Shown here: positions 1-39,958 of the stretch, one piece after another
How the letters are laid out: the number at the start of each line of letters is the position of its first letter
Numbering within the stretch: position 1 is the first letter of the stretch
Assembly (NCBI GenBank): GCA_017511375.1
Contig: JAFWKJ010000013.1
Span: 1-39,958 of the forward strand
Length of the DNA: 39,958 nucleotides
Reading direction: 5' to 3'
DNA from: Bacilli bacterium
Lineage (GTDB): Bacteria; Bacillota_I; Bacilli_A; RF39; UBA660
The notes under the pieces: model-generated
The model's input: the letters and a program-made list of their open reading frames with translations, nothing else
What the model was told of the DNA's origin: nothing
Databases searched by the model: none
Position numbers and translations under genes: made by a program

Positions 1-6
1 CATAAA

Positions 7-82
7 TGGTGACCTGTATGAGATTCGAACTCATGACCCTTTGATTAAAAGTCAAATGCTCTACCGACTGAGCTAACAGATC
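7..82 (-). tRNA. tRNA-Lys (UUU)
   Basis: Cloverleaf read on the minus strand. Acceptor GATCTGT pairs with ACAGGTC with one G-U pair, the anticodon loop is CTTTTAA (anticodon TTT) and the 3' CCA is encoded at 9..7. It is the last complete member of a five-tRNA cluster; the operon may continue beyond the left edge. Confidence 0.96.
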
Positions 83-92
83 AAAAATTAAA

Positions 93-167
93 TGGCTGCC
101 TCGGTTAGATTCGAACTAACGCATGTCAGAGTCAAAGTCTGATGCCTTACCACTTGGCTACGAGGCA
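93..167 (-). tRNA. tRNA-Gln (UUG)
   Basis: Acceptor stem TGCCTCG/CGAGGCA, anticodon stem TCAGA/TCTGA around the loop CTTTGAC (anticodon TTG), encoded CCA at 95..93. Fourth tRNA of the cluster, 10 nt upstream of tRNA-Lys. Confidence 0.96.
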
Positions 168-177
168 AAAACAAAAG

Positions 178-262
178 TGGTGGAGAGAGATGGATTCGAA
201 CCATCGAACTCAAAGAGAACAGATTTACAGTCTGTCGCGTTTAGCCTCTTCGCTACCTCTCC
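178..262 (-). tRNA. tRNA-Tyr (GUA)
   Basis: Acceptor GGAGAGG pairs with TCTCTCC (last pair G-U), the loop is CTGTAAA (anticodon GTA), and a long variable arm gives the 85-nt length expected for a class II tRNA-Tyr. CCA is encoded. Third tRNA of the cluster. Confidence 0.96.
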
Positions 263-270
263 AAAAAAAA

Positions 271-346
271 TGGTGCCGAAACCAGGACTTGAACCCGGAA
301 CCTACTGATTACAATTCAGTTGCTCTACCAATTGAGCTATTTCGGC
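271..346 (-). tRNA. tRNA-Thr (UGU)
   Basis: Acceptor GCCGAAA against TTTCGGC, anticodon stem ACTGA/TCAGT with loop ATTGTAA (anticodon TGT), CCA encoded. Second tRNA of the cluster. Confidence 0.96.
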
Positions 347-355
347 AATAAAAAA

Positions 356-432
356 TGGTGGGCGATATAGGACTCGAACCTATGACCTCCTGCTTGTAAG
401 GCAGATGCTCTAACCAACTGAGCTAATCGCCC
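356..432 (-). tRNA. tRNA-Val (UAC)
   Basis: Acceptor GGGCGAT against ATCGCCC, anticodon loop CTTACAA (anticodon TAC), CCA encoded. First tRNA of the cluster, about 35 nt behind the predicted transcription start. Confidence 0.96.
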
Positions 433-447
433 AAGTCACCACACCAA

Positions 448-464
448 AACTGGTTAGACCAGTT
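448..464 (-). other. leader hairpin of the tRNA operon
   Basis: Perfect dyad AACTGG-N5-CCAGTT lying between the operon promoter and tRNA-Val. No U-tract follows, so it is not a terminator. It may be a processing structure in the primary transcript; function is inferred from position only. Confidence 0.45.
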
Positions 465-474
465 GACAGTATTA

Positions 475-503
475 AATATACCAATTTAAAGCCAATTTGT
501 CAA
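475..503 (-). promoter_or_regulatory. sigma-A promoter of the tRNA operon
   Basis: On the minus strand a perfect -35 TTGACA (503..498) is followed after exactly 17 nt by TATATT (480..475). It fires toward tRNA-Val. This is one of the two closest-to-consensus promoters in the window, as expected for stable RNA. Confidence 0.85.
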
Positions 504-523
504 CAAAAAAGTTATTTTTTTTA

Positions 524-871
524 TTATTTTTCTAATTCCTGATAAGCCTCTTCAATCCACTCTGGAAGTCTTGCTTTTAAGGTAGAAAAAGCCTTATCCG
601 TTTCAACAATATGATGAGAATCCTTCTTATCTTTCCCCTCAAGTTCCTTAATACTTAATTTATAATGACCATCTTCATCTATCCCAATTACCTTGGCTGT
701 CAATTTGTCATTTAACTGAGCATAATCATTTACATTCTTTACAAAAGAATCGGATATTTCTGAAATATGAATTAACCCACTTTGGTTATCATCAAATGAT
801 AAAAAAATTCCATATTCTTCAACACCTGTTACAGTACCTGTAATGGTATCTCCTTCATGATAAGTTGCCAT
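524..871 (-). CDS. S1-domain RNA-binding protein (YugI/GSP13-like)
   Basis: 115-residue protein. Residues ~5-75 form one S1 (OB-fold) RNA-binding domain with the typical G-x-V-T-G-V-x-x-Y-G-I-F and G-L-I-H-I-S-E-I strings, followed by a charged tail. Short single-S1 proteins of this kind (B. subtilis YugI, general stress protein 13) associate with the ribosome; the exact role here is inference. The start chosen is the ATG giving MATYHEG, because AGGTGG lies 8 nt upstream; upstream in-frame GTG and ATG codons sit on or too close to that RBS. It is divergent from the nfu-like gene and ends about 20 nt before the tRNA promoter. No clear terminator follows it. Confidence 0.85.
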   Translation of the reverse strand: MATYHEGDTITGTVTGVEEYGIFLSFDDNQSGLIHISEISDSFVKNVNDYAQLNDKLTAKVIGIDEDGHYKLSIKELEGKDKKDSHHIVETDKAFSTLKARLPEWIEEAYQELEK

Positions 872-953
872 AAACATCACCACCTATATTATACACAATT
901 CAGAAATAAAAAACACTAAAAAAAAGATATGATATAATAAAAGCGGTGAGATT

Positions 954-1211
954 ATGAAAAAAGATGAAAAAAAAGATGAAAAAAAGGAACAAACAATCAA
1001 AAAAATAAAAGAACTCATAGAAAAAATGAGACCCTTTTTAATAAGTGATGGTGGAGATATTGAATTTGTAGAATATGAAGACAATATTGTCTATATTAGA
1101 TTAAAAGGTGCTTGTGCAGATTGTGATTATATTGATATTACTATTAAAGAAGGCATTGAAGAAATGCTTGTAACAGAAATTCCTGAAATAAAAGGTGTCA
1201 TTAACCTATAA
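954..1211 (+). CDS. yutI: NifU C-terminal-domain (Nfu-type) Fe-S scaffold
   Basis: 85-residue protein. Residues ~15-85 match the NifU C-terminal domain, with the cluster-binding CxxC in KGACADC and the preceding FLISDGGDIEFVE segment typical of Nfu/YutI proteins that carry and hand over [4Fe-4S] clusters. The first 13 residues are a Lys/Glu repeat from a near-duplicate of the DNA word AAAGATGAAAA, not part of the family core. RBS GGTGAG precedes the ATG and a TATAAT lies at 933-938 without a convincing -35. It is a plus-strand single gene in a minus-strand neighbourhood and ends in a bidirectional terminator. Confidence 0.9.
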   Translation: MKKDEKKDEKKEQTIKKIKELIEKMRPFLISDGGDIEFVEYEDNIVYIRLKGACADCDYIDITIKEGIEEMLVTEIPEIKGVINL

Positions 1212-1240
1212 AAAAAGTGTAACAATTGTTACACTTTTTT
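1211..1240. terminator. bidirectional terminator
   Basis: Perfect inverted repeat AAAAAAGTGTAACAA / TTGTTACACTTTTTT between the convergent nfu-like gene and the acidic protein gene. It has A- and T-tracts on both sides, so it can stop both transcripts. It contains the stop codon of the minus-strand gene. Confidence 0.9.
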
Positions 1241-2890
1241 AGTAGCTGGTTTTTCAATTTCAGGATTGCCTTCCATCATAAGATCAATCTCTGAAACAAT
1301 CTTATTGGTTCTATCTATTTCTGCTCTTTGACTTTGAAGAATTCCTTCACTTTCTCTTGATTCTCTTTCTGCTGCCTCAATGCCTCTTTCGTTTTCATCA
1401 CAAGCAGCTTCTAAAGATTCAGCATAAGCACGAAGCATATTCATTCTTTCTAAATAACTAGCTTGACTTTCTTCATATTGCACTCTTGCAGCCTCTGCTT
1501 CTTGTGCAGCTTCTTGCGCACGTCTTTCAGCATCAAGTTTTTGTTGTTGTGATTCTTCTTTTTGTTTTCTTAATTGTAAAATCTTTTCTTTTAATGTTTC
1601 ATAATCATCAATCGTCATAACTCTAGCACTCTCAGGTAATTCTACTTCTTTGGCTGGAGCCTCTTCTGCTTCAGGAATGATATCAAACATGTTTGGTTCA
1701 TCTTCTAATTCTAAAGCAGGCTCTTCTGGACGATCAGGAACCACAATTGGAACTTCTCGAACAGGTTCATCCACTACCTTATTTTCTGCCGGAACAAAAG
1801 CTTGTTCAATTGGTACCTCTTGAATAACAACTTCTTCTGCAGGTTTTTCTTCTACTACAGGAGCATCTATCAAGTTTCCATTCTCATCAAATCCTAATTT
1901 GATTTGTGCTTCTCTAATTTCCTCATCTGTCATTGGTGTATAATCATATTTCTTAGGTCTGCGAATACGATTTCCTTCTTCATCAAACTGATCTGCATGA
2001 ACAGAAGTAGTATTATTTCTAGATACTCTTACTGCCTCTGGCGTCTCAGGAACAGCCTCTGCAACATGTTGATCAAAGTTTGTTCTTTCAGCTTCTAGTT
2101 TTCTAAATGCTTCTTCCACAGCTTCTCTAATTGCCTCTTTATCAATAGCAGGTGCTTCACTAACTGGAGTTGCTTCTGCTTGTGGTGCAGGATTTGGAAC
2201 ATCTACTGGATTAATAACAGGAGCATCTTCTGCATTTACTTGACTAAATCCTTCATTGATGGCATCAACAATAGATTGTCTATCAAGATTACTTTGTTCT
2301 ACATCAATCTCTTCATTATTTGGAATAGCAGCAGGTTGTACTACTGGTTCAGGTTCAATAAATGGTCTAATAACATCTTCATTGACTGGAGTCTCTTCTG
2401 CAACAGGAACATCTGATACATAATTTTCTTCAACCGGAACCTCTTCTGGCATTACATCTTCAGCAATAATCTCTGGTCCCATTACCTCATCACGACGCTC
2501 TAATCCAATCGTATATAAACTTCCATAATAATTAGTAGTATGATAGGTCAAGTTATCAATCATGTTCTTACGTAATTTAATAGCTCTACTTGCCACATAA
2601 TTCGTAGGAACATTTTGCTTAGATAATAATAAGATCTTTTCTTCCAATCTAGCAATTACATTGGCAGACTTTTCAATCTTTCTTTCATAATTATTATCTG
2701 TATATTCTCTTGTTAAAGCCTTTTCAATTTTATTCTCAAGTTTATTTTGTAATCTAGCAATTCTAAAAGCATTAAATTTTGCCTTGATATTTTGAAAAGA
2801 CAAAGCTCTTGTCCTAATTTGTCTAGCAGGTCTTTCTTCTGCGTATTGCCCATACTCCCAATCTACTAACTCTATTCTATCGTCTGTCAT
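1229..2890 (-). CDS. acidic Pro/Glu/Val-rich coiled-coil protein, copy 1
   Basis: 553 residues, no family recognised. Three zones are visible. Residues ~30-130 are basic and heptad-like (RIARLQNKLENKIEKAL...). Residues ~135-415 are low-complexity, acidic and rich in P, E, V and A (EEVPVEE, VEEKPAEE). Residues ~425-545 are a long predicted coiled coil rich in E, Q, A and R. There is no signal peptide or membrane segment, so it is probably cytoplasmic; a scaffold or filament-like role is only a guess. RBS GGGAGG sits 9 nt before the ATG. It lies 38 nt behind a DUF1292 gene, the same arrangement as the pair at 18871-20887. Confidence 0.85.
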   Translation of the reverse strand: MTDDRIELVDWEYGQYAEERPARQIRTRALSFQNIKAKFNAFRIARLQNKLENKIEKALTREYTDNNYERKIEKSANVIARLEEKILLLSKQNVPTNYVASRAIKLRKNMIDNLTYHTTNYYGSLYTIGLERRDEVMGPEIIAEDVMPEEVPVEENYVSDVPVAEETPVNEDVIRPFIEPEPVVQPAAIPNNEEIDVEQSNLDRQSIVDAINEGFSQVNAEDAPVINPVDVPNPAPQAEATPVSEAPAIDKEAIREAVEEAFRKLEAERTNFDQHVAEAVPETPEAVRVSRNNTTSVHADQFDEEGNRIRRPKKYDYTPMTDEEIREAQIKLGFDENGNLIDAPVVEEKPAEEVVIQEVPIEQAFVPAENKVVDEPVREVPIVVPDRPEEPALELEDEPNMFDIIPEAEEAPAKEVELPESARVMTIDDYETLKEKILQLRKQKEESQQQKLDAERRAQEAAQEAEAARVQYEESQASYLERMNMLRAYAESLEAACDENERGIEAAERESRESEGILQSQRAEIDRTNKIVSEIDLMMEGNPEIEKPATKKV

Positions 2891-2928
2891 ACAACAAAAC
2901 CTCCCTAATCTTATTCAGATTTTGATAA

Positions 2929-3186
2929 TTATCTTAAAACGTCCTTAACTCTATTCCACTCTTCTTCATCATCAACACCTAATAATTTAGGTTCTCCTGA
3001 TGAACGATCTACGTTAGAAACATACACAGTAATGTTTTCATTTTCATCTTTTTCGTTTTTTGTGTAGATAACGTATTCTTTCTTTGTATCCTTGAATTCA
3101 AACGCCAAAATAACCTCAACTTCTTCAATTGAGCCATCTTCAGCAACGATTGACATCATTTTCTTTTCTATTTCTTGATTTTCCAT
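2929..3186 (-). CDS. DUF1292 family protein, copy 1
   Basis: 85-residue acidic protein with the DUF1292 (YrzB-like) pattern: an oxidised-looking beta start (MSIVAEDGSIEEVEVILAF), central EYVIYTKN, then VYVSNVDR and a C-terminal EEEWNRVKDVL. The molecular function of the family is unknown. The start MENQEIE is chosen because GGGAGG lies 9 nt upstream; a longer frame to 3213 would put that RBS inside the gene. It is first in a two-gene operon with the acidic repeat protein and has its own promoter at 3220-3247. A paralogue is at 20627-20887. Confidence 0.88.
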   Translation of the reverse strand: MENQEIEKKMMSIVAEDGSIEEVEVILAFEFKDTKKEYVIYTKNEKDENENITVYVSNVDRSSGEPKLLGVDDEEEWNRVKDVLR

Positions 3187-3219
3187 ACAATAAAGCCTCC
3201 CTTTACTATTCATAATACA

Positions 3220-3247
3220 ATTTTACCATAAATAAAAATAATTACAA
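3220..3247 (-). promoter_or_regulatory. promoter of the DUF1292 copy 1 operon
   Basis: -35 TTGTAA (3247..3242), 16-nt spacer, -10 TAAAAT (3225..3220), followed by the RBS of the DUF1292 gene about 20 nt downstream. Confidence 0.6.
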
Positions 3248-3252
3248 TAAGT

Positions 3253-3531
3253 TTATCCTATTTTTTTCAATAAAAAAACTTTTGCTCCATAACTACAATA
3301 ATTCTTAATATAATCCTCTAAAAACTTAATATCATTAATCTTTTTAGCCTTCTTATTTTTGGAATCATAATACCCTTTTAAACGAACCTTTTCATAAGCA
3401 ATATCTCCAAAAATATAATCATAATCATCAAAATAGTCCGTAACTCTTTCTCGAATAGTATCAAGATCAAAACAATCTCCATCATTTCTCACAAGTTCAT
3501 ATTTTTTTCCATTTATTTCAATATTTTTCAT
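3253..3531 (-). CDS. yutD: YutD family protein
   Basis: 92 residues, the usual YutD (DUF1027) length. Recognisable parts are the N-terminal INGKKYELVRNDGDCF, the central DYFDDYDYIFGDIAYEKVRLKGYYD and the C-terminal DYIKNYCSYGAKVFLLKK. YutD is a conserved Bacilli protein of unknown biochemical role. RBS TGAGGTAAG precedes the ATG by about 5 nt. It lies downstream of yunB with a small gap and a promoter candidate in between. No terminator hairpin is visible after it. Confidence 0.88.
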   Translation of the reverse strand: MKNIEINGKKYELVRNDGDCFDLDTIRERVTDYFDDYDYIFGDIAYEKVRLKGYYDSKNKKAKKINDIKFLEDYIKNYCSYGAKVFLLKKIG

Positions 3532-3551
3532 AATTCTTACCTCACAATTAT

Positions 3552-3581
3552 ATTATATCATTTCAAAAGAAACTAACGCAA
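3552..3581 (-). promoter_or_regulatory. candidate promoter of yutD
   Basis: -35 TTGCGT (3581..3576), 18-nt spacer, -10 TATAAT (3557..3552). The -35 overlaps the last codons of yunB, so yutD can be expressed outside sporulation. Confidence 0.5.
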
Positions 3582-4298
3582 GGTACCCGCATAATATTGA
3601 GGAACTTCTCCCGGTATAATTTCAAAAGATAATACGTTTTTAATCGTAGATTTATATGTTTTAGAACTAATCGGCATAGAGATTAAATTAGATACATTTA
3701 CGATGGAATACACTTCTACTATAGCATTATTAACTCCATACTCTTTGACTTGAATATCAACATCGGAAGTAACATATCCCATAAAAGAAAGCTTAATGGG
3801 TATCATAGGTCCTAAATTAGCAAACATGGTAGAACCTCGTAACGAATTGAAGGAAACTTCACATAAATATCCGTTTTGTAGATAAGGATATTTTTCTCTT
3901 AATCTTTCTTGGATGGCGTAATGGTCAAAATCAAAATTCCCTTGTTCCATTTTTCGATACTCTTTTTGGATTTCTTGAACTAACAAATCATTAAACTGAT
4001 TAATTTCATAGGTATTATAACGTATTCTAGAAACCTGGTCATCATCCTTTTTAATCGTAAAATACTCTAATCGATTTTGATTCACAGATTCTAAGGCTTT
4101 ATGTACCACAACAGAAGTAACTCTTTCCACTTCTGCATCGATATAAGAAGATAAAAGTTTATTAATAGAATGATCCAAATATAATAAAAAAACAAAAGAA
4201 AGAAAGAGGCTTCCTAATAACCCTCCTAAAAAAAGTCGATAATTTATTTTTTTTGAATTAATATGACATCTTCTCCAATTTTCACAATCTGAGACCAA
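3573..4298 (-). CDS. yunB: sporulation protein YunB
   Basis: YunB family membrane protein needed for normal spores in B. subtilis, where it is a mother-cell (sigma-E) gene. An N-terminal membrane segment (LFLGGLLGSLFLSFVFLLYL) is followed by an extracytoplasmic domain with the family strings TMFANLGPMIPIKLSFMG, EYGVNNAIVEVYSIVNV and the C-terminal IIPGEVPQYYAG. The 5' end is uncertain. The coordinate given uses a TTG with a poor RBS and overlaps the upstream gene by 55 nt. A better-placed site is an ATT at 4262..4260, 7 nt behind GGAGAAG, giving about 229 residues. Translational coupling to ymxH is likely. Confidence 0.9.
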   Translation of the reverse strand: MVSDCENWRRCHINSKKINYRLFLGGLLGSLFLSFVFLLYLDHSINKLLSSYIDAEVERVTSVVVHKALESVNQNRLEYFTIKKDDDQVSRIRYNTYEINQFNDLLVQEIQKEYRKMEQGNFDFDHYAIQERLREKYPYLQNGYLCEVSFNSLRGSTMFANLGPMIPIKLSFMGYVTSDVDIQVKEYGVNNAIVEVYSIVNVSNLISMPISSKTYKSTIKNVLSFEIIPGEVPQYYAGTLR

Positions 4299-4468
4299 TA
4301 AATTTTAGTATCACCCTCTCGATTTAAAGAAAAAAAATTCTTCCCCTGTTCAATCATAAAATAATCTACTTTCCCATCATCTAAAATAGAAATATCTATA
4401 ATGGTTCCTACTGCACTTCCACTATCAATCTCTATAATCTTTTTAGACTGTAACTCTGATAATCTCAT
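4244..4468 (-). CDS. ymxH: YlmC/YmxH family PRC-barrel sporulation protein
   Basis: 74 residues forming one PRC-barrel-like domain: MRLSELQSKKIIEIDSGSAVG, then a beta-rich core ending in DVILIQKK. YlmC/YmxH genes are spore-formation associated in Bacilli and Clostridia and commonly sit next to sigG, as here. It lies 31 nt after sigG and its 3' end overlaps yunB. RBS GGGGAGA is upstream of the ATG. Biochemical function is unknown. Confidence 0.88.
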   Translation of the reverse strand: MRLSELQSKKIIEIDSGSAVGTIIDISILDDGKVDYFMIEQGKNFFSLNREGDTKIYWSQIVKIGEDVILIQKK

Positions 4469-4499
4469 AGTATCTCTCCCCTATAAGAGTATGAATAAC

Positions 4500-5273
4500 T
4501 TATGATTTTAATACTTTTTTCAATTCTTTTATAGCCTTTTTTTCTAATCTAGAAACCTGTGCTTGACTAATATTTAATTCATCCGCAACTTCCATTTGTG
4601 TTTTTCCAATAATAAACCTTTGATCTAATATATATTTTTCTCTTTTTTTTAATTCATTCATCGCTTCATCCATCACTAATGGTTTAGAAAAATCAGACTG
4701 AATACTTTCATCCACTATTTGATCATATAAATAGATAGTTTCCCCTCCATCATTATAAATAGGTTCATACATACTCATAGGTTCTTTCATAGAAGATAAC
4801 GCTAAAAAAACATCATAAACACTGACATCTAATTCTGAAGCAATTTTATCATAATCTATTTCATGAACTCCCTCTTGGGTCATTTTCTCAATCATTTTTA
4901 AAGACCGATAAGAAATATCTTTTAAAGAACGACTAACTCTTAATGAATTATCATCTCTAATAAATCTTCGAATCTCTCCCATAATCATAGGAACCGCATA
5001 AGTAGAAAATTGAACCCCGTATTCTACATCAAAATTATCAATAGCTTTGATTAGTCCAATACATCCCACTTGAAACAAATCATCCATATTACGTTCTCGA
5101 TGATAAAATTTTTTTAATACCGATAAAACTAATCTTAAATTCCCTTCTACTAACAATTCTCTAGCATAAGAATCTTTGTCTTTTAAGTAAAAAAGTTTTT
5201 TCATTTCCTCTGAAGAAAGCGTCATCAATTCCCCTGTATTACAACCACTAATTTCAACCTTATATTTTCCCAT
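4500..5273 (-). CDS. sigG: forespore RNA polymerase sigma factor SigG
   Basis: 257 residues, normal for SigG. It starts with the SigG-specific N-terminus KVEISGCNTGEL. Region 2 follows at ~35-110 (NLRLVLSVLKKF, DDLFQVGCIGLIKAIDNFD, FSTYAVPMIMGEIRRFIRD), then region 3, the diagnostic EPIYNDGGETIY, and the region 4 helix-turn-helix at ~225-252 (KTQMEVADELNISQAQVSRLE). SigG directs late forespore transcription, so the organism makes endospores. The start is the ATG behind GAGGTG; an in-frame ATG four codons upstream lies on the RBS. It heads the sigG-ymxH-yunB block. Confidence 0.96.
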   Translation of the reverse strand: MGKYKVEISGCNTGELMTLSSEEMKKLFYLKDKDSYARELLVEGNLRLVLSVLKKFYHRERNMDDLFQVGCIGLIKAIDNFDVEYGVQFSTYAVPMIMGEIRRFIRDDNSLRVSRSLKDISYRSLKMIEKMTQEGVHEIDYDKIASELDVSVYDVFLALSSMKEPMSMYEPIYNDGGETIYLYDQIVDESIQSDFSKPLVMDEAMNELKKREKYILDQRFIIGKTQMEVADELNISQAQVSRLEKKAIKELKKVLKS

Positions 5274-5318
5274 AACACACCTCATTGTTCTTATGAAAAA
5301 AAAGAAGAAAAACTATAC

Positions 5319-5349
5319 AAAAAAACTAACTCAAAGAATTAGTTTTTTT
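5319..5349 (-). terminator. terminator of trmL
   Basis: Inverted repeat AAAAAAACTAA / TTAGTTTTTTT with a 9-nt loop. On the minus strand it ends in a T7 tract. It overlaps the trmL stop codon and separates trmL from sigG. Confidence 0.8.
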
Positions 5350-5848
5350 CTAAATAATCGGCCCCTTTATGAGGTTCTTCTCTTAATAAATCATTAAAAT
5401 TTTGTTGTCTCAAAGCCTCATATATCACAATCGCAACACTATTCGATACATTCAAAGCCCTCACTTTATCTGTCATAGGAATTCTCATACAATGTTCTAA
5501 GTCTTGTTGCAGGATTTCTTTAGGAATCCCTGTAGACTCTTTTCCAAAAATAAAATATAAATTCTCTTCAGAATGACTATAATCAAAACTAGTATGAGGT
5601 TTATGACCATATCTCGTAAAATAATAATAAGTTCCTGGATTTTTGTTTTTGAAATCCATAAAATCTTCATAAACTTCATATTCTAATTTATCAATATAAT
5701 TCACACCACTTCTCTTTAGATGTGCATCATCTATCTGAAAACCAAGTGGTTTAATTAAATGCAATTTTGTATTAGTCGCAACACAAGTCCTCATAATATT
5801 TCCTGTATTCTGAGGAATCTCAGGTTGATATAAAACTATGTGATTCAT
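5339..5848 (-). CDS. trmL: tRNA (cytidine/uridine-34-2'-O)-methyltransferase TrmL
   Basis: 169-residue SPOUT methyltransferase that 2'-O-methylates the wobble base of tRNA-Leu isoacceptors with SAM. Motifs seen: N-terminal IVLYQPEIPQNTGNIMRTC, LHLIKPLGF, the knot element FIFGKESTGIPKEIL and the C-terminal RALNVSNSVAIVIYEALRQ. RBS GGAGGAG is 3 nt before the ATG. It is preceded by 23 nt after a membrane thioredoxin-like gene and ends in its own terminator. A 12-residue C-terminal extension beyond the family core is unremarkable. Confidence 0.93.
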   Translation of the reverse strand: MNHIVLYQPEIPQNTGNIMRTCVATNTKLHLIKPLGFQIDDAHLKRSGVNYIDKLEYEVYEDFMDFKNKNPGTYYYFTRYGHKPHTSFDYSHSEENLYFIFGKESTGIPKEILQQDLEHCMRIPMTDKVRALNVSNSVAIVIYEALRQQNFNDLLREEPHKGADYLEKN

Positions 5849-5871
5849 AACTCCTCCATCAAAAAAGAAGA

Positions 5872-6444
5872 TTACTCTTCATTTTCTATTAATTCTTCTT
5901 CCTCTTCTTCATATAAATTAACTTCTAAAAAGTTTTGTACTTTAGAAAGTGTAATTTTTACGTTCTTTCCGCCTTGTAAAATGGAACTAACTTTTCCATC
6001 TTGAAAAACTACAAAAGCAGGATACTTTCCACTCAACTTATGCTTACTAGGATACCGATTATTAAATTGATCGACAAACTCCTCTTGATCAACACCGGTT
6101 AAATTCAAGTAAACTACTTCTTCTGCAATTCCATTCTTTTGAACATATTTTTTAAAGTCTTTCTCAAAAGAACGGCATTCTTCTCCATTCGCCGTACACA
6201 AATAAACAATAGCACTAGAATTATCCACAACATAATGTTCTAAGTCCTTTGGTGTAATTTCAAACAATACCCCTCTTATAATAGGAATTTCCTTTTCATA
6301 TTCTTTATAGACTTCATACCATCTGCAAAAATATAAAGTTAAAAAGATACACCCACAAAACAAAGCAACCAAAATAATAGAATTCTTTACATAATTCTTT
6401 TGCTTAACGTCTTCTTCACTCTTATTCTTTTTGTCATTTGCCAT
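5872..6444 (-). CDS. membrane-anchored thioredoxin-like protein
   Basis: 190 residues. A charged N-terminus (~1-20) precedes one membrane segment (~22-42, IILVALFCGCIFLTLYF); the rest has a thioredoxin-like plan (SAIVYLCTANGEECRSF, then YPAFVVFQDGKV). The usual CxxC is replaced by C-x6-C, so classic oxidoreductase activity is doubtful. The C-terminus is a Glu run. The start is the ATG giving MANDKK because AGGATG lies 8 nt upstream; an in-frame GTG three codons earlier overlaps it. Probably cotranscribed with trmL. Function unknown. Confidence 0.8.
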   Translation of the reverse strand: MANDKKNKSEEDVKQKNYVKNSIILVALFCGCIFLTLYFCRWYEVYKEYEKEIPIIRGVLFEITPKDLEHYVVDNSSAIVYLCTANGEECRSFEKDFKKYVQKNGIAEEVVYLNLTGVDQEEFVDQFNNRYPSKHKLSGKYPAFVVFQDGKVSSILQGGKNVKITLSKVQNFLEVNLYEEEEEELIENEE

Positions 6445-6501
6445 ACGTATCACATCCTATAATAATATTTTAGCATATTTTTTTGTTTTTCCCTAATCTT
6501 T

Positions 6502-8667
6502 TTAAACATTATACTCTCTTAGAAGAGATTGAATCTCTTCTTTTTTCTCATCATAGAAAATAAAAAGTTTGTTTACGTCTAATGATGGATCTAGAATTTT
6601 TCTATTCTCATAATGATAAATATAGGTATAACTTCCATCAAAGAATACGGGATATAAATGATTACGAATATCTTTCAATTGATAAGAAAACTGATGTTCT
6701 TCTATATTCAGTATATTTCCTTTAATAATCATATTTTCCATTCTACCATAAACAGGATATTCTATATCTCCACAACCAAATATTTTATGATAGTCTTTCA
6801 CAAAAGAAGAAACTTCAGAAACAGATAATTCACAAGATAAAGGAATATTTTTAAGACCTAATCGTTGTAGATAATAAGCCGTATAAATATTCATAATATT
6901 TAAGTAATATCCTCCATAACACTCTTTAGGATAAGAATAAACATCCCCTACCATATTCCGATCTAAAAATTGATCTTGATAAGTAGAATGACATCTACCT
7001 AAATAGTATACAAGATTTCCTTTTTCATGATATTTTTCGTACAATTCTTTAGAAGAAACATAAATACGTATAAAAGGATAAGCTAAACAGGTAACTAATT
7101 GTTCTTCTGTTTTTACAAAACAAGTAATTCCTTTTTTATAACTAGTATCAATAGAAGAAAAAGATACTTCTTTTTCTAAATATTCTATAGTTGGTTTCAT
7201 TCTCTCCTCTATCAACTTTTCTATCAGGAATCTTCTAAGTTCATTAATCATTTTAATAGGAATGAAAACAGAAGAATCCATATCTACCTGTATTTCTTGA
7301 ATCATAAAAGGAGTATTTCCAAGTTTTGACATTTTCTCAATCATCTCTTCCTGCGTAATAGGAGAAGATTTTGCTTCTTCGACCATACCATGTTCTATCT
7401 CAATTTGATGAACACCATCAGAAACACAACCTTTTAGGGGACTATGTTTTTTCGCAACTACAGAAATAGCGATAGGAATCTTTCGTACTATTTCTGATAT
7501 AAGATATTCTTTTTCCAACAAACAATCTTGTGTTTTCATCACAATATCAGCTTCTTCCAATCCTATTTTATTATCGACATAACAAACATCAGAAGAAGAA
7601 CTACATAACTTATCTTTTTGATCATACAAATAATTAACAACCATTCCCTTATTTTGATGTAGAAAACGAATAGAATCATGTTGATGAAGACTCTTTCCCT
7701 TATCTAAGGCGATACGGATTTTGTTAGATGCTAAAGTAGCCTTTCCTATTTTTAATCCTATATGATTAGGTGTTTTCGGATTAATAATATGCTGACTGGA
7801 TTCATGAAATAAATATCCTAATGTAAATTCACGATTAAAAATCGTTTTTAATTTTTCTATCTCCTCTTCCAAAGAGAAAGGAACTTGATCGATTAATTTA
7901 CGATAAAAACTTGTAATAAATCCAACATATAAAGGGCCTTTCATTCGTCCTTCTACTTTAAAACTATCAATACTACTATTTAATAAGCGCTCTATCTGAG
8001 AACTAGTATTTAATTCCTTCATACTAAGTAAATATTCTTGCTTCCGAATTACTTTTTGATCCTTCAAAAGAGAATATGGTAATCGACAACTCCCAGCACA
8101 TTCTCCACGATTTCCACTTCTTCCGCCTATCATACTACTCATAAGACAACAACCAGAATAAGAAACACAAAGGGCTCCATGAATAAAAACTTCTTTCTCT
8201 ATTGGAATAGAAATTTGATCAATTTCTTCGATACTTAATTCACGAGAAAAAACGACTCTTTTAACCCCTAAATCATAAAACAATTTACAGGTCTCAATAG
8301 AACTGTTATTAGCTTGTGTAGAAGCATGTATTTCTAAATTAGGGTATTTTTCACGTAAAAGACAAATCATTCCAAAGTCTTGAACAATCAACGCATCTAC
8401 ACCATTCTTATGTAAGAAAGCAGCTTGCTCTAAAAAAGAATCTACTTCATGATTCTTCACAAGCGTATTCATCGTGACATAGAGTTTTACCCCATATAAA
8501 TGACAAAAACGAATTGCTTCCACAATTTCTTCATTGGTAAAATTAGGAGCAAATTTACGGGCACCAAAATTTTTACACGCCAAATAAACGGCATCTGCGC
8601 CATGATAAACAGCCTGCCTTAAACAATCCATATCTCCCGCAGGAATTAATAATTCATGTTTTTTCAT
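6502..8667 (-). CDS. U32 family protein (RlhA-like, long form)
   Basis: 721 residues. The N-terminal ~330 are the U32 domain: LLIPAGDMDCLRQAVYHGADAVYL, VKLYVTMNTLV and the Cys cluster CVSYSGCC...GNRGECAGSCR. The remainder matches the long-form extension (DUF3656-type). U32 proteins once called collagenase-like peptidases are now known to act in RNA hydroxylation (RlhA on 23S rRNA C2501, TrhP on tRNA U34) with Fe-S ligating cysteines, all of which appear to be present. Which RNA is modified here cannot be told. The start is the ATG behind GGGGTGAACTT; the 8-codon longer frame would include that RBS. Confidence 0.85.
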   Translation of the reverse strand: MKKHELLIPAGDMDCLRQAVYHGADAVYLACKNFGARKFAPNFTNEEIVEAIRFCHLYGVKLYVTMNTLVKNHEVDSFLEQAAFLHKNGVDALIVQDFGMICLLREKYPNLEIHASTQANNSSIETCKLFYDLGVKRVVFSRELSIEEIDQISIPIEKEVFIHGALCVSYSGCCLMSSMIGGRSGNRGECAGSCRLPYSLLKDQKVIRKQEYLLSMKELNTSSQIERLLNSSIDSFKVEGRMKGPLYVGFITSFYRKLIDQVPFSLEEEIEKLKTIFNREFTLGYLFHESSQHIINPKTPNHIGLKIGKATLASNKIRIALDKGKSLHQHDSIRFLHQNKGMVVNYLYDQKDKLCSSSSDVCYVDNKIGLEEADIVMKTQDCLLEKEYLISEIVRKIPIAISVVAKKHSPLKGCVSDGVHQIEIEHGMVEEAKSSPITQEEMIEKMSKLGNTPFMIQEIQVDMDSSVFIPIKMINELRRFLIEKLIEERMKPTIEYLEKEVSFSSIDTSYKKGITCFVKTEEQLVTCLAYPFIRIYVSSKELYEKYHEKGNLVYYLGRCHSTYQDQFLDRNMVGDVYSYPKECYGGYYLNIMNIYTAYYLQRLGLKNIPLSCELSVSEVSSFVKDYHKIFGCGDIEYPVYGRMENMIIKGNILNIEEHQFSYQLKDIRNHLYPVFFDGSYTYIYHYENRKILDPSLDVNKLFIFYDEKKEEIQSLLREYNV

Positions 8668-8722
8668 AAGTTCACCCCAAAGTTCATTCATATTATACCA
8701 TAGAAAAAGAATATAGTTTACT

Positions 8723-9097
8723 ATGAATCAAAATATCGAAAAAAGACTACAACAAATAAAAGCTGAAAACATCGTATGGATAATTTATCTATTCGTCATA
8801 GGTTTTTCTTTTTACTCTAACTATCTTGAAAAAGACTACTTTATAAACCATAACTTAAATAGTAAAGAAAAATATAGAACTATTAATATTCTGATTTTTA
8901 TGGTCATTACAACGGTTTATTTTTATTTTGAAAAAGAAGCAATCGAATCCTTCCTAGATAAAAATAAAAGTGAACAATTAAAAACCTATGACACATTAGC
9001 TTTTATTGCATCTACCATGATTCTTATATCAGGTATTATTTTCTTATACATCGCAATCGATGATAAAGATTTAGAAGAAGAAATTGCTTTTAACTAA
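8723..9097 (+). CDS. small membrane protein of unknown function
   Basis: 124 residues, not recognised. Three hydrophobic segments are visible: ~18-36 (IVWIIYLFVIGFSFY), ~52-68 (INILIFMVITTVYFYF) and ~88-110 (TLAFIASTMILISGIIFLYIAI), separated by charged loops, with an acidic C-terminus (DDKDLEEEIAF). It is divergent from the U32 gene with only about 55 nt between starts. The RBS is weak, which lowers certainty about the start. It is followed by the structured intergenic region with the mini-ORF. Confidence 0.7.
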   Translation: MNQNIEKRLQQIKAENIVWIIYLFVIGFSFYSNYLEKDYFINHNLNSKEKYRTINILIFMVITTVYFYFEKEAIESFLDKNKSEQLKTYDTLAFIASTMILISGIIFLYIAIDDKDLEEEIAFN

Positions 9098-9212
9098 TAT
9101 GTAAAATAACTGTCTGTTCGATTGTTTTATTCTTGGGGAAATGTTTTATTGCATTTGGAGCATTTAATAAGTTGGGTGGAGCCAAACTTCTTAAAAGAAG
9201 AGAGGCAGTAAT

Positions 9213-9296
9213 ATGACAAAGAAAGATTTTTTAATCTTTTCATTGATCACTACTATCACCCTTTTAATAATATTACTATATGTAGTATTAATGTAA
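9213..9296 (+). CDS. 27-aa hydrophobic mini-protein (toxin-like)
   Basis: ATG preceded by GAGAGG at 7 nt encodes MTKKDFLIFS... ending LYVVLM, 27 residues with a two-Lys/Asp head and a single ~20-residue membrane span. Size, composition, good RBS, stable flanking RNA structure and dedicated terminator resemble type I toxin genes of Firmicutes (Fst/TxpA-like), but the sequence was not matched to a named family. No antisense RNA promoter could be assigned with confidence. It could instead be a small membrane regulator or an untranslated stretch. Confidence 0.5.
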   Translation: MTKKDFLIFSLITTITLLIILLYVVLM

Positions 9297-9303
9297 AAGA
9301 AAT

Positions 9304-9331
9304 CCACCTAACTATGGCATAGTTTAGGTGG
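9304..9331 (+). other. hairpin immediately after the mini-ORF
   Basis: Stem of 8 bp (CCACCTAA / TTAGGTGG) extended by CTA/TAG past a one-base bulge, loop TGGCA. Its 5' arm with the preceding T (TCCACCTAA, 9303-9311) can alternatively pair with TTGGGTGGA at 9172-9180 in the 5' UTR of the mini-ORF, 9 pairs with one G-U. Confidence 0.65.
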
Positions 9332-9347
9332 AACCCAATGAATTGGC

Positions 9348-9383
9348 AACACTCAACACTGCATTATTGAATGTTCCTTTTTT
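9348..9383 (+). terminator. terminator of the mini-ORF transcript
   Basis: Stem AACACTCAA / TTGAATGTT (one A-C mismatch), 10-nt loop, then CC and a T6 tract at 9378-9383 on the plus strand. Confidence 0.65.
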
Positions 9384-9445
9384 ATTGTATGAAGTTTCCT
9401 TCATCTATATGTACTATATCATAAAATCATAAACTGTTCAAATAA

Positions 9446-9471
9446 CAAAAAAGATAGCCTAGCTATCTTTT
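9446..9471. terminator. terminator of rubrerythrin, bidirectional
   Basis: Dyad AAAAGATAGC / GCTATCTTTT with A and T flanks. It includes the stop codon region of the minus-strand rubrerythrin gene and can also stop plus-strand transcripts from the left. Confidence 0.8.
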
Positions 9472-10009
9472 AATAATTTTCACTCTTTAATTCAAAATAA
9501 CTTTGTGGATGAGCACATACTGGACATACATTTGGAGCTTTCTTTCCTACTACTACATGTCCACAATTTCTACAAATCCAGGTACTATCTCCTTCTCTAG
9601 AGAAAACAACAGCATCTTCAATATTCTTTAATAATTTACGATATCTTTCTTCATGATGTTTTTCAATTTCTCCTACCGCTCTAAACTTAGCAGCAAGTGC
9701 TGTAAAACCTTCTTCTTCTGCTGTTTTAGCAAATCCTTCATACATATCTGTCCACTCATAGTTTTCTCCATCAGCAGCAGCCTTTAAGTTTTCAATCGTT
9801 GAAGGAACTTCTCCTCCATTTAATTCTTTAAACCACATTTTAGCATGTTCTTTTTCATTATTAGCTGTTTCTTCAAAGATAGCAGCAATTTGCTCATATC
9901 CATCTTTTTTTGCCTTTGATGCAAAATATGTATATTTATTTCTAGCCTGACTTTCTCCTGCAAAAGCAGTCATTAAATTTTGTTCTGTTTTACTTCCTTT
10001 AAGTTCCAT
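9470..10009 (-). CDS. rbr: rubrerythrin
   Basis: 179 residues. The N-terminal four-helix diiron domain carries the ligand strings [18 protein letters not shown] and EIEKHHEER; the C-terminal rubredoxin-like knuckle has CRNCGHVV...CPVCAHP. Rubrerythrin reduces hydrogen peroxide in the cytoplasm of anaerobes, with electrons coming through the rubredoxin iron. This suggests a strict or near-strict anaerobe. RBS GGAGG is upstream and a good sigma-A promoter lies at 10047-10075. Monocistronic, ending in its own terminator. No complete PerR box was recognised. Confidence 0.97.
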
Positions 10010-10046
10010 AAATTAACCTCCATTTCTTATCAAATATTTCCTCTTT

Positions 10047-10075
10047 ATTATACCATCAATTAAAAATTCACACAA
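10047..10075 (-). promoter_or_regulatory. rubrerythrin promoter
   Basis: -35 TTGTGT (10075..10070), 17-nt spacer, -10 TATAAT (10052..10047), about 38 nt before the rbr start. Confidence 0.65.
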
Positions 10076-10110
10076 CAAGCAAAATAGAATAAAATATTAC
10101 AGGTGATACG

Positions 10111-10323
10111 ATGAAACAAAAACACAATTTATTTTGTAGATGTTCTTCCTGTAAACAAAAAAGAAGAAATAGTGTCTTCTATATTTCTCTTATTTTAATC
10201 ACAATTGTCATTATCTTCTACCAGTTACTATTACTAATATTTATCACAACAAAGATCAATGTTTTTTTACTTTTCTTTGAACATCTTTTCTTTATTCTTT
10301 TGATATTCTTTATATTTTTCTGA
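10111..10323 (+). CDS. small CxCxxC membrane protein, hypothetical
   Basis: 70 residues. The N-terminus has a compact cysteine motif CRCSSC followed by KQKRR, which could bind a metal, then two hydrophobic spans (~24-46 and ~50-70). RBS AGGTG is 5 nt before the ATG. The last 57 nt overlap the 3' end of the minus-strand YsxE-like gene, so the second span is read from the complement of a Lys-rich tail and may be partly accidental. The RBS and Cys motif argue that it is real. Function unknown. Confidence 0.5.
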   Translation: MKQKHNLFCRCSSCKQKRRNSVFYISLILITIVIIFYQLLLLIFITTKINVFLLFFEHLFFILLIFFIFF

Positions 10324-11133
10324 CAAAAAAGAATTAGTTTTTAATACATAAGAAACAAGGCTTTCTTCTTGTTGAAAATCTTCAAAATCAAATTCTTCCA
10401 CAAAAGAAATAAGCACATAGAAAAGAAGTAAATCTTCTTGGGAACAAGAAAAATGATGGAAGAAAGAATCTAACTCATCCATGATAAATTCCTCATCATA
10501 ATACTTTTGATAATAATTCGCAAGTTCATAGATATAGTAGTCTCTTCTTGAAAAAGATACATCTATTATTTGATCGCCCCAAAAATTAGGGGAATCCAGT
10601 TTTCGAAGAGTAAGTACTTCTCTATATTCTATAGGCTGAAGTTGCATCCATTCATTTAAAAAGAATTCTCCCAAAGATAACAAACGATAAATGTCACTCA
10701 TTTTTAATAATAGGTTATAAAAAGGACGTCTTGGATAATACATTTCTTCTATTCTATTTTGCACATCAAAATAAAATTGATATTGACGACGAATTGTTTG
10801 GTAACACTTTTGATAAATTCTTTGAATTATTTGAGAGTCAAAAGATATAATATGGGAACTCTTAGTATAAAGTTCTTCTAAAAGAAAAAGTCTTTTTTTA
10901 TTTGGTTCTCCTTCTATTTGAAACAATTGAAAAGAATCGTGATTAGAATTAATAGGAACATAAAATGACTGAAAATGAATATCTTCTAAATAATCAAATA
11001 TTTCTTTAGAAGAACAAACAGGGATATATGCATATATCCCTTCTTTTGTATACAAAACAATCTGTTCTTGGAAAAACTCTACTCTCTGTATAGAAGAGAT
11101 ATAATCATAAATCTCATTCGGTATTTTTTTCAT
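10267..11133 (-). CDS. ysxE: YsxE/CotS-like spore coat protein (degenerate kinase fold)
   Basis: 288 residues. The C-terminal two-thirds follow the CotS/YsxE aminoglycoside-phosphotransferase-like layout: a helical region with YYPRRPFYNLLLKMSDIYRLL, then a short catalytic-loop equivalent (TLRKLDSPNFW), the segment QIIDVSFSRRDYYIYELANYY and a helical end. The catalytic H-x-D/N residues expected of an active kinase are not seen. Position directly after a SpoVID-like gene, with 20 nt overlap, matches spoVID-ysxE of B. subtilis and is the main support. No good RBS, so translational coupling is likely. Probable role: spore coat assembly. Confidence 0.7.
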   Translation of the reverse strand: MKKIPNEIYDYISSIQRVEFFQEQIVLYTKEGIYAYIPVCSSKEIFDYLEDIHFQSFYVPINSNHDSFQLFQIEGEPNKKRLFLLEELYTKSSHIISFDSQIIQRIYQKCYQTIRRQYQFYFDVQNRIEEMYYPRRPFYNLLLKMSDIYRLLSLGEFFLNEWMQLQPIEYREVLTLRKLDSPNFWGDQIIDVSFSRRDYYIYELANYYQKYYDEEFIMDELDSFFHHFSCSQEDLLLFYVLISFVEEFDFEDFQQEESLVSYVLKTNSFLSEKYKEYQKNKEKMFKEK

Positions 11134-11764
11134 TTGGTACAGGAATAATGAGTTTAGTTCCTATCGATAAATCTTTTATGTCATTGTATTTTTCTATTTC
11201 TTCTATACTGGTGTGATACTTTTCGATAATAGAATTGATGGTTTCATTTTGTCTAACAACATACACAACAAATGTTCCATATGTTTCTTCTACTTCTTCT
11301 ATCTTGAAAAAAGATTCTTCCTCTTCTGGTTGCTTTCTTTCCTCTTCCTCTTCTTCTACAACGTTTTCCTCTGACATAGAAGGAATTTCCAATTCTTTTT
11401 CGATAATAGGATCTCCATCACACTCACGTTCTTCTACTAAGATCTCAGGGGCATCAATTTCCACTTCAATATCACAAACCAAAGAATTGTTTTCTATTAT
11501 GTCATAATAAAAATCTGTAATATCGATTGTTCCTGCTTCAAAATCAACTTCTTCTGTCAAAGTAATATCTACTGGAATATCATAATGAAAATCCTCTTCT
11601 ACTTGAGATGCTGTCGTACTCTTATAACTACCTAATACCGTAAAATGACCTTCAATATGATGAGAACTATCAAATTGTAAATGATTTTCTAATGAGATGG
11701 AACAGATTTCACCAATCATACTTGAAAACTCTATCTTCTTTTTTATATCTATCTTTTTCTTCAT
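11114..11764 (-). CDS. spoVID: SpoVID-like spore coat morphogenetic protein
   Basis: 216 residues, shorter than B. subtilis SpoVID (about 575). Residues ~1-115 are beta-rich and resemble the SpoVID N-terminal region (FSSMIGEICSISLENHLQF, then HIEGHFTVLGSYK). A very acidic linker follows (~115-160, Glu runs), then one LysM domain at the C-terminus (~165-212, VVYVVRQNETINSIIEKYHTS...LSIGTKLIIPVP). SpoVID anchors the encasing coat around the forespore. The order lon, spoVID, ysxE supports the call. RBS GGAGG precedes the ATG. The short linker suggests a minimal version. Confidence 0.8.
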   Translation of the reverse strand: MKKKIDIKKKIEFSSMIGEICSISLENHLQFDSSHHIEGHFTVLGSYKSTTASQVEEDFHYDIPVDITLTEEVDFEAGTIDITDFYYDIIENNSLVCDIEVEIDAPEILVEERECDGDPIIEKELEIPSMSEENVVEEEEEERKQPEEEESFFKIEEVEETYGTFVVYVVRQNETINSIIEKYHTSIEEIEKYNDIKDLSIGTKLIIPVPNEKNTE

Positions 11765-11788
11765 ATTATCCTCCTAAAAAAACATATG

Positions 11789-11818
11789 AAAAAAAAGAAG
11801 TTTTTATACTTCTTTTTT
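11789..11818 (-). terminator. terminator of lon
   Basis: Stem AAAGAAGT / ACTTCTTT with a short A/T loop and a T8 tract on the minus strand. It overlaps the lon stop codon and lies just upstream of the SpoVID-like RBS, so spoVID may depend on partial read-through or its own unseen promoter. Confidence 0.75.
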
Positions 11819-14113
11819 ATGAGATTGAAATAAATATTGATAAACTTCTTTATATTGATCAACAAAAATGAAGGTAAGATCTTTTTTAATTTCTTCAGGA
11901 ATTTCATCCAAATCTTTTTCATTTTCCTTTGGAACAAAAACAGTCTTAATACTAGCTCTATGAGCTCCAATGACTTTTTCTTTCAATCCACCGATTCCTA
12001 AGATTCTTCCTCGTAGTGTAATTTCTCCAGTCATCGCAACACTTTTATCCACATATTGATTTTTAAACAAACTGATTAAAGTAGTTGTCATGGTAATACC
12101 CGCAGATGGCCCATCTTTATTGACTGCTCCTTCTGGGACATGAACATGAATATCATTCTTTTCTAGAAGTTTACTATCAATACCAAATTGATCCATATTT
12201 GCCTTAATATAATCAAGAGCAATATGACAAGACTCTTGCATAACATCTCCCAAAGAACCTGTTAAGATAAGATCTCCTTTTCCTTTAAACAAGGTGGCTT
12301 CTATTGGTAGAATATCCCCACCAAAGACAGTGTAAGCCATTCCATTGACAACACCCACTTCTTTAATCGTATCGTTTTCCATATAATAATACTTTTTCTT
12401 TCCCAATAATTCTTCAATTAACTGATTATCGATATTATAGAAAACGACATCTTTATTCAATAAGATTTGTTTGACAATCTTTCTAAATAAAGTCGCAATC
12501 ATTCTTTCTAATTCACGAACCCCAGCTTCCTTGGTATAGTAACGAATCAACATCAAAATTGCTTCGTCATCCATCTGAACTTGTAGAGGGGTTAAGCCAT
12601 GCTCATCCATTTCTTTTGGAATCAAATGTCTCTTCGCAATATCTAACTTTTCATACTCCGTATAACTAGAAATATTAATAATTTCTAAACGGTCTCTCAA
12701 TTCATAAGGAATTTGTTCCACATAGTTAGCAGTTGCGATAAACATTACCTTAGATAAATCAAAATCTTCTTCTATGTAGTGATCAGAAAATTTATTATTT
12801 TGTTCAGGATCCAATACTTCTAATAAACTACTTGCTGGATCTCCTTTAATATCTTTTGTCATTTTATCAATTTCATCAATGATAAAAACGGGATTAGTAG
12901 TACCTGCTTTTCGAATTCCTTGAATGATTCTTCCAGGATTAGCTCCAATATAAGTTCTTCTATGACCAACGATTTCAGCCTCATCATTGATACCACCAAC
13001 ACTTATCTTAGCCACTTTACGATTCAAACTTTTCGCAATACTTAAAGCAAGAGAAGTTTTACCAACACCAGGAGGTCCAACCAAGCATAGAATAGGACTA
13101 CGTAGATTATTGGTATTTTGTTTGACCGCTAAATATTCTAGAATACGATCTTTCACTTCTTCCAAACCATAATGAGAAGAATCCAAAATACTTTTTACTT
13201 TCATTAAATCATCTGTATCTTTTGTATAGTGATTCCAAGGTAAATTAATCATCCAGTCCAAATACTCACGAACCATTCCTAGTTCAGGAGAATTACTATT
13301 TAAAGTCTCATAACGATCTAATTCTCTTTTAATTTTTTCTTTTACTTTTTGATTGCATTTTAGTTTAGCAACTTTCTTCGTAAGTCTCTCAACTTCTGTT
13401 TCTTTATTATTTCCATCTCCAAGTTCTTTCTGCATTAATTTAATTTTTTCACGCAAAAAATATTCCTTTTGAGTATGGTCTAATTCCTTTTCTACTTCTG
13501 TCTCAATTTTTTGTTCCAACTCTACAAACTTTAAATCCCGATTCATATCTTCCATTAATTTTTTAGCACGAAGAACAGGATCAATCGTTGTAACATATTT
13601 TTTCTTTTCATCATAATTGATTGGTAAAAAACTAACAATCAAATCACATAAATCATTTAAAGAATCAATTCCATTTAATTGATTCATAATAGCATTTCCC
13701 ATATAAGGAACTTTAGCTACATAATTTTCTAAAGATTTAATCAAGATACTAAAATAATTTTTAGACTCTTCATCTTCTTCAATCTCTACTTCTTTATAAT
13801 CCGCTTTATAATAATTTCCCTCTTCTGTGATAGAAGATAATTCGATACGTTCCAACCCTTCAATGACAATTCTTGTCTTACCATTGGGAACACTCATTTT
13901 TAATTTAAGGCGTCCTAAAACCCCATACTTAGGAAAAGAAGTTAAACTAAGTTCTCCTTCATCTATAGGGTTCACAATAATCATTAAGTTGTCATCAATT
14001 TGGTCTACAATATCAACCATTTGTTTATCATAATTATTGTCATACTCTATACGCACTTCATTATTTGGGAGGATGACCATATCATTTATTATCAAGACTA
14101 ACAATTTGTTCAA
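11804..14113 (-). CDS. lon: ATP-dependent protease LonA
   Basis: 769 residues, standard for LonA. The N-terminal substrate domain (~1-200) and coiled-coil region precede the AAA+ module with Walker A GPPGVGKT (~345), Walker B PVFIIDEIDKM and the sensor region. The C-terminal protease domain has catalytic Ser in DGPSAGIT (~669) and Lys in GGLKEKVIGAHR (~711). Degrades misfolded and regulatory proteins in the cytoplasm. The start is a TTG at 14113, because the strong RBS GGAGGTGA is 7 nt upstream of it and would lie inside the longer frame that begins at 14137. A sigma-A promoter is at 14150-14177; no CtsR box was recognised. Confidence 0.96.
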   Translation of the reverse strand: MNKLLVLIINDMVILPNNEVRIEYDNNYDKQMVDIVDQIDDNLMIIVNPIDEGELSLTSFPKYGVLGRLKLKMSVPNGKTRIVIEGLERIELSSITEEGNYYKADYKEVEIEEDEESKNYFSILIKSLENYVAKVPYMGNAIMNQLNGIDSLNDLCDLIVSFLPINYDEKKKYVTTIDPVLRAKKLMEDMNRDLKFVELEQKIETEVEKELDHTQKEYFLREKIKLMQKELGDGNNKETEVERLTKKVAKLKCNQKVKEKIKRELDRYETLNSNSPELGMVREYLDWMINLPWNHYTKDTDDLMKVKSILDSSHYGLEEVKDRILEYLAVKQNTNNLRSPILCLVGPPGVGKTSLALSIAKSLNRKVAKISVGGINDEAEIVGHRRTYIGANPGRIIQGIRKAGTTNPVFIIDEIDKMTKDIKGDPASSLLEVLDPEQNNKFSDHYIEEDFDLSKVMFIATANYVEQIPYELRDRLEIINISSYTEYEKLDIAKRHLIPKEMDEHGLTPLQVQMDDEAILMLIRYYTKEAGVRELERMIATLFRKIVKQILLNKDVVFYNIDNQLIEELLGKKKYYYMENDTIKEVGVVNGMAYTVFGGDILPIEATLFKGKGDLILTGSLGDVMQESCHIALDYIKANMDQFGIDSKLLEKNDIHVHVPEGAVNKDGPSAGITMTTTLISLFKNQYVDKSVAMTGEITLRGRILGIGGLKEKVIGAHRASIKTVFVPKENEKDLDEIPEEIKKDLTFIFVDQYKEVYQYLFQSHKKEV

Positions 14114-14149
14114 TGATACTTCACCTCCAAAGTTCAAATACTGCTTACT

Positions 14150-14177
14150 ATTATATATAGATTAATTTTTTTTTCAA
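14150..14177 (-). promoter_or_regulatory. lon promoter
   Basis: -35 TTGAAA (14177..14172), 16-nt spacer, -10 TATAAT (14155..14150), followed by the lon RBS about 25 nt on. Confidence 0.7.
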
Positions 14178-14243
14178 CAAAATGACCTCTTTTTTTACGT
14201 TTTTTTAGCAACGCATTTTAATATAAAAAAAACTTATAAATAA

Positions 14244-14266
14244 AAAAAGTAACAAACGTTACTTTT
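14244..14266 (-). terminator. terminator of tig
   Basis: Stem AAAAGTAAC / GTTACTTTT with a 4-5 nt loop, extended T-tract on the minus strand, directly after the tig stop codon. Confidence 0.85.
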
Positions 14267-14269
14267 CCT

Positions 14270-15604
14270 TTATTTATTATAATCTTTCAATAAATCAACC
14301 GTCTTACGAACCTCTAAATCATACTTCACAAATTCACGTCCACCGAATTGTTTTAAGAAATCTTCTTCACTCATTTGATACTTATCAGCAAGTTCTTTTA
14401 CTTCTTTATCTACTTCTTCTTCTGATACTTCTACTTTTTCTTCTGTCATGATTTTTTCAAGCATCAAACGATATAAAACATTCTTGAAAGCTTCTGTTTC
14501 CATTTGACTTCTAAGATCCTCTTCGGTTGTTCCTGTAAATTGATAATAAACACCTAAAGAAATCCCTTGCATTTTCATTTGTTCTTCGAATCTCTTCATT
14601 AAACGATCAATTTCTTCATTTACTAATTCTTCAGGAATATCTACTTCAACATTTTTCCCTACAGCATCTAATAGTTCGTCAACATATTTGTTTTCTACTT
14701 CTAATTCTTTTTGAGCACTTAAAGAAGATTTAATTTCACTTCTTAATGTTTTTTCATCTGTAACTCCATCCATTGCTAAATCTTCAAAGAAATCTTTATC
14801 TAATTCACGAGCTTGTTTTTCTTTAATTTCATTCACTTTAACTTTGAAAACAACAGGAGCTCCTGCTAAATCTTCTACTCCATAGTTTTCAGGGAAAGTA
14901 AGATCTAAGTCCTTTTCTTCTCCTACTTTCATACCAATAATTTTTTCTTCAAAACCAGGAATAAAAGTATTAGATCCAATTTCAAGAGAATAATTTTCTC
15001 CTTTTCCACCTTCAAAAGCTACTCCATCTTTAAATCCTTCAAAGTCAATAATTGCAACATTACCATTTTCAACTTTTCCGTCTTTTGTAACTAATTCCGT
15101 ATATCTTTCTAATAGATGTCCAATTTCATGATCAATTTCTTCATCTGTTACTTCTACTTTGTCAGGTTTAATATTTAGTCCTTTATATTTCTTTATCGTT
15201 ACCTCTGGTTTTGTTACAATCTTAAATATAAATTCAATTCCATCTGCTTCCACACTTTTCAAGTCTACAGAAGGTTGAACAATTGGCTCAAGTTTAGAAT
15301 CTAACATAGCTTTTGTATAAGCAGCAGGTAATACAATATCTGCAGCTTCTAAATATAAAGATTCCTTTCCAAATTTCTTTTCAAAAACACTTCTAGGAAC
15401 TTTTCCTTGACGGAAACCATCTACCTTAACAGTTTTTTGTCTCTTTTGAAAAGCTTCATCCAAAGCATCTTGCCACTCTTTTCCTTCAATTCTAACATTT
15501 ACTTCATGTTTATTCGTTTTTTTGACAGATTTTGCTTCTGTTTCTTCTTTTTTTGTTTTCGTTTTTTTAGTTTCTTCTTTTTCAGTCTTTTTTTCTTTTG
15601 CCAT
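14270..15604 (-). CDS. tig: trigger factor, ribosome-associated chaperone and prolyl isomerase
   Basis: 444 residues. The ribosome-binding domain carries the signature DGFRQGKVPRSVFEKKFG, the middle FKBP-type isomerase domain begins near NGNVAIIDFEGFKDG, and the helical C-terminal chaperone domain follows. Unusually, about 33 Lys/Glu/Thr-rich residues (KEKKTEKEETKKTKTKKEE) precede the normal first strand (HEVNVRIEGKEW). The start is the ATG giving MAKEKK, 7-8 nt behind GGAGGAGA; an ATG two codons earlier is too close. A near-consensus promoter is at 15629-15657 and a terminator follows, so it is monocistronic. Confidence 0.95.
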   Translation of the reverse strand: MAKEKKTEKEETKKTKTKKEETEAKSVKKTNKHEVNVRIEGKEWQDALDEAFQKRQKTVKVDGFRQGKVPRSVFEKKFGKESLYLEAADIVLPAAYTKAMLDSKLEPIVQPSVDLKSVEADGIEFIFKIVTKPEVTIKKYKGLNIKPDKVEVTDEEIDHEIGHLLERYTELVTKDGKVENGNVAIIDFEGFKDGVAFEGGKGENYSLEIGSNTFIPGFEEKIIGMKVGEEKDLDLTFPENYGVEDLAGAPVVFKVKVNEIKEKQARELDKDFFEDLAMDGVTDEKTLRSEIKSSLSAQKELEVENKYVDELLDAVGKNVEVDIPEELVNEEIDRLMKRFEEQMKMQGISLGVYYQFTGTTEEDLRSQMETEAFKNVLYRLMLEKIMTEEKVEVSEEEVDKEVKELADKYQMSEEDFLKQFGGREFVKYDLEVRKTVDLLKDYNK

Positions 15605-15628
15605 ATGCATTCTCCTCCAACGTCTTAT

Positions 15629-15657
15629 ATTATACATTATTTTTCTTTCTAAAACAA
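15629..15657 (-). promoter_or_regulatory. tig promoter
   Basis: -35 TTGTTT (15657..15652), exact 17-nt spacer, -10 TATAAT (15634..15629), about 15 nt before the RBS. Confidence 0.75.
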
Positions 15658-15671
15658 TAGTTCCTTAGAAA

Positions 15672-15698
15672 GAAAAAACTTCAGTTTTCACTGAAGTT
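15672..15698 (-). terminator. terminator of the zincin-NUDIX-galE operon
   Basis: Stem AACTTCAGT / ACTGAAGTT around a short loop, followed on the minus strand by a T6 tract and more pyrimidines; it overlaps the galE stop codon. Confidence 0.85.
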
Positions 15699-16701
15699 AT
15701 TTGTTCTGTTCTTGTATAAAATGATAAGAATCTCTCATCATATCTTCCAAACCAAGTTCTGCCTTCCATCCAAGTTCACGTTCTGCTTTACTTGGATCTG
15801 CATAACAACTCGCAACATCTCCTGGTCTACGATTTACTATTTTATAAGGAACTTTCACTCCATTAACTTTTTCATAATTTTGAACTAAATCTAAAACACT
15901 ATATCCCACACCGGTACCAAGGTTGTAATAGAAAACCCCCTCCGAATCCAATGCCTTTTCTAAAGCCTTTAGATGACCCTTTGCCAAATCCACAACATGG
16001 ATATAATCTCTAACACCTGTTCCATCTGGAGTATCATAGTCATTTCCAAATACACTTAAAATCTCTAATTCTCCTGATGCAACACGTACAATATATGGCA
16101 TTAAATTATTAGGAATACCATTTGGGTTTTCTCCAATAAGTCCTGATTTATGAGCCCCTATTGGATTAAAATATCTCAAAATGATCGGAGTAAATTTTGG
16201 ATTAGCAACATGAATATCTTTTAGGATATGTTCAATCATTAACTTAGTAGTTCCATAAGGATTTGTGGTTCCTCCTACCTTACAATCTTCTGTAATTGGA
16301 AGAACTTCTGGATCCCCATAAACAGTAGCTGAAGATGAAAATATAAATTTATAACAATCATGCTCCAACATTTTTTTACATAAATGCAAAGTAGATATTA
16401 AATTATTTTCATAGTATTTAATTGGTTCCTTAACAGATTCTCCCACTGCTTTATAACCAGCAAAATGCATAATAGCATCTATCTTATGTTTGGTAAAGAT
16501 TTCTTCTAAAACCTTTTCATCACAAACGTCATTTTCATAAAAGACAATTTTCTTTCCTGTAATCTTTTCTATCTTATCTACTACATCAATCGTTGCATTC
16601 GATAAATTATCAATGACAACCACTTCATATCCTGCATCTAACAGTTCTACAACAGCATGACTTCCTATATAACCTAAACCACCAGTTACTAATACTTTCA
16701 T
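15697..16701 (-). CDS. galE: UDP-glucose 4-epimerase GalE
   Basis: 334 residues, usual length. NAD-binding GGLGYIG at 7-13, Ser cluster FSSSATVYG at 121-129, catalytic Y149-x3-K153 in NPYGTTK, and NPIGAH plus VRDYIHVVDLA downstream as in all GalE proteins. Interconverts UDP-glucose and UDP-galactose (or the GlcNAc forms) for polysaccharide and galactose metabolism in the cytoplasm. The ATG directly follows the stop of the NUDIX gene with GGAGG before it, so the two are cotranscribed. Last gene of a three-gene operon. Confidence 0.96.
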   Translation of the reverse strand: MKVLVTGGLGYIGSHAVVELLDAGYEVVVIDNLSNATIDVVDKIEKITGKKIVFYENDVCDEKVLEEIFTKHKIDAIMHFAGYKAVGESVKEPIKYYENNLISTLHLCKKMLEHDCYKFIFSSSATVYGDPEVLPITEDCKVGGTTNPYGTTKLMIEHILKDIHVANPKFTPIILRYFNPIGAHKSGLIGENPNGIPNNLMPYIVRVASGELEILSVFGNDYDTPDGTGVRDYIHVVDLAKGHLKALEKALDSEGVFYYNLGTGVGYSVLDLVQNYEKVNGVKVPYKIVNRRPGDVASCYADPSKAERELGWKAELGLEDMMRDSYHFIQEQNK

Positions 16702-17220
16702 TTAAAATCCTCCATATAATTCATTATATATCTGGTAAACGTGAATCATTTCACGACCAATATTTGGGTCTATCATACCATCATCAATGCTTTTATTCAA
16801 GAAGTTTTCTAAATCAGCAAAAACAACATAAAACAAATTAAAATCCGTTTGCATTTCTAATTCATCATAATGTGTCTCTTGAAAATTAGGCATATCATCC
16901 GTAAAAAAGCGATAATAATAAATAGAATTTAATACTTTTTTTCCAGTACCAAAGTAATCATTATCATAAGTTTTAATACATAAAAAAGGCTCTTCTGTTA
17001 CTTGAACATCTATTCCTGTTTCCTCTTTTATTTCACGAACAACACACTGATCTTTTGTTTCATCCCCATCTATATGTCCTCCAGGAAATTGATAGGTATT
17101 ATTATTATGAGCAAGAAGTATTTTCCCCCTCGAATTGATAATTAACCCTTTAACACGGACAACAGATTTTTCAATATCTGCATCTGTTAATTGATGATCA
17201 TTTATAACGATTTCTCTCAT
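16702..17220 (-). CDS. NUDIX hydrolase
   Basis: 172 residues. A complete Nudix box (G48-x5-E54-x7-REIKEETGI) is read in GGHIDGDETKDQCVVREIKEE, the metal-binding helix that cleaves nucleoside diphosphates linked to another group. Substrate cannot be told; linkage to galE makes a nucleotide-sugar possible but that is inference. The start is the ATG giving MREIVIND, close behind AGAGGTG; the longer frame to 17274 would overlap the upstream gene. It lies 10 nt after the zincin gene. Confidence 0.9.
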   Translation of the reverse strand: MREIVINDHQLTDADIEKSVVRVKGLIINSRGKILLAHNNNTYQFPGGHIDGDETKDQCVVREIKEETGIDVQVTEEPFLCIKTYDNDYFGTGKKVLNSIYYYRFFTDDMPNFQETHYDELEMQTDFNLFYVVFADLENFLNKSIDDGMIDPNIGREMIHVYQIYNELYGGF

Positions 17221-17230
17221 AAAACACCTC

Positions 17231-18424
17231 TTATAAGTGTCTTTCCCAATACTCCTGTGTATGAGGAGACACACTATTCATTACCGAATCAATTGAACTA
17301 CTCATGACAGAAGCCTTACGCCAAATAGGTTGTCCTGAGTTTAAACAACTTGCCTTATTTGAATGCATCATATATTCAAAAGTAGATGCTCTATCTTCAT
17401 CCGCAGAAACTTGTGCATAATCATTTACAAAATAGGCATTTTGCGCTCCTGTCCTAGCAAAAGATTCATCTCTCATCAAACGACCTCCTGCTGTCGTATA
17501 CTCAAAACCAGAAGGATTATAGCCAGACCAAGATGAAAAACTAATACCCCTTTTAAACATATATCTTTCAATATAATGATAATTTTCATGATGAAAAGTA
17601 TCATCAAAAGGATAAGCTACCGCTATCGATATATTCGCGTAAGAATAACTAGAATCTGTAACTCCTGTTACTCCTTGAATAGAAAAACTCTCTATCAAAT
17701 AAATTGTTAATGGAATCCCACCATTTTTTATTTCTCTAAAAAAATCATTAGGATACAAACTCATCGCATTATTAAGTCTTACCAAATTGGCATTAGCACG
17801 AGAAGCATCCGTAATAGGGTTTGTACTCATTCCACCTACTGAATATCCAGCTGTCTCCAATCCATATTTAACTGTTACTCCATAAGTATTTTGAATTTGA
17901 TTTCTCAAATTATTATTTGTTTGTTCCAACGTAGGGGTTGCAGGGGTTGGACTTGAGGAAGGACTAGGACTAGTAGATGGTTTAGGACTGGTTGAAGGAC
18001 TACTACTTGGTTTAGTACTACTACTTGGTTTGGTACTACTGCTTGGTTTAGTACTAGAACCACTATTGGACTTAGAACCTCCGTTGCTCTTAGTAGTATT
18101 ACCACTCTTTCCACTTCCTGATGATTTCGTAGTAGAGTTTGTTTTTCCACTTCCAGTATTATTACCACCCGACTCATCAATAGGACCTTCATCGATATCC
18201 ATTTCTCCAACAGATTCATCCCAATGGTAGATATCTACAACGGTTATTACTTCCTCTTGTTTACCAGATTCCTTTGAAGATGTTTCTGCATCAATTAAAT
18301 GAGTGGAATTACCAGCATCTAAATAAAAACCATATACCAAAAGAACAATGGCAACAGAAATTAACAACTTTGCAAAAAAAGTTAAATCAAAATTCTTTTT
18401 TGTTGGAAATTCTTCATTTGGCAT
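17231..18424 (-). CDS. membrane-anchored putative zinc metallopeptidase with Ser/Thr/Pro linker
   Basis: 397 residues. A cytoplasmic head and one membrane span (~15-36, FFAKLLISVAIVLLVYGFYL) precede a long low-complexity linker (~70-165) first rich in G, S, N and T, then in P, S, T and K with three TKPSSS repeats, typical of wall-spanning spacers. The C-terminal domain (~170-397) has a zincin HExxH in FHHENYHYIERY (~279) and a candidate third ligand Glu in DRASTFEYM (~350). It would act outside the membrane; substrate unknown. The start is the ATG behind AAAGGAGAG. First gene of the operon with NUDIX and galE. Confidence 0.78.
   Translation of the reverse strand: MPNEEFPTKKNFDLTFFAKLLISVAIVLLVYGFYLDAGNSTHLIDAETSSKESGKQEEVITVVDIYHWDESVGEMDIDEGPIDESGGNNTGSGKTNSTTKSSGSGKSGNTTKSNGGSKSNSGSSTKPSSSTKPSSSTKPSSSPSTSPKPSTSPSPSSSPTPATPTLEQTNNNLRNQIQNTYGVTVKYGLETAGYSVGGMSTNPITDASRANANLVRLNNAMSLYPNDFFREIKNGGIPLTIYLIESFSIQGVTGVTDSSYSYANISIAVAYPFDDTFHHENYHYIERYMFKRGISFSSWSGYNPSGFEYTTAGGRLMRDESFARTGAQNAYFVNDYAQVSADEDRASTFEYMMHSNKASCLNSGQPIWRKASVMSSSIDSVMNSVSPHTQEYWERHL
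18002..18055 (-). repeat. three 18-bp tandem repeats in the linker
   Basis: Three adjacent 18-bp units (plus-strand form ACTACTTGGTTTAGTACT with 1-2 changes) encode TKPSSS three times in the linker of the metallopeptidase. The in-frame period allows length change without frameshift. Confidence 0.85.
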
Positions 18425-18469
18425 ATAAGTCTCTCCTTTCTCCATTAATCATAATTAATGAATTATATA

Positions 18470-18871
18470 CTATCCCCTAAGAAAACAATTGGCTTGACTT
18501 TCTGTCAAGCCATCCATTGTAATTAAATCATTATACTTGGTTATCATACGAAAAGCCACATAATGATCATTATCTAAATTCACAATATCCTCTTTCACAA
18601 TTTCACAATGATTTCTAAAAGCAGAAACCATATGTTCAAGAAAATCATTGAAAAAAGATTCACTACTATCAACATGGACCTCTTCATATTCTTGTCTATT
18701 TCCATCCTGATTTAAAATAGATAACTGTATGATACAAATTGTTTTTTCAAATTTTAAAGAGAATAAAATAGACCTTTCAAAACTAGATAAACGGAAAACA
18801 TTCACAAGTTGCTCTACAAAATCTGCGTAATTGTTTTCCGTAATTTTTTCATTAAAAAGAATTGATTTCAT
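18470..18871 (-). CDS. hypothetical protein linked to acidic repeat protein copy 2
   Basis: 133 residues, not recognised. Mixed alpha/beta composition without signal peptide or membrane span; notable strings are KITENNYADFVEQLVNVF, TICIIQLSILNQDG and HYVAFRMITKY. Its ATG overlaps the stop of the upstream acidic repeat gene by one base (TAATG), so it is translationally coupled and probably works with it. The 3' end of the coding sequence contains a terminator hairpin. Confidence 0.75.
   Translation of the reverse strand: MKSILFNEKITENNYADFVEQLVNVFRLSSFERSILFSLKFEKTICIIQLSILNQDGNRQEYEEVHVDSSESFFNDFLEHMVSAFRNHCEIVKEDIVNLDNDHYVAFRMITKYNDLITMDGLTESQANCFLRG
18483..18511 (-). terminator. terminator inside the 3' end of a coding sequence
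   Basis: Perfect 8-bp stem GGCTTGAC / GTCAAGCC with loop AGAAA on the minus strand, followed by AATTGTTTTCTT. The stem encodes the residues around TESQANC, so the last codons form the terminator. Confidence 0.7.
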
Positions 18872-20607
18872 TATTTAACACTACCTGCGCTTTCTAATTG
18901 CAATGCTTGATTTAATTCACTAATTTGGTTGTACATATTTTGTGCCTCTTCTACCTTTCCAGCAGCATACAACTCATTCGCTTGATTCATCATTTGTTCA
19001 ATTTGAGCTTGTTTTGAAGCAACATCTGGTTCCAACAAACCATTATCCACAAGTTGTTGTTCCAAACCAGATTCATTCTTGAAGAATCCTTTTGCGCTTA
19101 ATAAAGCCTCTTGTGTTGGTAAAGATTGTCTTAATTTGGCAGCTTGTTTTCCACTAATCATAATTACTTTAGGAGGATCAGCTGTTCTTTTATTAAATAC
19201 CAGTGGTTCTGAAACAGGACTTGTGCTTGCTGTTTCACTCACCTCTGGAACCATCTCAGGGATACCACCCTCTTCTGGAATCACAGCATTAGTCTGTGAA
19301 TCATCTAAAGCAGATCCTGTAACAGCTTCTAATGGTCCATCAGAAGAAATGGTAATGACTGGTATCGTTTTGGGTTCAGATTCTGTTTCACTTACAGTAC
19401 TTTCTTCTCCTTCAACAGGAGTAGATTCTGTTTCAGGTACAATAAGTGGTGCACTTGTAGTTAATTCTTCAATAGCGGGCTCAGCAGGTGTATCTGGAAC
19501 AATAAGTGGTGCACTAGTTGTCTCTGCAACAGGTTCCTCTACGGGAATTACATCCGTACTTGGAACAATCAACGGCTCTGTCGTACCCTCTTCTGCAATT
19601 ACCGGGGTTCCCTCTGTAGGAGCGGGAGTATCTTCTGCGATTACCGGAGTTCCTTCTGGAATAACAGGAGTCTCTTCTGCGATTACCGGAGTTCCCTCTG
19701 GAATAACAGGAGTATCTTCTGCTATCACGGGAGTTTCTTCCGTAATAACAGGCGCTTCTTCTGTAACAACAGGTACTTCTTCTGTGATAACAGGAGCTTC
19801 CTCCGTAATAACTGGTGCCGTTTCTGTAACAACAGGTGTTTCTTCTGTAATAACTGGTGTTTCCTCAACAATAACAGGTGCTTCCTCTACTGCTGTTGTT
19901 TCTGGTTGAGTAACAACAGGAATATTAATAATAGAATCATTCGTTATTTGCGATTCTTCAGAAGTACCACTCTCTGGAATATCCATGACTTCATGGATGA
20001 TTTCCTCTTTTGGCTCTTCTACAGCAGGTGTCTCTGCCACTTCAGGAATATCCATAACTTCATGAATGATTTCTTCTTTTGGTGCTTCTGCAACAGGTAC
20101 ATCCATTACATCATGAATCACTTCTACAGGTTGATTGTTTAATGACGAATCCACAACTGGTTCATCCATTGGTTCAGGAGCCATCGCAACATCTGCCGCT
20201 CCAGAATAATTCATTCCCAAAGCATCTGAAGGTTGATTCATCATAATTGGTTGTAATGGATTAACCATAGCTGTTTGTGGTTCTTCTATTCCTTTAATAT
20301 TAGCAATAATTTGCGCAATATTCTTATCTTCAATTTGTTTTAATTTACGAGAACATGCATCTACTCTTTGTAGCGACTTTGTAAGTTGTTCGCTAATAGA
20401 AAGAATTTCCCTTAAACAAGAATCTTGTTGTACATAAAGATTCTGTAATTCAGCCGCTCTTCTTGGATCCGTAGCATCGATAAAAGCCTTCTCCCTTAGT
20501 TGGGCGATTCTCTCTTCCTCTGATGATACAATATCAAACAAAGTGGCCTTAATCTCTCGACTAGCTACTTCATATTTCTTGTTATCAAAAACATATTCTG
20601 TATACAT
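18871..20607 (-). CDS. acidic Pro/Glu/Val-rich repeat protein, copy 2
   Basis: 578 residues, no family recognised. Residues ~1-105 are charged and helical (coiled-coil-like). Residues ~125-450 are acidic and P/E/V/T-rich: three near copies of VIHEVMDIPE come first, then 14 heptapeptide repeats of the type EETPVIT, then SAPLIVP repeats. The C-terminal ~100 residues look folded (KVIMISGKQAAKLRQSLPT) and end in a TPR-like helix pair (NELYAAGKVEEAQNMYNQ). No signal peptide or membrane span, so likely cytoplasmic. The start is the ATG behind AGGTGG; the GTG four codons upstream overlaps it. It follows a DUF1292 gene by 19 nt, the same arrangement as copy 1. Confidence 0.85.
   Translation of the reverse strand: MYTEYVFDNKKYEVASREIKATLFDIVSSEEERIAQLREKAFIDATDPRRAAELQNLYVQQDSCLREILSISEQLTKSLQRVDACSRKLKQIEDKNIAQIIANIKGIEEPQTAMVNPLQPIMMNQPSDALGMNYSGAADVAMAPEPMDEPVVDSSLNNQPVEVIHDVMDVPVAEAPKEEIIHEVMDIPEVAETPAVEEPKEEIIHEVMDIPESGTSEESQITNDSIINIPVVTQPETTAVEEAPVIVEETPVITEETPVVTETAPVITEEAPVITEEVPVVTEEAPVITEETPVIAEDTPVIPEGTPVIAEETPVIPEGTPVIAEDTPAPTEGTPVIAEEGTTEPLIVPSTDVIPVEEPVAETTSAPLIVPDTPAEPAIEELTTSAPLIVPETESTPVEGEESTVSETESEPKTIPVITISSDGPLEAVTGSALDDSQTNAVIPEEGGIPEMVPEVSETASTSPVSEPLVFNKRTADPPKVIMISGKQAAKLRQSLPTQEALLSAKGFFKNESGLEQQLVDNGLLEPDVASKQAQIEQMMNQANELYAAGKVEEAQNMYNQISELNQALQLESAGSVK
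19594..19887 (-). repeat. 14 tandem 21-bp repeats (heptapeptide EETPVIT-type)
   Basis: The protein reads as 14 consecutive heptads, from EEAPVIV through EETPVIT, EEAPVIT and EGTPVIA variants to EGTPVIA. At the DNA level this is 14 x 21 bp = 294 bp. Units diverge mainly at the second and third and the last positions (T, A, P or V), showing ageing of the array, while P-V-I and the acidic residue persist. Confidence 0.9.
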
Positions 20608-20626
20608 GGTATCACCCACCTATCAT

Positions 20627-20887
20627 TTAAGCATTTGCAATTTTTCTTAATAACGCTTGTACATTTGTCCATTCAAGTTCATCTTGAATTTCCTCAACAT
20701 AAAGGGAATCTCCATTGCGTGCAAGTTTAGAAATATAGATAACTTCATCACCTTCATTACCGCTAATTTCCCCTTTAGAATAAACAACATAATCAATTTG
20801 TTGATCTTCACTCATCAAATAGGTAATAAGTTCAACTTCGAACTTAGTACCATCACTATTTTCTATCATGACCATTTTTTTATCCAT
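20627..20887 (-). CDS. DUF1292 family protein, copy 2
   Basis: 86 residues with the same plan as the paralogue at 2929-3186: KMVMIENSDGTKFEVELITY, then QIDYVVYSKGE, EVIYISKLAR and a C-terminal LEWTNVQALLRKI. Family function is unknown. It is the first gene of an operon with acidic repeat protein copy 2 and the 133-residue protein, under its own promoter at 20915-20943. RBS spacing to the ATG is short and A-rich. Confidence 0.85.
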   Translation of the reverse strand: MDKKMVMIENSDGTKFEVELITYLMSEDQQIDYVVYSKGEISGNEGDEVIYISKLARNGDSLYVEEIQDELEWTNVQALLRKIANA

Positions 20888-20914
20888 ACAAAAAATCCCT
20901 CTATCCTAAAATAT

Positions 20915-20943
20915 ATTATATAATTTTTTAAAGCATAAGTAAA
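20915..20943 (-). promoter_or_regulatory. promoter of the DUF1292 copy 2 operon
   Basis: -35 TTTACT (20943..20938), 17-nt spacer, -10 TATAAT (20920..20915), followed by the DUF1292 start about 28 nt downstream. Confidence 0.55.
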
Positions 20944-20966
20944 CCACCTAAAACACAATTAGACAC

Positions 20967-20991
20967 AAAAAAAAGCAAGGATTTTGCTTTT
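20967..20991 (-). terminator. terminator of the desulfurase-thioredoxin operon
   Basis: Stem AAAGCAA / TTGCTTT with a short loop and a T8 tract on the minus strand, at the stop codon of the thioredoxin-CcdA fusion gene. Confidence 0.85.
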
Positions 20992-22199
20992 TATGAAAAG
21001 TTAAACATTAACCATCCTGGTTTTAAGATTAACAACACCCCAATGATTAGCATAATAATACCGCCAATCAAATGAGAATACTTATTATATTTAGTGGAAA
21101 TACCTGTAACTTTCATCGTAAACATTGCGATAAAGAAAACAACTAAATCGTCAACCAAAAAGAAGAAAATGTAAACAAGGGTGTATAAAAATCTTGTCAT
21201 AGCATTTACATCATTTAACGCTAATAATTCTGTAAAGATAAGGGGTAATCCTGCCGAACAAGCAAGTTCTACCAAATTAACAGAAATAGCAAGACCAATT
21301 ACACCAACAAGAGCGATTATAAAACTTTTTTCGCTTGTGAATTTACGAATCTTTTTAAAGATCTTTTTTCTTTTCTTTTCATCCACTACGTCACAGCCAC
21401 TCTCTTTACTGGTAAGAAAACTTCTCAAATTGAAAACTCCTCCACCAATAGCCACAATCGCAATAATGGTTCTTACCCAATCAATCATTGTAATCTTGAC
21501 GGCTATAGTAATCCAAGAGAGCATGATAAGCATATAAACAAGGGCCGAAGTAATTAAGAAAGCAAGGCCTAATGCCCACATACGTTTACGGTCTTTCATT
21601 CCTATTAAAACACTTATTAAGAATAGTAGAATCCACATAGCACATGGATTGAAACCATCAATCAAACCAAGTAAAGCAGCGGCACTCATAAGAGAGAATT
21701 GTTTTAAGTTATATTTTCCAAGAAAAGGAATATCCACTGTCAATTCTTCATCACTCTGCTTTTCTTGTTCACTGAAATGATCTACAATTTCCACATTATA
21801 ATTAAAGGATCCCTTTTTTATTTGGGAAACTACATCAATATATTCATGTGTTTGATAATATTTAACTGCTCGACTTATTTTTTCTCCTAACGGATCACTA
21901 TAACCTGAAATAATTGTCGTACCAATCACATTAGTAGGAACTCCAGGTCTAGTAATAGAAAAAGCTTCATTCACCTGATCTAATAATTGAGAATTTTCTT
22001 CATCAAACCATACTTCATAGCGTTTAATAACAAGGTCCGGATACTCTTTTTGTAATTTTTTCAAGAATATTTCCTCTTCTGCACAATGAGGGCATCCATC
22101 CCCATGGAAAAAATATAAAGTAACTGGTTCTTTCGCAAAAACAAAGATAGGGAAGAAAAATAAGATAAAACCAAAAAGATACTTAAGAATTCTCTTCAT
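20991..22199 (-). CDS. secreted thioredoxin fused to CcdA/DsbD-type membrane domain
   Basis: 402 residues. Signal-like segment (1-22), then a thioredoxin-fold domain (~25-130) with active site C36-P-H-C39 in FHGDGCPHC and a cis-Pro equivalent in RPGVPTN. A membrane domain with at least six spans (~168-395) carries the paired electron-relay cysteines of the CcdA/DsbD family in FNPCAMW (C186) and ELACSAG (C314). The family moves electrons from cytoplasmic thioredoxin across the membrane; here the outside acceptor domain is fused on. It overlaps the preceding small thioredoxin gene by 17 nt, suggesting that protein is the cytoplasmic donor. Confidence 0.88.
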   Translation of the reverse strand: MKRILKYLFGFILFFFPIFVFAKEPVTLYFFHGDGCPHCAEEEIFLKKLQKEYPDLVIKRYEVWFDEENSQLLDQVNEAFSITRPGVPTNVIGTTIISGYSDPLGEKISRAVKYYQTHEYIDVVSQIKKGSFNYNVEIVDHFSEQEKQSDEELTVDIPFLGKYNLKQFSLMSAAALLGLIDGFNPCAMWILLFLISVLIGMKDRKRMWALGLAFLITSALVYMLIMLSWITIAVKITMIDWVRTIIAIVAIGGGVFNLRSFLTSKESGCDVVDEKKRKKIFKKIRKFTSEKSFIIALVGVIGLAISVNLVELACSAGLPLIFTELLALNDVNAMTRFLYTLVYIFFFLVDDLVVFFIAMFTMKVTGISTKYNKYSHLIGGIIMLIIGVLLILKPGWLMFNFS

Positions 22200-22461
22200 G
22201 GATCACACCAACTTCCTTTAACTTTCTAACAAATTCATCATAGGAATATTCTCCTACAAAACGAGAAACCTCTTCTTCCTCATTCATAATAATAAACACA
22301 GGTAAAACATCTCCTGGATGATAAGGTAATACTTCCTCTTCATCCATATCAAGATCATATTCAATCATATCAATAGAATAATTCTTTTTCACTTTAGAGA
22401 TAACACTATTCATGACTAAACAGCCACTACACCAAATGGCTCCAATCTTAATAATTTTCAT
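22183..22461 (-). CDS. small thioredoxin-like protein (CSGC)
   Basis: 92 residues, thioredoxin fold with active site C11-S-G-C14 preceded by Trp (GAIWCSGCLVMNSV) and a cis-Pro segment DVLPVFIIM. No signal peptide, so cytoplasmic. It starts immediately after the cysteine desulfurase stop codon (TAA then ATG, RBS GGTGATT) and overlaps the thioredoxin-CcdA gene. The likely role is to feed electrons to the CcdA-type domain or to reduce the desulfurase persulfide; both are inference. Confidence 0.85.
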   Translation of the reverse strand: MKIIKIGAIWCSGCLVMNSVISKVKKNYSIDMIEYDLDMDEEEVLPYHPGDVLPVFIIMNEEEEVSRFVGEYSYDEFVRKLKEVGVIHEENS

Positions 22462-23586
22462 TTAATCACCTCTTAGTTTTAATTCCTTTAAAGATTTTTG
22501 AAAAGCATCAATAAAAGCATCAATCTCTTCTTTTGTTGTCTTATATGATAAACTAACGCGAATACTATGTCCTGCACGTTCTTTATCCATAGTAACCGCA
22601 TAAACAGCTTTTGAATAATCCCCTGTAGAACAAGCTGTTTGCGTAGATACATAAATATCATAGGCTTCTAAAGCATGTTGCATCGTTTCAGGTTTGATAG
22701 CCTTAAAACTAATATTTACAATATGAGGTAAACAAAAAGAATTACTATTAACAACTACCTCTAAATGATTTAATTTTTCTAATAAATAATCATGAATTTC
22801 TTGTACATGTCTACTCTTCTCTTCAAAATTTTCATAAACCAAACGTAAAGCTTTCGCAAAAGAAACAATTAAAGGAGTAGCAGGTGTTCCACTTCTAAAA
22901 ATCGTTGTGGATTTTCCACCATGAATTAAAGGTTCAATCACTAATCCTTCTCTTTTGACTAAACATCCTACACCCTTCATACCATAGAATTTTTGACAAG
23001 AAATAGAAGCCAAATCAACACAAGAAAAATCCACTTTTTCTTTTCCAATACTTTGTGTCACATCACTATGAAAAATCGTTTTAGAGTTTCTTCTAACCAC
23101 TTCACTAATCTTCTTCAAATCCTGATGAACGCCTACTTCACTATTAACAGAAGCGATAGAAACAAGAACTGTATCATCACGCATTAAAGAACTTAAATCT
23201 TCTAAATCAACCAAACCATTTTCATCTAATTTTACAAAGTCTACTTCATATCCATTTCGTTGTAAATACTGAATAGGTGCAATAACAGATGAATGTTCCA
23301 ATTCAGTCGTAATAATATGTTGTCCACGATTTTTATATTTTGCACATACTCCTTTGATTGCTAAATTATTTGCCTCACTCGAACCACTTGTATAAATGAT
23401 TTCTTCTTTCTTTACACCTAATATTTTCGCAATTTGTTCGGTTGAAGCATCAATAATTCTTTTTGCCTCAACGCCTAAACGATGTAAAGAGTTCGGATTC
23501 CCAATAAATTCTCTACAAGTTTTTGCATAGGATTCAATTACCTCTTCGTCAACAGGAGTCGTTGCACTATAATCCAAATAAACCAT
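22462..23586 (-). CDS. divergent cysteine desulfurase (NifS/IscS-type)
   Basis: 374 residues, PLP-dependent class V aminotransferase fold. LDYSATTP at the N-terminus, TSGSSEANNLAI, H98 in TELEHSS, PLP lysine K199 and the catalytic loop Cys C319 in TQTACSTG are present, so sulfur abstraction from cysteine is plausible. It departs from canonical IscS/NifS: the residue before the PLP lysine is Gln instead of His (SCQKFYGMKGVG) and the GGGQE string is GGKSTT. The start is the ATG behind GAGGTGA; the GTG three codons earlier is on the RBS. First of three genes with two thioredoxin-fold proteins. A TATAAT is at 23610-23615 without a good -35. Confidence 0.9.
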   Translation of the reverse strand: MVYLDYSATTPVDEEVIESYAKTCREFIGNPNSLHRLGVEAKRIIDASTEQIAKILGVKKEEIIYTSGSSEANNLAIKGVCAKYKNRGQHIITTELEHSSVIAPIQYLQRNGYEVDFVKLDENGLVDLEDLSSLMRDDTVLVSIASVNSEVGVHQDLKKISEVVRRNSKTIFHSDVTQSIGKEKVDFSCVDLASISCQKFYGMKGVGCLVKREGLVIEPLIHGGKSTTIFRSGTPATPLIVSFAKALRLVYENFEEKSRHVQEIHDYLLEKLNHLEVVVNSNSFCLPHIVNISFKAIKPETMQHALEAYDIYVSTQTACSTGDYSKAVYAVTMDKERAGHSIRVSLSYKTTKEEIDAFIDAFQKSLKELKLRGD

Positions 23587-23639
23587 ATAGGTCACCTCAC
23601 AACGTACTCATTATATCAAATTATTATCTATTAATAAAA

Positions 23640-23673
23640 TAAACTAGCAGTTGAATGACTCAACTTCTAGTTT
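23640..23673 (-). terminator. terminator of the inositol-phosphatase gene
   Basis: Stem CTAG-A-AGTTGA / TCAACT-G-CTAG around GTCAT, followed on the minus strand by TTTATTTTATT; it starts at the stop codon. Confidence 0.8.
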
Positions 23674-24448
23674 AGTAACCTTTTTTTATCTTTTGTAAGA
23701 TTTCATCATGAGATACTCCATTTGTCACAATAGCACCTTGAAGGGATCCATCATAACGCTGCGTATTTCCATAAAAGTCTGTTACCCTGCCCCCGGCCTC
23801 TTCTACAATTAAAGCAGAAGCAGCCATATCACAATTGGCATGTTCTACTCCTGGAAATAAATCACAACTAAAATATCCTGAAGCAATCGCCATACAACTT
23901 CGCGCTACACTACCAATACTAGAAATTCTTGCCTCACGCAACAAATCATGAACCATCATTAACGTATCAAACTTAGCATCATTCCACATTTCAAAATTAA
24001 TACGATAACCTAAATCCCCCAAATGCTTTTCATTGACATGAATTCTCTCTCCATTACAAAAAGCTCCTTCTCCACGAATAGCTGTATAACACTTATCAAG
24101 AAAAGGATCCATCACAACTCCCACCTGAGGAATTCCATCCACTACATAGGCAAGAGAAAAAACAGAAACTGGAATAGCATCTGCATAAACCCCTGTTCCA
24201 TCAACAGGATCACATACCCATACTTGACTTTTTTGATTGGAATCAGATTCTTCTTCCCCTAATACAGAATGATCAGGATATTTTTCGTGAACTCTTTCTA
24301 GTAAATAATGATTAATAGATTGATCCACTTCCGTTACAACAGTACTATCCTTCTTATAATTATAAGTAAAAGAAGAGTCAAAATGCTCTAACATTTCCTT
24401 TTTAGCATAGGCAGCTATCTCCAGCGCAAAATCCAAATACTCTTTCAT
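23672..24448 (-). CDS. suhB: inositol monophosphatase family protein
   Basis: 258 residues of the Li-sensitive phosphatase superfamily. Metal ligands are visible in LGEEES (~61-66) and DPVDGTG (~80-86) and near the C-terminal NCDMAASALIVEEAGG, where Asn-Cys replaces the more usual Trp before the third Asp. Acts on inositol phosphate or related sugar phosphates such as fructose bisphosphate or PAP; substrate not determinable. A strong RBS AGGAGG precedes the ATG but abuts the terminator of the upstream gene, so a promoter inside the previous gene or read-through is needed. Confidence 0.9.
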   Translation of the reverse strand: MKEYLDFALEIAAYAKKEMLEHFDSSFTYNYKKDSTVVTEVDQSINHYLLERVHEKYPDHSVLGEEESDSNQKSQVWVCDPVDGTGVYADAIPVSVFSLAYVVDGIPQVGVVMDPFLDKCYTAIRGEGAFCNGERIHVNEKHLGDLGYRINFEMWNDAKFDTLMMVHDLLREARISSIGSVARSCMAIASGYFSCDLFPGVEHANCDMAASALIVEEAGGRVTDFYGNTQRYDGSLQGAIVTNGVSHDEILQKIKKGY

Positions 24449-24458
24449 AAAACCTCCT

Positions 24459-24489
24459 AAAAAACACTAATACTACTTATTAGTGTTTT
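24459..24489 (-). terminator. terminator next to the suhB ribosome-binding site
   Basis: Stem AAAACACTAAT / ATTAGTGTTTT, 7-nt loop, T6 tract on the minus strand, then within a few bases AGGAGG of suhB. The position allows either plain termination or attenuation of suhB. Confidence 0.8.
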
Positions 24490-24739
24490 GATAATAATCT
24501 CTCTCAGAAATAGATTCAGAAATAGATTCTAAATCTTCTTCCACAATATCCATATCCGATAATATACTTTCTATTTCATAAATGATTTCTTTTAAACTAT
24601 GACACTTTAAGTAATCAATTTTGTATCTTTTTAAAACATCTATTTCATGATTCGTAAGCATCACATTTTTATTAATAGTTTGTAACTCATTAGAAGAAAA
24701 ATCCATTTCCCCTACCAATTTCTCAATATCATAATCCAT
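24473..24739 (-). CDS. hypothetical acidic helical protein
   Basis: 88 residues, unknown. Predominantly helical and acidic (ESILSDMDIVEEDLESISESISE), no signal peptide or span. The ATG overlaps the upstream stop codon as TGATG, so it is translationally coupled to the 174-residue membrane-anchored protein. Its 3' end runs into a terminator. Confidence 0.7.
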   Translation of the reverse strand: MDYDIEKLVGEMDFSSNELQTINKNVMLTNHEIDVLKRYKIDYLKCHSLKEIIYEIESILSDMDIVEEDLESISESISERDYYQNTNK

Positions 24740-25263
24740 CACTTACATGCATATCCTTTATTCTTTAAATACATCATAAACTCTCCTGAAGTATAATTAT
24801 CTCCCACTTGTAGAGCAATAACATTACTACTCTTTGTATTAGTATCTATATGAATAATAAGTTCTCCATTGTTATCAGCAAAAGAAATATTATCTAACAA
24901 AACAAGTTCATTATCAGACACTTCAATATTATTGACAACATTATTTCCTGTAATCACACAACTAGAATGATCCTCTAAGTATTCCACTGTATATTCTAAT
25001 GAATTTTTAATTCCCACTAAGTTTTGTTCTTTTCGATTATACTTATCGGGTAAAGTAATCTTTTTCATAACAGATAAAGACGTAATTTTTTTACCATCTA
25101 AATCGGCCGTTACTGTCTCTTTCAATGTAATATTTGAATCAAAGGTAGTTGTTTTTTCACACACAACCACTGTTTGTTTAATCGTCATAAACAAATACAC
25201 GATGATACAAATAAAAATAAAAGTAATAATAATAGGTAATTTCATACTTTTTCTAGTATTCAT
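24739..25263 (-). CDS. membrane-anchored extracytoplasmic protein, unknown
   Basis: 174 residues. N-terminal membrane span (~8-28, LPIIITFIFICIIVYLFM) then a beta-rich extracytoplasmic domain with two Cys in the body (VVVCEKTTTF and SSCVITGN) and a C-terminal motif YLKNKGYACK. No family recognised. The start ATG (MNTRKS) is behind AAGAGGTG; a GTG three codons earlier overlaps that RBS. Coupled to the following 88-residue gene and located 55 nt after phosphoketolase, separated from it by a terminator. Confidence 0.75.
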   Translation of the reverse strand: MNTRKSMKLPIIITFIFICIIVYLFMTIKQTVVVCEKTTTFDSNITLKETVTADLDGKKITSLSVMKKITLPDKYNRKEQNLVGIKNSLEYTVEYLEDHSSCVITGNNVVNNIEVSDNELVLLDNISFADNNGELIIHIDTNTKSSNVIALQVGDNYTSGEFMMYLKNKGYACK

Positions 25264-25295
25264 AATTGACACCTCTTAAATATTATATCATAAAA

Positions 25296-25320
25296 ATAAA
25301 AGAATACATGGATTCTTTTA
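25296..25320 (-). terminator. terminator of phosphoketolase
   Basis: Stem AAAAGAAT / ATTCTTTT with a 5-nt loop and TTATTTTTA on the minus strand, overlapping the stop codon. Confidence 0.7.
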
Positions 25321-27654
25321 TTTATTATTCTCCCATTTCCATTCACGAATGTAACTTAAATCTTCCCCATATTCAGCAATATAATTTTTATGTTTTTCAA
25401 GCATATCATAACACCATTTTATAAGAACTTGACTTGTTTTCGCATAACGAGGGATTTCATTTAAAGCCGCAATAACAAGATGGAATCGATCTATTTCATT
25501 TTGAACACGAATATCGAAAGAGGTTGTAATAGTTCCTTCTTCTTTATAACCGTGAACATGTAAGTCCCTATTATGTCTCTTATAGGTTAATTGATGAATC
25601 AAAGATGGATAACCATGGAAATTAAATATAATTGGTTTGTCTTTGGTGAAAACCTCATCATATTCCTCATCTGTTAATCCATGAGGATGTGTATCAGAAG
25701 ATTGCAACTTCATTAAATCTACTACATTCACAACACGAATACGGATTCCTTTTACACTTTTTCTTAAGATATCAACAGCCGCTAAAACTTCTAAAGTAGG
25801 AGTCTCTCCACAGCATGCCATTACAATATCTGGATTTCCTTCATCATTAGAAGCAAAACCCCATATTCCCAATCCTCTCTTACAGTGAACTCTCGCTTGC
25901 GCTTTCGTTAACCATTGAGGTCTAGGATGTTTAGAAGCAATAATGACATTAACATAATTTTTTGTTTGAATACAATGATCAAAACAAGATAATAAACAGT
26001 TAGTGTCTGGTGGTAAATACATACGAACCACATCTGCTTTTTTCGTAACTAAATGATTTAAGAATCCAGGATCTTGATGAGTATATCCATTATGATCTTG
26101 TTGGAAAACATGACTAACTAATAAATAGTTTAAAGAAGCAATTGGTGCTCTCCAAGAAATCTGATTAGACACCTTCAACCATTTAGCGTGTTGACTTGCC
26201 ATAGAATCCACAATACGAATAAATGCTTCATAACTATGAATAAATCCATGACGTCCTGTTAAAAGATATCCTTCCAACATTCCTTCACATAAATGTTCTG
26301 ATAAAAAGGCATCCATAACGCGTCCTTCCGGAGATAAGAATTCATCGTGGTTTAATATCTTATAGTTCCACATTCTTTTTTCCACTTCAAAAACAGCATT
26401 TAAACGATTAGATAATGCCTCATCAGGCCCAAACATACGGAAATTATGATTATCATGATTCAATACAAACAAATCTCGAATATACTTTCCAAGTTCAGAA
26501 GTATCCTGTGCTTCCATACTGCCTGGTTTCTTAATATCTAAACAATAATTTTCCCAATCGGGAACAATGATATCTTTTAAAATAGTTCCTCCATTCGCAT
26601 AATGACTATTTCCCATACAATAGTTAATAGGAGGACATAATTCTTTTAATTCTTTGATGAGTTTTCCCTTCTCATCAAAATAATCCCTAATATCATAACT
26701 CTTTAACCATTTCTCTAAGACAGGTAAGTTTTCTGGATGTTCTCTGGTAATAGGAATGGGTACTTGATGAGCTCTAAAAGTACCTTCCATCTTTTTCGTA
26801 TCTACTTCCTTAGGTCCTGTCCATCCCTTTGGAGTCGTTAAAACAATAACTGGATAATTACCCGTTCCTTTAGAACGAACCTTTTGAATTTGTTTCCAAG
26901 CTTTATCCATAACTTTTGCCATCTCTTCATGTAATTTTAAAGAATCATTTCCTGTTACAAAATAAGCTTTCCATCCATATCCATTAAAGAAATCTTCTAA
27001 TTCATCTTGGTTCATTCTTCCTAAAATAGTTGGATTAGATATTTTATATCCATTACGATGAACAATTGGTAAAACAACCCCATCATTCTTTTTATTTAAA
27101 AATTTATTAATATGCCAACTGGTTGCAAGAGGACCTGTTTCAGCCTCTCCATCTCCTACTACACAAGCAGCAATTAAATCTCGATTATCTAAAACTGCTC
27201 CCGCAGCATGAGCTAAACTATATCCTAGTTCTCCCCCTTCATGAATAGATCCAGGTGTCTCAGGGGCTACATGAGAAGAAACACCTCCTGGGAAAGAAAA
27301 CTGTTTACATAATTTTCTTAAACCCTCTTCATCTTCTGTTATTTCAGGATAATATTTAGAATAAACTCCCTCTAAATAATTATTCGCAATCATAGCTTGC
27401 CCACCATGACCTGGTCCTGATATATAAATCATCTTTAAACTATATTTACGAATCATACGATTTAAATGCAAATAAATAAAATTTTGCCCAGGGGTTGTTC
27501 CAAAATGACCAACTACATTAGGCTTAATATCTGTAATCTCTAATGGTCTGCGTAATAAAGGATTATCAAGCAAATACATTTGAGCAACGCTTAAATAATT
27601 TAAAACACGAAAGTAAGCATCTAATCTCTCAACTTCTTTTCTAGGCATCAACAT
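25318..27654 (-). CDS. xfp: xylulose-5-phosphate/fructose-6-phosphate phosphoketolase
   Basis: 778 residues, the normal length. TPP enzyme that splits xylulose-5-P or fructose-6-P with phosphate into acetyl-phosphate plus glyceraldehyde-3-P or erythrose-4-P. Seen: NYLSVAQMYLLDNPLL and VVGHFGTTPGQNFIYLHLNR at the N-terminus, the GHGGQA string, the TPP-binding GDGEAETGPLATSW region, and QDHNGYTHQDPGFL of the second half. It implies a heterofermentative or pentose-degrading route. RBS GGGAAG is ~7 nt before the ATG; an ATG two codons later is possible. Apparently monocistronic. Confidence 0.97.
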   Translation of the reverse strand: MLMPRKEVERLDAYFRVLNYLSVAQMYLLDNPLLRRPLEITDIKPNVVGHFGTTPGQNFIYLHLNRMIRKYSLKMIYISGPGHGGQAMIANNYLEGVYSKYYPEITEDEEGLRKLCKQFSFPGGVSSHVAPETPGSIHEGGELGYSLAHAAGAVLDNRDLIAACVVGDGEAETGPLATSWHINKFLNKKNDGVVLPIVHRNGYKISNPTILGRMNQDELEDFFNGYGWKAYFVTGNDSLKLHEEMAKVMDKAWKQIQKVRSKGTGNYPVIVLTTPKGWTGPKEVDTKKMEGTFRAHQVPIPITREHPENLPVLEKWLKSYDIRDYFDEKGKLIKELKELCPPINYCMGNSHYANGGTILKDIIVPDWENYCLDIKKPGSMEAQDTSELGKYIRDLFVLNHDNHNFRMFGPDEALSNRLNAVFEVEKRMWNYKILNHDEFLSPEGRVMDAFLSEHLCEGMLEGYLLTGRHGFIHSYEAFIRIVDSMASQHAKWLKVSNQISWRAPIASLNYLLVSHVFQQDHNGYTHQDPGFLNHLVTKKADVVRMYLPPDTNCLLSCFDHCIQTKNYVNVIIASKHPRPQWLTKAQARVHCKRGLGIWGFASNDEGNPDIVMACCGETPTLEVLAAVDILRKSVKGIRIRVVNVVDLMKLQSSDTHPHGLTDEEYDEVFTKDKPIIFNFHGYPSLIHQLTYKRHNRDLHVHGYKEEGTITTSFDIRVQNEIDRFHLVIAALNEIPRYAKTSQVLIKWCYDMLEKHKNYIAEYGEDLSYIREWKWENNK

Positions 27655-27694
27655 AATAACACTTCCCTATTCTTTTTAAATTATATCAAGGTTC

Positions 27695-27725
27695 AAAAAA
27701 AAAAGAAAGATATATATCTATCTTT
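27695..27725 (-). terminator. terminator of the 146-residue protein gene
   Basis: Stem AAAGATA / TATCTTT followed by a C and a long T-tract on the minus strand, overlapping the stop codon. Confidence 0.7.
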
Positions 27726-28158
27726 TCTTTCCAATCGAACCCCAAACCTTATGAAATAAACCATTTTTTGCACTCATATAAACATATTCTTTTGATGGCT
27801 CCCTACTTGGGTCATTTTTCACTTCTTTAGGAATCATCTTTAAATCATGCTGCGACATTCTAACAATCGTTCCATCCAAACTGGTCGCACGAAAATCACT
27901 TTCTGGACACATTAAATAAGAAAGCAAATCCCCCACAGAATAAGAATCATAAAACTCAATATAATATCTTTCGGAAGGCATAAAATTAGAACGATATCCA
28001 TCCTGAATTAAAGAACGTCCATCTAATAAATCTATTTTAATAAAGGTATCTGGACTACTGATAAATTCTTCAAAAGAAGACTCTTCAAGACTCATCATTT
28101 TTTCATTACATTTTACATGAAGTATAGCAGTACCCAATACTTTTTTCTCACGTCTCAT
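27718..28158 (-). CDS. hypothetical protein
   Basis: 146 residues, not recognised. Soluble mixed alpha/beta: TAILHVKCNEKMMSLEESSF, SFIKIDLLDG-like strand (DTFIKIDLLDGRSLIQDG), then RYYIEFYDSYSVGDLLSYL and VRMSQHDLKMIPKEV. A C-terminal basic tail (GSIGKKR). The start is the ATG giving MRREKK, behind GGTGG; an in-frame GTG lies on the RBS. It sits between htpG and phosphoketolase, bounded by terminators on both sides, so it is likely its own unit. Confidence 0.7.
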   Translation of the reverse strand: MRREKKVLGTAILHVKCNEKMMSLEESSFEEFISSPDTFIKIDLLDGRSLIQDGYRSNFMPSERYYIEFYDSYSVGDLLSYLMCPESDFRATSLDGTIVRMSQHDLKMIPKEVKNDPSREPSKEYVYMSAKNGLFHKVWGSIGKKR

Positions 28159-28232
28159 TTCAACCACCAGGGCATATTATACTATAAATAGAATAAATTA
28201 TCAAGAAAAACATTATAAATATAATTTATAAC

Positions 28233-28258
28233 AAAAAAAAAGAGCCTTTAAAGACTCT
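28233..28258 (-). terminator. terminator of htpG
   Basis: Stem AGAGTCTTT / AAAGGCTCT (G-T pair) with T9 tract on the minus strand, starting next to the stop codon. Confidence 0.8.
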
Positions 28259-28259
28259 T

Positions 28260-30140
28260 CTATTTAGAAATTACTTCACAAATCAATTGACTAATCTCAG
28301 TAGGATTATCAATAGGAAGACCTGCTATAATACGAGCTTCACTATAAAGAATTTTAGCATATTTATTAAATTCATCTTTATCTTTCTTATATAAAGCTTT
28401 TAATTTTTTCGTAATAGGATGTTTCTCATTAATCTCAAGAATCATCTCTGCTTTAATTCCCATATCATTTGGCATAGCATCAAATACTTTTTGCATCTCA
28501 ATAGAAACATCGCCTTTTGTTGTTAAGCAGACAGGATGAGATTTTAACTTATTACTAAACCTAACCTCTTTCACTTCCGTAAGTTGTTCACAAAAGTCTT
28601 TCAACAAATCAGAATTATCTTCATTAGCTTTCTTAGTAGCTTCCTTCTCTTCTTCACTTTCTAAATCTAAGTTCTCATCACTAACATTTTTAAAGTTCTT
28701 TTCTTCATAAGATTGAATAGCTGTAATACAGAACTCATCTACATAATCCGTAAGATATAGGATATCATATTCTCTATCTCTAACTTGTTCCACTTGTGGA
28801 AGAGCCTTAATCTTATCAATAGAAGCCCCAGAAGCATAATAAATAGATTCTTGCCCTTCTTTCATTTCAGAAACATATTCTGATAAAGGAATCAAACGAT
28901 CATGTTTGGCAGAATAAAACATCACTAAGTCTTTTAACTTATCTTTATCTGCTCCATAGTTATTATAAACACCATACTTTAATTGAACACCAAAGGTCTT
29001 AAAGAAGGAAATATAAGTCTCTCTATCATCCTTCATCATCGTTTCCAATTCTTTACGAATTTTACTCTCAATATTTTTCGCAATCAATTTCAAACCTTGA
29101 GATTCTTGTAATAACTCACGAGAAATATTTAAACTCAAATCTTCAGAGTCAACAACTCCCTTAACAAAACTGAAATAATCTGGAAGTAAATCTGCACATT
29201 TATCCATGATAAGTACACCATTAGAATATAAAGCAAGTCCCTTTTCATATTCTTGCGTATAGTAATCAAATGGTGCATGACTAGGAATAAATAATAAAGA
29301 TTTATAAGAAGTCATTCCTTCTACAGAAGAAGAAATCACTTTTAATGGTTTATCATAATCACTAAATTTATCCATATAGAAATTATCATAATCTTCATCA
29401 CTAACATCTTTAGAAGACTTTTTCCATATAGGAACCATACTATTTAAAGTTTCTACTTCTTTATGGTCTTTATACTCATGTTTTTCTTCATCCACTAAAT
29501 CATGGTGAGTCACTTCCATCTTAATAGGGAAACTAATATAATCAGAATATTTCTTGACTAAATTCTTCAATTCATATTCATCTAAATATTTAGAATAAGA
29601 AAATTCATCGGTATCTTCTTTTATCTTTAAAACAATCTCTGTACCAATATCTTTTTTCTTAGCTTCTTTGATGGTATAGCCGTCAACCCCTTCACTTTCC
29701 CAAACATAAGAAGCATCATCATCTACACTTAAAGAAGTAACCGTAATCTTGTCACTTACCATAAAAGCAGAATAGAAACCAACACCAAATTGTCCAATAA
29801 TATTTGCTTTTTCATCTTGGCTCATATTTTCTTTAAAAGCAAGTGTACCACTCTTAGCAATTGTCCCCAAATTACTTTCTAATTCTTCTTTCGTCATACC
29901 ACAACCATTATCCACAATAGTTAAAGTACGAGAATCTTTATCGAAAGATAAATTAATCTCTAATTTATCCTTTTTTACCTTTATTTTCTTATCTGTTAAA
30001 CTTCTATAATATAGTTTATCTAATGCATCACTTGCATTACTAATTAACTCTCTTAAAAAAATATCTTTGTTGGTATAAATAGAATTAATCATCAAATCAA
30101 GTAATCGTTTTGATTCAGATTTAAACTCTTTTTTTGCCAC
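28260..30140 (-). CDS. htpG: chaperone HtpG (Hsp90)
   Basis: 626 residues. N-terminal GHKL ATPase domain with FLRELISNASDALDK, DNGCGMTKEEL and GQFGVGFYSAFMV, then the middle domain (RELLQESQGLK) and dimerisation domain. ATP-driven chaperone acting on late folding intermediates in the cytoplasm. The start is a GTG (VAKKEF), 6-9 nt behind AGGAGATGG; the frame from 30173 would place the RBS inside the gene. A consensus sigma-A promoter at 30173-30201 is overlapped by a CIRCE element, so it is probably HrcA-repressed and heat-inducible. Confidence 0.96.
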   Translation of the reverse strand: MAKKEFKSESKRLLDLMINSIYTNKDIFLRELISNASDALDKLYYRSLTDKKIKVKKDKLEINLSFDKDSRTLTIVDNGCGMTKEELESNLGTIAKSGTLAFKENMSQDEKANIIGQFGVGFYSAFMVSDKITVTSLSVDDDASYVWESEGVDGYTIKEAKKKDIGTEIVLKIKEDTDEFSYSKYLDEYELKNLVKKYSDYISFPIKMEVTHHDLVDEEKHEYKDHKEVETLNSMVPIWKKSSKDVSDEDYDNFYMDKFSDYDKPLKVISSSVEGMTSYKSLLFIPSHAPFDYYTQEYEKGLALYSNGVLIMDKCADLLPDYFSFVKGVVDSEDLSLNISRELLQESQGLKLIAKNIESKIRKELETMMKDDRETYISFFKTFGVQLKYGVYNNYGADKDKLKDLVMFYSAKHDRLIPLSEYVSEMKEGQESIYYASGASIDKIKALPQVEQVRDREYDILYLTDYVDEFCITAIQSYEEKNFKNVSDENLDLESEEEKEATKKANEDNSDLLKDFCEQLTEVKEVRFSNKLKSHPVCLTTKGDVSIEMQKVFDAMPNDMGIKAEMILEINEKHPITKKLKALYKKDKDEFNKYAKILYSEARIIAGLPIDNPTEISQLICEVISK

Positions 30141-30172
30141 AATACCATCTCCTAACTTTTGTGTACAATTCA

Positions 30173-30201
30173 TTTATACCACTCTTTTTAGCACTTGTCA
30201 A
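30173..30201 (-). promoter_or_regulatory. sigma-A promoter of htpG
   Basis: Perfect -35 TTGACA (30201..30196), exact 17-nt spacer, -10 TATAAA (30178..30173). The -35 lies in the centre of the CIRCE element. Confidence 0.85.
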
Positions 30202-30214
30202 TTGATAGTGCTAA
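30188..30214. promoter_or_regulatory. CIRCE operator (HrcA binding site)
   Basis: Reads TTAGCACTT-N9-TAGTGCTAA. The consensus is TTAGCACTC-N9-GAGTGCTAA, so 16 of 18 arm positions match and the outer 8 bp on each side are perfectly palindromic. HrcA bound here would cover the htpG -35 hexamer and spacer. Confidence 0.9.
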
Positions 30215-30219
30215 AAATG

Positions 30220-31569
30220 TTAGGAAAGATTTTTAACGGCTTCCACAATCTCAAACCAAGTAGTAGCAGTTAAAACTCCACTCGCTTCCAACCCATTTTT
30301 TTCCTGTAAAAAACGAACAGATTTTTCTGTCAAAGAATCATATTCTCCTGAAACAATCACACCTGGTATCTCATGAGAATCTTCACAAATTAAATACAAA
30401 AATCTTTGAAGATTTAATACATCCTCTCCCGTCATACCATTTGATAAGTATCTACCAGAGAAGAACTCATTTAAAGCATAACGGCAACCAGTAGGAACTT
30501 TAGAACGATAATCTTGATAAACTCTTATTATCTTATTCCAAGTCGCAACATCCACCTCTCCTGTTTCAGGAAGTTGATAATACCTTTGAAAAGCAAGAAC
30601 ATTTTCCTTCGTTAAACGATTAAAGGTATCCCCTGATATTTCCACATTAGGAATTCGATCATCAAAACAAGCAATTAAAGATAAATAATAATGTAAATCT
30701 CGAATATAAAGCCCCTGATTTCCTTCCTTCAAAACTGTAGGATACTTTAGTTCCACTTCTTTTTTAGAAATACCTTCTGAATAAATATTCGTAATTTTTT
30801 TCACGGCATTAAAATAATATTTTATTTTATACCAAGTAGAACGATCCACTTCTCCTGTAACCGGTAAAGAAAAAGTTTTTTGGAATACTTTTACCGCATT
30901 TTCCATTTCTATATCAAAATAAATCGTATCACGAATAATCGCAGGAATGGCAGGATAGTTTTGCCCTATCCGATTCAATTGAACTTTTAATAAGCGAATC
31001 ATATCTCCCGCATCCCCAATCGATAAAACCACTCCGGGATAACTTTCCATCAAAGGAGATATCGTTGCATTGTCAACAAGTTGAACAGAGTCTCCATAAT
31101 AATATTTTAAAATACGTAAAGCATCTAATCCTTGATTTGCTAAACTAACACTTCCCCATTGAGAAAGACCACTACAAGTAGTATTTCTTCCATCACAATA
31201 GGAAGCAAATAATGGTTGTATTTGTCCTGAACGAACGATATAGGAAGGAAATATTTCGTCCACAATATCATAAATCGTTTCAAAGAACTGTCTATCTTCT
31301 ACAAAGCTTTGATCATATTGACTACTACTCGTAATATCAAAAGTATACCCTCTAGAACGATACCATTCATTATAAATACGATTTAAAGCAAAACTAATAA
31401 TGGCATAAATATTGGCCTTTAAAGCCTCCTTTGGCCAATTAGGATACAATTCACCAGAAGCTACATTTTTAATATATTCCACAAAAGAAACACGAATATT
31501 TCTCGCATTACTATCAGGGCTCCCCAAATGAACCACAATCGATTCTGGAACGACAGGAACTTTATACAT
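30220..31569 (-). CDS. sleC: SleC-like spore cortex-lytic enzyme, catalytic part with three PG-binding domains
   Basis: 449 residues. Residues ~10-160 match the SpoIID/LytB-type catalytic region of clostridial SleC: YIKNVASGELYPNWP with candidate Glu40, AIISFALNRIYNEWYRSRGY, SYCDGRNTTC...LSQWGS and ILKYYYGD. Three peptidoglycan-binding (PF01471-type) repeats follow at ~190-250, ~290-350 and ~385-445, each ending TGE/TGV...TW. SleC is a germination-specific lytic transglycosylase of the spore cortex; C. difficile SleC has fewer PG domains. The N-terminal pre-domain is encoded by the separate upstream gene, with 8-nt overlap. RBS GAGGTGAAA. No terminator is visible before htpG. Confidence 0.82.
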   Translation of the reverse strand: MYKVPVVPESIVVHLGSPDSNARNIRVSFVEYIKNVASGELYPNWPKEALKANIYAIISFALNRIYNEWYRSRGYTFDITSSSQYDQSFVEDRQFFETIYDIVDEIFPSYIVRSGQIQPLFASYCDGRNTTCSGLSQWGSVSLANQGLDALRILKYYYGDSVQLVDNATISPLMESYPGVVLSIGDAGDMIRLLKVQLNRIGQNYPAIPAIIRDTIYFDIEMENAVKVFQKTFSLPVTGEVDRSTWYKIKYYFNAVKKITNIYSEGISKKEVELKYPTVLKEGNQGLYIRDLHYYLSLIACFDDRIPNVEISGDTFNRLTKENVLAFQRYYQLPETGEVDVATWNKIIRVYQDYRSKVPTGCRYALNEFFSGRYLSNGMTGEDVLNLQRFLYLICEDSHEIPGVIVSGEYDSLTEKSVRFLQEKNGLEASGVLTATTWFEIVEAVKNLS

Positions 31570-31963
31570 TAGGTTTCACCTCGGGTATCATTCTCACATA
31601 TTGAATTACGGTAATTCCTCCATAAATAGAAATCGTATACTGTTGAATATCTTGATAACCCAAATGAATAGCACTCATTTCATAATTCGTAGAAACCGGA
31701 ATATCCGTAGAACTTAAATCTTTTTTAGGAGCCGGTAAAACAATATCTCCCAAGAAACCAACAGAATCCGTTTTGCCATTATAAAATAAAACTTGATAAT
31801 TTCCAATTTTTTTCATGATTAAAATATTGGTGTTAGAAAGAGGAATCACTCCTCCCATCGTAAAAACGCGTACTCTTAAAACCCCCGTATCTGGATATTC
31901 CTTGATAAAGTCTTGATATTCATCCATCAAACGGAATTCATCCAAGGTAATATATTCTTCCAT
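31562..31963 (-). CDS. SleC pre-domain-like protein, separate gene
   Basis: 133 residues. The part from ~25 to ~130 resembles the N-terminal pre-domain of SleC, a carboxypeptidase-regulatory-like beta sandwich: VLRVRVFTMGGVIPLSNTNI, then GDIVLPAP and the closing IYGGITVIQYVRMIP, which in one-piece SleC leads into the catalytic domain. No signal peptide. It overlaps the LysM gene upstream by one base (TAATG) and the catalytic SleC-like gene downstream by 8 nt, so all three are translationally coupled. It may act as a folding or inhibitory partner in trans. Confidence 0.75.
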   Translation of the reverse strand: MEEYITLDEFRLMDEYQDFIKEYPDTGVLRVRVFTMGGVIPLSNTNILIMKKIGNYQVLFYNGKTDSVGFLGDIVLPAPKKDLSSTDIPVSTNYEMSAIHLGYQDIQQYTISIYGGITVIQYVRMIPEVKPNV

Positions 31964-32613
31964 TAAGATACCTCCTTTATTTTTAGTATTTGCCCAATAC
32001 TCAAATTAGTATTAGATAAGTTATTTAACCTCACAATCGTATCAACAGAAATCCCATACTTCTTCGCAAGAGAATATAAAGTGTCCCCTCTTACAACCCG
32101 ATGTGTGATATAAGAAGGTTCTTGATATACATCTCCATAACAGCTACTTCCCACAGAAATATCATTAATAGGAGACAAATACAACACTTGCCCAACCATT
32201 AAAGAAGTACTACTTAGTTGATTATAAGAAATTAAGTCACTAACACTTACCCCCATTTTTTTCGCAATAGAATACAAAGTATCCCCTTTTTGAACCACAT
32301 ACGTATTAGATGAATTATCCTCATTAGAAAGACCCGAAACCTGAAGTACTTGCCCAATCGATAATATTTGATTCGTAAGTTGATTCATCTCAATCAACTC
32401 TGAAACAGGAATTCCATATTTTTTACTAATACTATATAATGTATCCCCTTTTTGAACTACATACGTATCACTAGAAACAGGGACTATTAAAACCTGTCCC
32501 ACTTGTAAAGAAGAACTCTTTAATTGATTTTTCTCCATCAAAGCAGAAACACTGACACCAAACTGTTTTCCAATTCCATATAAGGTATCTCCCTTTTGTA
32601 CTACATATTCCAT
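31963..32613 (-). CDS. four-LysM-domain protein
   Basis: 216 residues made almost entirely of LysM domains at ~2-46, ~50-94, ~104-148 and ~170-213, each starting YVVQKGDTLY or HRVVRGDTLY and ending with SIGQIL-type strings. LysM binds the GlcNAc backbone of peptidoglycan. There is no signal peptide or span, which fits a protein made in the mother cell and deposited on the forespore cortex or coat; operon linkage with the SleC-like pair supports this. The start is the ATG behind GGGTGATG; the longer frame runs into the upstream terminator. Confidence 0.88.
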   Translation of the reverse strand: MEYVVQKGDTLYGIGKQFGVSVSALMEKNQLKSSSLQVGQVLIVPVSSDTYVVQKGDTLYSISKKYGIPVSELIEMNQLTNQILSIGQVLQVSGLSNEDNSSNTYVVQKGDTLYSIAKKMGVSVSDLISYNQLSSTSLMVGQVLYLSPINDISVGSSCYGDVYQEPSYITHRVVRGDTLYSLAKKYGISVDTIVRLNNLSNTNLSIGQILKIKEVS

Positions 32614-32640
32614 AACATCACCCAATAAAAAATATGCATA

Positions 32641-32672
32641 AAAAAAAGAATAATACATACGATTATTCTTTT
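32641..32672 (-). terminator. terminator of the RyR-motif protein gene
   Basis: Stem AAAGAATAAT / ATTATTCTTT with a 7-nt loop and T7 tract on the minus strand, just after the stop codon. It separates the gene from the LysM-SleC operon. Confidence 0.8.
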
Positions 32673-32675
32673 ATC

Positions 32676-33413
32676 TTAAATTCTTCTTCCAACAGTAACA
32701 ATCTTATTTTGCACACAAATAGCATTGATATCTATCAAACCCTCAATATAAGCATGTACCTTATCTTGTGCCAAATAAACTTGTGCTTTATCTCTCTCTT
32801 GTTCCTCCTTTGACAATTCGCTATAAGGAACAGCCAATTTTGGATTACCACGATTAGGATCAAACACCCAAGGATTTCTTCTTAACCATTCTATATGAAC
32901 AATAGCCCCTAATTGTTCCATATCTTCTAGAGATATCACATCTCCAAACATAATTCTATTATATACAAGATCAATCGCAACCCTAGCAGCCTCTAAACTA
33001 TCTGTTTTAGATTCACTAGAAAGAGAAGAAAAATCTCTTAAGACATTTTCCTTTCCATCTTTATAATCAGCTCCTAATTTAGAAGCCTCTTCCAAAGAAA
33101 TTTGTACAGGTGCAAATCTTTTTACTGTAATAACGCCATGATGAAACAAATTCATAAAAACATTAAAATCAGTTAAACAACGACTCACATAACCCTCATG
33201 TCCTTCCAAGTAAGAAGTATCTATTTCCACTTCATTTCTTTTTTCTTCCCCCACAAAACAAGCATTACGAAAAGACTCCCCAAAATTCTTTGTTTTTTTA
33301 TATTCTTGGTTTGCCCTTTTAAAGAAGGCAAGCAACTCCTGTTGACACCAAGCATCATGTAAATCCGCCCCTAATGAATAAGAAAGTGCTTTTTTCACAA
33401 TTATTTCATCCAT
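32676..33413 (-). CDS. protein with a single RyR-type motif
   Basis: 245 residues. Residues ~161-212 fit the RyR domain pattern (PF02026-like): a helix LEDMEQLGAIVHIEWLRR, then NPWVF and the hallmark PKLAVPYSELSKEEQERDKA (compare the family's L-V-P-Y-x-x-L-x-E-E-E-x-x-D). An N-terminal segment GADLHDAWCQQ is reminiscent of the same helix. No signal peptide or span, so soluble. RyR domains occur singly in scattered bacteria with unknown ligands. RBS AGGAGG is ideal. It follows the CPBP protease by 10 nt, so the two form one operon ending in a terminator. Confidence 0.75.
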   Translation of the reverse strand: MDEIIVKKALSYSLGADLHDAWCQQELLAFFKRANQEYKKTKNFGESFRNACFVGEEKRNEVEIDTSYLEGHEGYVSRCLTDFNVFMNLFHHGVITVKRFAPVQISLEEASKLGADYKDGKENVLRDFSSLSSESKTDSLEAARVAIDLVYNRIMFGDVISLEDMEQLGAIVHIEWLRRNPWVFDPNRGNPKLAVPYSELSKEEQERDKAQVYLAQDKVHAYIEGLIDINAICVQNKIVTVGRRI

Positions 33414-33423
33414 ATAATACCTC

Positions 33424-34773
33424 CTACTTATTTAAATATAATTGATCAGAATCATCAAAATAATATAATTCACCAATATTACTTCTTATAGTTGGATAAT
33501 GATAAGAATCCCCCTCTATATCAATTATACCAAAATCATTGATATCAGATACAACAATCTTTTTGAATTGATTTTGCATATGTAAGAAAGCATCATCATA
33601 CAAATCTAACTTCGAATAAGCCCCATACAATAAAACATTATTACTCGTTTGAATCATAATCGTAATTTCATGATCATTCTCAACCATTAAGTAATTATAA
33701 TAATCCCCATTATCCGTTAAAAAGATAGAATCATTTGTTTTAGTATTTTGAAAACATAATCTTCCCGTCTCAGGATCTACTTCTAATACATAATTTAAAT
33801 AAGAATAACGATTATAATCATAAAAAGAAATACGATAAGAAGAATCAATTATTTTACGAGTATAATCAGGACATAATTCATTTTGATCTCCATATTCATG
33901 AACAAATAGTAAAGTAATTACGTATATAGCAATCCCAATTGCCATAAAATAATCTTTTGTACTTTTCACTTCTTTCGTATATAAATCTGTTTGTCGATAT
34001 AACCAATAACAAAAGAATCCATAGGCAATAATCAAAAGGGTTCCCCGAATAATATTAATAACCATCGTCAAAGTAGTAGGAGGTGCAGACAAACAATCTC
34101 CCATAGAATTGACACTACCTAAAAATAAACTAAAATCCCATAAGGCGTGAGAAAATACAACTACCCAAATATTCTTTGTCTTATAATATACTAACGCTAA
34201 GAAAACCCCTCCTGCAGCTGCATTCATGACTTGTACAAGCGTCTCAAAAAGTCCTTGAGTTTCTCCAATATTTAAAAAATGAACAACCCCAAATATAAAA
34301 GAGGAAAAAAGGATAGATAAAAACACTTCTTTACGATTCCGAGAATATCTTTCTAAGAATTCATTTAATAACCAACCTCTACATAAAAACTCTTCCACAA
34401 TCCCAATAAAGAAACAATATAATGCCACATTAAATAAAGAATAAATATCAAAAGCATTATCATTCAGAATAATACTAATTATATTAATCCCAATAAAGAA
34501 ACAAGAAAGTAATAATTCAGGTAAAATATATTTAAAACTAGTAAAAAAACCTTCCCTCTTCTGTGTAAATATATATTTGTTTTTAAAGAGTAATACTAGA
34601 ATAACAACTAAACCAGACCATAAAATCTCATAAGTAGCCTCTTCCCCAAACTTCGCAGTAGACAAACTACCTTGCATAATACTCGCAACAACTTGTTGAG
34701 TAAAAAGCACCCCTAAAAATAAAGCAATCATCATCACCCAATATAAAAATATATGTGTTCTCTTTTTATCCAT
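33424..34773 (-). CDS. CPBP family intramembrane metalloprotease with C-terminal extension
   Basis: 449 residues. About eight membrane spans in ~10-260 carry the CPBP (Abi/Rce1-like) motifs: VEEFLCRG with E127, E128 and R132, FGVVHFLN with H165 and SHALWDF with H209 and D213. A further span (~285-300) is followed by a ~140-residue extracytoplasmic C-terminal domain (EYGDQNELCPDYTRK onward) not part of the family core. Substrate unknown. The start is the ATG after TTG, with AGGGAAAG upstream. Cotranscribed with the RyR-motif gene. Confidence 0.85.
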   Translation of the reverse strand: MDKKRTHIFLYWVMMIALFLGVLFTQQVVASIMQGSLSTAKFGEEATYEILWSGLVVILVLLFKNKYIFTQKREGFFTSFKYILPELLLSCFFIGINIISIILNDNAFDIYSLFNVALYCFFIGIVEEFLCRGWLLNEFLERYSRNRKEVFLSILFSSFIFGVVHFLNIGETQGLFETLVQVMNAAAGGVFLALVYYKTKNIWVVVFSHALWDFSLFLGSVNSMGDCLSAPPTTLTMVINIIRGTLLIIAYGFFCYWLYRQTDLYTKEVKSTKDYFMAIGIAIYVITLLFVHEYGDQNELCPDYTRKIIDSSYRISFYDYNRYSYLNYVLEVDPETGRLCFQNTKTNDSIFLTDNGDYYNYLMVENDHEITIMIQTSNNVLLYGAYSKLDLYDDAFLHMQNQFKKIVVSDINDFGIIDIEGDSYHYPTIRSNIGELYYFDDSDQLYLNK

Positions 34774-34876
34774 CAAATCTTTCCCTTCTTCTTTTATCTT
34801 TACAAATCCCTATCTTAAATATACTATGAATACACCCCAATCCAGACAAGAAAAAAGGTATTTTACAGTTTTAGAC

Positions 34877-34907
34877 AAAAAGAAAACCAGTGTTTTCACA
34901 CTGATTT
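34877..34907 (-). terminator. terminator of the surface protein operon
   Basis: Stem CAGTGT / ACACTG with loop GAAA, extended by A/T pairs, and TTTTCTTTTT on the minus strand, directly after the stop of the 235-residue gene. Confidence 0.8.
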
Positions 34908-34917
34908 TCATATTATT

Positions 34918-35625
34918 TTACACATCGTTGTAAGCAAAGAACCACTCATCATTACCATCTAATTGATAAAGAATAATAACTTGTGTTAGATGATTATAAG
35001 TTAATTGATACCCTGTTATTTGAGAAGCCTCAATGTCTTTATTCTCTCTCTTCTTAGCATTTTTAACAATAATCTCATCTATTTGTTCTTTTAAATAACC
35101 AAACGCTTCAAACAACTCATCGGGTTCAGTTAAAAACTTTTTTTTCTTCTTAGAATAAATATAAATATCAACCGTGTTTTGTACATCATCAGAGCAAAAA
35201 TCGGAACGAATATTATTTTGTGAAATTGAAATAACATCATTTTTATATTCCAAATACTCTGTAAGAGTTTTTGTTAGATATCTATACTTATACTTGCCTT
35301 TCACTTCTGCACAAGCTTCATCATCAGCTGTTGTATGTTTTAAATCTTCTTTTTTTAATTTTTGATTTTTAGCGTTCATTTCCTTCATAAGTTTTTGCAT
35401 ATCAGGATTGTCTGATTTAAAAGTATAAATAGCATATCCTCCAGAGGCAACACACAAGTCATCCTTCGGATCTATACAATTATCTACATTATCATACTTA
35501 TAATCAAGATTATCAAGAAACTCATCTTTCTTAACACCACGTGAAGCAAGGAAAAGAATCAATAGTATAATTCCTATTACAATAACAACTAGAAAACATG
35601 CAATAATTATTTTTTTCTTTTTCAT
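34918..35625 (-). CDS. membrane-anchored Cys-containing partner of the giant surface protein
   Basis: 235 residues, not recognised. A Lys-rich head (MKKKKI) and one span (~5-27, IIIACFLVVIVIGIILLILFL) precede an extracytoplasmic domain with several cysteines (NCIDPKDDLC, DEACAEV, DFCSDD), suggesting disulfides, and an aromatic C-terminus (DEWFFAYNDV). The start is the ATG behind TTAGGAGTGAT, whose TAG is the stop of the giant gene; a longer frame would overlap that gene. It is tightly coupled to the giant protein and last in the operon. Confidence 0.8.
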   Translation of the reverse strand: MKKKKIIIACFLVVIVIGIILLILFLASRGVKKDEFLDNLDYKYDNVDNCIDPKDDLCVASGGYAIYTFKSDNPDMQKLMKEMNAKNQKLKKEDLKHTTADDEACAEVKGKYKYRYLTKTLTEYLEYKNDVISISQNNIRSDFCSDDVQNTVDIYIYSKKKKKFLTEPDELFEAFGYLKEQIDEIIVKNAKKRENKDIEASQITGYQLTYNHLTQVIILYQLDGNDEWFFAYNDV

Positions 35626-35635
35626 ACTATCACTC

Positions 35636-38600
35636 CTAATTTTCACATTTTCCACAATCTGAAGTAGGTACGGATGTTTTATAACACTCATTATACACCC
35701 ATCCATTGCAATATCCAGCTACCAATGAAGACGTATTCGTACCCGGAATATTGCCACAAGAACTAAGAGTTCCCACAGTATATGTTGTTCCTGATAATGT
35801 TCTTTCTCCAGATATTTCTATAGGTGTTTTAAATCCAGCAAGCATTCCATTAATACCAGGTGTATCATACCAAACATCTCTAAAAGAATTTCCTTGACGA
35901 ATATAAGTCCAAGCATAAGAATCATACCAGTTACTAGTACCGTGTGTCACATTTGCCTGACATAGATATACTTTCGTTGTGCAGGTAATGCTACAATTAG
36001 ATCCACCAGTACTTGTATCAAAGCTACTACATCTATGTGAATAATCGCTATAATAGCTTGAATAAGCAAGTCGATTATAAGTACCACTACCACAACTAAC
36101 ACTGCATGAACTACCGTCCTTATATTTAATGTGTCCACTTGCGCAACAAACTTGAGAATTACAACTAGCAGAATCTAGTCCACAATCTGAACCATCATAC
36201 TTAGATGTTTTACTTCTATATTTCGTTCCCCCATCACAAGGTTCTGAACAACTTCCCCAACTTCCATAATTAACAGAACCGGAGCCACAACACGTAGGAA
36301 CAGAGACAGAACCTGTACATGTTATTGTTGTATTATTTCCAAGAGAATCTGTTAAATACATATAACCAGTTTTAGTTCCACTACTTGAACAAGATAAACT
36401 ATTAGATCTTGAAGAAGAAGATGTAAAACTAGATTCACCAGTAAACTTGTAAGTTTGACTCACTCCTCCAACTCCACTATTATCTGAAACCCTTGAAGGA
36501 GTAATGCTCATACTATTACTAGAATTTGTATTATAACTTCCAGATAAAGTACATTCTCCTGTTGGAGCTTTTTTGTCAATTTTTATAGATCTATATCCAC
36601 AATCAGTCGTATTACCAGCTCCATCTGAAACACTACCCGCATTGTTTTCTCCCTTTGCTCCTGCTGTCGTGGTATTTATTTGAGTATCAGTATATGGATG
36701 AGAAGCAGCAGAAGTCACACAACCTGACCCTCCTGTTCCATCATCACAAGAACTTGATACTGTTATAGTTTGATTAGTCCAGGGAGCAGTAGTAGGATAA
36801 TCTGTATTATTTGGATATTTTGCTGCCAATTTACATTCTGGAGCATGTCGGTCAATCTTAACAGTTATGGGACTACAAGTATTAGAATTTCCAACATTAT
36901 CAACTATACTAGTATCAGCAGGGACAGCATTACTAGTCGTATAATTACCATTATTTGTTCCTTCATAATCATTTGGTTTGGAATCATTTGAAGCATTAGT
37001 ACATCCAGACCCTCCAGTGTCACTACAAGAACGTGATACCGTTACAGTTTGATTAGTCCAAGTACCACTTGAATAACTAGATCCTCCTGCCTTTGCAGAT
37101 ACAGAACAATCTGGTTTTTTCCTATCAATGTTAACAGACAGTGTTCCACATGTTTGTATATTACCGGCTACATCATCAACCGTTACAGTCGTACCGTCTC
37201 CTCCTGGTCCTAGATTTTTGGAATAATGGGTATTTGCCGCTCCAGGATAATCATAATGTTTATCTTGTTTAGATGTGGTTGTACAATCACTATTGATAGT
37301 ACCCGCTTCATCTTTACATTCTCTAGATACTCTTACAGTTGCAGTCGTCCATTCTCCAGAATATGGATTATTTGTATATTTATCAACTGTTGAATTATTA
37401 CTAGAATCATAAGATTTTCCATTAGAGGCATATGTTCTAGATAAATTACATGCAGGTTTTGTGTAATCAGTCCATACATGGAAACCAGTTGGACAAGTTG
37501 CACTTATATTTCCTGCTTGATCCGCAACAGTTCCACCTTGTCCATCTCCAGCAGCTCCTGCATCATCTGTCTTTATTTCATAATCATAAGTATGATAATT
37601 TATACTATTAGGATCACAGGTACTATGGGTTGTTCCATTTGGATCACTACAGGTTTGATATATTCGGGTCATTTCTTTTTCATTTCCCGAACTTCCCCCT
37701 GTACCATTTTTCAAACTTAACCAATTATCAGTACCATTTAGATAACCTGAACCAGTTGTATTTTGTACAGAATAACTACTTGCACCTGTACCTGTTCCAT
37801 AGTTTTGGCCAGCACCACAAACTGGAATAGTATAATCAATTCTAACAGTTTGGTTTGGATCACATTCTGCACTTATATTTCCTGCTTTATCATATACAGT
37901 TCCACCAACGCCACGACCCATAGCTCCCGCATTAGAAATATCCATTTCTGAATCGTAAATAAAATAATCTATACTATTATCATCACAACCACTCTTAATC
38001 GTTCCGTTTTCAGTACATTGTTGTGTTACTTTCGCCATATTTTTCAAAGGACCCGTTCCATCATGTAAACCAATCCAGCCATAAGATGTTGCAAGTTTCG
38101 TACTAGAATCATTAAAGTTAGTACTACTTGATCCATACGCATATTTTGTAATCGTTGTACAAGTTGGAAGCGTATAATCAATTTTTACCGTTTTCTTTGG
38201 ACAAGAACTAATGTTACCCGCAATATCATTAATTGTTCCTCCGTCATTATATCCCATGGCTCCTGCATTATCTGTCTCTATTTCATAATCATAAATGAAG
38301 TAATTAATTGATCCATCATCACAATCACTATTAATACCTCTTGGACTTTGATTATCGTTACATACTTGCGTTACTTTTGCCATTTCCTTAATACCGCTAG
38401 ACTTTAATCCATTCTGCCATCCTAACCAGCCATGTGCAGTAAGAATACCATCAGAAGTAGGAGTAAAATTATTTTTATTTGCCCCTACTCCATAACTTAC
38501 GTCCGCCGTACATACAGCTTTCGTATAGTCAATCCATACATGTTTATTGGTTGGACAACTTGCACTTAAGTTTCCTGCCTTATCATAAACATCTCCACCA

Positions 38601-39958
38601 TTTTTATCTCCGGCAGCTCCAGCTTGATCGGTCTTTATTTCAAAATCATAAACATAAGAACTAAGACTTTCATCATCACAACCACTATGTGTATATCCAT
38701 TTGGATCGGTACAAGTTTGGTATACCCTAGTCATTTCCAAATGACTACCTGTTCCACCCTTAAGACTTAACCAAGCATTATGAAGGAGCCCTGATCCATC
38801 TGTATTAGATGTAGGTATACTAGTAGGATAAGAAGCTTTACTAGCACCGGTTGCATAATCTTGACCCGTATCACAAAGTGGAGCCGTATAATCAATCCAT
38901 ACAGTTTTATTAGTTGGACATTCTGGACTTTTATTAGCCGCCTTATCTAAAACATAACCACCAATTTTATCTCCTTTAGGTCCAGCTTGTGAAGTTTCAA
39001 TTTCTTGATCATATATAAAGTATTCTATACTATTAGGATCACAGGTACTATTAACACCTGCTGGACTACCACTATCTGCACAAACCTGTGTTACTTTTGC
39101 CATATTCTTAGTAGATCCACGTCCATTTTTCAATCCTAACCATCCATGTTTTGTTCTTAAATCTGTACTAGAGGCAGAATAACTTGATTTACTAGTACCA
39201 GAACCAAAAGTAAGACTCGTTGTACAACTTGGTAAAGTATAATCGATTTGTACCGTTTGATCTGCTGGACAATCACTATAGTTTCCAGCAACATCATGAA
39301 TTTTACCACCTTGCCCAACACCTTCAGCTCCTGCTACAGCAGTCTTTAATTCAAAATCATATACATAACTCTTCATGTCATTTGGACATAAACTTCTTTC
39401 ATTTCTTGGATCATAACAAACTTGTGTTACTCTTGCCATTTCTAGTTTTGGACCTTCTCCATTTACAAGTCCTAACCATCCATAAGATGTTAATAGATTT
39501 GCAGATGAAAGGTTATAATCATTTTTATTTGCTCCTGTACCATAGTCAATCTTGGTAGAACAAATCGGATGAGTTCTATCAATATTTGCTTTCATCACAA
39601 CCGTAGTACAGTTACCTGCTTTATCACACATAGTGAATTTTGCTCGTCTCTTTCCTTCTTTATATAGACGTAAGCCCTTGATACTAGCATTTTGTACTCC
39701 TTTTTCTGCCAATTCTAATGTTGCTCTGTCTTTTACATCATCATAAACTGTGGAAGTAAGAATTCCAGATGCCTCAACTCCATTATCTTGCTCTGTCGTT
39801 CCATCACCTACTTGATTACTATCTGTATCTTCTTCATTAACTTCCCACTTATAATTATATAAGTATAAATTATCCGTAACTTCAGCATCAATAATGACTC
39901 CATTTGGATATTTATCATCATTCATCCAAGTATTAACCAAATCGGAATATGCATCAAC
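35636..39958 (-). CDS. giant Cys-rich repeat surface protein, C-terminal part (5' end outside window)
   Basis: About 1440 residues are visible and the frame stays open through the right edge, so the true start lies beyond 39958. Order seen: an N-terminal segment ending in a CDKAGNC unit; six ~117-residue repeats (each C...GWLGL...MAKVTQVC...YFIYD.EI.T..AGA.G...GG...D.AGN...CP...V.IDYT.P); three ~99-residue repeats with WTNQTVTVS and C-x-D; one variant repeat; then a C-terminal Cys-rich region with a thrombospondin-1-like string WGSCSEPCDGGT. DxAGN followed by a closing DYT/DR strand is typical of Ig-like surface repeats. No LPxTG or membrane anchor at the end (DCGKCEN). Likely an exported adhesin-like protein. 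Confidence 0.85.
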   Translation of the reverse strand, partial: VDAYSDLVNTWMNDDKYPNGVIIDAEVTDNLYLYNYKWEVNEEDTDSNQVGDGTTEQDNGVEASGILTSTVYDDVKDRATLELAEKGVQNASIKGLRLYKEGKRRAKFTMCDKAGNCTTVVMKANIDRTHPICSTKIDYGTGANKNDYNLSSANLLTSYGWLGLVNGEGPKLEMARVTQVCYDPRNERSLCPNDMKSYVYDFELKTAVAGAEGVGQGGKIHDVAGNYSDCPADQTVQIDYTLPSCTTSLTFGSGTSKSSYSASSTDLRTKHGWLGLKNGRGSTKNMAKVTQVCADSGSPAGVNSTCDPNSIEYFIYDQEIETSQAGPKGDKIGGYVLDKAANKSPECPTNKTVWIDYTAPLCDTGQDYATGASKASYPTSIPTSNTDGSGLLHNAWLSLKGGTGSHLEMTRVYQTCTDPNGYTHSGCDDESLSSYVYDFEIKTDQAGAAGDKNGGDVYDKAGNLSASCPTNKHVWIDYTKAVCTADVSYGVGANKNNFTPTSDGILTAHGWLGWQNGLKSSGIKEMAKVTQVCNDNQSPRGINSDCDDGSINYFIYDYEIETDNAGAMGYNDGGTINDIAGNISSCPKKTVKIDYTLPTCTTITKYAYGSSSTNFNDSSTKLATSYGWIGLHDGTGPLKNMAKVTQQCTENGTIKSGCDDNSIDYFIYDSEMDISNAGAMGRGVGGTVYDKAGNISAECDPNQTVRIDYTIPVCGAGQNYGTGTGASSYSVQNTTGSGYLNGTDNWLSLKNGTGGSSGNEKEMTRIYQTCSDPNGTTHSTCDPNSINYHTYDYEIKTDDAGAAGDGQGGTVADQAGNISATCPTGFHVWTDYTKPACNLSRTYASNGKSYDSSNNSTVDKYTNNPYSGEWTTATVRVSRECKDEAGTINSDCTTTSKQDKHYDYPGAANTHYSKNLGPGGDGTTVTVDDVAGNIQTCGTLSVNIDRKKPDCSVSAKAGGSSYSSGTWTNQTVTVSRSCSDTGGSGCTNASNDSKPNDYEGTNNGNYTTSNAVPADTSIVDNVGNSNTCSPITVKIDRHAPECKLAAKYPNNTDYPTTAPWTNQTITVSSSCDDGTGGSGCVTSAASHPYTDTQINTTTAGAKGENNAGSVSDGAGNTTDCGYRSIKIDKKAPTGECTLSGSYNTNSSNSMSITPSRVSDNSGVGGVSQTYKFTGESSFTSSSSRSNSLSCSSSGTKTGYMYLTDSLGNNTTITCTGSVSVPTCCGSGSVNYGSWGSCSEPCDGGTKYRSKTSKYDGSDCGLDSASCNSQVCCASGHIKYKDGSSCSVSCGSGTYNRLAYSSYYSDYSHRCSSFDTSTGGSNCSITCTTKVYLCQANVTHGTSNWYDSYAWTYIRQGNSFRDVWYDTPGINGMLAGFKTPIEISGERTLSGTTYTVGTLSSCGNIPGTNTSSLVAGYCNGWVYNECYKTSVPTSDCGKCEN
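36563..37453 (-). repeat. three ~99-residue short-type repeats
   Basis: Three units begin ACNLSRTY, DCSVSAKA and ECKLAAKY. Each has a Trp-Thr strand (EWTTATVRVSRECKD, TWTNQTVTVSRSCSD, PWTNQTITVSSSCDD), a central D-x-x-GN and a closing IDR/IDK-x-P. They are shorter relatives of the six long repeats upstream. Confidence 0.85.
37454..39565 (-). repeat. six ~117-residue long-type repeats
   Basis: 2112 bp in six units. Common elements in each are a Tyr/Gly-rich start with Cys, W-L-G-L or W-L-S-L, E-M-A/T-R/K-V, Q-V/T-C, a YVYDFE or YFIYDYE-type string, AGA.G, AGN, C and a closing DYT.P. Units 3 and 6 share the variant W-L-S-L/E-M-T-R-V/I-Y-Q-T-C and DPNG; units 2, 4 and 5 share K-V-T-Q. This A/B pattern suggests duplication in blocks. 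Confidence 0.88.

Follow-up and report, generated by a model that had tools for sequence, protein, structure and literature searches.

The window, the whole 39,958-nucleotide stretch that was analysed, is one entire contig (C11) of a 1.2-Mb genome that is 70% complete. At its right end lies a minus-strand frame of 1,440 codons, which stops at position 35636 and is open to the contig end. Its start is absent from the window because the contig stops at that point. The window closes with 98 bases identical to the first 98 of another contig, C9, and reading past this overlap yields MGKINKRGFTLVELLATIAILGVLSVIAITAV, a class III prepilin signal. The joined protein has 1,847 aa and 66 cysteines, a cysteine share of 3.57% compared with 1.25% for the window's remaining proteins, none of which exceeds 2.74%. 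A tandem paralogue lies intact on C9 (1883-6643; 1,582 aa, 64 cysteines) and has the same prepilin N-terminus in a single unbroken frame. A sequence-only reading of the window had proposed a large exported cysteine-rich repeat protein, to be judged by whether the missing 5' end encodes a signal peptide. The prepilin signal supplied by C9 supports that proposal.

The assembly broke at the contig end because the same 98-mer recurs inside the paralogue, and the overlap alone thus permits two upstream partners. It is nevertheless very improbable that the join is mis-assembled and that the window protein starts differently. Both candidate partners are prepilin N-termini, 92% identical to each other, so the choice between them does not affect the conclusion of a prepilin start. 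The join also matches the gene order in a relative, G026, where trpS, a rhomboid gene, a 127-aa-type gene, a 1,641-aa giant prepilin, a CAAX-type protease and htpG lie on a single contig. The homologues of the first three are on C9, adjoining the paralogue (94%, 86% and 52% identity), and those of the CAAX-type protease and htpG are on C11, past the window protein (58% and 88%). This order supports the C9-C11 join suggested by the sequence overlap.

Table 1. Features of the split prepilin gene and its surroundings (window positions unless a contig is named).
Feature	Position	Strand	Basis or remark
Giant modular prepilin (predicted), C-terminal 1,440 codons	35636..39958	-	frame, C9 overlap, synteny
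Giant modular prepilin (predicted), N-terminal 407 codons	C9:99-1319	-	C9 overlap, synteny
98-bp stretch, same as left end of C9 and as C9:5319-5416 inside the paralogue; assembly break point	39861..39958	-	
Long repeat W1, type A, 4 Cys	39248..39583	-	
Long repeat W2, type A, 4 Cys	38897..39247	-	
Long repeat W3, type B, 4 Cys	38534..38896	-	
Long repeat W4, type A, extra block, 4 Cys	38183..38533	-	
Long repeat W5, type A, extra block, 4 Cys	37841..38182	-	
Long repeat W6, type B, extra block, 4 Cys	37472..37840	-	
Short-type repeat W7, 4 Cys	37130..37471	-	
Short-type repeat W8, 4 Cys	36857..37129	-	
Short-type repeat W9, 4 Cys	36581..36856	-	
Divergent last repeat W10	36320..36580	-	
TSP1 module 1 (WGSCSEPCDGGTKYR...)	36146..36268	-	profile searches
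TSP1-like module 2 (GSSCSVSCGSGTYNR...)	35993..36124	-	independent model, i-E 8e-5
C-terminal Cys-containing head, no known domain, varies among relatives	35639..35992	-	no confident model
235-aa single-pass membrane partner	34918..35625	-	10 nt downstream of pilin stop
402-aa exported thioredoxin-like domain (CPHC) fused to multi-span membrane part	20991..22199	-	

The class III signal at the N-terminus read from C9 (MGKINKRGFTLVELL) matches PF07963 with 30.7 bits against a cut-off of 21.2. Among 20 aligned N-termini the motif residues G(-1), F(+1) and E(+5) are invariant, as are the cysteines of the first Ig-like unit. The AF2 model of the N-terminal part (mean pLDDT 78) shows a pilin-like helix of 51 residues (10-60) and a small sheet, both at a pLDDT of about 85, followed by beta domains. 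Pilins were missing from the fold matches because the Ig-like part filled the list. Judged by its sequence, this is a type IV prepilin of the modular kind.

The genome encodes the corresponding machinery: a PilB-type ATPase on C10 and, on C5, a PilC-type platform protein and a PilD-type peptidase with both A24 domains. No PilT was seen in this 70% complete genome, and a second T2SSE match is a Tad-type ATPase within a Tad-like locus. Nine prepilin N-termini in all score above the cut-off; the genome's prepilins include six of ordinary size and one of 753 aa with other repeats. The way in which the protein is held at the surface had been regarded as unexplained, as it has neither a sortase motif nor a membrane tail. 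Both absences hold: the protein ends ...DCGKCEN (SVPTSDCGKCEN), with no LPXTG-type motif and no C-terminal membrane segment, which rules out sortase anchoring. The prepilin signal and the presence of PilB, PilC and PilD now offer an explanation in its place.

Behind the pilin module lies a stalk of repeats. The six long and three short cysteine-containing repeats recognised earlier were found again as W1-W6 (112-123 aa) and W7-W9 (91-114 aa); all nine contain exactly four cysteines, which occupy matching positions. The long repeats are 44-62% identical, while shuffled sequences give a mean of 23.6% and a maximum of 35.1%. They do not strictly alternate between two variants, as had been thought, but follow the order A A B A A B. 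Since the paralogue shows A A B, one three-repeat block of the window protein is extra. Against PF12245 (Big_3_2) the repeats score 17.3 and 16.4 bits, under the cut-off of 23.3, and the protein matched no NCBIfam family. Fold searches of the N-terminal and C-terminal models returned mainly generic Ig-like stacks with low TM-scores, giving weak support. The repeats thus weakly resemble ordinary bacterial Ig-like domains at the sequence level.

The weak fold matches point to giant adhesin stalks, and the protein might instead be a membrane-anchored fibrillar adhesin whose prepilin helix serves only as an anchor, is never polymerised and leaves the stalk to cross the wall. About 1,700 repeat residues could bridge a monoderm wall by themselves, and the size and tandem copies are consistent with this. 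The glutamate at +5 of prepilins is required for assembly and not for anchoring. Its retention, with G(-1) and F(+1), in all 20 aligned members argues against a mere anchor, as does the presence of PilB, PilC and PilD in the genome, and we consider the fibrillar adhesin unlikely.

The C-terminus had been described as cysteine-dense and similar to TSP1, and profile searches now place two TSP1 modules there; WGSCSEPCDGGT is the beginning of a TSP1 module. Twelve C-terminal modules from seven proteins, chosen by eye, share five invariant cysteines; the third TSP1 cysteine is absent except in L146, so they depart from the standard six-cysteine pattern. Searched against the PDB, the profile of these modules found human thrombospondin-1 first (E=1.4e-11, three domains), followed almost only by TSP1 proteins. 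Two control profiles in which the cysteine columns were fixed and the others permuted gave no TSP1 match, and a chance origin was rejected.

As the first modules had been picked by eye, we repeated the test with an independent model built only from prepilins of G027 and G016, with modules placed by Pfam TSP_1 matches. It identified two modules in the window protein (i-E 2.2e-8 and 8.1e-5), while the best decoy among several hundred shuffled proteins reached E=0.14; the assignment of the second module depends on this one model. The window's TSP1 module scores 20.1 bits alone and 18.8 in the genome search against PF00090, below the cut-off of 21.6, and homologous modules in prepilins of G013, G016 and G027 exceed it. 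In a genus-wide TSP_1 search every match above the cut-off sits in a prepilin (L157, L158, L159 and L146); L157 has four modules, three of them above it. Profile homology thus supports membership of the window modules in TSP1. The C-terminal structure prediction modelled the repeats and first TSP1 module well and the last 128 residues poorly. The suggestion of a eukaryote-like design with host-like domains holds for the TSP1 modules; the repeats, with their sub-threshold PF12245 scores, bear a weak likeness to ordinary bacterial Ig-like domains.

Homologues occur in 34 of the 35 other genomes of the genus; 23 genomes that represent other families in the class gave none at E<=1e-10. Those open frames of the homologues that begin as prepilins are between about 830 and 2,126 aa long. 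In the wider family most matches span the pilin module alone, many of them within frames of 500-1,879 aa. Going by these matches, large modular pilins are a habit of the entire wider family, with the present stalk type mostly specific to the genus. Those relatives that bear names are MAGs from uncultured Bacilli, among them UBA660, Candidatus Onthousia and Candidatus Faecimonas; we place these relatives in the RF39 group. The viral collection was matched only by short pilin-motif hits, and a viral origin was rejected.

At the DNA level the window protein and its paralogue share 82-96% identity as far as about residue 530, after which the value falls to 41-76%. In G008 (L148) the pattern is the opposite: two tandem copies are 49-68% alike across most of their length and 81-94% in the last 290 codons, where they are closer to each other than to the orthologue in G003. 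These opposite patterns indicate that tandem copies exchange ends and stalks, and on their identity profiles the copies are recombination mosaics. Together with the extra A-A-B block, they bear out the earlier suggestion of block duplication and recombination. The C-terminal heads differ strongly between copies.

This variability bears on a further possibility, a pseudopilin-type tip subunit of a DNA-uptake or secretion pseudopilus with no part in adhesion. Com pili take up DNA in monoderm Bacilli. Modular tip pilins of the ComZ type have roles in DNA capture (PMC8179133), but the strong variation of the heads is unlike a conserved DNA-binding role, and TSP1 modules on a long Ig-like stalk form an adhesin-type layout. 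We regard a DNA-uptake or secretion subunit as improbable.

The gene next to the prepilin encodes a protein with one N-terminal membrane helix. Its family is also found 3' of giant prepilins in four other genomes (loci L147, L148, L151 and L158), where the flanking genes differ. The pair is kept while the neighbourhood changes, which argues for joint function. Two other families of small membrane proteins hold the same position in L144, L145, L146, L149 and L150. A small single-pass membrane protein lies 3' of the pilin gene in most loci, while L142, L143, L152, L154 and L155 are without such a neighbour. We infer that the partner may help with display or folding. It is possible, and we suggest it tentatively, that the giant TSP1-headed prepilin and its dedicated membrane protein form a two-gene cassette, a distinct pilus-display system of this lineage in which recombination swaps stalks and heads while the pilin module stays fixed. 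If so, the binding end of a pilus changes and its pilin module remains constant.

We consider it likely that the protein is a modular type IV prepilin displayed on a filament and binding a surface ligand through the end of its stalk. Cleavage by PilD would fall just ahead of GFTLVE, and PilB and PilC would bring the helical pilin module into a type IV filament. The chain of Ig-like repeats, braced by disulfides, would then project from the filament, most likely at its tip. It probably forms a long stalk tipped by the two thrombospondin-like modules, which with the variable cysteine-containing head would bind a ligand on a host or bacterial surface. As the protein far exceeds characterised modular pilins in size, its assembly into a filament may be impossible or may take a special route.

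The closest known systems are modular pilins. PilB of Streptococcus sanguinis, itself a modular pilin, has host proteins as ligands (PMC8179133), and S. sanguinis PilB and PilC share with the window protein a class III signal, a pilin module, a C-terminally grafted functional domain, a monoderm host and PilB/PilC/PilD machinery (PMC8179133, PMC9934059). They carry vWA or lectin domains in place of TSP1, and lack the cysteine-rich Ig-like stalk and small membrane partner gene. The most extreme architecture in a 2021 survey of modular pilins was a protein of 860 residues, compared with 1,847 and 1,582 aa here (PMC8179133). CofB of ETEC type IVb pili is likewise a large minor pilin with added beta domains and a proposed tip position (PMC8179133), but it belongs to a diderm, has one repeat and one sandwich domain without TSP1, and is an adaptor for a secreted protein.

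Giant Ig-like adhesins of Gram-positives, such as that of Mobiluncus mulieris, are also described as having many Ig-like repeats and internal cross-links including disulfides; the M. mulieris adhesin has 51 domains with ester and isopeptide links, and its abstract mentions no prepilin signal (PMC10619420). Thrombospondin-1 and UNC5 (Ig-Ig-TSP1-TSP1) share the TSP1 profile homology and the order of Ig-like domains followed by TSP1, whereas the present protein is a predicted bacterial prepilin and most modules of its family lack the third TSP1 cysteine. The order common to UNC5 and the prepilin is probably convergent.

A literature search found co-mention of 'thrombospondin type 1' and pilins only for ADAMTS-13, and found neither TSP1-headed pilins nor any paper on such pilins in this lineage. 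Our best reading is a pilus-displayed adhesin of a known kind, the modular pilins, over double the length of the largest one in the 2021 survey and with TSP1 heads that this search met in no paper. It would extend modular pilins to this size with an animal-type adhesive module, and gives an uncultured gut-type group a concrete candidate for attachment to a host or neighbours. It also raises the questions of whether a pilus machine can assemble a 1,850-residue subunit and how a small-genome monoderm makes up to 33 disulfides in one protein.

A VKOR-type disulfide catalyst was looked for and none was found. Two other proteins are candidates for handling disulfides or extracytoplasmic thiol redox: the exported CPHC protein in the window and, on C7, an exported thioredoxin-like CSHC protein with a C-terminal membrane segment. 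The CSHC protein or a related CPHC protein was matched in 35 of the 36 genomes of the genus.

Both prepilin genes, that of the giant prepilin and that of its tandem paralogue, share a common leader, TAGTAGAAAGTCTAGGGAGTGTTAGT, which at each gene is preceded by a terminator-like hairpin. The promoter was probably copied along with the gene, in which case each pilin and membrane-protein pair may form a separate transcription unit.

The ends of the tandem giant prepilins of genome G008 are exchanged from copy to copy, because their last 290 codons have 81-94% DNA identity despite divergent N-terminal parts. Prepilins of two further genomes carry TSP1 modules, three of the four in G027 scoring above the Pfam cut-off; the repetitive stretch in the G016 protein looks beta-helix-like.

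The 753-aa prepilin is a further large modular pilin beside the giant prepilins in the same genome. A Cys-rich 623-aa protein adjoins the Tad-like locus, and the Thr/Pro/Glu-rich protein has a small helical protein and a nearby sortase-like gene as neighbours.

Within the window, the thioredoxin-like membrane protein gave no match in a Pfam search at 0.001 and is conserved across the genus. The YunB-type and sigma factor genes hint at genes for sporulation in a small genome.

Positions of the features discussed
Feature	Position	Description
Common leader	L005:1300-1470; L005:6600-6745	
Tandem giant prepilins	L148:2289-5897; L148:5942-9769	genome G008
720-aa prepilin	L157:1435-3597	genome G027; four consecutive TSP1 modules
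Prepilin	L159:1348-4083	genome G016; one TSP1 module, then repetitive stretch
753-aa prepilin	L022:2028-4289 (C5:80027-82288)	Listeria-Bacteroides-type repeats, score below cut-off
Tad-like locus	L024:1122-7776 (C9:26-33 kb)	TadA/CpaF-type ATPase, TadB/TadC-like, SAF-type protein
1,075-aa protein	L020:2925-7401 (C10)	Thr/Pro/Glu-rich
402-aa protein	window 20991-22199	CcdA/DsbD-like membrane part joined to an exported, CPHC-containing thioredoxin-like domain
YunB-type sporulation protein and sigma-70 family factor	window 3573-5285
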